A stretch of DNA of 49,559 nt from a bacterium (lineage in GTDB: Bacteria > SZUA-79 > Acidulodesulfobacterales > Acidulodesulfobacteraceae): the NCBI GenBank assembly GCA_021798015.1, contig JAJZYP010000003.1, positions 1 to 49,559 of the forward strand. The letters run 5' to 3'. Each line of letters opens with the position of its first letter. Position 1 is the first letter of the stretch. The position numbers were made by a program, and so were the translations under genes. Of this stretch, positions 1-49,559 are shown piece after piece. The notes beneath the pieces were generated by a model. It ran no database searches, was not told where the DNA came from, and saw only the letters and a list, made by a program, of their open reading frames with translations.

Positions 1-25
1 AAACCACCTTCAAGTTATTGTATTG

Positions 26-1281
26 GTCTAACCCCCATATTGTTGGAGTAAATTAAGACACTTTTTTGTTATAATTCACCTTGATAAATAAGTTATCATA
101 AAATACTAATATTGTCAATATGTTTTTTATAACTTTTTTCAATTAAATTTTAGTACCCCCTGCCCTATTAGTTTATTATAAACGGCAAGCCGCATGGTTC
201 AAGGGCGGCGTAAGCCGTGTCGTTATCCGTTTGTATTGCCGCCAACCCTTGAACCGCGCTTTGCTGCCGTTTTAAATAATTATTAAGGGCAGGGGGATTA
301 TTATTTAAATATTCCTTAAGATAATCTTCCGAAGGTTTATATCCCAACGACGAATGAAGCCTTTCCTTATTATAAAAATTATAATATCTTTTTAATACTT
401 CCTGCAATTCTTCAAACGAATCAAACTCGTATTTAGAGAACAGTTCGTTCTGTATAATAGAATGAAAAGATGTGCCGCCATAAAGGCGGCATTAAAACTT
501 GCTATATGTCCGTTTTCTTCGGGAGTAGATACATGCGTAAATTCCTGATATAACCCCATTTCTTTCAAGTAATCTCTGGTATATCCCGCAATAAATTGCG
601 AACCGTTATCGTTTCTTACGGTAGCGCCCTTTATATAGTATTTGTTAATAACTTAAGTCTAATAAATTTACCGTATCTTTTTTAGTAACGGAAGGTTTTA
701 CGATATAGCCTAAAGCCATTCTTAAAAATACGTCCAAAACGGTAAGAAGAAATACGTTAAGATGAAGACCTTTTATATGAACGTATTTGATATCCATTTC
801 CATAAAAGAAAACGGTTCAGTTGCCGCAACCTTCCTGAACTGGACGAATTGTCTGCCGGATAAGGGTTTTATTTTTTGTCTATGCAATAATTTATTTTCT
901 TTCATAAGTCTGTAAACCTTTTTCTTATTAATATTATAATTATTTTGTTTTAAATATTCTGCCGCCTTAATATAGCCGTAATCTACGAATTCTAACGATA
1001 AAAGTTTCGTTATTTCTTCTACAACCCTCTCACTCCCGACTGTTCCGTCTGCGGTTATGATAACTGAAGAAGGCTTTCTTCCTTTTTTACCCGTTTTCTT
1101 TTTGTATTTGTCCTATCCCGTATTTTCTTAAAGTCTGCGGTACTCCGTTTACCATTCCTTCCTGCAGGATTTGAATCTTGTCCTCATCAGTAAATTTTCT
1201 TCTTGTGTTTAGTCCCATTTTTTAACCCCCAATTGATTTCATTATAGTGTCTAATTTTATTCCAGTCAATTAGGGGGCTAA
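26..1281 (-). mobile_element. Decayed IS3-family insertion sequence with imperfect terminal inverted repeats
   Basis: Ends read outward as agtgtcttaatttactccaacaatatgggggttagacc (reverse complement of 26-62) and agtgtctaattttattccagtcaattagggggctaa (1246-1281); interior holds orfA-like and orfB/rve-like fragments on the minus strand. Confidence 0.75.
168..1218 (-). pseudogene. IS3-family transposase orfA/orfB remnants, broken into several frames
   Basis: orfA-like MGLNTRRKFTDEDKIQILQEGMVNGVPQTLRKYG from 1218, stop at 1087-1089; integrase core MEMDIKYVHIKGLHLNVFLLTVLDVFLRMALGYIVKPSVTKKDTVNLLD (645-905); C-terminal YYNFYNKERLHSSLGYKPSEDYLKEY (168-407). Frames do not join. Confidence 0.8.
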
Positions 1282-1624
1282 TACACGATAATAGCCTATA
1301 GACATTATCTCTGTTCCAGACGCGACTAAACCTTGACTCTGTTGTGTAAAAGGAAATATATGTGATGGAATAGCCCAATTCTTTTGATATTTGCCTTAGG
1401 GTATAACCATTTCGCCTCATTCTTCTCATCTTTTCAATATCTACTGGAGAGATAGCCGCGGGAATTATTCGTTTTACTTCGTAACCGTTTTCTTTTAAAT
1501 ATTTGGTTACGGTCTGAGGCGATAAGCTAAGTTCTTTGGCTATTTTATTTGAGCTTAGACCCCTGTCCTTTCGTAAAGCGATTATTTTATCAATAATATC
1601 TTGGCTTAAAGCTTTTTTCGGCAT
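1187..1624 (-). CDS. Double helix-turn-helix DNA-binding protein, C-terminus overwritten by the IS end
   Basis: Two HTH-like segments (LSSNKIAKELSLSPQTVTKYLKENGY; YTLRQISKELGYSITYISFYT); about the last 35 residues are encoded by the IS terminus. Confidence 0.6.
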   Translation of the reverse strand: MPKKALSQDIIDKIIALRKDRGLSSNKIAKELSLSPQTVTKYLKENGYEVKRIIPAAISPVDIEKMRRMRRNGYTLRQISKELGYSITYISFYTTESRFSRVWNRDNVYRLLSCISPLIDWNKIRHYNEINWGLKNGTKHKKKIY

Positions 1625-1647
1625 AAAACACCCCGCATAAAATATAG

Positions 1648-1762
1648 AAATTAACTAATAGTTTATATAATAAATAGCATTTTATAGCTTTGAGATACTA
1701 AAAGAATTAAGAATTAAATTAACTAATAGTTTATATATTTTATGATTTTAGGATACTAAAAA
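1648..1762. promoter_or_regulatory. Duplicated upstream element with palindromic half AACTAATAGTT
   Basis: 22-nt exact direct repeat aaattaactaatagtttatata at 1648-1669 and 1716-1737, each containing palindrome AACTAATAGTT; both also followed by GATACTAAAA. Located just upstream of the minus-strand HTH gene. Confidence 0.5.
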
Positions 1763-1783
1763 TCAAGATAAAAATTCATAAAA

Positions 1784-1844
1784 CGGCAAAAAAAATCCCC
1801 GCGAGGAGATAAACCGTTTTAGGTTTATCCCGGAGCAGGGATTT
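1784..1844 (-). terminator. Rho-independent terminator for the 1888-2343 gene
   Basis: Minus strand AAATCCCTGCTCCGGGATAAACC-taaaac-GGTTTATCTCCTCGCGGGGATTTTTTTT: long interrupted stem followed by a T-tract. Confidence 0.65.
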
Positions 1845-1887
1845 ACACATAATATTGATTATAAATTAAATTAAATCGTCGTCGCTG

Positions 1888-2343
1888 TTAATAATTAATT
1901 TCTTTGCAGATAAAATTACCTTCCGCATCAAAAAGAAAGTTATAATCGGTATCTACGTTGTTAAGCCCGGCATATTCCCCCTGGGATGCTAAAACAACGT
2001 ATCTAACCCGACAACCATTACAGAATATATTGACCGCTTTTTTAAAATAGATTCCTTGGTAATAATAATCATAACCATGATACGACATCGTTTGATAAAT
2101 TTTAAGGAGCGCTTTTAATTCTCCTTGAACTTTGCATATTTCAATATAAGCAGATATTGAATCCGTTTTATGTTTTTGCGAGTATTCACAAATCTCATCT
2201 GCTAATGTAAATTCATCATACCACCAGTAATGGTCCGTCATTAAATTAAAAATCTTTAATGCCTTATTTTCTATCAATTTGTCTTCTACTGATAATACGG
2301 TTAAGTTTCTGGACGTAGTTGTCCCATTAATTAAATTTTTCAT
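1888..2343 (-). CDS. Hypothetical protein, 151 aa
   Basis: Intact ORF with RBS-like ggagag upstream and a terminator downstream; no family recognised. Confidence 0.55.
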   Translation of the reverse strand: MKNLINGTTTSRNLTVLSVEDKLIENKALKIFNLMTDHYWWYDEFTLADEICEYSQKHKTDSISAYIEICKVQGELKALLKIYQTMSYHGYDYYYQGIYFKKAVNIFCNGCRVRYVVLASQGEYAGLNNVDTDYNFLFDAEGNFICKEINY

Positions 2344-2403
2344 AAGTCTCTCCTTTATTGAAATTAAAATTAATTATTGATTGAAATTTTGATTTTTTTT
2401 AGA

Positions 2404-2553
2404 CAAGACGTAAAAAGTCTTGAATATAGAAATAGACAAAAGTCTATTAAAGAATGGGATTAAGAAGTTGCCTGTTTAAAATATTTATAATAATCCCTTT
2501 ATAAATATATTGCAGGCGGTCGGGTTTTTAGCGCAGAGGCAATTGAAAATCCG
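2404..2553. other. Cluster of four consecutive inverted repeats (structured intergenic/5'UTR region)
   Basis: CAAGAC/GTCTTG (2404-2422); AATAGAC/GTCTATT (2431-2448); GCCTG..ATATTTATAA/TTATAAATAT..CAGGC (2470-2517); CGGGTTTT/AAAATCCG (2521-2553). Confidence 0.5.
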
Positions 2554-2752
2554 AAAAAAATTATTAATAATTTTATTATCTCAAAGTCAAATATTGATGT
2601 CAAGCGTTATAAATTTAAAAATTTTTAAAAAAAGGTAATGCTAAAATCTCGATAAAAATAAACATAGCGAAAAATATATTTTATCAGGCAAAAAACTGCC
2701 CAAAGCCTTGTAAATGTTAAATTTATAATATGTTGCGATTAGACGCTATTTG

Positions 2753-2811
2753 TAGCAGTTCTTATTGATATTTGCCGCCTTTCTGTCGCTATCTTGTCGA
2801 TAGAACTGCTA
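2753..2811. repeat. Inverted repeat TAGCAGTTCT / AGAACTGCTA with ~39-nt spacer
   Basis: Perfect 10-bp arms at 2753-2762 and 2802-2811. Confidence 0.55.
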
Positions 2812-2831
2812 AAAAAAGTAGAGCGAATAAC

Positions 2832-2860
2832 TTGATTATATTTAGATATAGTGCTATATT
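2832..2860 (+). promoter_or_regulatory. Sigma70-like promoter with overlapping operator-like palindrome
   Basis: -35 TTGATT (2832-2837), 17-bp spacer, -10 TATATT (2855-2860); palindrome ATATAG-TG-CTATAT (2846-2859) overlaps the -10. Confidence 0.55.
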
Positions 2861-2898
2861 TTAAAGTATGAAGTAATTAATTTTTAGGAGAGGCTAAA

Positions 2899-3087
2899 AT
2901 GGTACAAGTTTTAATCAAAAATAACGACCTTGCCGGAAAATACGTGGCATTGAAAAGTTTTGAAGACTCTACGGTAATCGGTTCAGGCGACAGCCCAAAT
3001 GAAGCTTACGATGAAGCGCAACGGGAGGGCTATAAAGAACCCGTCATTACGTTCATTCCAGTTAAGGATATGGTGCAGATATACTGA
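2899..3087 (+). CDS. DUF5678-like small protein
   Basis: NNDLAGKYVALKSFEDSTVIGSGDSPNEAYDEAQREGYKEPVITFIPVKDMVQIY resembles the DUF5678 pattern; RBS aggagag. Confidence 0.65.
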   Translation: MVQVLIKNNDLAGKYVALKSFEDSTVIGSGDSPNEAYDEAQREGYKEPVITFIPVKDMVQIY

Positions 3088-3488
3088 TGACCGCCGCCGA
3101 TATTCCTTTTACAAAATTTAACGATAACGATATAGCCCGACCATGGTTACCGGTTACAATTCATAATCCGCATACAAAACTATCCATAAAAGTATATGGC
3201 TTAATCGATACGGGCGCCGATGAATGCGCTATTCCTGCTGAATACGCTCCGTTACTGGGTCATAATTTACAAGCCGGTATCCGCAAAACAATTAGCACCG
3301 GCAATGGCGCAACTACTGCTTATGCGCATACATTATGCTTTAAAACGGACAGCATAGAAATTGAGAACGTGTTGATAGATTTCATGCCAAACTTGCATGT
3401 CGTATTATTAGGAGTTAAAAGTTTTCTAAGCAACTTTATTCTTACCGTAAATTATAAAAATTCCACTTTTAGTTTGACTAAACCTTAA
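3087..3488 (+). CDS. Retropepsin-like (clan AA) aspartic protease
   Basis: Active-site motif GLIDTGADECAIP; start codon overlaps the preceding stop (TGATG). Confidence 0.7.
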   Translation: MTAADIPFTKFNDNDIARPWLPVTIHNPHTKLSIKVYGLIDTGADECAIPAEYAPLLGHNLQAGIRKTISTGNGATTAYAHTLCFKTDSIEIENVLIDFMPNLHVVLLGVKSFLSNFILTVNYKNSTFSLTKP

Positions 3489-3546
3489 AAATACTTTCAA
3501 ATTTGCGTTTTAAGGTTAGAAAGGGGACAGATAGGGTATAAAACCG

Positions 3547-3621
3547 TTAACCTTTTTTATCGCTCTTATCCCGCATTTCGTCCACCGTCTTTTTTAAAGT
3601 TTCCGGCACCGGATGGCTATA
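3547..3621 (-). pseudogene. Displaced C-terminal fragment of a tyrosine recombinase
   Basis: Minus-strand frame reads YSHPVPETLKKTVDEMRDKSDKKG*, matching RYSHLVPETLRKAVDDVFNKK of the upstream integrase; out of frame with the phosphoesterase ORF. Confidence 0.7.
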
Positions 3622-5326
3622 TAATTTCGCCAATTTTGTGCGGTTTAAAATCCCCGATTGCTTCCACTGAAACGTTTTTACAGAATGAAGCTATTTTAAT
3701 TGATTGCGAATGTGTGTGACCGTGTATGTTTAAATTACAGTTATAATTTTTAAAAATTTCATAAAGCTCTTTGGTTATCCCGGCAAAATTCTCCATATCC
3801 TCAACGATATCATTTACGACCGGAAAATGCGAAAACATAATCCTCTTGCCGTTAATTTCGGTTATAATAGCATTAGCGTATTTATGTTTTGTGGGTATTA
3901 TATCGTAAGAACCGTCTATAAATAAATGAATGTTTTCGATAACATTAATGCCTAATTCCTTGTAGGTGGCATTATCGGCGTCGTGATTTCCTTTAATCAA
4001 ATAAATCCGACCGTTAAGTTCCTTTATATATTTCGTTATTTTGTTTTTTCCGCCCCAAACGGCATCGCCTAAATGTAGGATATTATCGTTTGCAGATACG
4101 ACGGAATTCCAATTATCTGTCATTTTACAGTCAGCCGCCGCGGTTAAATCAACGTAATTAGAAACATCCCCTTTAGCAGAATTAACCAGAGTGCTTCTTA
4201 ACGGTTCAGACCGCATAATATTTGCGTGTCCAAAATGCGTGTCGGAAATAACGAATGTATTTGCGGCTAACCAAGTTTGCGCTTGCATTACAATATTTTT
4301 TTTGTTAAACACGTCGTCAACCGCTTTACGTAAAGTCTCCGGGACCAGATGACTATACCGCTTTGTCATTTGCGTCGTTCTATGTCCGAGCAGCTCGCCG
4401 GTTATAAAAAGGCTCGTCCCGCCCATAACCATTTTACTTGCAAATACGTGGCGTAGGTCATGAATCCTTAAATCCTTAAGTCCGGCGTTCTTGCAGGCGG
4501 TATGAAAAGAACGCTTAAAATTAGCTAATTTAGCCCCGTTCCTTTCAAATACATACAAACTATCCTGATTTTTTTCGACTTGCCTTAAAAGCTCTTTTAG
4601 GGGCTTTGAAATCGGAATATATCTATCGTATTTAGTTTTAGTTCCTTTAATGGCTATAACGTCGTTCTTTAAGTCCGCGTCGTCCCATTTTAAGTTTAAG
4701 GCTTCGCCTTTGCGGCAGCCGGTAAGGATTAAGAAAGTAATTAAATCTCTTGTAAGCTTATTCGTAGCACCATTAATCAGCTTGTTAATATCGTCGTCCG
4801 ATAAAGTTTTAAGGCGGGATAGTTCGTTAAGTTTTCTAACGCCTACACAAGGGTTCTTATCTAGATAAGTTAGCTCTATACAAAAATTAAAGAAATTTGA
4901 AAGCGTTATAATCTCAAGATTAACAGACCTAAAATTTATTTCGCTTTCTTTTTTGCCGATATTTTTTGGCAAGTTCATAATTTCAAGTTTTCTTTGAAGC
5001 TGGTAATTTTTAATATCAACCGAAGCAATATTATTTAATTCTTTATTCCCAAATATTAATAAGAAATGTTTAGCGGCAACTAACTTACGGTCAAGGTTTT
5101 TACCCTTTTGCTGTTGTTTTATATATTGGTTAAAAACTTCTTTGAAAATATATACGGCTTTGTTTTTAACAGGTATATCAAATCTATTTCTAACTACGTC
5201 GGCATGTATCGCCGCTGCGACTTCCTCGGCGACGGATTTATCTTTGGTCCGACAGGACTGTTGGTAATGCTTGCCGTCGTGCCTAAATTCTACCCAAAAT
5301 ATGCTGCCGCGCTTATAAAGTCTCAT
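3617..5326 (-). CDS. Tyrosine recombinase/integrase fused to a calcineurin-like metallophosphoesterase
   Basis: N-terminal ~340 aa integrase (TGCRKGEALNLKW, HDLRHVFASKMVMGG, ELLGHRTTQMTKRYSHL); C-terminal ~230 aa MPE with ISDTHFGH, ILHLGDAVWGG, LIKGNHD, MFSHFPV, NIHGHTHS. Confidence 0.85.
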   Translation of the reverse strand: MRLYKRGSIFWVEFRHDGKHYQQSCRTKDKSVAEEVAAAIHADVVRNRFDIPVKNKAVYIFKEVFNQYIKQQQKGKNLDRKLVAAKHFLLIFGNKELNNIASVDIKNYQLQRKLEIMNLPKNIGKKESEINFRSVNLEIITLSNFFNFCIELTYLDKNPCVGVRKLNELSRLKTLSDDDINKLINGATNKLTRDLITFLILTGCRKGEALNLKWDDADLKNDVIAIKGTKTKYDRYIPISKPLKELLRQVEKNQDSLYVFERNGAKLANFKRSFHTACKNAGLKDLRIHDLRHVFASKMVMGGTSLFITGELLGHRTTQMTKRYSHLVPETLRKAVDDVFNKKNIVMQAQTWLAANTFVISDTHFGHANIMRSEPLRSTLVNSAKGDVSNYVDLTAAADCKMTDNWNSVVSANDNILHLGDAVWGGKNKITKYIKELNGRIYLIKGNHDADNATYKELGINVIENIHLFIDGSYDIIPTKHKYANAIITEINGKRIMFSHFPVVNDIVEDMENFAGITKELYEIFKNYNCNLNIHGHTHSQSIKIASFCKNVSVEAIGDFKPHKIGEII

Positions 5327-5467
5327 ATTTTTACCTTAAAAACTGTATGCGAACTGTATGCGTTTTTGTATGCAAAATTCATTAAAATTACATAAATTTT
5401 ATCAAAATTAAGAAATTATGTCAAGAGAGGTACTTATCAGAAATGCCTTAAATACTGCGGTTTTAAG

Positions 5468-5544
5468 TGGGGTGGATGACAGGTTTTGAACCTGCGACCA
5501 CCGGAGTCACAATCCGGGGCTCTACCAGCTGAGCTACATCCACC
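5468..5544 (-). tRNA. tRNA-His (anticodon GTG), CCA encoded
   Basis: Reverse complement GGTGGATGTAGCTCAGCTGGTAGAGCCCCGGATTGTGACTCCGGTGGTCGCAGGTTCAAAACCTGTCATCCACCCCA folds as a cloverleaf with GTG anticodon and the extra 5' G typical of tRNA-His. Confidence 0.95.
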
Positions 5545-5609
5545 GTAAAAGAAGTGCTATCTATTTTATTTTATCAAAATTCAATTTAAAATTAAATATT
5601 TTTTTAAAT

Positions 5610-6041
5610 TTAAAATAACGCATCTATCCCCAACACCTTTCCTGAACCTGTAAATATTATCACCAATTCGCACATTATAAAGGTAAGATTTATCGCTAAC
5701 TCTGCAGTACCCATCCAGTACATTGCCAGAAGATAATTAAGGTTTAGAAAAATCCCAACAAACCCGGCAATTCCGGTTAAAAACCCTGCCGTCAAAAAAA
5801 TCCCCGCGAATAACTCTCCCATAACTATTAACATGGCAAACAAAAACGCGTTTGGAATAACAAAATGATTTAAAAATATAACGTAAAACCATAATGGATC
5901 ATGATTTGCAAAATATGAAAGTTTACCACGCAAACTGGAAAAGAAAAACGGGCTTAATTTAGAGTGGACGGCATAAAGGAAATAAATACCTATATAAATC
6001 CGCAAAAAAGCATTCCAGACACTTGAATTTTTAGCCGCCAT
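5610..6041 (-). CDS. DoxX-family-like membrane protein
   Basis: Four hydrophobic helices; RIYIGIYFLYAVHSKLSPFF and GELFAGIFLTAGFLTGIAGFVGIFLNLNYLL resemble DoxX-like proteins. Confidence 0.6.
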   Translation of the reverse strand: MAAKNSSVWNAFLRIYIGIYFLYAVHSKLSPFFFSSLRGKLSYFANHDPLWFYVIFLNHFVIPNAFLFAMLIVMGELFAGIFLTAGFLTGIAGFVGIFLNLNYLLAMYWMGTAELAINLTFIMCELVIIFTGSGKVLGIDALF

Positions 6042-6265
6042 AAAAATACCTTAACTCATTATCGTTAATTTTGAAATTATATTATGATTTATAATTAATA
6101 ATGCGATGCGCAATAACAAATGATATAATTTTCAAATCTTTCAATCCCAAATTTTATATTAATTTAAATTTTTAATATTTAATATCTTTAATGTTGACAA
6201 TAATATCATTAAAAATTAATTATGTCTATTGCCCCGTAAATTATTTTTTATGATATAATATTTTT

Positions 6266-6637
6266 GTGGATAAAATTTTTGTGGTTCATGAACATCATGC
6301 AAGCCACCTGCATTGGGACTTAAGGCTTGAAGAAAATGGGATTTTAATTTCCTACGCTTTACCTAAAGAGCCTCCATTGGTGTCCGGAAGAAGGAATCTT
6401 GCTATAAAAGTAGATGACCACCCTCTTTCTTATGCAAGTTTTGAAGGTATAATTCCTGAAGGTCATTATGGGGCCGGCATTGTTAAAATTTGGGATAACG
6501 GAACTTACAAAACTATAAAAAGCAACGATTCAAAATATATTATACATTTTGATGGAAAAAAGCTGGATGGCGAATATACCTTGTTGAAGTTCGATAGGGC
6601 TGGGAAAAATCACTGGCTATTTTTTAAAAATAAATAA
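6266..6637 (+). CDS. Stand-alone LigD-type 3'-phosphoesterase domain protein (GTG start)
   Basis: FVVHEHHASHLHWDLRLEENGILISYALPKEPP...HPLSYASFEGIIPEGHYGAGIVKIWDNGTY matches the DNA ligase D PE domain. Confidence 0.9.
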   Translation: MDKIFVVHEHHASHLHWDLRLEENGILISYALPKEPPLVSGRRNLAIKVDDHPLSYASFEGIIPEGHYGAGIVKIWDNGTYKTIKSNDSKYIIHFDGKKLDGEYTLLKFDRAGKNHWLFFKNK

Positions 6638-6753
6638 CCTATAATCCCGAATGATATGCATGCACACATTTGCATAAACTATTCAGGTGGATAAATTTAT
6701 ATAATTTATAAATAAGTATATAATTTAATTCTGTAATAAATAAAGGAGGCGGG

Positions 6754-7911
6754 ATGAAAACCGATTTCTTAATATCTAAAAAGGAACAATTTGGGAAGTT
6801 GGCTTCGTATGGTCAAAGCCCATGGCTTGATAATATCTCAAGGTGCCTGATAGACTCCGGCGAACTTGAACAATTAGTTAAAAACGGCATAATTACAGGA
6901 GTAACATCCAATCCTTCTATTTTTGAAAAATCCATAAATTCGGGAAAATGCGGATACCCTGAGTTAATTAAAAAACTCTCATCGGAAAAATTGGATTCCT
7001 TTACCATATATGATACAATTACACGAGAAGACATTAAAAAAGCTGCTAAAATTCTATTCCCTGTTTTTGAAAGAACTGGCGGCAATGACGGATTTGTCAG
7101 TATAGAAGTCCCGCCTAATATCGCAACAAATGTTGAAACATCGGTAAATGAGGCACAAAGAATATTTTCGCTTATAAATGAAAAAAATGTCTTGATTAAA
7201 ATACCCGCCACAAAAGAGGGACTTGAAATTATCCAGGTCCTGTTGTCCAAAGGAATAAATGTTAATGTTACATTGATGTTTTCGTTAAACCACTATATTC
7301 AAGTGGCAAATGCTTACATAAAAGGACTTAAAAAGGCTTTAGAGAATGGAATAGATTTAAAAAACATTCATTCCGTCGCAAGTATTTTCATCAGCAGGAT
7401 TGATACAATGGTCGATAAACAATTGGACGAATTGATTAAAAATACAGTTGATTCTTCTAAAAAAGAAAAAATTACTAATTTGATGGGAAAAGCCGGCGTG
7501 GCAAATTCAAAAATCATTTTTAAAAAATACAACGATATTTTTGATAATTTTGATAATAATACTAATGAATTTGCCCTTCTTAAAACAAAAGGCGCCAATA
7601 TTCAAAGGCTTTTATGGGCAAGCACAAGCACGAAAAATCCGTCTTATCACGATTTAAAATATGTCGAACCCTTAATAGGCAAAAATACCATAAATACCCT
7701 CCCGGATGAGACTATCTTGCATATTGCGGAACATGGAAATTTGCTTCCGGAAACCGCATCCGAAGATATTGAATATTCGATGCATATAAACGAAGAATTA
7801 TCAAAAATAGGCATAGATTTAAATAAGATTGGCGAAAAATTGCAATTAGACGGCGTTAAATCATTTGAAGATTCCTATGAAAAACTGCTTAAATCTATTG
7901 AAAATATTTAG
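6754..7911 (+). CDS. tal: Transaldolase
   Basis: SPWLDNISR, GITGVTSNPSIFEKSI, VLIKIPATKEGL, NVTLMFSLNHY. Confidence 0.93.
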   Translation: MKTDFLISKKEQFGKLASYGQSPWLDNISRCLIDSGELEQLVKNGIITGVTSNPSIFEKSINSGKCGYPELIKKLSSEKLDSFTIYDTITREDIKKAAKILFPVFERTGGNDGFVSIEVPPNIATNVETSVNEAQRIFSLINEKNVLIKIPATKEGLEIIQVLLSKGINVNVTLMFSLNHYIQVANAYIKGLKKALENGIDLKNIHSVASIFISRIDTMVDKQLDELIKNTVDSSKKEKITNLMGKAGVANSKIIFKKYNDIFDNFDNNTNEFALLKTKGANIQRLLWASTSTKNPSYHDLKYVEPLIGKNTINTLPDETILHIAEHGNLLPETASEDIEYSMHINEELSKIGIDLNKIGEKLQLDGVKSFEDSYEKLLKSIENI

Positions 7912-7972
7912 GGAGATGTTAAATTTATATTAATAATTAATACTAATTTATTTTAAGGAGGCGCTTGCGGTA

Positions 7973-9907
7973 ATGAAAATTAATAAAGGGTTTGATAGGA
8001 AAGGTTTGTCGGGAGAAGAAATAGAATTTTTAAAGAATTTTACCAAAAAATGCAGAGGGGATATTTTAAGAATGACCACACTCGCAAGTTCTGGACATCC
8101 CGGCGGTTCTATGTCTTCAATAGACATATATGCGGTTTTATACGGATTTTGCAATGTTGACCCATCAAACACATTTAAACAAAATAGGGACAGGATAATT
8201 ATAAGCCACGGGCATACAGCCCCGGGCGTTTATTCCGCTCTTGGAAATTATGGATTTTTTGATATTAATGATGCCATTTTAAATTTTAGGAGCGCCGGAT
8301 CTCCTTTTGAAGGGCATGTTGAAAAATCGGTTCCCGGAATTGAATGGAATACAGGTAATCTTGGTCAAGGTCTTTCGGCTTCCTGCGGATTTGCGTTAAA
8401 TTCCAGGTTAAATAATTTAAAATATAATGTTTATTGTGTAATGGGCGACGGAGAACAAACAAAAGGCCAGATCGGTGAAGCAAGAAGATTTGCTGTAAAA
8501 TACAAATTGAATAACCTAACGGTCATTGTCGATAAAAATGGGTTACAAATCGGCGGAAAAACATCCGAAGTAATGCCAGATAATATTAAAGAAAATTTTG
8601 GGGCGGATGGGTTTCATGTCATAGAAATAGACGGGCATAATTTTAACGAGATATATTCGGCCATCAAAAAAGCCCATACAATTGACTCTCCTGTTGTTAT
8701 TATTGCAAATACGATTATGGGAAAAGGCGTGTCTTTTATGGAAAATCAGGCTAAATATCATGGCTCCGCCTTAGATCCGGAAGATTGTAAAAAGGCGTTA
8801 TCCGAGCTTGGAGAACCAATTGATATAGATAAACTTTTAGATGAAAAGAAGTTTGGTCTTCCTTTAAAACCATTAGAAGAAAAGAAAAACAATTTTTTGA
8901 TTTTAAATTCAGATAATAAAAGCATAGTTTATGCAAGAGAAAAAAACACAGATAATCGTTCAGCATTTGGCAATGCCCTATATGATATTGCAAAAAATTA
9001 TAAAGAACAAAATAATTCCTCTAACATACCCTTCGCCGTGTTTGATTGCGATCTTGAGGGTTCGGTTAAAACCGGCGCATTCAGAAAGGCTTTCCCCGAT
9101 AACTTCTTCGAATCAGGTATAGAAGAACATAATACCGCCGTCATATCCGGGGCATTATCGACTGAAAATATTCTTACATTCTTTGCCGATTTCGGAGTAT
9201 TCGGAATAGACGAGGTTTATAATCAACAAAGGCTAAACGATATAAATCACACAAACTTAAAGGTGGTATGCACTCATTGCGGAATAGACGTCGGGGAGGA
9301 CGGCAAAACGCATCAATGTATCGATTATTTTGGAGTGCTTAATTCATTATTTGGATTTAAGGTTATAATCCCCGCAGACCCAAATCAAACAGACAAAGCT
9401 ACAAGGTATATTGCTTCAAATGCGGGTAATTTTGCGTTAATTATGGGGCGGTCTGTTATTCCGGTAATATTAGACGAAAACAACAATCCGTTCTTTGGAG
9501 ACGGTTATGAATTCAAATATGGTAAAATGGATATAATAAGGAACGGAAAAGACGTTGCCGTCATATCTGCAGGAAATATGCTAACGCACGCATTAAAGGG
9601 ATGCGAAATGCTTAAGAAAGACGGCATAAACTCAATGTTGTTAAATGTTTCCTGTCCAAGCGATATTGATGTAGAAGATTTGCGGTTTGCCGCAAAAACC
9701 GGCTTTATAGTTACGATAGAAGACCATAATGTAAAAACCGGCGTAGGTACAGTTTTAGGGTCGCTGCTTGCCGAAAACGGAATAACGGTAAAATTCAAAA
9801 AATTGGGGGCATCGTTCTATAGCTCTTCGGGAAAACCTGATGAGTTATACAAATTGGCGGGTCTATCGCCACAGGATTTATACAATTTTGTTAAAAAAGA
9901 AATATAA
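7973..9907 (+). CDS. tkt: Transketolase
   Basis: SSGHPGGSMSSID, ISHGHTAPGVYSAL, GNLGQGLSASCG, MGDGEQTKGQIGEARRFA, VDKNGLQIGG, ESGIEEHNTAVISGAL. Confidence 0.93.
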   Translation: MKINKGFDRKGLSGEEIEFLKNFTKKCRGDILRMTTLASSGHPGGSMSSIDIYAVLYGFCNVDPSNTFKQNRDRIIISHGHTAPGVYSALGNYGFFDINDAILNFRSAGSPFEGHVEKSVPGIEWNTGNLGQGLSASCGFALNSRLNNLKYNVYCVMGDGEQTKGQIGEARRFAVKYKLNNLTVIVDKNGLQIGGKTSEVMPDNIKENFGADGFHVIEIDGHNFNEIYSAIKKAHTIDSPVVIIANTIMGKGVSFMENQAKYHGSALDPEDCKKALSELGEPIDIDKLLDEKKFGLPLKPLEEKKNNFLILNSDNKSIVYAREKNTDNRSAFGNALYDIAKNYKEQNNSSNIPFAVFDCDLEGSVKTGAFRKAFPDNFFESGIEEHNTAVISGALSTENILTFFADFGVFGIDEVYNQQRLNDINHTNLKVVCTHCGIDVGEDGKTHQCIDYFGVLNSLFGFKVIIPADPNQTDKATRYIASNAGNFALIMGRSVIPVILDENNNPFFGDGYEFKYGKMDIIRNGKDVAVISAGNMLTHALKGCEMLKKDGINSMLLNVSCPSDIDVEDLRFAAKTGFIVTIEDHNVKTGVGTVLGSLLAENGITVKFKKLGASFYSSSGKPDELYKLAGLSPQDLYNFVKKEI

Positions 9908-9930
9908 ATAATAATTAATTAATTATTATT
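9907..9930. terminator. Perfect AT-only 24-bp palindrome between convergent tkt and zwf
   Basis: AATAATAATTAATTAATTATTATT is its own reverse complement and spans both stop codons; terminator role is inferred from position. Confidence 0.35.
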
Positions 9931-11418
9931 CCAGAATCTGCCATCGGCATTAATCAGGTCATCTGCCTCTTTGGGACCCCATGAGCCGGCTTCATAGTTC
10001 GGAAATACAGGAGGTTCTAATTTAGACCATCCTTTGATTATCGATGTTATCAACTGCCATGCGATAAGCATATCGTCATATCTTGCAAAAAGGGTCTGGT
10101 CGCCGATAATTATATCGTAAAGAAGTCTTTCATATGCATCGGGAGGGGAAAGTTTAAACGACGATTTATAGTTAAATACCATATTGACGGGCTCTATATT
10201 AAGTTTAAATCCCGGCGTTTTGGCGCCGAAATTTATCGCTATACCTTCGTTAGGCTGGATCGTTATAATTATAGAATTTTGTTTTATATTCTCTATACCA
10301 ACCTTCGCAAATAGGCTGTACGGCATCTTTTTAAAGTAAATGGCTATTTCCGTTCTATGCATTTTTAGCCTTTTACCCGACCTCAAATAAAAAGGAACTC
10401 CCGCCCATCTATAATTGTCGATAAAAAGCTTTAAGGCAACATAAGTCTCGGTAAGCGTGTCCGGCGGCACCCCCTCTTCTTCCTTATAACTTAAAACTTG
10501 TTTATTGCCGATTACTCCTCTATCATACTGTCCCCTAACCGTATATTTTTTTACATCGTTCAAACTAAGCGGTCTAACACTTTTTAGAAGTTTTACTTTT
10601 TCGTTTCTTAAATCGTCTGCATCGAAAAGTGGAGGAGGCTCTACGGCAACAAGCGACAACAACTGCATCATGTGGTTCTGCATCATATCTCTGATAATAC
10701 CGGCTTTATCGAAATAACCCGCCCTTCCGCCTGTGCCCAGAGACTCTAAGGCGGATATTTGAATATGGTCTATATATTTATTACTCCAAATCGGTTCAAA
10801 AATAGCATTTGAAAACCTGAATGCAAGTATATTTTGAACTGTTTCTTTTCCCAGGTAATGGTCTATCCTGTAAACCTCTTCTTCTTTAAATACCGAAAGA
10901 ATTTTACCGTTTAAATTTTTTGCGCTTTCATAATCGTAACCGAAAGGCTTTTCTATAACAATTTTCGAGAAACCATCCCCTTTATATTCATAAGACATAA
11001 GTTTTGCTTTGTTAATGCCATCGATTACGTTAATATAAACGCTCGGCGGGGTGGAAAGATAATAAACCACATTTTTAGGCATATTATATTCTTTTGCTTT
11101 AGATTCTATAAAACCGCCTAATTTCTGATAGCTTGAATCGTCGTCGTATTTTGAAGTTAAATAAAATATATGCTTTGAAAAATTAAAAAATTCATCTTCA
11201 TCTATCGGTTTTTTTCTGCAATTTACGTTTAATGAATCAAAAATTGTTTTCCTAAAAGCGTCGTCGTCAAACTTTGTCCTTGCAAACCCGACAATAAAGA
11301 AATTATCGGGGAAAAAATCGTCTTCCCACAGACTATATAATGCGGGAAATATTTTAATATGTGTTAAATCTCCGCTTGCCCCAAAAATTACCATAATAGA
11401 AGGATTCAGTTCAGCCAT
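9919..11418 (-). CDS. zwf: Glucose-6-phosphate 1-dehydrogenase
   Basis: IFGASGDLTHIKIFPALYSL, IEKPFGYDYESAKNL, EVYRIDHYLGKETVQNILAFRFSNAIFEPIWS. Confidence 0.96.
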   Translation of the reverse strand: MAELNPSIMVIFGASGDLTHIKIFPALYSLWEDDFFPDNFFIVGFARTKFDDDAFRKTIFDSLNVNCRKKPIDEDEFFNFSKHIFYLTSKYDDDSSYQKLGGFIESKAKEYNMPKNVVYYLSTPPSVYINVIDGINKAKLMSYEYKGDGFSKIVIEKPFGYDYESAKNLNGKILSVFKEEEVYRIDHYLGKETVQNILAFRFSNAIFEPIWSNKYIDHIQISALESLGTGGRAGYFDKAGIIRDMMQNHMMQLLSLVAVEPPPLFDADDLRNEKVKLLKSVRPLSLNDVKKYTVRGQYDRGVIGNKQVLSYKEEEGVPPDTLTETYVALKLFIDNYRWAGVPFYLRSGKRLKMHRTEIAIYFKKMPYSLFAKVGIENIKQNSIIITIQPNEGIAINFGAKTPGFKLNIEPVNMVFNYKSSFKLSPPDAYERLLYDIIIGDQTLFARYDDMLIAWQLITSIIKGWSKLEPPVFPNYEAGSWGPKEADDLINADGRFWNNN

Positions 11419-11467
11419 TTATTTGCCGCCTTTATTTTTATTAAAGATTTATTTTATTATCATCAAT

Positions 11468-12094
11468 TTATTTTTCTAATAACACCCTGGAAGGCGCGCC
11501 ATCTGAATTTTTAATCTTAATGGGCATGGCAATTAACTTATAATTTCCGGGTATAACGTCTGTAAGATTTAACCCTTCAATAACAACAACATTAGCGCCT
11601 AAAAGGGTTTTGTGCGTGTCGTGTCCTATATGATATCCCTCAACGGAAAGGTAATCAACCCCAACTAAAATTACACCCTTTTCAACTAAATATTTCGCCC
11701 CATCTGCGCTCACATAAACATAATCCTCATGAAAATTGTTATCTCGATTATTTATCCAAATTGAATTTTTAGTCTTGAATAACAATCTTTCACCACTTTT
11801 TATATCATGAGGTACGAGAAAATTCCTTGAAATTATTTTAATTTCTTTAGCTACCTCAATAACTCTGCAAAGACCTATTAATGTTTCCAGATTTAATTTA
11901 TCAATACCAACACCTTCTTCGATAAAATGATGCGGGGCATCTATATGTGTCCCGGTATGAGTCCCGCATGTAATTTCACTGTTATTAGCGCTATCCCCGT
12001 TTTTGATATTCGAGAAGTGTTTAATAGTAATCCCTGGGTCAGTAGGCCAGTGAACCATTCCGTCTTCTATATTCATACTTACATCGATAAACAT
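11468..12094 (-). CDS. Cyclase-family protein (kynurenine formamidase-like)
   Basis: CGTHTGTHIDAPHHFIEEGVGID and VGVDYLSVEGYHIGHDTHKTLLGANVVVIEGLNL. Confidence 0.85.
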   Translation of the reverse strand: MFIDVSMNIEDGMVHWPTDPGITIKHFSNIKNGDSANNSEITCGTHTGTHIDAPHHFIEEGVGIDKLNLETLIGLCRVIEVAKEIKIISRNFLVPHDIKSGERLLFKTKNSIWINNRDNNFHEDYVYVSADGAKYLVEKGVILVGVDYLSVEGYHIGHDTHKTLLGANVVVIEGLNLTDVIPGNYKLIAMPIKIKNSDGAPSRVLLEK

Positions 12095-12150
12095 TTTCGT
12101 TGCCCTCTTTCTTTATTCGTCTCAATCCGCATCTGCAGGAATCAGTACTT

Positions 12151-12223
12151 GTCATTCCCGTGAGGAAGAAACCGGCAAGCTTTTACACCCCTGACACTGG
12201 ATTCCTACTTCCGTCAGAATGAC
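12151..12223. repeat. Imperfect intergenic palindromic repeat
   Basis: GTCATTCCCGTGAGGAAG (12151-12168) opposed to CTTCCGTCAGAATGAC (12208-12223), with internal hairpin potential; noncoding. Confidence 0.5.
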
Positions 12224-12266
12224 AGACTAATTGATGCGATAATGATAATATTATAACGCATTAAAC

Positions 12267-13160
12267 TCATTGATGAATAGGGTGTCCCCCAAATTGATGT
12301 CTTAATGCAGCCAGCATCCGTGCGGCGAATGAATTTTCCTGCCTCGACCTGAACCTCATAAATACCGAATCGGCTAAAACAGGTGCCGGAACGGCTTTGT
12401 CTATCGCTTCTTTCAGCGTCCATCTTCCCTCGCCTGAATCGTCAACAATAGGTTTAAGATTATTAAGTTCAGGGTCTTCTTTAAGGGCGTTATGCGCAAG
12501 CTCGAGAAGCCATGACCTCACAACCGAAGCATGGTTCCATAGATCTGAAACCCTCTCCAGATTAATATCGAAATCGCTTGACTTCATTATCTCGAACCCT
12601 TCCGCATATGCCTCCATCATACCGTATTCTATGGCGTTATGAACCATTTTAACAAAATGCCCCGAACCATGGGTCCCCACATGCAGATAACCGTCTTCCG
12701 GCGCAAGCGTTTTAAAAATCGGCTCGCAGCACTTGAAAGTTTCATCGTCCCCGCCTATCATAGAGCAGTACCCGTTTTTTAAGCCCCAGATGCCTCCGCT
12801 TGTACCGCAGTCCATAAATTTAATTCCTTTTTCGCCGCAAATGCCAGCCCTTTTTATAGAATCCTTATAATATGAATTACCGCCGTCTATTATAATGTCA
12901 TCTTTTTGCGTGTATTCCAATACTTCATTTAGCATTTTGTCGGTAGGTTCTCCGCTTGGAACCATTAACCATATAACCCTTGGAGGCATGAGCTTCCCAA
13001 CGAACTCCTCAACAGAATTTGATCCTATCGCCCCTTTATTTATTGCAATCTCTTCTTTTGATAAAGTTCTATTGAAAACTACTACCTTATGTCCTCCTTC
13101 AAGAAGTCTAAAAACCATATTCATTCCCATCTTTCCAAGCCCTATCATTCCTAGTTCCAT
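12267..13160 (-). CDS. gnd: 6-phosphogluconate dehydrogenase, short decarboxylating form
   Basis: MELGMIGLGKMGMNMVFRLLEGGHKVVVFNR, DGGNSYYKDSIKRA, DCGTSGGIWGLKNGYCSMIGGD, GHFVKMVHNAIEYGMMEAYAEGFEI. Confidence 0.94.
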   Translation of the reverse strand: MELGMIGLGKMGMNMVFRLLEGGHKVVVFNRTLSKEEIAINKGAIGSNSVEEFVGKLMPPRVIWLMVPSGEPTDKMLNEVLEYTQKDDIIIDGGNSYYKDSIKRAGICGEKGIKFMDCGTSGGIWGLKNGYCSMIGGDDETFKCCEPIFKTLAPEDGYLHVGTHGSGHFVKMVHNAIEYGMMEAYAEGFEIMKSSDFDINLERVSDLWNHASVVRSWLLELAHNALKEDPELNNLKPIVDDSGEGRWTLKEAIDKAVPAPVLADSVFMRFRSRQENSFAARMLAALRHQFGGHPIHQ

Positions 13161-13222
13161 TTTTTACCTCCGATTCGTTATCTTTGTCATTGTTGTATCT
13201 TATAATCGTACCGCTATTTTCC

Positions 13223-14035
13223 CTACTTGCCGGAACCACCTGACGGCAAATTTTGATTAGAACCGTTATTAACAAAACTCTTACCCACCTCTCTTATAAT
13301 ATCGAGCGGGATTGGCATTATCATCGTTGTATTGTTCGTTGAAGAAATCTCATTTAATGTTTGAAGATAGCGAAGTTGAAGAGCCATAGGATTTTCTGCT
13401 ATAATTTTAGCGGCGTCGCTAAGTCTTTGAGCCGCTTGAAATTCACCGTCTGCATTAATTATTTTTGCCCTTCTATCCCTCTCCGCCTCCGCCTGTCTTG
13501 CCATAGCTCTTTGCATATCTTGCGGCATGTCAATCTGCTTAAGTTCAACTACCGTAACCTTAATACCCCATGGTCCCGTATGCTTATCGAGTATATCTTG
13601 AATCTCCGTATTTATCTTTTCTCTTTCGGATAAAAGTTTATCGAGTTCTCCCTCGCCGCATACGCTTCTTAAAGTTGTTTGAGCAAGTTGAGATACCGCA
13701 TAATTATAATCGTAAACCTGGACTATGGCATTCAAAGGATCTACAACTTTATAATACACTACCGCGCTAATTTTTAACGTTACGTTATCCTTTGTAATAA
13801 CATCCTGAGCCGGAACATCCATAGTAATTATCCTTAAAGTTACTCTGACCATTCTATCGATAACAGGCCATAAAAGTATAATCCCCGGACCTTTAACTCT
13901 GATTGCCCTGCCCATTCTAAAAATAACCGCCCTATCGTATTCATTTATTATTCTAATAGCGTACAAAATTATAATAATCGCAACAATTATTATAACGGCA
14001 AAAAACAATGCACTAGTATCCATCTTACCCTCCAA
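13223..14035 (-). CDS. Slipin / SPFH-domain stomatin-like protein
   Basis: [70 protein letters not shown]. Confidence 0.92.
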
Positions 14036-14051
14036 ATTTCAAAAATGTTTA

Positions 14052-14513
14052 TCATTTATTATTCTCAAAAGGCTTAACCCTAAGCCTTAATTGGCGATCC
14101 ATGCCGATTATAACCGCCTTTGAATCCTTTAATATTTCATAATCGGAATAAGCCGTCCATAATTCGCCGTTAATAAGAATCTTTCCTTCTCCTCCCGCTT
14201 TAATATCCCTTGTAACCTCTCCAACCTCGTTTATTAAAGTAGCCCCTCCTGTTTTTACCTTCGTTCTATATGCTTTATACCCTAAGTAAACAAAAATCGA
14301 TACAAATACCGTTAGGGTAACATAAGTGGGTAAAACAATCCTTATAAAAAACCCTGGGACAGCCGGCATAACCGAAAAAAGAATTACCGTTCCTATAACA
14401 AAAAAAATTGCGCCTGCAGCTGTAAAAACACCATAGCTCATTGCAAAAAAATCCGTAATAACAAATATAAAGGCTAAAAATATTAAAACATCGGCAAAAT
14501 AAATCATAAACAT
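14052..14513 (-). CDS. NfeD-family protein
   Basis: Hydrophobic N-terminus then C-terminal GEVTRDIKAGGEGKILINGELWTAYSD OB-like NfeD segment; adjacent to slipin. Confidence 0.85.
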   Translation of the reverse strand: MFMIYFADVLIFLAFIFVITDFFAMSYGVFTAAGAIFFVIGTVILFSVMPAVPGFFIRIVLPTYVTLTVFVSIFVYLGYKAYRTKVKTGGATLINEVGEVTRDIKAGGEGKILINGELWTAYSDYEILKDSKAVIIGMDRQLRLRVKPFENNK

Positions 14514-14569
14514 AGATTTAAATCTCCCTTTTCAAAAGATAACCAATAACTGTTGGACGCAACGCGAAC

Positions 14570-15337
14570 TTATGTTGCTTTAAAATATAAATCCCTTATC
14601 TTTTTCATATCTTCCCATGTTTCTCTTTTGGCATCGGGATTTCTTAATAAATAAGACGGATGATATGTCGGTATTACGGTTATACCGTCGTAATTAAATT
14701 CTTTTCCTCTGACAATAGATATAGTTTCTTTATCCGTTCCTATAATAAACTCCGTCGAAAATTTTCCGAGCGTGCAGATTATTTTCGGTCTTATTATTTT
14801 GATCTGTTCTTTTAAAAATGGCGAGCATTGCTTTATTTCCTCCTCATAAGGATTTCTATTTTGAGGAGGTCTGCATTTAATTATATTGGCGATATAAACA
14901 TCGTCTCTTTTGAGATTTATCGATTCTATTATTTTCGTTAAAAGCTGTCCCGCTCTGCCGACAAAGGGCCTTCCGGTATTATCTTCTTCCGCCCCCGGGG
15001 CTTCCCCTATAAACATAAGTTTACTTGATGGGTTTCCTTCCCCAAAAACTATATTTTTTCGAGTCTCGCTTAACTTACACTTTACACATTTATTTACGTT
15101 TACATCTTTTAAAAACATTAATAAGCCGCGCTGGTCTAACGACTCATCCGCCTCTGAATTCATTTTGTTTTTATTTTCCATATCGTACATATTGTGATTA
15201 TCAAATATTATAGATTTAGATTTATTAGATACAGTAAATGTGGCGGAGCTAACGGTAAAATATTCTTTATGATATTCTATAAAGGATTTTATATCTTTAA
15301 AAAATTGGTCTGAATCTAAATCGGAAATAGAATTCAT
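14570..15337 (-). CDS. Type-4-like uracil-DNA glycosylase
   Basis: CVKCKLSETRKNIVFGEGNPSSKLMFIGEAPGAEEDNTGRPFVGRAGQLLTKII; CRPPQNRNPYEEEIKQC; TYHPSYLLRNP. Confidence 0.93.
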   Translation of the reverse strand: MNSISDLDSDQFFKDIKSFIEYHKEYFTVSSATFTVSNKSKSIIFDNHNMYDMENKNKMNSEADESLDQRGLLMFLKDVNVNKCVKCKLSETRKNIVFGEGNPSSKLMFIGEAPGAEEDNTGRPFVGRAGQLLTKIIESINLKRDDVYIANIIKCRPPQNRNPYEEEIKQCSPFLKEQIKIIRPKIICTLGKFSTEFIIGTDKETISIVRGKEFNYDGITVIPTYHPSYLLRNPDAKRETWEDMKKIRDLYFKAT

Positions 15338-15443
15338 ATTTTCAACCTTTGTCTTATAACCTTATAATCTTAACCGCCTGCGTTATTATTTGTTAGTATT
15401 TATTAATACTGTATAGTAAAAGCAAACAAAAAGGTCTAAAAGA

Positions 15444-16061
15444 TTAGAGAGCCAATCCTATTTGGAATGCCTCTAAATTATCTTTAGCCCCTTTCCCGAC
15501 TGAAAGAATACTTTCGATTACAATTTTATCAATTGGAATATTGGTTTTAGCAAATAAAACGCCTAAGGCAATAATGTTTTTTTGCGTAAGGGAATTAAAG
15601 TTACTAACAGAAATTTTATCAAAATCGTAAAAAAATATTTTTTTAGTTATTTTTTCTAGTTCGCGGGCGATATAACCAAACTCAGGATATGAAGTTTGCC
15701 CCATCCTTACGCTAATGGGAATATGAGGCATTTCATTAAAAATGACAGTAGAATTCCTATTTAAATAACAAGCCCCTCTCAATGTTTCAAGAGGCTCTAA
15801 AGATATTAAGACATCAGCGCCGCCGGACTCTATCATTGGAGAATGCATATTTTTTTTTGGATCTTTAAGTTCGGAACTATTTTTATAAAAAATGTATTTA
15901 ACGAATGTTTCTACATAACCCTCTCTCTGTGCACCGCCCCGTCTTTCAGAACCGGATACATCTTGTAAATCAGAGCTTAGCGCGGCATTCTTTAAAACGG
16001 TTCCCATTGTTATAATACCTTGCCCTCCAAGACCGACTATTGCGATATTAAATTTTTTCAT
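15444..16061 (-). CDS. iorB: Indolepyruvate ferredoxin oxidoreductase, beta subunit
   Basis: IAIVGLGGQGIITMGTVLKNAAL and SERRGGAQREGYVETFVKY; adjacent to iorA. Confidence 0.88.
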   Translation of the reverse strand: MKKFNIAIVGLGGQGIITMGTVLKNAALSSDLQDVSGSERRGGAQREGYVETFVKYIFYKNSSELKDPKKNMHSPMIESGGADVLISLEPLETLRGACYLNRNSTVIFNEMPHIPISVRMGQTSYPEFGYIARELEKITKKIFFYDFDKISVSNFNSLTQKNIIALGVLFAKTNIPIDKIVIESILSVGKGAKDNLEAFQIGLAL

Positions 16062-16123
16062 TTAAAAATAGAGATATTTGTTATTTATTTTATTAAAAGT
16101 ATTAACCGGGGCTTATCGATTTA

Positions 16124-18154
16124 TCAAACTTGAATTGGAACTTCGGTTAATCGTTCTTCATTTTTTTTCTTATTTAATTTTACTTTTAAATCAAATTCAA
16201 CCTTACGGATTGCGCTATTTGGACAAATTTCGAAACAGACGCCGCATCTAACACATGAAACAGGGTCGATATAGTAATATTCTTTGTCTTCATAGCCATC
16301 CCTTTTAGGAATAATTGCGGGACAGGCAAGTTCGACAAAACATTCATTACACTTTACGCACCTTGATTTTTGAATTTCGTACAGGGACTCTGCCGTTTCA
16401 ATTTTTGCGCCGGAAGTTTTTTGAACAAATTTATTTCTCCTGATTTCCTGGAGGATACATTCTCTTTTGGCAATTAGCACCTTAACCCCCGGTTCTTTTA
16501 AAGCGCTTTTTACCTGAGATGAAAATCTTTTTACGCTATTCGGGTCAAGACTTTTAATGTAGCTTACCCCCAGTGATTTAACTAAATCCTTTAAATTCAC
16601 TGGATTACTTGATAAAATACCGTCTATATCCTTTTGGGTCGATGGCGTTTTTTGATGACCCGTCATAGCAGTCCAACTATTATCAAGGATAATATAAAGG
16701 ATATCCGCATTATTTTGGACAGCATTTAACAATACGGGAATTCCAGAATGATAAAATGTTGAATCACCCACAAGCGCTATTACCTTTTTCTTTTTATCAA
16801 AAAGACTTATAGCCTGCCCTATCCCAAGACCTGCATTCATACAGGTAAGAAAATCCATCGCGTTATAGGGCGGCAAAAGACCAAGCGTATAACATCCTAT
16901 ATCCCCTGCTATAACCACATCCCTATCTTTAGCATCCGTATTTGAAAATCCTACAGCTTTAAGGATAGAGTAAATTGTTGCACGATGTGGGCACCCAATG
17001 CAAAATGTTCCCGACCTTTGAGGTAACTTTTCATTTAATTCTTTAGATTTTTGAATGGCAAAATCAAAAAATGCGGGTGGGGTTTTTTCTAAAAATTTAC
17101 CGGCTCCTATAATGACATCATCTAAGGTTAGCTCTCCTGATGCTTTGAATATATCTTTTCCATATATCTTGCCTTTAAAACCTATTTCATAAGCTATTTT
17201 TTTAATTTGAAATTCCAAAAATCCTTCAGCCTCTTCGACAATAACAACTCTGTCAAGACCTTCCAAAAAATTCTTTATAAGTTTATTAGGGATAGGAAAA
17301 GTAAATCCAAGTTTTAAAATCTTATGATTATAAATACCCAAAATGTCCAGCGCCTCGATTAAATGCGCATAAATCACACCTGAAGATATAAAGCCAATTT
17401 TCGGTCCGGACTCATTGGCATTTGGCAGTAAAGTATAATTAAACTCTGAATCTTCAAGATATTTTTTAAGAAGATTATGTCTTTCCAAATATTTACTATG
17501 GTTTTTGACAGCCATATTAAAAAGATTCAGGTAATTCTCAGGGTCTTTTTTGAAATCCCCTTCAATATTAAACCTGTCCCGCAAGTCGCCAAAATGTAAT
17601 ATTCCTGCATTATGGCATAGTCTTGATGGAGCCATCAGCATAATGCCGAAAGAAAACTCTTCCGATATATTAAATGCCTCTTTGGTAAAATCCTTTGCCT
17701 CTTGAATATTTGAGGGCTCTATAATAGGCATATAGGTGTGCAAGCTATACCATCTGTCATCTTGTTCGTTAGAACTGCTTGGCGCGCCGGGGTCGGAACC
17801 TATCGCAAGTACCAAGCCTGATTTGACGCCCGTATAGGACAAAAAATGGGCAGGCTCGCTTGCAACATTAAGCCCCACATTCTTCATAGCACAAAGCGAC
17901 CTTATACCGGACCATGAAGCGCCAATAGCGCCATGAAGCGATATATGTTCATTTAAACTAAATTCCGTATATAAGTTTTCAATATTGTTTTTATTTTTAT
18001 CGAGCGCAATAATAATTTCAGAGGCTGGAGTTCCCGGGTACATGGAAGCATAGCCGATTCCCGCTTCCAATGCCCCTCTAGCTATTGCTTCGTTTCCAAG
18101 CACTATACCTTTGTCGCCCTGTCTTCCATTTACAAATAAATTACCCTTACTCAT
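16124..18154 (-). CDS. iorA: Indolepyruvate ferredoxin oxidoreductase, alpha subunit
   Basis: GNEAIARGALEAGIGYASMYPGTPASEII, FCIGCPHRATIYSILKAVG, GDIGCYTLG, VGDSTFYHSGIPVLLNAV, C-terminal ferredoxin CVRCGVCFEICP. Confidence 0.94.
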   Translation of the reverse strand: MSKGNLFVNGRQGDKGIVLGNEAIARGALEAGIGYASMYPGTPASEIIIALDKNKNNIENLYTEFSLNEHISLHGAIGASWSGIRSLCAMKNVGLNVASEPAHFLSYTGVKSGLVLAIGSDPGAPSSSNEQDDRWYSLHTYMPIIEPSNIQEAKDFTKEAFNISEEFSFGIMLMAPSRLCHNAGILHFGDLRDRFNIEGDFKKDPENYLNLFNMAVKNHSKYLERHNLLKKYLEDSEFNYTLLPNANESGPKIGFISSGVIYAHLIEALDILGIYNHKILKLGFTFPIPNKLIKNFLEGLDRVVIVEEAEGFLEFQIKKIAYEIGFKGKIYGKDIFKASGELTLDDVIIGAGKFLEKTPPAFFDFAIQKSKELNEKLPQRSGTFCIGCPHRATIYSILKAVGFSNTDAKDRDVVIAGDIGCYTLGLLPPYNAMDFLTCMNAGLGIGQAISLFDKKKKVIALVGDSTFYHSGIPVLLNAVQNNADILYIILDNSWTAMTGHQKTPSTQKDIDGILSSNPVNLKDLVKSLGVSYIKSLDPNSVKRFSSQVKSALKEPGVKVLIAKRECILQEIRRNKFVQKTSGAKIETAESLYEIQKSRCVKCNECFVELACPAIIPKRDGYEDKEYYYIDPVSCVRCGVCFEICPNSAIRKVEFDLKVKLNKKKNEERLTEVPIQV

Positions 18155-18166
18155 ATTTTATTATTA

Positions 18167-18919
18167 TTAATCTTGCGTAAATATATTGGACTTTTCATTC
18201 AATATTTTAATTATAACTCCATCCACATTTAATTCTAAATTCTTTTTTATAAATTCTTCTAAAGAAGATTTTATACCGGCTTCATTAATATATGTAAAGA
18301 CCGGCTTTTTTTCGGCTTTTATATAATTAATAATGTTTATATCAAGATTATCTCCAAAATAATTTATAACAAACTTATTAACCCCTATTTTAGAAAGTTT
18401 CTTAATTTTCAAAAAATCGACCGGGGTAGATACGGCAACCACAACCCCAAGATTGAAAAGACTAAAATTATTCGCATAATCATTGGCCTTAAGATATGGG
18501 GAACCGGTTTTTATAATCGAACTAAACCCTAAAACATCTATATCATAAACAGGTTTTGAAGCATAAAATACGGTTTTTAACGGGTGTAAGCCTTCCGATA
18601 TAATTATATCTTTAAGTCCTAACTGCTTAAGTGTTATCAAATCGGATAAAATGGCAGTCCGATTTTTATCCCTCATATTAAAGGCATAAATTACGTTAAG
18701 ATTATTATACTTATCTTTTAAATCCTTGCATAAGAATAACGCGTTTATTCCAAAATTCTGCTCTATGACGATAGAATAAGAATTTATTGCCCCATTTGCC
18801 TCTTTTAATCCAAATTTTTTGCTTGTATATTTTACACCTTCTATAAGTTTGCTTAAATTTTCTTCAAAATCTATATAGTTCTCACTGACAGGGGTTTCTA
18901 TTTGGGGTATTATTACCAT
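18167..18919 (-). CDS. MetF-like methylenetetrahydrofolate reductase, divergent
   Basis: NVIYAFNMRDKNRTAILSDLITLKQLGLKDIIISEGLHPLKTVFYASKPVYDIDVLGF resembles the MTHFR RDRNR region; adjacent to a MetV-like gene. Confidence 0.7.
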   Translation of the reverse strand: MVIIPQIETPVSENYIDFEENLSKLIEGVKYTSKKFGLKEANGAINSYSIVIEQNFGINALFLCKDLKDKYNNLNVIYAFNMRDKNRTAILSDLITLKQLGLKDIIISEGLHPLKTVFYASKPVYDIDVLGFSSIIKTGSPYLKANDYANNFSLFNLGVVVAVSTPVDFLKIKKLSKIGVNKFVINYFGDNLDINIINYIKAEKKPVFTYINEAGIKSSLEEFIKKNLELNVDGVIIKILNEKSNIFTQD

Positions 18920-18995
18920 TATATCGTTATATTATTATTTTATGCTTTATATATTTATATTTTTAAATTTATAATCTTATTCAAATCCTAAATTC

Positions 18996-19646
18996 TTAAA
19001 TTTTTCGCTTTATTGTCCTGCTGTAATCCCTTGGGGTAAATATATTGTTAAGATTTTCTTCCTCAAAGAACTCAGACATATTTTCATATGATTTCATAAA
19101 CACGCATTTACTATTCTCATCAACCTCGCAGTTAATGCCATTATGCCCTTCGCAGGGACCGTTTAATAATCCCTTAGGGCACAATGTAATTGTGCACACG
19201 CCGCCGGTAAAATTTAGTCGACATTCATCGCACCCCTCGCATAAGGCATTATACTCCCCGATATGCTCCGTTTGGGCGATAAACTTGCTATCTACTCCCG
19301 TTATAACCTTTTTACCGGTATATTCACCTATGGTTTGAACCCCTGTCCCGCATGATAACACAACAATTGCTTCGGTACCGCTTAGTTCGTCCTCCACAAA
19401 GCGAATATCCTCCTTTAAAACCCTTTTATCGCAAGGCTCGTCTATCGAAATCGTAAATGCAACCTCTTTGCCCGTATTTGTTAAGTGTTTTTCCATTTCC
19501 TTAACCTCTTTACTTCCGCCGGTCAAACAAACGGAGGCACAAGAGGCGCAACCCACAATACCGATCCTTTTATATTTATTTAATGCCTCATCTATCTCGT
19601 TAATATCTTTCTTTTCCGTTAAAAACATAATAATAACACCTTCCAA
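18996..19646 (-). CDS. MTHFR C-terminal-domain (MetV-like) Cys-rich protein
   Basis: RIGIVGCASCASVCLTGGSKEVKEMEKHL, LSCGTGVQTIGEY, ALCEGCDECRLNFTGGVCTITLCPKGLLNGPCEG. Confidence 0.85.
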   Translation of the reverse strand: MEGVIIMFLTEKKDINEIDEALNKYKRIGIVGCASCASVCLTGGSKEVKEMEKHLTNTGKEVAFTISIDEPCDKRVLKEDIRFVEDELSGTEAIVVLSCGTGVQTIGEYTGKKVITGVDSKFIAQTEHIGEYNALCEGCDECRLNFTGGVCTITLCPKGLLNGPCEGHNGINCEVDENSKCVFMKSYENMSEFFEEENLNNIFTPRDYSRTIKRKI

Positions 19647-19671
19647 ATAATATAAATAATATACTTAAACA

Positions 19672-20766
19672 TTAAGGCATGCTTGACAGCCTGACTCTAA
19701 CAAGTCTGACACTTTTGCCTTTATGCACCTTAAGAACGATAACCTGTCCCGGAGAAAATGTGCTTACAAGCTCCTCAAGGCGAGAAAATGAATAAACCTT
19801 TTTATTATTTATCCTTGTTATAATATCTCCGCCGATTATATAAGTAACATTCTTCATTGCAATTACTCTTTTCCCCGCCACAAGGCCGGCTTTAAAAGCA
19901 GGGCTCCCCGGGAAAACCTTTTCGATTAAAAGCCCCCTTTTGACATATTTCATGCTAAAAAGAGTGGAAAGGCTTTTGGTTAATTTTATTGCCTCTATTC
20001 CAAGCCATGGCCTTATCACTCTTCCATATTTGATAAGCTCGGGTATATTTCTTTTTGCAAGGTTTACAGGTATGGCAAAACCGATATTTTGAGCATGATT
20101 TGCAAGTTTTGCAGTGTTTATACCGATAACGTGCCCTTTATAATTTACCAATGGTCCACCTGAATTTCCAAAGTTAATTGCCGCATCGGTTTGTATTATA
20201 TTTCCGTAAAATCTTGCGGAAGGAAAAACAAGGGATCTCTTAAGACCGCTGATGATTCCGGTGGTAACGGTTTGATAAAGATTATAAGGATTTCCCACGG
20301 CCATAACCCTTTCACCCACTCTTAAATTATCGGAATTCCCCAGAACTAAAGGAATTATTGTTTTGCCATTCGGGTTAATATGAATAACGGCTATATCCGA
20401 TGTCGGATCCGTTCCTATTATATTTGCTCTTATATCTTTGTATTTTAAAAAACTTATATAAATTTTACCTGCGTTTCCAATAACATGAAAGTTCGTAAGT
20501 ATATCCCCATCTTTATTTATAAAAAACCCCGTCCCAATGTCTTCTTCAGGCATTATAGCGCCATTTTTAAGCCTTGCAAATCCTAAAACCTCGATATGCA
20601 CGACACTTGGTTTAAGTTTCTTAAAAAGACGTTCGATAATGGAACTATGTTTACTTTCATTATGATAAGCATAAGATTGTTTAACAAATAAACTGCCGAT
20701 CAGAGCCGTTAAGAAAAACGAAACCGACATTAATAAGATATATTTACGCAGCCTCTGAAAAAGCAT
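19672..20766 (-). CDS. HtrA/Deg-family serine protease with PDZ domain
   Basis: GTGFFINKDGDILTNFHVI, GTDPTSDIAVI, QTDAAINFGNSGGPLVNYKGHVIGINT, C-terminal PDZ. Confidence 0.94.
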   Translation of the reverse strand: MLFQRLRKYILLMSVSFFLTALIGSLFVKQSYAYHNESKHSSIIERLFKKLKPSVVHIEVLGFARLKNGAIMPEEDIGTGFFINKDGDILTNFHVIGNAGKIYISFLKYKDIRANIIGTDPTSDIAVIHINPNGKTIIPLVLGNSDNLRVGERVMAVGNPYNLYQTVTTGIISGLKRSLVFPSARFYGNIIQTDAAINFGNSGGPLVNYKGHVIGINTAKLANHAQNIGFAIPVNLAKRNIPELIKYGRVIRPWLGIEAIKLTKSLSTLFSMKYVKRGLLIEKVFPGSPAFKAGLVAGKRVIAMKNVTYIIGGDIITRINNKKVYSFSRLEELVSTFSPGQVIVLKVHKGKSVRLVRVRLSSMP

Positions 20767-21973
20767 TGTTAACCCCCTTCCATTGCTTAGCCTGATGCAT
20801 AAAAGCCTCCAGCCTGAGCATTAAATTGGTGCTTTCCTGTCCGTCAAACCATAAATTTATCCACGGAAAATTATTAAGGTCTTCTCTGAATTTTTTAGCA
20901 ATGGTCTGTACGATAGACCCGGGCATGCAGTGGAAAGGATGAATGCTGACAACTCCCGAATATCCTTTTTTTGCAAAATCAATCGATTCGCCAACCGTTA
21001 AAATCGCTTCCCCTCCCAATGATATATCTAAGTACTTTTTGGAATAAGACAGTATTTCCCTGATGCTTGTCTCTTTATCGTTTCTGAGCAGTTTTTTAAA
21101 AGGTTTGAATATATTTGCTTCATCCTTTTTTTGATAATAATTTACAAGAAAGCTTAAAAATATATCCTTTATCTTTTTGTTTTTAAAGGCATTTACCGCA
21201 TATTCATAGGTGGTAAAAGTTATCCACTTGTATGTCGGAACAACGGAAACTTCCCCTCCGAGCGCTTCTATTTTATCTGTCGTAAAATTATTCGTAAACT
21301 TATTTAACCTTAAAAATATTTCGCCAACTACACCTATAAGAGGCCTATCCTCATCTTTTCTGGGAATTTCCTCAAACTTTTTGGCGCATACTCTCATAGT
21401 ATCATAAATATCTTCACCCTTTTCTATCGCATCAACAACTAAATTTATGCATTTCTTGTAAACCGATACCGTATCGCCTTTATTCGTTTCATAAGGTCTG
21501 ACCCTATAAAGAGCCTTTTCTAGTGTGTCGATGGCAACACAGCCCTGCCAGGCAAGTCTTCTAAAAAGAACGGCTTTATCTCCGACAAAATCCGTGTACG
21601 ATTTTTGAGCGCTTGGAACCAAAATCTCAACCTCACTATATCCCATATTATCCAACACTAACTCATGAAGCCTGTTATACTGGCCAAATTTACATGGACC
21701 ATGTGATGTGGGCATAAAAAATGCTGCCTTTTTGGCATCAAAACCGGGCCTCTCGATAATCTTTATAATATCCCCTGTGGTCACAAAACAGGGCATGCAT
21801 TCATTTCCGTTTGTAAATTTGAGACCAAAATCAAGCGTTGATTCATCGGGTTCGTCCATAACCTCCGAATCTAACCCGCACCTTTTAAAAGTGGCGCTCA
21901 AAGCATAAGCCACATCCGACATATAAGGTATATAAACCTTTTTATTGAAAATATCCGTATTTGTGTGGTGCAT
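20744..21973 (-). CDS. 2-hydroxyacyl-CoA dehydratase/activase-related protein (DUF2229-like)
   Basis: VYIPYMSDVAYALSATFKRCG, GNECMPCFVTTGDIIK, SHGPCKFGQYNRLHELVLDNMG, HPFHCMPGSIVQTI. Confidence 0.8.
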   Translation of the reverse strand: MHHTNTDIFNKKVYIPYMSDVAYALSATFKRCGLDSEVMDEPDESTLDFGLKFTNGNECMPCFVTTGDIIKIIERPGFDAKKAAFFMPTSHGPCKFGQYNRLHELVLDNMGYSEVEILVPSAQKSYTDFVGDKAVLFRRLAWQGCVAIDTLEKALYRVRPYETNKGDTVSVYKKCINLVVDAIEKGEDIYDTMRVCAKKFEEIPRKDEDRPLIGVVGEIFLRLNKFTNNFTTDKIEALGGEVSVVPTYKWITFTTYEYAVNAFKNKKIKDIFLSFLVNYYQKKDEANIFKPFKKLLRNDKETSIREILSYSKKYLDISLGGEAILTVGESIDFAKKGYSGVVSIHPFHCMPGSIVQTIAKKFREDLNNFPWINLWFDGQESTNLMLRLEAFMHQAKQWKGVNNAFSEAA

Positions 21974-22248
21974 ATAATCTCCTTAAGTTAAAACTTATTA
22001 ATTTTCAACATATAATTCTTTATATTATATTTCATTTATACTATAACATTATAATAAAGTCAAATTAACACTAATGTCCCAAAATTGCAGGCAGAAATTA
22101 TTAAAAATATCTTAATGCTTTAATAACTTTGAATTCATATCCCTTGAATATATTTTTAATTTCTAATAAAATTTAATTGCTTCAAAGAACTGAACTAAAT
22201 AATTCATGACTTATCCGCACCTAATGCTTAATGCGATAAATTAATTAA

Positions 22249-23214
22249 ATGAATTTAAAAAGAACCTTAATTATTTATAATCCTAAATCAGGACGGTTTT
22301 CTAAAGAAAAACTATCCTACATTGTAAGTTATTTCAAAAATAAGAATATCCTGACATATGCCTTAAATATGATTGAAAGACCCATTAAAAAAAACCTTGC
22401 AAATTTTTTTGATATGGTTTTAGTAGTTGGAGGAGACGGAAGTTTAAATTATGTTATAAATAATTTGGTCTTTATGGATATTCCGATCGCCCATTTGCCG
22501 ATGGGAACAGTTAATCTTTTTGCCATAGAAAATAAAACTCCATACTTGCTAAATAAAGCGCTTGATGAAATTATATATAAATATAAGCCTGTAAAAATCA
22601 AACTGGGAAAGGTTAATGAACAATATTTTATCGCTATGGTTGGAATTGGCCTTGATGCCTTTATCGTTAAAAATATGGAAGAAAGAATACGAAGCCATAA
22701 GAAAAGAATATATAATAATTATATTAAATATATAAATTATATATTTAATATAATAAAAATATCCGGAAATTATAAATTTTACGACTTATCCTTAAATATA
22801 ATAAATAGCGATAATACCGGGGATTCTAATGCTTATAATTTTGAGAGATGGGATAAGTACCATGCTAAAGAGATTATTGTTTCCAATATAAAATATTATG
22901 GAGGACCCTTTAAAATATTTCCGAAAAATTCACCGCTAAACGATAAGTTTGATATAAAATTGATAAAGAATGTAAATAGCCGAATCGATGTTATTTTTTC
23001 CATATTGAAATCTTTGATGTTTTCTAAAAGATATGAAGACAACCCTGATTTTTACATAAAGGCAAGTAAAATATCCATATCCTCATTAGACCCATCGCAA
23101 AATAAAAATATATTTTATCAGTGCGATGGAGAATTTGCCGGAACACTTCCTGTAGAAATAGAAAAGGTAAATAATGCGATAACCATGCTTGTAAATCCAT
23201 CCTCATTCTTTTAA
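22249..23214 (+). CDS. Diacylglycerol kinase-family lipid kinase
   Basis: LIIYNPKSGRFSKEKL, VVGGDGSLNYVINNL, LPMGTVNLFAIE, C-terminal YQCDGEFAG. Confidence 0.88.
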   Translation: MNLKRTLIIYNPKSGRFSKEKLSYIVSYFKNKNILTYALNMIERPIKKNLANFFDMVLVVGGDGSLNYVINNLVFMDIPIAHLPMGTVNLFAIENKTPYLLNKALDEIIYKYKPVKIKLGKVNEQYFIAMVGIGLDAFIVKNMEERIRSHKKRIYNNYIKYINYIFNIIKISGNYKFYDLSLNIINSDNTGDSNAYNFERWDKYHAKEIIVSNIKYYGGPFKIFPKNSPLNDKFDIKLIKNVNSRIDVIFSILKSLMFSKRYEDNPDFYIKASKISISSLDPSQNKNIFYQCDGEFAGTLPVEIEKVNNAITMLVNPSSFF

Positions 23215-24498
23215 ACTTTGCGCATAAATGCTTATTAAGTGATTCACGGGAAGAGTATCCTTTTCCTTTAAGATGCCCCTTTGATCGCTTAAAGAAAACA
23301 TACAGCCGGAACAGGATGTTAAAATGCTTTGAGGTGAAGCCTCTTTAATCTCCTCGAATTTTCGTCTCGTAATCCCTTTGGAAAAATCGTAATGCCTTAT
23401 ATTGAACATACCGCCGTTACCACAGCAATAGTTATGCTTTAACGGCTTTAATTTTAAACCGTTAATTTTATCTGCAATTAAGCCGGCTTCTCCAATTAAA
23501 CCTTCATTGTAAGAGGACGGCTTAAACCCGGATAAATTTGAAAGGTGGCATGGTATATGAAATACCGCTTCAACCTCATTTTTTAATTCCCCTATTTTAA
23601 TATCCATACCCATTTTTTCCGCTATCTTAAAAAATGACCAGATATTAATTAATTTTTTGGAAAAATTAAGGACATCATTATAACCTCCGTCATTTTTATT
23701 AAAATATAATGGATAAAGTTTATTTATGGAGTATGAACAGGATGCGCAAGAAGTAATTATGTAATCCGTATCTTTATCCTTAAAGGCATTTACATTATTC
23801 AAAGCAAGGTCCTTAAAAGAACTTATATCCCCGCTCGATATAAAAGGCAGTCCGCAACACTCCTGATTTGCAGGAACATAGACCGAAACTCCATTTTTAA
23901 TTAAAGCCGATACCGTATCTTCAGATATTTGAGGATATATACTATTAAATACGCAACCGCTAAAATAGCCGACTTTCAAGTTGTTTTTATTCACTCTTTT
24001 GCCTTCCGGTTTAAATTTATAATCTCTGTCTGTTATAAAAGATTTTCCTTCAGGCTTAGGAGCATACCTTTTGCTCAAAAATTCAATGATCGGAATATTT
24101 GCAAATTTTAAAGCGGATTTTAATAAAATTTTCCTTTTATTTTTAAGTGTCCTTAATGCCAGTTTATCGAGAGAAAAAAGGGTGCCATTTTTAAGTTTGT
24201 TTAATTTGTTTAATTTAATCTTTTCGTTTATTATCAAATCTCCTATTTTAACATCGTTCGGGCAGATATTAACGCATCTTCCGCACAAAAGGCAGGTTGA
24301 CATAGCTTCCGCAACCTTTGAAACCCCTAACGGCATCGTATCAGCGTTATCGGTTAAAATTAACCGGACCCTGCCTCTCGGGCTGTAAAATTCGTTTAAG
24401 CTAATATTATATGTCGGACAAACAGGAAGGCATTTGCCGCAGTGGACGCAATTCAAATAGCTGTTTATATTGGCATTTAAAAAATCATTTTCTTGCAA
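23203..24498 (-). CDS. Glycolate oxidase iron-sulfur subunit-like (GlcF family)
   Basis: CVHCGKCLPVCPTYNI, CLLCGRCVNICPNDVKIG, cysteine-rich CCGLPF and CCGNGGMF motifs; adjacent to a GlcD-like gene. Confidence 0.9.
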   Translation of the reverse strand: MQENDFLNANINSYLNCVHCGKCLPVCPTYNISLNEFYSPRGRVRLILTDNADTMPLGVSKVAEAMSTCLLCGRCVNICPNDVKIGDLIINEKIKLNKLNKLKNGTLFSLDKLALRTLKNKRKILLKSALKFANIPIIEFLSKRYAPKPEGKSFITDRDYKFKPEGKRVNKNNLKVGYFSGCVFNSIYPQISEDTVSALIKNGVSVYVPANQECCGLPFISSGDISSFKDLALNNVNAFKDKDTDYIITSCASCSYSINKLYPLYFNKNDGGYNDVLNFSKKLINIWSFFKIAEKMGMDIKIGELKNEVEAVFHIPCHLSNLSGFKPSSYNEGLIGEAGLIADKINGLKLKPLKHNYCCGNGGMFNIRHYDFSKGITRRKFEEIKEASPQSILTSCSGCMFSLSDQRGILKEKDTLPVNHLISIYAQSLKE

Positions 24499-24581
24499 AA
24501 CTCAAAAAACCTCTCTTATATTAATCTTATTTAAATTTTTAAAAAGCGAAATTAAAATTATTGGCGGGTTGGATTTAAGAT

Positions 24582-25955
24582 TTAAAATATCTTCCCGGGA
24601 TTGATTATATTCTGAGGATCGAATACCTTTTTTATATTTTTTAAAATATTCATATAATAATCGTTATATTTTAATTTCATAAATTCTTTTTTTTCCAATC
24701 CAATCCCATGTTCTCCAGATAAACTCCCCCCTAACTCTACCGTCTTTCTTAAAATCTCAAACTTTGCTTTCTCTCCCCTTTCAACCATATCTATATCATC
24801 TTTATTTAACATAATATTTACATGAATATTCCCATCGCCAAAGTGTCCGAAATTTATTATAGGAATATTATATGTTTTTGACACTCCTTCTATAAAAGAT
24901 AGCGTTTCTATAATTTTATTTATCGGAACGGCTATATCGTTATTTATCTTAAGGTCTCCATATTTTCTTAAAGACGGGGATATTGCCTTTCTTGCCTCCA
25001 TTATAACCCTTTTCTCTTCTTCGTTACCGGAAGAAAAAAGAAAAACCGGCGAAAATTCTTTTAATATCTTTTTGTATTCCGCGTTGGACTTGTCAACCTC
25101 GACCTGAGAACCATCAGCCTCGACAATAAACAAAAAAGCTCCTTCTATTTTTATTATATCACTTTTAAAATAACTTTTAACCGATTCAATCGAGGATTTA
25201 TCCATGAATTCTAACATTGACGGTTTGTTTCTAAGTTTTAACAAAGAAATTGCCGCTTTAAAACCTTTATCTTTATCATCAAAAGAAACCAAAATTAATG
25301 AATTGGCTTCCGGCTTGGATAAAAATTTAAGCGTAATCTTGGAAAAAAGACCCAAAGTCCCCTCAGAGCCCACCATTAGTTGGGTAAGATTATATCCCGA
25401 AACATCTTTAACCGTCTTTGAGCCCGTATTTATTATTTCACCATCCCCTGTAATAACCTCGAGCGCCGCAACATATTCTTTCGTAACACCGTATTTTACC
25501 GCACTCGGTCCACCGGAACACTCGGCAACATTGCCCCCGATTGTCGAAAATTCGTAACTTGCAGGATCGGGCGGATAAAAATAGCCTTTATCTGCAAGAT
25601 ACGATTTTAAATCCGCGTTTATAACCCCTGGTTCAACGGTAACAAACATATTTTCTTCGTCTATTTCCAAAATATGGTTCATTTTTGTGAATGAAACCAC
25701 GACCCCGCCTTTTAAAGGCAGGCTGCCGCCCGAAAATCCGCTTCCCGAACCTCTTCCGACGACGGGAGTATCGTGTTTTAAACACAATTTAACTATTTTA
25801 GATATTTCACCCGCGTTAAGGGGAAACACAACGACATCCGGCATAAAATCTTTCGATGCGGCATCGTAGGAATAACAGAGGAGTTCCTCTTTTTCGGATA
25901 AAACTCTGCTTTTGCCAAGCAGTTCTTCAAATTCGCTTATAAGTTTTTGATTCAT
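24582..25955 (-). CDS. FAD-linked oxidase, GlcD/D-lactate dehydrogenase family
   Basis: VVGRGSGSGFSGGSLPLKGGVVVSFTKMN, STIGGNVAECSGGPSAVKYG, GSEGTLGLFSKITLKFL, NFGHFGDGNIHVNIM, GEHGIGLEKKEFM. Confidence 0.93.
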   Translation of the reverse strand: MNQKLISEFEELLGKSRVLSEKEELLCYSYDAASKDFMPDVVVFPLNAGEISKIVKLCLKHDTPVVGRGSGSGFSGGSLPLKGGVVVSFTKMNHILEIDEENMFVTVEPGVINADLKSYLADKGYFYPPDPASYEFSTIGGNVAECSGGPSAVKYGVTKEYVAALEVITGDGEIINTGSKTVKDVSGYNLTQLMVGSEGTLGLFSKITLKFLSKPEANSLILVSFDDKDKGFKAAISLLKLRNKPSMLEFMDKSSIESVKSYFKSDIIKIEGAFLFIVEADGSQVEVDKSNAEYKKILKEFSPVFLFSSGNEEEKRVIMEARKAISPSLRKYGDLKINNDIAVPINKIIETLSFIEGVSKTYNIPIINFGHFGDGNIHVNIMLNKDDIDMVERGEKAKFEILRKTVELGGSLSGEHGIGLEKKEFMKLKYNDYYMNILKNIKKVFDPQNIINPGKIF

Positions 25956-25957
25956 AA

Positions 25958-26599
25958 TTAAAGCCTTTCTCTTTCTTTTATCGCCTCCGCAACCTGTTTA
26001 AAAGCGATTGCCCTGTGGGATATTTTATTTTTCTCAGAGGAGTCGACCTGCGCAACGGTCTTGTTAAATTCCGGAACAAAAAAAACCGGATCGTAGCCAA
26101 AACCCTTTGTGCCGCTTATCTTATTTGAAATAGACCCTTTTAGTTCTCCCTCGAAATACCGAAATGAGCGTCTTTTTATATCATATAGACAGGCTAAACA
26201 GACAAATTTGGCATGCCTGTTTTCCGTACATTCTTTTTTTACCCTCATAGCATCAATCAGCTTATTAATGTTTTCGATATCCGAAGCATTTTCGCCGGCA
26301 TATCTTGCCGTAAAAAGACCGGGGTCGCCCCCCAGACACTCAACCTCTAATCCCGAATCCTCGCTTGCTATGTAGTCCAGGCTCATTTCCGAATCCAATT
26401 CCGGATTTTCGTTTAAAAATTTTATATAACCTTCTACTTTAATTTTAGCATTTTCTTTATAGGTTTTCCCGTTTTCGATTATTTCTATTTTATAATCTCT
26501 ATTCAAGTAAACAAAATTTATCTCCTTAGAATCTCCTATAATTGATTTAATTTCCTGAAATTTATGATAATTTCCAGTCGCTATTAATATATTAACCAT
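25958..26599 (-). CDS. rdgB: XTP/dITP diphosphatase (RdgB/HAM1 family)
   Basis: ILIATGNYHKFQEIKSI, EDSGLEVECLGGDPGLFTARYAG, GTKGFGYDPVFFVPEFNKT, SHRAIAFKQ. Confidence 0.94.
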   Translation of the reverse strand: MVNILIATGNYHKFQEIKSIIGDSKEINFVYLNRDYKIEIIENGKTYKENAKIKVEGYIKFLNENPELDSEMSLDYIASEDSGLEVECLGGDPGLFTARYAGENASDIENINKLIDAMRVKKECTENRHAKFVCLACLYDIKRRSFRYFEGELKGSISNKISGTKGFGYDPVFFVPEFNKTVAQVDSSEKNKISHRAIAFKQVAEAIKERERL

Positions 26600-26693
26600 T
26601 GTTAATTATTTAAGCAGTTAATTAAACTTTAAGATTTCATTTCCGAAACCCGTATCTTTTTTGTTCCGTTCTATTATGTTAATTGAGATTGTA

Positions 26694-27437
26694 TTATATA
26701 TTAATTGCTTTATTTTGTAATTCGTTGATTTTCGATACGGCACTTTTTGAAAGATCGTAAAGTTTTGCCAGAATATCAAATTGAATAGGTGTTTTTTCCG
26801 CACATCCCTGAATCTCTATTATTTTCTCTGAACCTGTTAAAACAAAGTTAAAATCTAGCTCGGCAACGGAATCTTCAGAATAATCGAGGTCAAGCAAAAT
26901 TTCGCCGTTTACTATTCCAATGCTAATTGCGGCAACAGAGTCATAAAACGGCATTTTTTCAATTTCATCGCGTTTTATTAGATTTAAAAATGCCAGATAA
27001 GCAGCAACATAAGCCCCGGTTATCGAAGCGGTCCTTGTTCCGCCGTCCGCGCTTATAACATCGCAATCGATTAATATAGTTATGTCGGGAAAATCCGAAA
27101 AATTAATAACGGACCTGAGCGACCTCCCTATTAACCTTTGTATTTCCTGTGCCCTTCCGTTAATTCTTCCTTTTACCGAATCCCTTGGTATCCTGCTTTG
27201 CGCCGACCTCGGAAGCATAGAATATTCGGCTGTTAGCCATCCTTCGCCTTTATCTCTTAAAAATGGGGGCACTTTATAATCAACCGAAGCGGTGCAGATA
27301 ACCTTAGTATCGCCCGCTTCGATTAAGCACGACCCTTCCGCATATTTCATATAGCCGGGGGTTATAACCACCGGCCGCATTTCGTCGTTCCGCCTGTTCC
27401 GTTTCCTTGCCATTCGGACATTCCCCTTAATCGCCAT
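26694..27437 (-). CDS. rph: Ribonuclease PH
   Basis: RRNDEMRPVVITPGYMKYAEGSCLIEAGDTKVICTASV, GEGWLTAEYSMLPRS, DCDVISADGGTRTASITGAYVA. Confidence 0.96.
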   Translation of the reverse strand: MAIKGNVRMARKRNRRNDEMRPVVITPGYMKYAEGSCLIEAGDTKVICTASVDYKVPPFLRDKGEGWLTAEYSMLPRSAQSRIPRDSVKGRINGRAQEIQRLIGRSLRSVINFSDFPDITILIDCDVISADGGTRTASITGAYVAAYLAFLNLIKRDEIEKMPFYDSVAAISIGIVNGEILLDLDYSEDSVAELDFNFVLTGSEKIIEIQGCAEKTPIQFDILAKLYDLSKSAVSKINELQNKAINI

Positions 27438-27447
27438 GACCGCCCTG

Positions 27448-27484
27448 ATTAATGGGGGCAGATTTGAAATCTGTCCCCATTAAT
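27448..27484. repeat. REP-like palindrome (GGGGNCAG...CTGTCCCC type)
   Basis: attaatgggggcagatttgaaatctgtccccattaat, near-perfect 37-bp palindrome, intergenic. Confidence 0.7.
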
Positions 27485-27521
27485 CGTAACCCATTTTTCT
27501 TTCTTGCCAAAGTATTTTCTC

Positions 27522-27779
27522 CTAATCCCACTTTTTATTCTTAATGAAAAATATGCAAAGGTCTTTCAAATTAATTACATTAAGTAATTTTACGCTAATA
27601 AGCGAGCATAATGCAGGAATATCGTTTAATAAAGAATCCTTGTCCGAAACTACCATTAAAACATCATCCTGTTTTAAAACCTTAAGTTTTTGGACGACCG
27701 CCCAAACGGGCGGCCCTCAGCAAAGCCCCCTGATATCAAGGCTGATGTTCCCATAATTTAAGTAAGATTTGTCCTCCAT
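27522..27779 (-). CDS. TusA-family selenoprotein (in-frame UGA read as Sec), 85 aa
   Basis: From ATG 27779 with RBS aaggag: MEDKSYLNYGNISLDIRGLC[U]GPPVWAVVQKLKVLKQDDVLMVVSDKDSLLNDIPALCSLISVKLLNVINLKDLCIFFIKNKKWD*. U (27717-27719) sits at the catalytic Cys of the TusA D-x-R-G-L-x-C-P-x-P motif; homology continues through DIPALC to the TAG stop. Confidence 0.87.
27689..27706 (-). promoter_or_regulatory. Putative bacterial SECIS hairpin
   Basis: Minus strand UUUGGGC-GGUC-GUCCAAA: 7-bp stem, 4-nt apical loop beginning with G, loop starts 17 nt after the UGA. Confidence 0.6.
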
Positions 27780-27805
27780 TTTTTCTCCTTAATTAATTTA
27801 GCCGC

Positions 27806-28240
27806 TCAAGCCGCTTTAAGGGCGGCATCTAAAATACCGTTGACAAAAGAAGGGGATTCATCATTCCCAAATTTTTTAGCTATTTCCACAGATTCGTTAA
27901 TAATAACATTTTTAGGTGTTTCAGGATGGAATAAAATCTCATAAATCGACAGCCTTAAAAGATTTCTGTCAACTCTTGACATCCTTTCTATCGACCAATT
28001 TTTCGATACCTTTTTAATAATGTTATCTATCTTTTCTAAATTAAGTAAAGTCCCTTGTGAAATATCGAAAAAAAAATCGTAAATCTGGGAGGTGTCTTTT
28101 TTAAAACCTTCTCTAACAAGGCTTTCGGAAGCAAATTCATTATAAAAACTGTTTATCCTTGTACTTAATCCCTTTATATCCCCGTCTGTTTCATATAAAA
28201 ACTGCAATGCCAGTTCCCTCGCCTTTCTTCTTTTTGTCAT
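27806..28240 (-). CDS. nusB: Transcription antitermination factor NusB
   Basis: RKARELALQFLYETDG...RVDRNLLRLSIYEILFHPETPKNVIINESVEIAKKFGNDESPSFVNGILDA. Confidence 0.95.
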   Translation of the reverse strand: MTKRRKARELALQFLYETDGDIKGLSTRINSFYNEFASESLVREGFKKDTSQIYDFFFDISQGTLLNLEKIDNIIKKVSKNWSIERMSRVDRNLLRLSIYEILFHPETPKNVIINESVEIAKKFGNDESPSFVNGILDAALKAA

Positions 28241-28292
28241 AAAATATTGTTTAAAACTGCGTTATAAAAACATATAAAGTAATTAACCGGAT

Positions 28293-28772
28293 TTAAGCCT
28301 TCTTAATCTTACCGTAAAGGCTTGCCATTTCGACAGCGGACATTGCGGCATCAAAACCCTTGTTTCCCATTTTTGCTCCGGCACGTGATATTGCCTGTTC
28401 GATAGATTCTGCTGTTATAATTCCATAGCTTACAGGAACACTGGAATTAACCGAAAGCTCAGATAACATTTTGGTAACCTGAGAAGATAAAAGGTCAAAA
28501 TGGTTAGTCTCTCCTCTTATAAGGGTGCCAAGACAAATTATTGCATCAAATCTTTTAGTATCGACCAACTTTTTAACTGCCATAGGAAGCTCAAACGCCC
28601 CTGGAACCTTGACAACGGTAATACCCCCTTCATCTGCGCCTGCTCTTTTCAAGTAATCCAGCGCACCGTCCAAAAGCTTACTGTTGACAAATTCGTTAAA
28701 CCTGGACATAACAATACCAAATTTAAATCCTGCAGCCTTAAGCTCACCTTCTATCAAATTAAAATTGCGCAT
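28293..28772 (-). CDS. ribH: 6,7-dimethyl-8-ribityllumazine synthase
   Basis: FGIVMSRFNEFVNSKLLDGAL, VKVPGAFELPMAVKKL, ICLGTLIRGETNHFD, GNKGFDAAMSAVEMASL. Confidence 0.96.
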   Translation of the reverse strand: MRNFNLIEGELKAAGFKFGIVMSRFNEFVNSKLLDGALDYLKRAGADEGGITVVKVPGAFELPMAVKKLVDTKRFDAIICLGTLIRGETNHFDLLSSQVTKMLSELSVNSSVPVSYGIITAESIEQAISRAGAKMGNKGFDAAMSAVEMASLYGKIKKA

Positions 28773-28812
28773 CTCATACCCCTATGATTTAATTTTATTG
28801 AATTTTATTTTA

Positions 28813-30030
28813 CTACTTTATTTTTAACAAATGGCCCAGTTTTTCTTTTTTTGTTTTTAAATAATGCTTGTTGATTTCATTTGGGCATATTTCTATCGGA
28901 ACTCTACCCTCCACGCTCAGTCCATACCCCTCAAGCCCGATTATTTTTTTTGGATTGTTAGTCATAAGCCTCATTTTCCCCACACCTAAATCCACCAATA
29001 TTTGCGCCCCTACCCCGTATTCCCTTAAATCCGCTTTAAATCCCAATTTTGCATTTGCTTCAACCGTATCATACCCTTCATCCTGAAGGTTATATGCCAT
29101 TAATTTATTAACAAGACCAATACCTCTGCCCTCCTGCATTAAATAGAGTATAACTCCTTTTCCTTCTTTATCTATCATCTTCATTGCGGTTTTTAACTGG
29201 TCGCCGCAATCGCACCTTTTGGAGCCGAATATATCGCCTGTCAGGCATTGGGAGTGAACCCTTACAAGAATAGGTTCGTCCCGTTTAATGTCTCCTTTTA
29301 CAAGGGCAATATGTTCCTTAAAATCAATGTTATTAGAATATACTATAATTTTAAATTCTCCCGCAAAGTGTGTCGGAATTATGGATTCAACGAGTCTTTT
29401 AACATGCTTTTCATGCTTAAGCCTATAGTTTATTAAGTCTTTAATTGTCAGTATTTTTATATTAAATTTTTTTGAAAACTCCACCAAATCAGGCATCCGT
29501 GCCATAGTCCCATCGTCTTTCATTATTTCACATATAACTCCATAGGGTTTTAATCCGCCGATACGGGCTATATCGATTGAGCCCTCTGTTTGACCGGTTC
29601 TTGTTAAGACCCCTCCATTTTTGCCTCTTAAAGGAAAAATATGACCTGGTCTAACCAAATCAGCTGGTTTTGCGTCATCTTTTATCGCAGTTAATATTGT
29701 TTTTGCTCTGTCATGAGCGGAAATACCCGTTGTAACACCTTCCTTTGCCTCTATTGACACAGTAAACGCAGTGCTAAATTTAGACTCATTATTGATAACC
29801 ATCGGCGACAGATCTAAACTATCGGCCTTTTCCTCGGTTAATGTCAAACAAATCAATCCCCTTGCATGTTTTGTCATAAAATTTATTATTTCGGGGGTAA
29901 CATGCTCGGCTGCCACAACCAAATCCCCTTCGTTTTCTCTATCTTCGTCATCGACAAGTATAATCATCTTCCCGACTTTTATATCCTGCGCTGCTTCTTC
30001 AACTGTAGCTAAATTCATAAAGTTTTTCAC
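28813..30030 (-). CDS. ribBA: Bifunctional DHBP synthase / GTP cyclohydrolase II
   Basis: [82 protein letters not shown]. Confidence 0.96.
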
Positions 30031-30080
30031 CTCTTTATATATAAATATATAATTATATCAAAATGCTCAATTATAAATAA

Positions 30081-30755
30081 CTATAAATAACCATTTTCGG
30101 ACAAAAATTCATAAGTTAAGCCGTCTTTAATACTTTTACTTGGATTAAAGGGCTGTTTAAAAATGTCATCTACTCTTTTTACTATTGTTTTTTCTAAAAT
30201 ATCCGATTCAAGATTAACATAATCTCCGATCCCTTTAAAACTCAAATTTGTTTCATTATGTGTCAAAGGTATTATACTTACAAAGAAAACATCATTTTTA
30301 AATTCATTAATAGTCAAACTAATCCCGTCGATAGCAATAGAACCCTTTTTTATTAAATATTTTTTAATGTCGTCATTTATTGTATTAAAAATTTTAATCC
30401 CCAGAACAAAAGAGTTTTCAACAGGCTTTTTAAGAACAATTTTACCGATGCCGTCGATATGCCCCAATACAAAATGACCGGAAATGTCGGAGTTTGCCGA
30501 GAGGGCGGGCTCAATGTTGACTTTTTCGCCTATTTTTAAATATCTTAAAGTGGATGAAAGATAAGTTTCAGGTGTAAAATTAAAGAAGAGTTCCTGAGAA
30601 TTAATTTTCCTGACCGTCAGACATAAACCGTTTACGGCTATACTTTGCCCTACATAAGCGTTTTTTCTCGTTATAGGGGCAATTATTGACAAAATGCCTT
30701 TATTTATCGATCTAACAAGCCCCTTTTCTTTTATAATTCCGCTAAACATATGCAA
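30081..30755 (-). CDS. ribE: Riboflavin synthase
   Basis: MFSGIIKEKGLV, SIAVNGLCLTV, SGHFVLGHIDGIGKI, SIAIDGISLTINEF. Confidence 0.94.
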   Translation of the reverse strand: MHMFSGIIKEKGLVRSINKGILSIIAPITRKNAYVGQSIAVNGLCLTVRKINSQELFFNFTPETYLSSTLRYLKIGEKVNIEPALSANSDISGHFVLGHIDGIGKIVLKKPVENSFVLGIKIFNTINDDIKKYLIKKGSIAIDGISLTINEFKNDVFFVSIIPLTHNETNLSFKGIGDYVNLESDILEKTIVKRVDDIFKQPFNPSKSIKDGLTYEFLSENGYL

Positions 30756-30773
30756 TCAAAACTCATATTTAAT

Positions 30774-31922
30774 TTATTCATCTTTTGGATAATATGTCAA
30801 AAAAATTTCATTGCCTATCTTTTTCGAACCTAAATCGTAAAATTTTAGCATATTTTTATTTTTTAAATCTAAAGTTTCAAACAGGCCCACAGCGTCTTTG
30901 TTTCCAAAAATATAAGGGGTAATATTAAATATTAACTTATCATAAAACTTTTCACCAATTAAAGAACTGAAAAGATTTGGTCCTGCTTCCGCCAGTATGC
31001 TTGTTATTTTAAGTTCGGCACATACCTTAAATATCTCTTTTAAGTTTAAGAATCTTTCACCTTTACTATTATAATACACATCCTTTATAATTGCACCTTT
31101 TTCTTCTAAGAGCATCTTTTTTTTACTCTTTTCATTATTATAATCCTTAGCCGTAAATATTAATACGGTTCCATGAGTTTCGAAAACTTTTGATCTTAAA
31201 GGTATAGATAAATCCGTGTCCAAAATTATTTTGGCATACCTTTTATTTAAAAATTTATCTTTTATATTCCTGTCGTTTATTCGGGCATCTAACATCGGAT
31301 CATCACTTATTACCGTTTTTGCCGAAACCATTATGGAATCATTGATTAATCGTAAATAATGCGTATATTCTAAAGATTTTTTTGAGGAAATATATGACTT
31401 TTCTTTAATATTTCTGTAACCAATTTTACCATTGAGGGTTATTGCCTCTTTAATTGTTATAAAAGGAAACCCACTTGTTATATATTTAAAAAATACCTCA
31501 TTAAGTTTTTTAGCTTTATTCTCAAAAATTCCGTAAGCTACTTCAATACCGTTATTTTGCAAATAATCAAACCCTTTTCCGGATACTAACGGGTTTGGGT
31601 CTTTCATAGCCGCCACCACCCTCTTAATTCCATACTCTTTAATGGCATAAATACAGGGAGGGGTTTTGCCAAAATGACTGCAAGGCTCTAAACTTACATA
31701 AATGGTGGCGCCTTTTGCCCTTGAACCTGCCTTTTTTAAAGCTGTTATCTCGGCATGGGGTAAACCGGCTTTCTCGTGATAGCCATCCCCGATCACCAAT
31801 CCGTCTTTAACAACAATCGCTCCTACCATGGGATTAGGGGAAGTAAAACCTTCCGCCTTTTTTGCAAGATTAAGGGTTTGGGATATAAAATATTCATCGA
31901 TGTCTTTGTTTTTGTTATTCAT
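30774..31922 (-). CDS. ribD: Bifunctional riboflavin deaminase/reductase
   Basis: SPNPMVGAIVVKDG, HAEITALKKAG, YVSLEPCSHFGKTPPCIYAI, MKDPNPLVSGKG. Confidence 0.95.
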   Translation of the reverse strand: MNNKNKDIDEYFISQTLNLAKKAEGFTSPNPMVGAIVVKDGLVIGDGYHEKAGLPHAEITALKKAGSRAKGATIYVSLEPCSHFGKTPPCIYAIKEYGIKRVVAAMKDPNPLVSGKGFDYLQNNGIEVAYGIFENKAKKLNEVFFKYITSGFPFITIKEAITLNGKIGYRNIKEKSYISSKKSLEYTHYLRLINDSIMVSAKTVISDDPMLDARINDRNIKDKFLNKRYAKIILDTDLSIPLRSKVFETHGTVLIFTAKDYNNEKSKKKMLLEEKGAIIKDVYYNSKGERFLNLKEIFKVCAELKITSILAEAGPNLFSSLIGEKFYDKLIFNITPYIFGNKDAVGLFETLDLKNKNMLKFYDLGSKKIGNEIFLTYYPKDE

Positions 31923-31950
31923 TTATTCATAAAATTTAAAAGGAAGGATG

Positions 31951-32409
31951 TTAAGACTGCTTTTTAATAAGTTCGGAAACATTTTCATAAAGTTCGTTTA
32001 TGTCTTTAAAGGAGAGATAGACGGAAGCAAAACGGACATAACTTATTGCGTCAAGGCTTTTTAATTTGTTAAGAACAAACTTTCCTATGTCCTCGCTTTT
32101 TACTTCCTTTAAATTTGTTTCTTCAATCCATCTTTCGACAGATTGAGCTATTTCTTCAATACTCTGGTATGAAACGGGTCTTTTTTCACACGCCTTTATA
32201 AGTCCGCTTAATATTTTTTGCCTATCAAATGATTCCCTTCGCCCATCCTTTTTAATTATAAGAGGAGATGAAATGATAATCGTTTCCAAAGTAGAAAATC
32301 TTTTTCCGCAGACATTGCATTGCCTTTTTCGTCTTGTCAACCTTCCATCTTTTGATACTCTTGAATCAACAACTTTATCATCATCATTTAAACAGAAAGG
32401 GCATTTCAT
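31951..32409 (-). CDS. nrdR: Transcriptional repressor NrdR
   Basis: MKCPFCLNDDDKVVDSRVSKDGRLTRRKRQCNVCGKRFSTLE; start taken at the canonical MKCPFC rather than the longer ORF start 32499. Confidence 0.95.
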   Translation of the reverse strand: MKCPFCLNDDDKVVDSRVSKDGRLTRRKRQCNVCGKRFSTLETIIISSPLIIKKDGRRESFDRQKILSGLIKACEKRPVSYQSIEEIAQSVERWIEETNLKEVKSEDIGKFVLNKLKSLDAISYVRFASVYLSFKDINELYENVSELIKKQS

Positions 32410-32431
32410 ATATCCAAAATTAATAAAAATT

Positions 32432-33670
32432 TCAATAAAGCGGAAATTTATCGCACAAAAGCCGAACCTCTTTTTCCACATTTTCTTTGATAGATTCATT
32501 GTTAAGATTATGCAAAACTTCCGATATGAGCTCTCCTATTTTCACCATCTCACCCTCTTTCATGCCCCTCGTGGTTACAGCCGGCGTTCCGATTCTTATT
32601 CCGCTGGTTACAAACGGGGACCTTTCGTCGAATGGAACCTTGTTTTTGTTGACAGTAATACCGACCTTGTCTAAAAGGGCTTCGGCTTGTTTACCCGTCA
32701 TTTCGGATTTTCTAAAATCAACAAGCATAAGATGATTGTCTGTACCGCCCGATATCAATTTAAACCCATTGTTTATAAGGGTATCCGCAAGGGCAGCAGC
32801 ATTGAAAACCACCTGTCTTTGATAATCTTTAAACTCCTCCGTTAGAGCCTCTTTAAAAGCAACAGCCTTTGCGGCTATTATATGTTCGAGCGGTCCTCCC
32901 TGAATTCCAGGAAATATTGCAGAATTTAATTCCTTTTCATATTTAGCCTTTGCCAAGATAACCCCACCCCTGGGACCCCTAAGTGTTTTATGGGTTGTGG
33001 TGGTGATAAAATCCGCATAGGGGATCGGACTTGGATGGAGACCTGCCGCAACTAAACCGGCTATATGCGCCATATCGACCATAAGATAACACCCGACCTC
33101 ATCTGCAATATCCCTGAATTTTTTAAAATCTATAATTCTTGAATAGGCGCTTGCCCCTGCTATTATCATTTTGGGTTTATTATTCAAGGCTATTTTTCTC
33201 AATTCATCATAATCTATTGTCTCGGTAGCTTTATGAACGCCATACGGAATAACATTGAAATATTTTCCGGAAAAATTTACGGGGCTTCCATGGGTTAGAT
33301 GCCCGCCATGCGATAAATCCATACCCAAAACAGTATCGCCCGGCTTTAAAAATGCGTAAAAAATAGCCATATTTGCCTGAGAGCCGGAATGAGGCTGAAC
33401 ATTGGCATATTCAGCTTTAAATATCTCTTTGATTCTATCTAATGCTATCTGCTCGATGTTATCTATATAATTACACCCGCCATAATACCTTTTTTTTGGA
33501 TATCCTTCGGCATATTTGTTGGTTAAAACAGAACCTTGCGCTTCCATTACGGCTTTTGAAACAAAATTTTCGGAAGCTATAAGCTCTATGGACTGCCTCT
33601 GTCTATTAAGTTCTTTACCTATAAATTCATAAACCTCGTTGTCAAATTCCTTTAAATCTTTAAAATTCAA
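32432..33670 (-). CDS. glyA: Serine hydroxymethyltransferase
   Basis: [57 protein letters not shown]. Confidence 0.97.
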
Positions 33671-33768
33671 TTTATTTCACCTGAAAATTAAATTTAATTT
33701 TATTTAAATTTTACAAATTTTTTTTATAAATTTTTATATTTTACATTTATATCCTGTTTATTATATCT

Positions 33769-34218
33769 TCAATCTTTTAATTTTTCCATAGAGGTAATCT
33801 TAGAAATTCTATTTTCATGCCTTCCGCCTTCGTACATGGATGACATAAATTTATCGATATATCTTATTGCCTCTGTGGGCGTGGTTGTCCTGCCGCCCAG
33901 GGTTAAGACATTGGCATTATTATGCTTCTTTGCAACCTCCGCCGTATATTCATCATAAGCCAGAGCCGCCCTGATTCCGTTTATTTTATTTGCGGCTATT
34001 TCCATTCCAATACCCGTTCCGCAAACGAGAATACCGAAAGAATTCTTATCGTCGTCCGCCTTTACTTTTTCGGCTACCTTAAGGGCGTAATCGGGATAAT
34101 CCACGCTCTTTAACGAATCCGTTCCCATATCAAGATAATTTATACCTTTCTCTTTAAGATAATTTTTTATAGACTCTTTTAATTCAAAACCGGCATGATC
34201 AGACCCTAAGAATATCAT
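33769..34218 (-). CDS. rpiB: Ribose-5-phosphate isomerase B
   Basis: IFLGSDHAGFELKESIKNYL, DYPDYALKVAE, LVCGTGIGMEIAANK, NNANVLTLGGR. Confidence 0.95.
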   Translation of the reverse strand: MIFLGSDHAGFELKESIKNYLKEKGINYLDMGTDSLKSVDYPDYALKVAEKVKADDDKNSFGILVCGTGIGMEIAANKINGIRAALAYDEYTAEVAKKHNNANVLTLGGRTTTPTEAIRYIDKFMSSMYEGGRHENRISKITSMEKLKD

Positions 34219-34226
34219 TTATAATA

Positions 34227-35483
34227 TTATTCCTCCCATTTTTTAAAAACTAATGTGGCATTTGTCCCGCCAAATCCAAAAGAATTTGATATCGCATATC
34301 GTACATCGGCCTTTTGCATTACATTGGGAACATAATCCAAATCGCACTCTTCGCCGGGTTCATCTAAATTTATCGTAGGGGGTATTATCCCCGTACTGAC
34401 AGTTAATGCAGTGGCAACCGCTTCTATTCCGCCGGCCGCTCCAAGCGCATGCCCTATCATGGATTTAATGGAACTAATTTTTAACTCCTTAGTTTTATCC
34501 TTAAAAAGCTGCTTTATGGCCTTAGTTTCGTTTAAATCGTTATAATAAGTGGATGTCCCATGGGCGTTTACATAATCTATATTATCGGGGGTTAACCCTG
34601 CGTCCTCTATGGCATTTTTCATACTGTAGTATGCGCCTTCGGCGTTTGGGTCGGGGGTGGAAAGATGATAAGCATCCGAAGAAACGCCGTATCCCACAAT
34701 TTCGGCGATTATTTTTGCGCCCCTTTTTAACGCGCCGCTTAACTCCTCGAGGATAACGATACCCGCCCCCTCGCTTACGACAAAACCGTCCCTATTTTTA
34801 TCGAACGGCCTCGAAGCCTTTGCCGGTTCGTCGTTTCTTGTGGAAAGCGCCTTCATCGCGTTAAAGCCCGAAATACAAAGCGGGGTAATCGTGGATTCGG
34901 CGCCGCCCGCTATCATCGCGTCGGCGTCTCCCCTTGCTATTATTTTGTACGCGTCTCCAATGGAATTGGTGCCTGTGGAACAGGCAGATACGGTACTGGC
35001 GTTAGGGCCTTTAGCTCCCGTCATTATTGAAATCTGGCCCGGCGCCAGATTTATTAAAAGCATCGGGATAAAAAACGGCGAAATTTTTTTAGGTCCTCCT
35101 TCCAAAAGCAGTGTGTGATACTTTTCTATGGTCATAAGTCCGCCGATGCCGGCGCCAATCCATACGCCGACCCTGTGAGCATTTTCCTTCGTAATCCCAA
35201 GTCCAGACATATCAACGGCCATTTTGGAACAGGCATAAGCGTAATGAATAAATTGGTCCATTTTTTTAACTTCTTTTTTGTCGATAAATCTCTCGGGATT
35301 AAACCCTTTTACCTCGCCGGCTATCTTAGTCGCGTAGCTTTCCGTATCAAAGCGGGTAATTAAACCGATGCCGCTTTCCCCTTTTATCATCTTATTCCAG
35401 GATGATTCAAGATCGTTGCCGAGCGCGGTAATCATGGAAAGTCCCGTAATAACGACTCTTCTATCGCAATTAACTGTTCTCAT
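34227..35483 (-). CDS. fabF: Beta-ketoacyl-ACP synthase II
   Basis: RRVVITGLSMITALG, STVSACSTGTNSIGDAY, VNAHGTSTYYNDLNET, SIKSMIGHALGAAGGIEA, NSFGFGGTNATLVF. Confidence 0.96.
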   Translation of the reverse strand: MRTVNCDRRVVITGLSMITALGNDLESSWNKMIKGESGIGLITRFDTESYATKIAGEVKGFNPERFIDKKEVKKMDQFIHYAYACSKMAVDMSGLGITKENAHRVGVWIGAGIGGLMTIEKYHTLLLEGGPKKISPFFIPMLLINLAPGQISIMTGAKGPNASTVSACSTGTNSIGDAYKIIARGDADAMIAGGAESTITPLCISGFNAMKALSTRNDEPAKASRPFDKNRDGFVVSEGAGIVILEELSGALKRGAKIIAEIVGYGVSSDAYHLSTPDPNAEGAYYSMKNAIEDAGLTPDNIDYVNAHGTSTYYNDLNETKAIKQLFKDKTKELKISSIKSMIGHALGAAGGIEAVATALTVSTGIIPPTINLDEPGEECDLDYVPNVMQKADVRYAISNSFGFGGTNATLVFKKWEE

Positions 35484-35536
35484 AGTAAATCCGTTATAAA
35501 TCTTTATTTTGATGGTTTTAATAATAAAGATGCAAA

Positions 35537-35770
35537 TTATTTTGTATGCTCATCGATATATGAAACTGCATCCTGAACCGTTTTAATCTTTTCGGCATCT
35601 TCATCGGATATCTCTATCCCGAACTCCTCTTCAAAAGCCATAACCAATTCTACGGTGTCCAAAGAATCCGCACCAAGGTCTTCGACAAATGAAGCCTCGT
35701 TAGTAACCTCATCGGGAGTAACCCCGAGCTGCTCGACGATTATTTCTTTAACCTTTTTTTCCACTGACAT
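35537..35770 (-). CDS. acpP: Acyl carrier protein
   Basis: [38 protein letters not shown]. Confidence 0.97.
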
Positions 35771-35839
35771 TTACTTTTTCACCCCCTCCTTGTTAATTAA
35801 TTTAAATTCATAAAATTAATTAATATTTTTATTATTAAA

Positions 35840-36595
35840 TTACTGCATAAACATTCCGCCGTTTACATTAATAACGGCACCCGTGATATAATTCGATAAA
35901 ATAGACGATAAAAAAAGCACCGCATTCGAAACATCGGTTGGGTCGCCGATGCGGCTTAACGGGATTGTCTTTTTTATCCCGTCTTTTATATCCTCAGGTA
36001 ATTTATCGGTCATAGACGACTTTATAAAACCGGGAGCGACGGCATTTGCAATTATGCCCCTGGCGGCATATTCCTTAGCAATAGATTTAGTAAAGGCAAT
36101 AATTCCCGCCTTGGCTGCCGCGTAATTTGCCTGACCCGCGTTGCCGGTTTCGCCGATTACGGATGTTATATTAATTACCCTGCCGCTTTTAGCTTTTACC
36201 ATATATTTCAACACATTTTTCGTAACATAAAACAGTCCGTTTAAATTGACATCAAGCACATCGAGCCAGTCTTCATCGCTCATCCTTATAAGCAGAGAAT
36301 CCTTAACAATGCCGGCGTTATTGACAAGAATGTCTATTTTTGACTCCTTTGCTTCTATTTTCCGTATAATATCCGTTACCTCTTGAGAATTTTTTATATC
36401 GAGCTCGTAGAAGTCGAATTCATCCGAAATTTCTTTAAGTTCATTCCGAATATCTAAAAATTTGTTATAAGTCTTGCCCAGAATTATAACTCTTGCTCCT
36501 GCAGAAAGTTGAGTTTTGACAATGGACAACCCGATTCCCGCATATCCTCCCGTAACAATCGTTACCTTACCGCTTAAATCGATACAATAAGACAT
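35840..36595 (-). CDS. fabG: 3-oxoacyl-ACP reductase
   Basis: SDR: VTGGYAGIGLSIV, LVNNAGIVKDSLLIRMSDEDW, SSxxG-like NITSVIGETGNAGQANYAAAKAG. Confidence 0.94.
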   Translation of the reverse strand: MSYCIDLSGKVTIVTGGYAGIGLSIVKTQLSAGARVIILGKTYNKFLDIRNELKEISDEFDFYELDIKNSQEVTDIIRKIEAKESKIDILVNNAGIVKDSLLIRMSDEDWLDVLDVNLNGLFYVTKNVLKYMVKAKSGRVINITSVIGETGNAGQANYAAAKAGIIAFTKSIAKEYAARGIIANAVAPGFIKSSMTDKLPEDIKDGIKKTIPLSRIGDPTDVSNAVLFLSSILSNYITGAVINVNGGMFMQ

Positions 36596-36640
36596 AAATT
36601 ATAATTAACTTACAGATAAAATACCGGTTTAGATTTCCCG

Positions 36641-37612
36641 TTAGTTATTAACAAGTAAAAATTTTTCCAATTCTTTTAATGTCGCAACGGAATTAATAGA
36701 TAAAGAATTGACCCCTTTATCTATCCTTTTTATTAAAGAACTTAAAACATTTGAAGGTCCGATTTCAATAAAGGTGGAAACATTAAATATTTTCTTCATA
36801 TTCAAAACGGACTCGCTCCATCTCACGGGAGAAGTTATCTGTTCCAAAAGAAGCCTGATAACATCGGTTTTTTTAGAATAATTTAAAGAGTCGGCATTTG
36901 AAAATATTTCGCAATGGGCATCAGAAAACCAGTCTTCTTTAAAATAGGCTGACAAATTACCCTTTGCCTCTTCCATAAACGGCGTATGAAACGGGGCGCT
37001 GACCGGCAATATAACAGTCTTTTTGGCTCCCCGTTCTTTAAGAACGGCGCATGCCTCGTCCACAGAAGAGGATTCCCCCGATATAACGGTTTGAACGGGC
37101 GAATTAAAATTCGCTATAAATACCTTGTCCTTATTATCCGAACCGTTTATCTTATTGATTACCGATTTTATAATATCCTCGTCAAGTCCAATTATTGCCG
37201 CCATCCTGCCAAAACCCGCGGGACACGCATTTTGCATAAAAACCCCTCTTTTTTTTGTGATTAAAAGGGCATGCAAAAAATCCAAAGAACCTGCAAAAAC
37301 ATTGGCGCTGTACTCGCCGAGACTATGGCCGGAAACGCAAACAGGATTAAGACCCGTTTCTTTTTGCATTGCTTTAAGTATGGCTGTGCTCACGGTTAAA
37401 ATGGCCGGCTGGGTATTTTCGGTTAAATTAAGCAGCCTTTCATCATCCCCAAAAATTAGCTTTTTCATATCCATGCCTAAGATATCCGAAGACTCTTCTA
37501 AGACAAGCCTTGCTTCGTTAAAATTTTCAAAAATATCCTTTCCCATGCCCGTATGCTGTGACCCCTGTCCGGGAAAGACAAATGCAATATTTGGGTTTGC
37601 TCTTTTTTCCAT
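36641..37612 (-). CDS. fabD: Malonyl-CoA-ACP transacylase
   Basis: IAFVFPGQGSQHTGMGKD, VSGHSLGEYSANVFAGSL, PVSAPFHTPFMEEA. Confidence 0.95.
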   Translation of the reverse strand: MEKRANPNIAFVFPGQGSQHTGMGKDIFENFNEARLVLEESSDILGMDMKKLIFGDDERLLNLTENTQPAILTVSTAILKAMQKETGLNPVCVSGHSLGEYSANVFAGSLDFLHALLITKKRGVFMQNACPAGFGRMAAIIGLDEDIIKSVINKINGSDNKDKVFIANFNSPVQTVISGESSSVDEACAVLKERGAKKTVILPVSAPFHTPFMEEAKGNLSAYFKEDWFSDAHCEIFSNADSLNYSKKTDVIRLLLEQITSPVRWSESVLNMKKIFNVSTFIEIGPSNVLSSLIKRIDKGVNSLSINSVATLKELEKFLLVNN

Positions 37613-38560
37613 TTAACCTTTTATAAATTTAGACATATTATTGATAAAATCTTCAGCCTGGAAAACTATTTCTTCTATAACCTCTTTTACGGTTTTTTCC
37701 TCTTTTATCAGTCCCGCAATCTGTCCGCTCATTAAAGAACCCATTTCGATATCCCCGTCAACCGACGCAGCTTTCAATCTTCCCGTGCCGAGTTTTTCGT
37801 ATTCAACGACCGGCGAACATTTTTCTTCCAATTCGAGAAACATTTTCGCGAGCCTGTTTTTTAACACCCTGACAGGATGCCCCGTCGGCCTTCCGGTAAC
37901 GACGGTATCCCTGTCGGATGCCTTTATTACCATATCCTTCCAGTTTTGATGCACATGGCATTCCTTAGTCGCAAGAAATCTCGTGCCCATTTGAACGCCG
38001 CTTGCGCCCAGACATAAAGCGGCGGCGAACCCTCTGTAATCCGCAATTCCGCCCGCAGCTATAACGGGAATATTAACGCTATCGACAACCTGCGGAACAA
38101 TTACCATGGTGGTTAGCTCCCCGATATGCCCTCCCGATTCCGTACCCTCGGCAATTAAGGCATCCGCCCCAGCCTTTTCCATCCTTTTTGCAAGAGCCGT
38201 CGATGGAATAACGGGAATTACTTTTATGCCCGCTTCGTGAAATTTTTTAATGTAAGGTCCCGCATTTCCGGCTCCGGTCGTAACAACAGGGACGCCCTCT
38301 CGTATAACGGCATCGACTAATTCACCTATATGAGGCAAATATAGTATAAGATTTACGCCGAAAGGCTTATCGGTATTTTCCTTAGCTTTTCTTATTTCCT
38401 TAACAAGGAGATCCGGGGGCATCTGCCCTGCCCCTATTATACCCAAGCCTCCGGCATTTGAAACGGCGCTTGCAAGAGCATAATTCGAAGCCCATGCCAT
38501 TCCGCCCTGAAAAATCGGATATTTTATCCCAATTTTATCACATATGGGAGATTTTATCAT
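37613..38560 (-). CDS. fabK: FabK-type enoyl-ACP reductase II (flavin)
   Basis: IKYPIFQGGMAWASNYALASAVSNAGGLGIIGAG, AEGTESGGHIGELTTM, AAGGIADYRGFAAALCLGASGVQMGTRFLAT; in fab cluster. Confidence 0.92.
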   Translation of the reverse strand: MIKSPICDKIGIKYPIFQGGMAWASNYALASAVSNAGGLGIIGAGQMPPDLLVKEIRKAKENTDKPFGVNLILYLPHIGELVDAVIREGVPVVTTGAGNAGPYIKKFHEAGIKVIPVIPSTALAKRMEKAGADALIAEGTESGGHIGELTTMVIVPQVVDSVNIPVIAAGGIADYRGFAAALCLGASGVQMGTRFLATKECHVHQNWKDMVIKASDRDTVVTGRPTGHPVRVLKNRLAKMFLELEEKCSPVVEYEKLGTGRLKAASVDGDIEMGSLMSGQIAGLIKEEKTVKEVIEEIVFQAEDFINNMSKFIKG

Positions 38561-38580
38561 TTTATTGTTTCATCCTATTA

Positions 38581-38604
38581 GGGGACAGGCTTAAGCCTGT
38601 CCCC
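38581..38604. repeat. REP-like perfect palindrome in the fab cluster
   Basis: GGGGACAGGCTTAAGCCTGTCCCC, between fabH and fabK. Confidence 0.7.
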
Positions 38605-38639
38605 GTTTTACCATATATCATATATATAGTTATATAGTT

Positions 38640-39623
38640 TTACCATCTTATTATAGAAGATGCCCATGCGAGTCCAGCGCCGATAGCATCGATTAATACC
38701 AGATCCCCTTCTTTTATGCGGCCCGAAACGCACGCTTCGTCTAACGCAATAGGGATTGAACCGCTTGAAGTATTTCCATACTTCTCCACATTTACGAAAA
38801 CCCTCTCCATTGGAAAACACAACTTCTTTGCGGTGGCTTCTATTATCCTGATATTTGCCTGATGGGGAACAAACAAATCGATATCTTCCGGCTTAAGGCC
38901 GTTAAATTTAATAGCCTCTTCGGCAACATCTTTAAGATATTTTACCGCATATTTAAAAAGCTCGGAACCCTTCATCTTTATATAATGGTCAAGATTATTT
39001 ACCGTCTGGGCGGTTGCGGGCATTAAAGAGCCTCCCGCAGGAAGTTTAAGTATATTGTCATGCCCGCCCTCGGAATGTATGTGGGTCGATAAGATACCTC
39101 TTGTATTTTCGGTATTTGCGGATAACACCGCCGCCCCTCCGCCGTCACCGAATAATACGCAGGTTGACCTGTCGGTATAATCGGTAATTCTCGAAAGTAA
39201 ATCGGCGCCGATAACTAATGCATTTTTATATCTGCCCGATTTAATAAAGCTGTCTGCAATGGATAAAGAATAAATAAAGCCGCTGCACCCTGCGCTTACA
39301 TCAAAAGCGGCCGCATTTTTCAGCCCTAATTTTTCTTGAACGATGCAGGCGGTGGACGGAAATATCATATCCGGCGTAATTGTTCCGACTATGATAAGCT
39401 CTATGTCCATCGGGCTCACCCCCGAGCGCTTAATTGCCCGCCTTGCGGCATTGGCGGCTATATCCGATGTCGTTAAGCCGGCTTCGGCGATCCGCCTTTC
39501 TTTAATGCCGGTCCTTGAGGTAATCCACTCGTCCGATGTATCGACAATACTGCAAAGTTCTTCATTGGTAAGCACTTTTTCCGGAACATACGAACCGATT
39601 CCTGTAATCTGTGAATATATCAA
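38640..39623 (-). CDS. fabH: Beta-ketoacyl-ACP synthase III
   Basis: GIGSYVPEKVLTNEEL, TSDEWITSRTGIKERRIA, AFDVSAGCSGFIYSL, VPHQANIRIIEATAKKL, GNTSSGSIPIALDEA. Confidence 0.96.
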   Translation of the reverse strand: MIYSQITGIGSYVPEKVLTNEELCSIVDTSDEWITSRTGIKERRIAEAGLTTSDIAANAARRAIKRSGVSPMDIELIIVGTITPDMIFPSTACIVQEKLGLKNAAAFDVSAGCSGFIYSLSIADSFIKSGRYKNALVIGADLLSRITDYTDRSTCVLFGDGGGAAVLSANTENTRGILSTHIHSEGGHDNILKLPAGGSLMPATAQTVNNLDHYIKMKGSELFKYAVKYLKDVAEEAIKFNGLKPEDIDLFVPHQANIRIIEATAKKLCFPMERVFVNVEKYGNTSSGSIPIALDEACVSGRIKEGDLVLIDAIGAGLAWASSIIRW

Positions 39624-39655
39624 TTTTTTAAACCTTCGCTATCAAAATTTATATT

Positions 39656-40675
39656 TTATTGGGATAAATAACCGCTTTCGGCATTGGCTTCTATTTTATG
39701 GCTGATATTTAAAGTTATCCCTTTTTCGACAAAGTGCTTGGCAACAAAAATGGCGCTCGCGATTGCTTTTGGGCTTGCGCCGCCGTGGGCGATAAATGCC
39801 GCTCCGTTAACCCCGAGAAGCGGCGCCCCGCCGTATTCGTTGTGGTCAACAAGTTTTTTAAAATTTTTTAATGATTTTTTAGCAAGAAAAAACCCTAATT
39901 TCGCCATAAGGCTTTTGTCCACTTCGTCTTTTAAAAGATTAAATATTGTTTCGGCCAGCGTCTCGGATGCTTTTAAAATAACATTGCCCGTAAATCCGTC
40001 ACAAACAACTACATCGACTTTTCCGTTAAATATCTCTCTACCTTCGACATAGCCGTAAAAATTTAAATCGGTATTTTTTATAATCTTATAAGCCTCCCTT
40101 GTAAGATCGTTACCCTTGGATTCCTCTTCCCCATTGCTTAATAGGCCTATCTTCGGATTTTTTATATCCTTCATAAAAGCGGCATATTCGGCGCCCATTA
40201 TTGCAAATTGAGCAAGATGATGGGGTTTGACATCGACATTCGCTCCCGCGTCTATCAAAACGGTATAGCCGCCGATTGCCGGCATAATAGTAGCTATCGC
40301 AGGCCTGTCTATCCCCTTGATCCGCTTAAAAACAAACATAGCGATAGCCAAAGATGCCCCGCTATTACCCGCGCTGATAACGACATCCGCCTCTTTATTC
40401 TTTACAAGTTCGTAAGCAACGCGCAAAGAAGAGTTTTTTTTATTCCTTACGATAGAAGACGGAGAATCCTTCATTGTAATCCGCTCAGGAGCATGCTTTA
40501 TCTTAACCCTTGATGACATATGCCCGTTTTTTTTAAAAGCGCTCTCTAATGCGGCCTCATCCCCGGTGAGTATTATCTCTAATCCCTCATCCGACTCTAC
40601 GGCGGCTATTGCCCCTAAAACCTCGGGTTCCGGCGCCTTATCTGAACCAAAGCCGTCCAGAGCTATTTTAATCAT
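39656..40675 (-). CDS. plsX: Phosphate acyltransferase PlsX
   Basis: IALDGFGSDKAPEPEVLGA, SAGNSGASLAIAMF, CDGFTGNVILKASE, YGGAPLLGVNGAAFIAHGGAS. Confidence 0.96.
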   Translation of the reverse strand: MIKIALDGFGSDKAPEPEVLGAIAAVESDEGLEIILTGDEAALESAFKKNGHMSSRVKIKHAPERITMKDSPSSIVRNKKNSSLRVAYELVKNKEADVVISAGNSGASLAIAMFVFKRIKGIDRPAIATIMPAIGGYTVLIDAGANVDVKPHHLAQFAIMGAEYAAFMKDIKNPKIGLLSNGEEESKGNDLTREAYKIIKNTDLNFYGYVEGREIFNGKVDVVVCDGFTGNVILKASETLAETIFNLLKDEVDKSLMAKLGFFLAKKSLKNFKKLVDHNEYGGAPLLGVNGAAFIAHGGASPKAIASAIFVAKHFVEKGITLNISHKIEANAESGYLSQ

Positions 40676-40740
40676 TTATAATTTCCCCATTTTTAGGTAA
40701 AATTTTAACGCCCGTTAACTCTTTTATATAATTTGTATAA

Positions 40741-40929
40741 TCAGGCTTTTGATTCGGCTGCCGCAATTATAACCCGTCCCCTGTACGTTTTGCAATTAGC
40801 GCACATTCTATGCGGAAGCACGGGCTCCCCGCAATTCGGGCACTTTGAATAATTAGTTGCCTCAAGGCTGTCATGAGTTCTCCTTTTATCCCTCCTGCAT
40901 TTTGAGTGTCTTTTCTTTGGATTTGCCAT
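40741..40929 (-). CDS. rpmF: 50S ribosomal protein L32
   Basis: MANPKKRHSKCRRDKRRTHDSLEATNYSKCPNCGEPVLPHRMCANCKTYRGRVII. Confidence 0.97.
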   Translation of the reverse strand: MANPKKRHSKCRRDKRRTHDSLEATNYSKCPNCGEPVLPHRMCANCKTYRGRVIIAAAESKA

Positions 40930-41013
40930 ATAAATCTCCTTTTATTAATCTGAATTAAACCAATTTTTTAAAATATATGCTATATTATTAATAAAATATT
41001 AAAATGTCAATGT

Positions 41014-43524
41014 TCATTTTTCTATCTTTATAAACAGGTTATCATCCGCGGTTTTAAAATCCGCTTCGTCGGAAAATATCATTCTTTTCGCCCGTGCGGC
41101 AGATTTTATATCGCTGTTCACGCTGTTTAAGATGCTTATATAATCGTTATTCAGCGTTTTAACTAAAAGTTTGTCAATCTTATGATTTTGATGAAGATTT
41201 AAACTTGTTCTTAATTTTCTTGAAGCCTCGAGAATATTCAATAAAATTTTAACGGTTTTTATGGAAGATTCGAAGGTAAGTTCTTTTCTGTAGTCTGGCC
41301 AATTTGACAAATGAATACTGCCGGCCGTTTCAAAATTTTTATAAAACGACAGGTATAATTCTTCCGTAATAAACGGAAAAAATGGAGCAAATATTTTTAT
41401 CATATTGAATGAAACAAAATACATAACATTTAAAGCCTTATCTTTTCTGTCAAAATTTTCTTCTTCCTCGTCCCAAAAAACATTTTTTATAATTTCGAGA
41501 TAATTATCGCAATATACATTATAAAAGAAATCGACCATTGCCTTTAAACTTGAGGAGTATTCGTAAGATTCCATATAGTTCCCGCATATCTTTAAAGTGT
41601 TTTCGAATTCCGTAATAACCCATTTATCGACTTCGCCCAATTCAAGTTCCGATATGTCTTTCTCATACGGATTAAATCCTTCGTTGACATTTGTGATTAA
41701 AAACCTTGCCGCATTCCATAATTTAATTAAAAGCCTTCTGCCGTTCGCGACATCTTCTTCGTTAAACCTTAAATCCTGCCCCAGATTTGCCTTTGAAGCC
41801 CAGTATCTTAAGGCATCCGCGGAATATTTATTTATTATTTCTTCGGGTCCTACAAAATTACCTAAGCTTTTAGACATCTTTTTGCCGTTTTTATCAAGTC
41901 CCCAGCCGCTTATCATAACATTTTTAAACGGAATATTACCCGTATGATAAATAGATTTTACGACGGTATAAAATAACCATGTTCGAATAATTTCCTGAGC
42001 CTGCGGCCGCAGGCTCATCGGGTAAATCCTATCTAAAAGTTTTTTTTTATCGGCGGCGCGGGAATCATATGCCCATAAGGCGTTAATCAGGGGGGTCATC
42101 GATGATGTCATCCATGTGTCCATAACATCCGTCTCCGGTTTAAATTCTTTCCCCCCGCATTTAGGACATTTAATAATATCGGGATGGGCTATGGCAGGGT
42201 CCACGGGCAGTTCGTCCTCTTTTGCAAGGATTACTTCGCCGCAATTTGCGCAATACCAGACAGGAAAGGGTACGCCGTAAAATCTTTGCCTCGATATATT
42301 CCAGTCCCATTTTAAATTATTAACCCATTCGTCGTATCTTGGTTTCATAAAATCGGGGTGCCACTTTATTTCACCGGCAGCCTCTAAGAATTTATCTTTA
42401 TTATCTAAAATTTTTATAAACCATTGAAGCTCGCGAATAAATTCGACGGGGGTTTCACACCTGTCATGAACGCCGACATTATGCAAAAGCGGTTTTTCCC
42501 CTTTTATAAACGATAATTTCTTGAGGTCATCTACTATTGCTCTTTTTGCATCCCTTACGGTTAATCCGCTATAAGCCCCTGACGCTTCATTTAATCTTCC
42601 CGCTTTATCTACAATGATAGCCGTGTCAAGTTTATTCTCCTTCCACTTTCTAACATCTTCGGCATCGCCCCAGGTGCAAACCATCATCAAACCCGTTCCA
42701 TAATTTATATCTACGGTTTCATCATATTTAACGGGAACATCTTTATTATATAGAGGGGTTTTAACGGTTTGCCCGTTTAAAAACCTGTATCTGTCGTCAA
42801 GAGGGTTGGCATAAACCGCAACGCATGCCCCCAGTAATTCGGGGCGGGTTGTGGATATTATAAGACCCTGGCCCGATGATGATTTAAATTCTATGTCATA
42901 CAAAATACCGTTTAATTCTTCTATTATAATATCCGCCTGCGCAAGCGAGGTTCTGCATTGAGGGCACCATAAAATAGGCTCGTTCCTTCTTTCTATCAGC
43001 TTCTTATGGTAAAGATCAATAAATGATTTTTGGGATGTTTTCCTGCATCTTTCATCTATCGTAGAGTATGACAGCCGGTAATCGACGCTTATTCCTGCGG
43101 ATTTCCATAAGGCTTTATATGTCTCGATGCCAATCTTCGTCTCTTTTAAGCAAAGGTCTATAAACTCTTCCCTCGTTATCTTCGACTTGTTTATTTTATA
43201 CTTTTTTTCGACATACCGCTCCGTCGGAAGACCGTTATCGTCGAAACCCATCGGATAAAACACATTAAACCCTTTCATTCTTTTGTACCTGACGATAAAC
43301 TCGGCCTGGGAATAACTCATTACATGCCCGACATGGAGATGGGCGGATGAAACATAAGGCGGAGGAGTATCGGCCGAAAAAATTTCCTTTTCGGTATCAA
43401 AGAAATCGAAACTATATGTATCGTTATCTTCCCAATACTGCGCTATCTTTTTTTCGACCGCCTGATAGTCGTAATTTTTCGGAAAATCTTTGAAATTATT
43501 AAAATTTTCTTCGGATTTTTGCAT
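41014..43524 (-). CDS. valS: Valyl-tRNA synthetase, short form
   Basis: HLHVGHVMSYSQAEFIVRYKRMKGFNVFYPMGFDDNGLPTE; KMSKSLGNFVGPEEII; editing domain; 836 aa. Confidence 0.93.
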   Translation of the reverse strand: MQKSEENFNNFKDFPKNYDYQAVEKKIAQYWEDNDTYSFDFFDTEKEIFSADTPPPYVSSAHLHVGHVMSYSQAEFIVRYKRMKGFNVFYPMGFDDNGLPTERYVEKKYKINKSKITREEFIDLCLKETKIGIETYKALWKSAGISVDYRLSYSTIDERCRKTSQKSFIDLYHKKLIERRNEPILWCPQCRTSLAQADIIIEELNGILYDIEFKSSSGQGLIISTTRPELLGACVAVYANPLDDRYRFLNGQTVKTPLYNKDVPVKYDETVDINYGTGLMMVCTWGDAEDVRKWKENKLDTAIIVDKAGRLNEASGAYSGLTVRDAKRAIVDDLKKLSFIKGEKPLLHNVGVHDRCETPVEFIRELQWFIKILDNKDKFLEAAGEIKWHPDFMKPRYDEWVNNLKWDWNISRQRFYGVPFPVWYCANCGEVILAKEDELPVDPAIAHPDIIKCPKCGGKEFKPETDVMDTWMTSSMTPLINALWAYDSRAADKKKLLDRIYPMSLRPQAQEIIRTWLFYTVVKSIYHTGNIPFKNVMISGWGLDKNGKKMSKSLGNFVGPEEIINKYSADALRYWASKANLGQDLRFNEEDVANGRRLLIKLWNAARFLITNVNEGFNPYEKDISELELGEVDKWVITEFENTLKICGNYMESYEYSSSLKAMVDFFYNVYCDNYLEIIKNVFWDEEEENFDRKDKALNVMYFVSFNMIKIFAPFFPFITEELYLSFYKNFETAGSIHLSNWPDYRKELTFESSIKTVKILLNILEASRKLRTSLNLHQNHKIDKLLVKTLNNDYISILNSVNSDIKSAARAKRMIFSDEADFKTADDNLFIKIEK

Positions 43525-43608
43525 AGATTATTAAGTTTAGCAATTTTTTTTATAAAAATCAATCATAACTTGCAAAACTTGTATTATTATATGTTATAAT
43601 TATAAAAT

Positions 43609-45144
43609 ATGTATCAGGTGCTTGCCAGAAAATACAGGCCAAAAATTTTCGATGAAATAGCGGGGCAGGATAACATTGTCCAAACGCTTAAAAATGCCGT
43701 TATTCACGACAGGATTGCCCATGCCTACATATTTTCCGGCACAAGGGGAGTCGGTAAAACATCTATTGCAAGAATACTTGCAAAATCGATTAACTGCGAA
43801 AACGGTCCTACGATAAATCCGTGCGGCGTTTGCTCCGCATGTGTCCAGATTCAAAACGGCAGCTCGGTGGATGTTATAGAAATCGACGGGGCATCGAATA
43901 CCGGCGTTGACGCAATAAGGGATTTAAAGGAAAACATAATATATCTGCCGCAGAGTTTTAAATATAAAATTTACATCATCGACGAGGTTCACATGCTTTC
44001 AAATAGCGCCTTTAATGCTCTTTTAAAGACGTTAGAAGAGCCTCCCGCCCACGCTAAATTTATTTTTGCAACAACCGAATTGCACAAAGTCCCCGAAACT
44101 ATTTTATCGAGGTGTCAAAGGTTTAACTTCAAAAGAATACCGACCGATATAATTTACCGTAAATTAAAAGAGATTGCGGCTGCGGAAGACATTTCCGTTA
44201 CCGATGAAAACTTAATGATTATGGCCTCTTTGGCTGACGGATCCGTTAGGGACTCTCTCACAACCTTTGACACTATTATATCGTACTTCGGAAAGGATAT
44301 AAAAGAAGATATATCGCCCGTTCTTGGATTAACCGTTAAAGCAGCGATCGTTGATCTTATCGGCGCAATTTTTAAGAAGGATTATGAAGCTTCCATCAGG
44401 CTGGCAAAAGAAATATACGACTCCGGGGCAGATATAAGGCAGTTTATAAAACAGCTTGCATTCTACATCAGAAATATTTTAATAATAAAATTAAAATATA
44501 AAGATATGATTAACGATATGACGGATGAAGAAATAAATGCTTTAATTCCCCTTGCCGGACAAACACGCTCGGAGGAACTTCTCGATATGATAGATATATT
44601 ACTTAACTCGGACGCCAAATATCAAAAAATCTCTTCCCCTTCATTAATGCTTGAACTTACTCTTTTCAGGCTTATAAATATTCCATCGAAACATAATGTA
44701 ACGGAACTCATAAATAAAATCGATAAATTTATATCGCTTAAAACAAATCCGGCAGAAAATCCAAAAATGGAGGGTAAAACCGGCAAGTTTAATTTAAACG
44801 ATGAGGCTCTGACACCGCCTCCGCCCACATTTGACTCATCCTTTGCACTTCGTCAGCCGCTGCCGAAAACTGCCGCTCCCGCTCCGGCGCAAACGGACAG
44901 GCAAGTTAAAATAGCGCCTAATGACGGTAATAATACGCACGGGGGATCAGACGAATTCTTTGCCCATTTCGATAAAATCGATGAAAAATTAGCTCAAGAA
45001 AATAGTAAGCAGGAAACTAACGCTTTAATAGATGACGGCATTAAAGCCAACGAAGCTGAAAAACCCGATGAAAGCATAATCATGGAAAGCATAAAAGACA
45101 TTTTCGGGAAAGATATCGAAAGGATAGATAAGACTAAAAAGTAA
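43609..45144 (+). CDS. dnaX: DNA polymerase III subunits gamma/tau
   Basis: YQVLARKYRPKIFDEIAGQDNIVQTLKNAV, FSGTRGVGKTSIARILAKSINCENG, IDEVHMLSNSAFNALLKTLEEPP. Confidence 0.97.
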   Translation: MYQVLARKYRPKIFDEIAGQDNIVQTLKNAVIHDRIAHAYIFSGTRGVGKTSIARILAKSINCENGPTINPCGVCSACVQIQNGSSVDVIEIDGASNTGVDAIRDLKENIIYLPQSFKYKIYIIDEVHMLSNSAFNALLKTLEEPPAHAKFIFATTELHKVPETILSRCQRFNFKRIPTDIIYRKLKEIAAAEDISVTDENLMIMASLADGSVRDSLTTFDTIISYFGKDIKEDISPVLGLTVKAAIVDLIGAIFKKDYEASIRLAKEIYDSGADIRQFIKQLAFYIRNILIIKLKYKDMINDMTDEEINALIPLAGQTRSEELLDMIDILLNSDAKYQKISSPSLMLELTLFRLINIPSKHNVTELINKIDKFISLKTNPAENPKMEGKTGKFNLNDEALTPPPPTFDSSFALRQPLPKTAAPAPAQTDRQVKIAPNDGNNTHGGSDEFFAHFDKIDEKLAQENSKQETNALIDDGIKANEAEKPDESIIMESIKDIFGKDIERIDKTKK

Positions 45145-45235
45145 CCTAAAAAAGTGAAACCGCCTTGTTATTTTTTAAAAAAAATTATAGAATAATATAA
45201 TATAAACACAAATAGAAATCTGGAGGAATGTTAAA

Positions 45236-45550
45236 ATGTCCAAAAATATGGCAGGAATGTTAAAGCAAGCTCAAAAGTTTCAATCGGATATGCTTAAAAT
45301 GCAGGAAGAACTCGGTTCTAAAATTGTCGAATCCAGTTCCGGCGGCGGTATGGTTACGGCAAAAGTGAACGGAAAACAGGAACTTATATCCATAACGATA
45401 GATAAAGCCGTTATTAATCCCGATGATGCCGAAATGCTTCAAGACCTTATAGTCGCCTCTATTAACGAAGCCCTTAATAAATCAAAAGATATGGTTACGA
45501 ATGAAATGTCCAAATTAACGGGCGGACTTAATTTACCCGGCCTTTTTTAA
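45236..45550 (+). CDS. YbaB/EbfC nucleoid-associated protein
   Basis: MAGMLKQAQKFQSDMLKMQEELGSKIVESSSGGGMVTAKVNGKQELISITID. Confidence 0.95.
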   Translation: MSKNMAGMLKQAQKFQSDMLKMQEELGSKIVESSSGGGMVTAKVNGKQELISITIDKAVINPDDAEMLQDLIVASINEALNKSKDMVTNEMSKLTGGLNLPGLF

Positions 45551-45602
45551 TAAATTAAAACAATATTATATCTAAATTATATCCAAATTATATCCAAGAC
45601 TT

Positions 45603-46208
45603 ATGTCGATTAATCAATCCGATTATATTAGAGATATTGTGTCCGCCTTTAAAAAACTTCCCGGAATAGGCGAAAGATCCGCAAGAAGGCTTGCGTTTTA
45701 CATATTATCCCAAAATGAATCGGTAGCATATAGCCTTGCAAATGCCATAAAAGATGCAAAACAAAATATCAAACTTTGCAAAAATTGTTTTAATCTGAGC
45801 GGAGAAGATTTTTGCCCTATATGCAAAAATACATCGAGGAACTCTAAATTATTATGCGTAGTGGAAAATCCGGAAATAATATATGTATTCGAAAAAAGCG
45901 GCAACTTTAACGGCTTTTATCATGTCCTCCACGGCTTAATAAATCCTTTGGAGGGGATAACCCCTTCGGATATAAAACTTAAAGAACTTGCGGTCAGGGT
46001 GGAGCAGGGGGGCTTCGAGGAAATAATCCTTGCGCTAAACCCCAATTCTAACGGCGAAGCCACCATGGTTTATATTCAAAAAATATTATCGCCTTACAAT
46101 GTTCATATAACCGCTCTGGCAAGGGGAATACCGATAGGTTCCGACCTTGAATATGTTGACAAAGACACGCTTTCGGAAGCCATTAACTACAGAAAAAACT
46201 TTGGATAA
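45603..46208 (+). CDS. recR: Recombination protein RecR
   Basis: LPGIGERSARRLAFYIL, CKNCFNLSGEDFCPICKNTSRN, YHVLHGLINPLEGITPSDI, TALARGIPIGSDLEYVDKDTL. Confidence 0.97.
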   Translation: MSINQSDYIRDIVSAFKKLPGIGERSARRLAFYILSQNESVAYSLANAIKDAKQNIKLCKNCFNLSGEDFCPICKNTSRNSKLLCVVENPEIIYVFEKSGNFNGFYHVLHGLINPLEGITPSDIKLKELAVRVEQGGFEEIILALNPNSNGEATMVYIQKILSPYNVHITALARGIPIGSDLEYVDKDTLSEAINYRKNFG

Positions 46209-46338
46209 TTCCAAACATTCCAAGACCTGCAAAAATTTCCCCCCATAAGATATTGACATATTTATAAAAAACTAATAAAATGATAATTTTCTTATCTTAA
46301 ATATAAATAATATATTGTTGTTTTGCATGTAAATTAAA

Positions 46339-47709
46339 ATGTTTGACGGACTTAGCTCAAAATTAGAAAAGGTATTTAAAAACCTTCGCGGGTATGGGAA
46401 GCTTTCCGAGAAAAATATCGAGGACGCTCTCAAAGAGGTCAGGCTGTCCCTGCTCGAAGCCGATGTAAACTACCTTATAGTCAAGGAATTTATCGAATCG
46501 GTCAAGAACAAGGCTGTCGGCGAAAAGGTTATGGACAGTCTTACGCCGTCCCAGCAGATAATTAAAATCATACACGACGAGCTGACAAGCCTTCTCGGCG
46601 GCCACGAACCCCTTAATATTAAAGCTAAGCCGCCTGTCGTCATTATGCTCGCCGGACTTCAGGGTTCGGGTAAGACTACGACCGCCGGAAAACTTGCCCT
46701 CTATTTGCGGGGGTTAAAGCGGAGCGTTTATCTTGTTCCCGCGGATGTCTATAGGCCTGCCGCCGTTCTTCAACTTAAAAAAATCGGCGCAAGCATAAAC
46801 ATTCCGGTTTACGAAACCCCGGAAAAGGACGGCAGGATTACGCAGAAACCCGGAGAAATAGTCAAAAACGCCTTAGAAATCGCCGAAAAGCATGCTTACG
46901 ATACACTGATAATAGACACGGCGGGACGCCTTGAAATCGACGAGCCTTTGATGGAAGAATTAAAAACCCTCAAAAGCAAATTTAACCCTAATGAAATACT
47001 TTTCGTCGCCGATTCTATGCTTGGACAGAGCGCCGTTACGGTTGCAAAAACATTTAACGAAGCGATAGGCATAACAGGGGTTGTTCTTACCAAGGTTGAC
47101 GGCGATTCCAGGGGCGGCGCCGCTCTTTCCATCAAAAAAACCGTGGATAAACCGATAAAATTTATAGGCGTCGGCGAGAAATTAAGCGATTTCGAACCCT
47201 TTTACGGAGAAAGGATAGCCGACAGGATACTCGGCATGGGCGATGTTATGAGCCTCATCGAAAAAGCCCAGAACGCCGTGGACGAAAAATCGGCAAAAGC
47301 CATAGAAGAAAGCCTTAATAAAAAAGATTTTACGGTTAAAGATTTTGCCGAACAGCTAAAAATGGTTTCTAAAATAGGCGGCATCGGTCAGATTGCCTCG
47401 ATGATACCCGGTTTTTCCAAAATAAAGGACAAGTTCAACCCTGAAGCCGCCGAAAAAGAATTTAAAAAAATAAATGCTATCATAAACTCGATGACGGAAA
47501 AGGAACGGCTTAACCCCGCAATACTCAACGGCGGACGCAGAAAGAGAATTTCCGCGGGAAGCGGTACTTCGGTCAACGATGTAAATATATTTATAAATAA
47601 ATTCGAAGAAGTAAAAAAAATGATGAAATCGTTTAAGGGCGGAAAATTCGGTTCGCTTAAAAATTTGAAAAATATCGGCGGTATGAAAAATATGTTCAAT
47701 AATCTTTAA
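46339..47709 (+). CDS. ffh: Signal recognition particle protein Ffh
   Basis: MLAGLQGSGKTTTAGKLALYL, VPADVYRPAAVLQL, IDTAGRLEIDEPLMEEL, LTKVDGDSRGGAALSI, M domain. Confidence 0.97.
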   Translation: MFDGLSSKLEKVFKNLRGYGKLSEKNIEDALKEVRLSLLEADVNYLIVKEFIESVKNKAVGEKVMDSLTPSQQIIKIIHDELTSLLGGHEPLNIKAKPPVVIMLAGLQGSGKTTTAGKLALYLRGLKRSVYLVPADVYRPAAVLQLKKIGASINIPVYETPEKDGRITQKPGEIVKNALEIAEKHAYDTLIIDTAGRLEIDEPLMEELKTLKSKFNPNEILFVADSMLGQSAVTVAKTFNEAIGITGVVLTKVDGDSRGGAALSIKKTVDKPIKFIGVGEKLSDFEPFYGERIADRILGMGDVMSLIEKAQNAVDEKSAKAIEESLNKKDFTVKDFAEQLKMVSKIGGIGQIASMIPGFSKIKDKFNPEAAEKEFKKINAIINSMTEKERLNPAILNGGRRKRISAGSGTSVNDVNIFINKFEEVKKMMKSFKGGKFGSLKNLKNIGGMKNMFNNL

Positions 47710-47797
47710 TTTTTTATTTAATTGCATTAATAGCGGTAATCATCAATAATTATAATTATCAAAACTTTTAACTTTAACAAAACAAAGGAGATTTCAG

Positions 47798-48037
47798 GTG
47801 GCAGTAAAAATCAGACTTGCAAGAACCGGTTCTCACAAAAAACCATTTTACAGGATTGTGGCGGCTTCCGGCGAAAAAGCCGTTCAAAAAAAATTCATAG
47901 AAATACTGGGTACATATAATCCCTGCTCGAATACCTCACAATTTAAGGTTGACAGGGATAAGTTCGACAAATGGATAAGCCTCGGCGCTAAACCAAGCGA
48001 TACGGTTATGTCTTTATTGAAAAAACAGGGAAAATGA
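47798..48037 (+). CDS. rpsP: 30S ribosomal protein S16
   Basis: VKIRLARTGSHKKPFYRIVAASGEKAVQKKFIEILGTYNP (GTG start). Confidence 0.97.
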   Translation: MAVKIRLARTGSHKKPFYRIVAASGEKAVQKKFIEILGTYNPCSNTSQFKVDRDKFDKWISLGAKPSDTVMSLLKKQGK

Positions 48038-48531
48038 ACGGTTATATCGGTGTCGGAGAATTTGCTAAACCGCACGGAATAAACGGAGAGCTTTTATTTA
48101 TACCATATAACCCGGATACCGAAGCATTTTCGCCCGGCATACCTTTATTTATTCAAAGAGACAATGCTTACGAGCAGCTTAAGGTTGAAAAAATCAGACC
48201 CGTAAATAAGGGCTTTCTTATAAAACTTTACGGTTCGCATTCAATAGACGATGCTTTAAGTTTTAAAAAAAAGCGGGTTTTTATAAAAAAAACCGATATA
48301 ACCCTTGATAAGAATGAATATTTAATTTCCGACTTGATTAATTTAAACTGCTATAACAGTAAAAATGAAAATATCGGAACCGTTACGGAGGTTTATCAGG
48401 GCGACACCGACATAATAGAAATAAAATCCACCTGCGAAACATATCTAATTCCAATGACGGATGAAAATATTCTCAGGGTAGATTATAATAATAAGGTTGT
48501 CGTAAAAAACGAAGAAAATTATAAAATATAA
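48034..48531 (+). CDS. rimM: Ribosome maturation factor RimM
   Basis: IGVGEFAKPHGINGELLFIPYN; gene order rpsP-rimM-trmD. Confidence 0.93.
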   Translation: MNGYIGVGEFAKPHGINGELLFIPYNPDTEAFSPGIPLFIQRDNAYEQLKVEKIRPVNKGFLIKLYGSHSIDDALSFKKKRVFIKKTDITLDKNEYLISDLINLNCYNSKNENIGTVTEVYQGDTDIIEIKSTCETYLIPMTDENILRVDYNNKVVVKNEENYKI

Positions 48532-48536
48532 GTAAA

Positions 48537-49313
48537 ATGAATAAAAAACTCAATGTTCAAACATGCCGGACTAAAAGGGTAATCGATATAATCTCGATAA
48601 TGCCCGAGTACTTTACCTCATTTATTAATACCGGGTTGATTAGCAGGGCGATAAAAAACGGCGTTATGGAGATTAACATTATCAACCCGAGGGATTTTTC
48701 TAAAGATAAACATAAAAGGGTTGACGATAAAATTTATGGCGGGGGAGCGGGACAACTCTTAATGGCTTATCCTATTTTGGAAGCCTATGAATCTGCAAAA
48801 GCCGAATATGAATTAAAATATCCGATTGCCGGCGAAAATAATTTAATTACCGTTATAATGTCCGCATCGGGAAAACTCTTTAATTCAAAAGCCGCAAAGG
48901 AAATTTCAAGCTACAATCATATGATAGTGATATGCGGAAGGTACGAGGGAATAGATGCAAGGGTTGCGGAATTAACATCCGCATTGGAAATATCCATCGG
49001 CGATTTTGTATTATCGGGCGGAGAGATTGCATCCATTGTTTTAATTGAAGCTGTTTGCAGGTATTTTGAAAATTTTTTGGGAAATTTTGAATCTCTTACC
49101 GAAGAAAGCTTTTCGGAAGAATATAAGTCCGGACTTGAATATCCGCAATATACAAAACCCAGGGCTATAAACAATCTTGCCGTTCCTGAGGTTTTGCTCG
49201 GCGGAAACCATAAACTAATTAACGATTGGAGATTGGATAACGCGTTTAAAAAGACCATGGAAAACAGGCCTGATTTGGTTAACCGTAAGGCGGATAAAAA
49301 ATCGGTTGATTAG
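48537..49313 (+). CDS. trmD: tRNA (guanine-N1)-methyltransferase
   Basis: IDIISIMPEYFTSFINTGLISRAIKNG, DDKIYGGGAGQLLMAYPI, ICGRYEGIDARV, EISIGDFVLSGGEIAS. Confidence 0.96.
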   Translation: MNKKLNVQTCRTKRVIDIISIMPEYFTSFINTGLISRAIKNGVMEINIINPRDFSKDKHKRVDDKIYGGGAGQLLMAYPILEAYESAKAEYELKYPIAGENNLITVIMSASGKLFNSKAAKEISSYNHMIVICGRYEGIDARVAELTSALEISIGDFVLSGGEIASIVLIEAVCRYFENFLGNFESLTEESFSEEYKSGLEYPQYTKPRAINNLAVPEVLLGGNHKLINDWRLDNAFKKTMENRPDLVNRKADKKSVD

Positions 49314-49376
49314 TTATGGATATTATATTAAAATACTTACTTTTAAAATAAAATTAATAAAGATAAGGAGTCTTAA

Positions 49377-49559
49377 ATGAATATCGTTGAAAAGATTGAA
49401 AATTCGTCCATAAAAACCGGTACCCCCGTTTTCAAATCGGGCGATACGGTTAAGGTTTATCAAAAGATTAAAGAGGGGGATAAGGAAAGGGTCCAGGTTT
49501 TTGAAGGGGTCGTTATCGCAAGAAAAGGAAGCGGACTGCGTTCTTCGTTCACCGTCAGG
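49377..49559 (+). CDS. rplS: 50S ribosomal protein L19 (truncated by window end)
   Basis: MNIVEKIENSSIKTGTPVFKSGDTVKVYQKIKEGDKERVQVFEGVVIARKGSGLRSSFTVR read directly from the sequence. Confidence 0.95.
   Translation, partial: MNIVEKIENSSIKTGTPVFKSGDTVKVYQKIKEGDKERVQVFEGVVIARKGSGLRSSFTVR

Follow-up and report, generated by a model that had tools for sequence, protein, structure and literature searches.

A putative selenocysteine-containing variant of the sulfur carrier TusA, conserved in acid-mine-drainage bacteria and present in at least one other lineage

The small TusA-like gene described here is very probably, on comparative evidence, a genuine selenoprotein gene in which an in-frame UGA is read as selenocysteine (Sec). 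It lies in a 49,559-nucleotide stretch of bacterial DNA, called the window, and its product, Sec-TusA, would carry Sec at the position of the sulfur-carrying cysteine. The protein is called a variant because Sec replaces Cys and U-G-P-P replaces the canonical C-P-x-P, with the aligned position kept. Judged from the genomes surveyed, the variant is conserved in acid-mine-drainage bacteria and is present in at least one other lineage. As a whole, the gene is best explained as that of a selenoprotein that acts as a sulfane sulfur or selenium carrier, and this explanation is considered probable.

The first-pass annotation of the window had proposed a minus-strand frame of 85 amino acids between nusB and rph, preceded by a ribosome-binding site and interrupted by one UGA, and such a frame is indeed found there (Table 1). 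It starts with ATG, and its product is MEDKSYLNYGNISLDIRGLC-U-GPPVWAVVQKLKVLKQDDVLMVVSDKDSLLNDIPALCSLISVKLLNVINLKDLCIFFIKNKKWD. The order ribD-ribE-ribBA-ribH-nusB-secTusA-rph is preserved throughout the family wherever the contig reaches, with one exception (L035), in which no rph was detected at this position. A palindromic GATTAATGGGGACAGATTTCAAATCTGCCCCCATTAATC stretch at the 5' end of rph, between it and Sec-TusA (about 27440-27490, minus strand), resembles a small inverted-repeat insertion and is absent there in L010. Read-through TGA sites that pass a simple bSECIS filter number only two in the whole window. The other one, a second Sec candidate with its TGA at 44855 on the minus strand, lies on the strand opposite a long ORF and was attributed to chance.

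Table 1. Features in and around the Sec-TusA gene (positions in the window)
Feature	Position	Strand	Basis
Sec-TusA CDS, 85 aa with putative Sec21, stop TAG	27522..27779	minus	read-through translation, Pfam match
In-frame UGA (putative Sec codon) at the position of the sulfur-carrying cysteine of TusA	27717..27719	minus	homologue alignment
Ribosome-binding site AAGGAG	27785..27790	minus	sequence
nusB, upstream neighbor	27806..28240	minus	ORF, conserved gene order
rph (RNase PH), downstream neighbor	26694..27437	minus	ORF, conserved gene order
Antisense ORF, chance	27544..27756	plus	stops in most relatives
bSECIS hairpin UUUGGGC-GGUC-GUCCAAA, loop 27699-27696	27689..27706	minus	covariation
Competing hairpin directly after the UGA, strong here, not conserved	27696..27715	minus	folding, alignment

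Read through the UGA, the product scores 32.2 bits against the Pfam TusA family PF01206, above the cut-off of 28.6, in agreement with the family membership claimed earlier. Its score against the NCBIfam TusA equivalog NF001423 is 36.4 bits, below that model's cut-off of 78. In a profile alignment, residue 21 falls on the CPEP cysteine of Escherichia coli TusA, the sulfur-carrier position on which the first-pass annotation had placed the UGA, and the conserved DIP-[AG]-[FL]-C segment that it had pointed out is present as DIPAxC, aligned with DIPGFC of the E. coli protein. The AlphaFold model (pLDDT 86, pTM 0.76) predicts the two-layer alpha/beta TusA fold, with Sec21 just before helix 1 (residues 23-33). 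Among PDB structures, the TusA chain of the E. coli IscS-TusA complex matches the predicted model best (TM 0.77/0.85). The TusA fold and the carrier position of Sec21 are held with very high confidence.

With the window's own genome counted, a search of 60 relatives recovered Sec-TusA orthologues from 27 genomes belonging to one family. This family is the Acidulodesulfobacterales/SZUA-79 acid-mine lineage, and the 27 copies gave an alignment of 26 distinct sequences. Every copy (27/27) contains a single in-frame TGA, always at this codon, a regularity far greater than chance would give. None of the family orthologues found has Cys, Ser or another stop in its place, and the gene is missing from a few genomes that are incomplete. 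The residues D-I-R-x-L-C-U-G around the UGA are invariant in the family proteins, and conservation on both sides in every orthologue bears out the earlier remark that protein similarity is continuous across the codon. Downstream of the UGA, dN/dS (Nei-Gojobori) is 0.07-0.30 in nine of 10 pairs, as is typical of purifying selection; the remaining pair gives 0.82-0.86, a value that rests on only about four differences. A sequencing error, one of the objections foreseen for the original proposal, is excluded as the source of the UGA because the 26 other family genomes keep it and none has another stop there. The antisense ORF reported along with the frame does exist, but it is interrupted by a stop in most relatives and was ruled out as a real gene.

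The signal that would direct the recoding is a hairpin that starts 10 nt after the UGA and has a 7-bp stem (alignment columns 14-20 paired with 25-31) that closes a GGUC loop, at a distance of 17 nt from the codon. The loop is invariant in the family alignment. In the stem, 95.7% of cells are paired, and in three pairs both sides have changed in a compensatory way. The covariation score was reached by none of 500 shuffles, slid controls were far lower, and RNAalifold recovers the same conserved helix. The codons under the loop and the 3' half of the stem are frozen as GCG-GTC-GTC, with Ala always GCG and the two Val always GTC; elsewhere in the gene, Val is encoded by all four codons. The loop resembles that of the E. 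coli fdhF SECIS, a likeness that serves as a lead only.

The published bSECIS model has a loop of 3-9 nt with G in the first two positions, a stem of 4-16 bp, a distance of 16-37 nt from UGA to loop and an energy threshold of ≤ -7.5 kcal/mol (PMC13188914). The loop of 4 nt with G in its first positions, the stem of 7 bp and the spacing of 17 nt in Sec-TusA fall within the model. Folded in isolation (from UGA+7), the hairpin reaches -7.4 kcal/mol in the window, just short of the threshold, and -5.0 to -10.4 kcal/mol in relatives; the region from the UGA to +45 reaches -8.1 to -21.8 kcal/mol, often through another fold. For the window sequence, the fold of lowest predicted energy downstream of the UGA is not the conserved hairpin but the competing one that overlaps it. 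Of its cells, 74.5% are paired, and it was rejected as the SECIS as it shows no covariation.

The machinery for Sec is complete in the window's genome, where all four of the genes on which the original proposal depended were found: selA (579 bits), selB (300 bits) and selD (358 bits), and selC as two tRNA-Sec genes with the anticodon TCA. The presence of tRNA-Sec was also established in six other Sec-TusA carriers. Together, UGA conservation, SECIS covariation and the sel machinery support the earlier claim that the UGA is decoded as Sec. The two tRNA-Sec genes (L001:933-1028 on contig C112 and L002:1501-1596 on C37) are near-identical, the relatives tested have one, and the pair may represent strain redundancy in the draft assembly or a true duplication. 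The selD gene (L067:1486-2442, contig C24 of this genome, G000) is itself a selenoprotein gene with one in-frame TGA, and selA is on the same contig. A second, distant SelD-like protein (L068, G000:C1:28150-28935; 55 bits) is encoded on the contig of the dsr operon.

Further UGA copies are found in a Nitrospirae-group phylum. A scan of the genome collection gave one (L066) in a different gene neighborhood, in a genome whose assignment as host could be affected by a MAG binning error. A survey of 396 genomes of the phylum brought two more (L122 and L123), for a total of three. These two form a divergent subfamily, with the sequence MKIIDVRGLC-U-GDPVLKVFEEI..., and have a perfect 7-bp hairpin whose loop, GGUCU, is as far from the UGA as in the family SECIS. 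All three genomes have tRNA-Sec. The divergent gene directly precedes a response-regulator/histidine-kinase pair that is PhoB/PhoR-like (L122:1895-4216, L123:536-3006), an adjacency that might reflect redox or selenium/sulfur sensing; this neighborhood names no sulfur partner. In one of the copies (L123:536-877), the C-terminal part contains an insertion, PPLDRRDACPTSRSGVSPDRF, that keeps the frame and seems to derive from a repeat. No Sec-TusA outside the window's family was found among 386 relatives and domain-wide genomes, and none in a phylum of four genomes. Among the TusA-family matches listed, an in-frame UGA occurs only in these Sec copies, at the sulfur-carrying position.

Homologues with CC in place of CU (L124, L125 and L126) also occur; their genomes include G407 (L124), a congener (L126) and the window's own (contig C127). 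At L126, two CC-type TusA genes lie in tandem (3380-3637 and 3986-4219), the first with a disrupted motif, DITDLCSSCCLGV, and adjoin a TetR regulator. In the maximum-likelihood tree, the CU and CC proteins form one group with support of 98/91, apart from other CPxP TusA proteins. Two divergent CPxP rows stand at the base of this group, and the tree is compatible with one or two origins of Sec.

In the proposed mechanism, SelB and Sec-tRNA(Sec) would decode the UGA, directed by the bSECIS hairpin. The product would be a free-standing carrier of the TusA fold in which Sec21 stands for the sulfur-carrying cysteine of CPxP (D-I-R-G-L-C-U-G-P-P). At the start of helix 1, Sec21 may accept sulfane sulfur or selenium as Sec-Se-S(H) from a cysteine desulfurase, a rhodanese or a DsrE protein and pass it on, with a protein of the DsrE/DsrEFH-DsrC type as acceptor. 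The adduct could be resolved by the invariant Cys20 next to it, through a Cys-Sec selenylsulfide. With glycine in place of the first CPxP proline, the transfer chemistry may differ from that of TusA. Carrier chemistry as such is given a little better than an even chance, and the first-pass label of a seleno-sulfurtransferase-like carrier is a fair name for this putative function. In the window's genome, a dsr operon encodes DsrE, DsrF, DsrH, DsrC and DsrB next to Sat, and there is also a cluster of a NifS/IscS-like desulfurase, IscU/NifU and a TusA with CPVP. Sec-TusA is one of several TusA paralogues there, and the housekeeping role more likely falls to the CPVP protein, beside the desulfurase and the IscU/NifU scaffold. 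An earlier study reports dsrEFH in the Acidulodesulfobacterales, together with notable transcripts of "sirA and sirA-like genes" (PMC6776010). The DsrE-type relay, the desulfurase and TusA clusters and these transcripts point to a Sec-based carrier that feeds or drains a DsrE-type relay as the most likely role. Confidence in the identity of any transfer partner is low; the rib-nusB-rph context names none, and no genomic link to a specific partner was found.

Other readings of the UGA itself are highly improbable. It could be a true stop, with the gene a pseudogene or two pieces, and what favors this is only that UGA normally stops here, as it does in nusB, which ends in TGA. Conservation in all 27 orthologues and purifying selection after the UGA led to its rejection, the SECIS covariation and the second lineage argue in the same direction, and translation resumed at the next ATG would give a product without the first helix. 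Decoding as another residue, by general recoding or suppression, is given an equally small chance: no supporting point was found, TGA also ends nusB and three family copies of tusA (L024, L026 and L033), and the full sel machinery is in the genome.

For the function, one could consider Sec-TusA to be mainly a thiol/selenol redox protein, a reductase or desulfurating reductase that forms a Cys20-Sec21 selenylsulfide and does not pass sulfur on. The adjacent C20 and U21 are invariant in all Sec copies, the Cys versions keep CC, the first proline of CPxP is lost, and a CC homologue adjoins a thioredoxin-fold gene and a YgaP-like membrane gene. However, the TusA features D-x-x-G-L and DIPAxC are retained and none of the genes linked to Sec-TusA encodes a reductase partner; a mainly redox role is judged clearly less likely than that of a carrier, though not remote. 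Even less probable is a carrier specific for selenium, whose Sec21 would bind the element for delivery towards SelD or for sensing of its supply, as proposed for YedF/SirA-like proteins. Genes for SirA-like/YedF proteins are linked to SelD (PMC2432076, PMC5322559), and YedF models match Sec-TusA weakly, but no sel gene is among its neighbors and the rib-nusB-rph location holds family-wide. YedF identity was rejected, as Sec-TusA is without the C-terminal DsrE-like domain.

The preferred reading, a Sec-based carrier, can be compared with known systems. E. coli TusA (YhhP; PDB 3lvj, 1dcj; PF01206) shares the fold, the length, D-x-x-G-L-x-[C/U]-x-x-P and DIP-x-x-C, whereas Sec-TusA has Sec for Cys, the adjacent Cys20 and Gly for the first Pro of CPxP. 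YedF/SirA-like proteins (TIGR03527) have a TusA-type domain in common with it, and their genome context ties them to selenium (PMC2432076, PMC5322559). However, YedF proteins combine a CPXP cysteine with a second, DsrE-like domain and are not described as selenoproteins themselves, whereas Sec-TusA is a single domain of 85 aa with Sec inside the TusA domain. Catalogued selenoproteins of sulfur relays likewise have Sec in sulfur-trafficking families, but the DsrE-like (UxxC), rhodanese-like (UxxS/UxxG/CxU) and YeeE/YedE (GUxSG) proteins belong to families other than TusA (PMC13188914). In the DsrE3A-DsrE2B-TusA system of Metallosphaera cuprina, TusA carries sulfur species on its cysteine, with DsrE proteins as partners (PMC4175335). 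The window's genome, too, has DsrEFH and a TusA-TusA-DsrE cluster. Yet tusA of M. cuprina is Cys-based and clustered with its partners (PMC4175335), and the Sec gene is instead in rib-nusB-rph.

A 2026 review counts 119 prokaryotic selenoprotein families and subfamilies, including DsrE-like, rhodanese-like and YeeE/YedE proteins, and TusA, SirA, PF01206 and COG0425 were not found among them (PMC13188914). Earlier selenoprotein catalogues are likewise without the TusA/SirA family, and the only known connection of SirA-like proteins with selenium metabolism is the linkage of their genes to SelD (PMC2432076, PMC5322559). No link between TusA and selenoproteins was found in the part of the literature covered, and the deep-Sep groundwater-MAG study (Deng et al. 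2026) may include the family. Sec-TusA would add a family to the catalogued prokaryotic selenoproteins. It would also be an example of how a small gene cut in two by standard gene callers can go unnoticed through an entire bacterial family.

In its fullest form, the proposal is a tentative one, given somewhat less than an even chance: Sec-TusA may be a Sec-dependent sulfur/selenium carrier, the first such TusA, through which the TusA-DsrEFH-DsrC relay in acidophilic sulfate-reducing/sulfide-oxidising bacteria would gain a selenol step, with the two lineages reached by one ancient or two independent Cys-to-Sec changes. As a defined target of only 85 aa, the protein is small. TusA is a central and very widespread sulfur carrier, and a selenol in place of its thiol asks what a selenol may do better in sulfane transfer.
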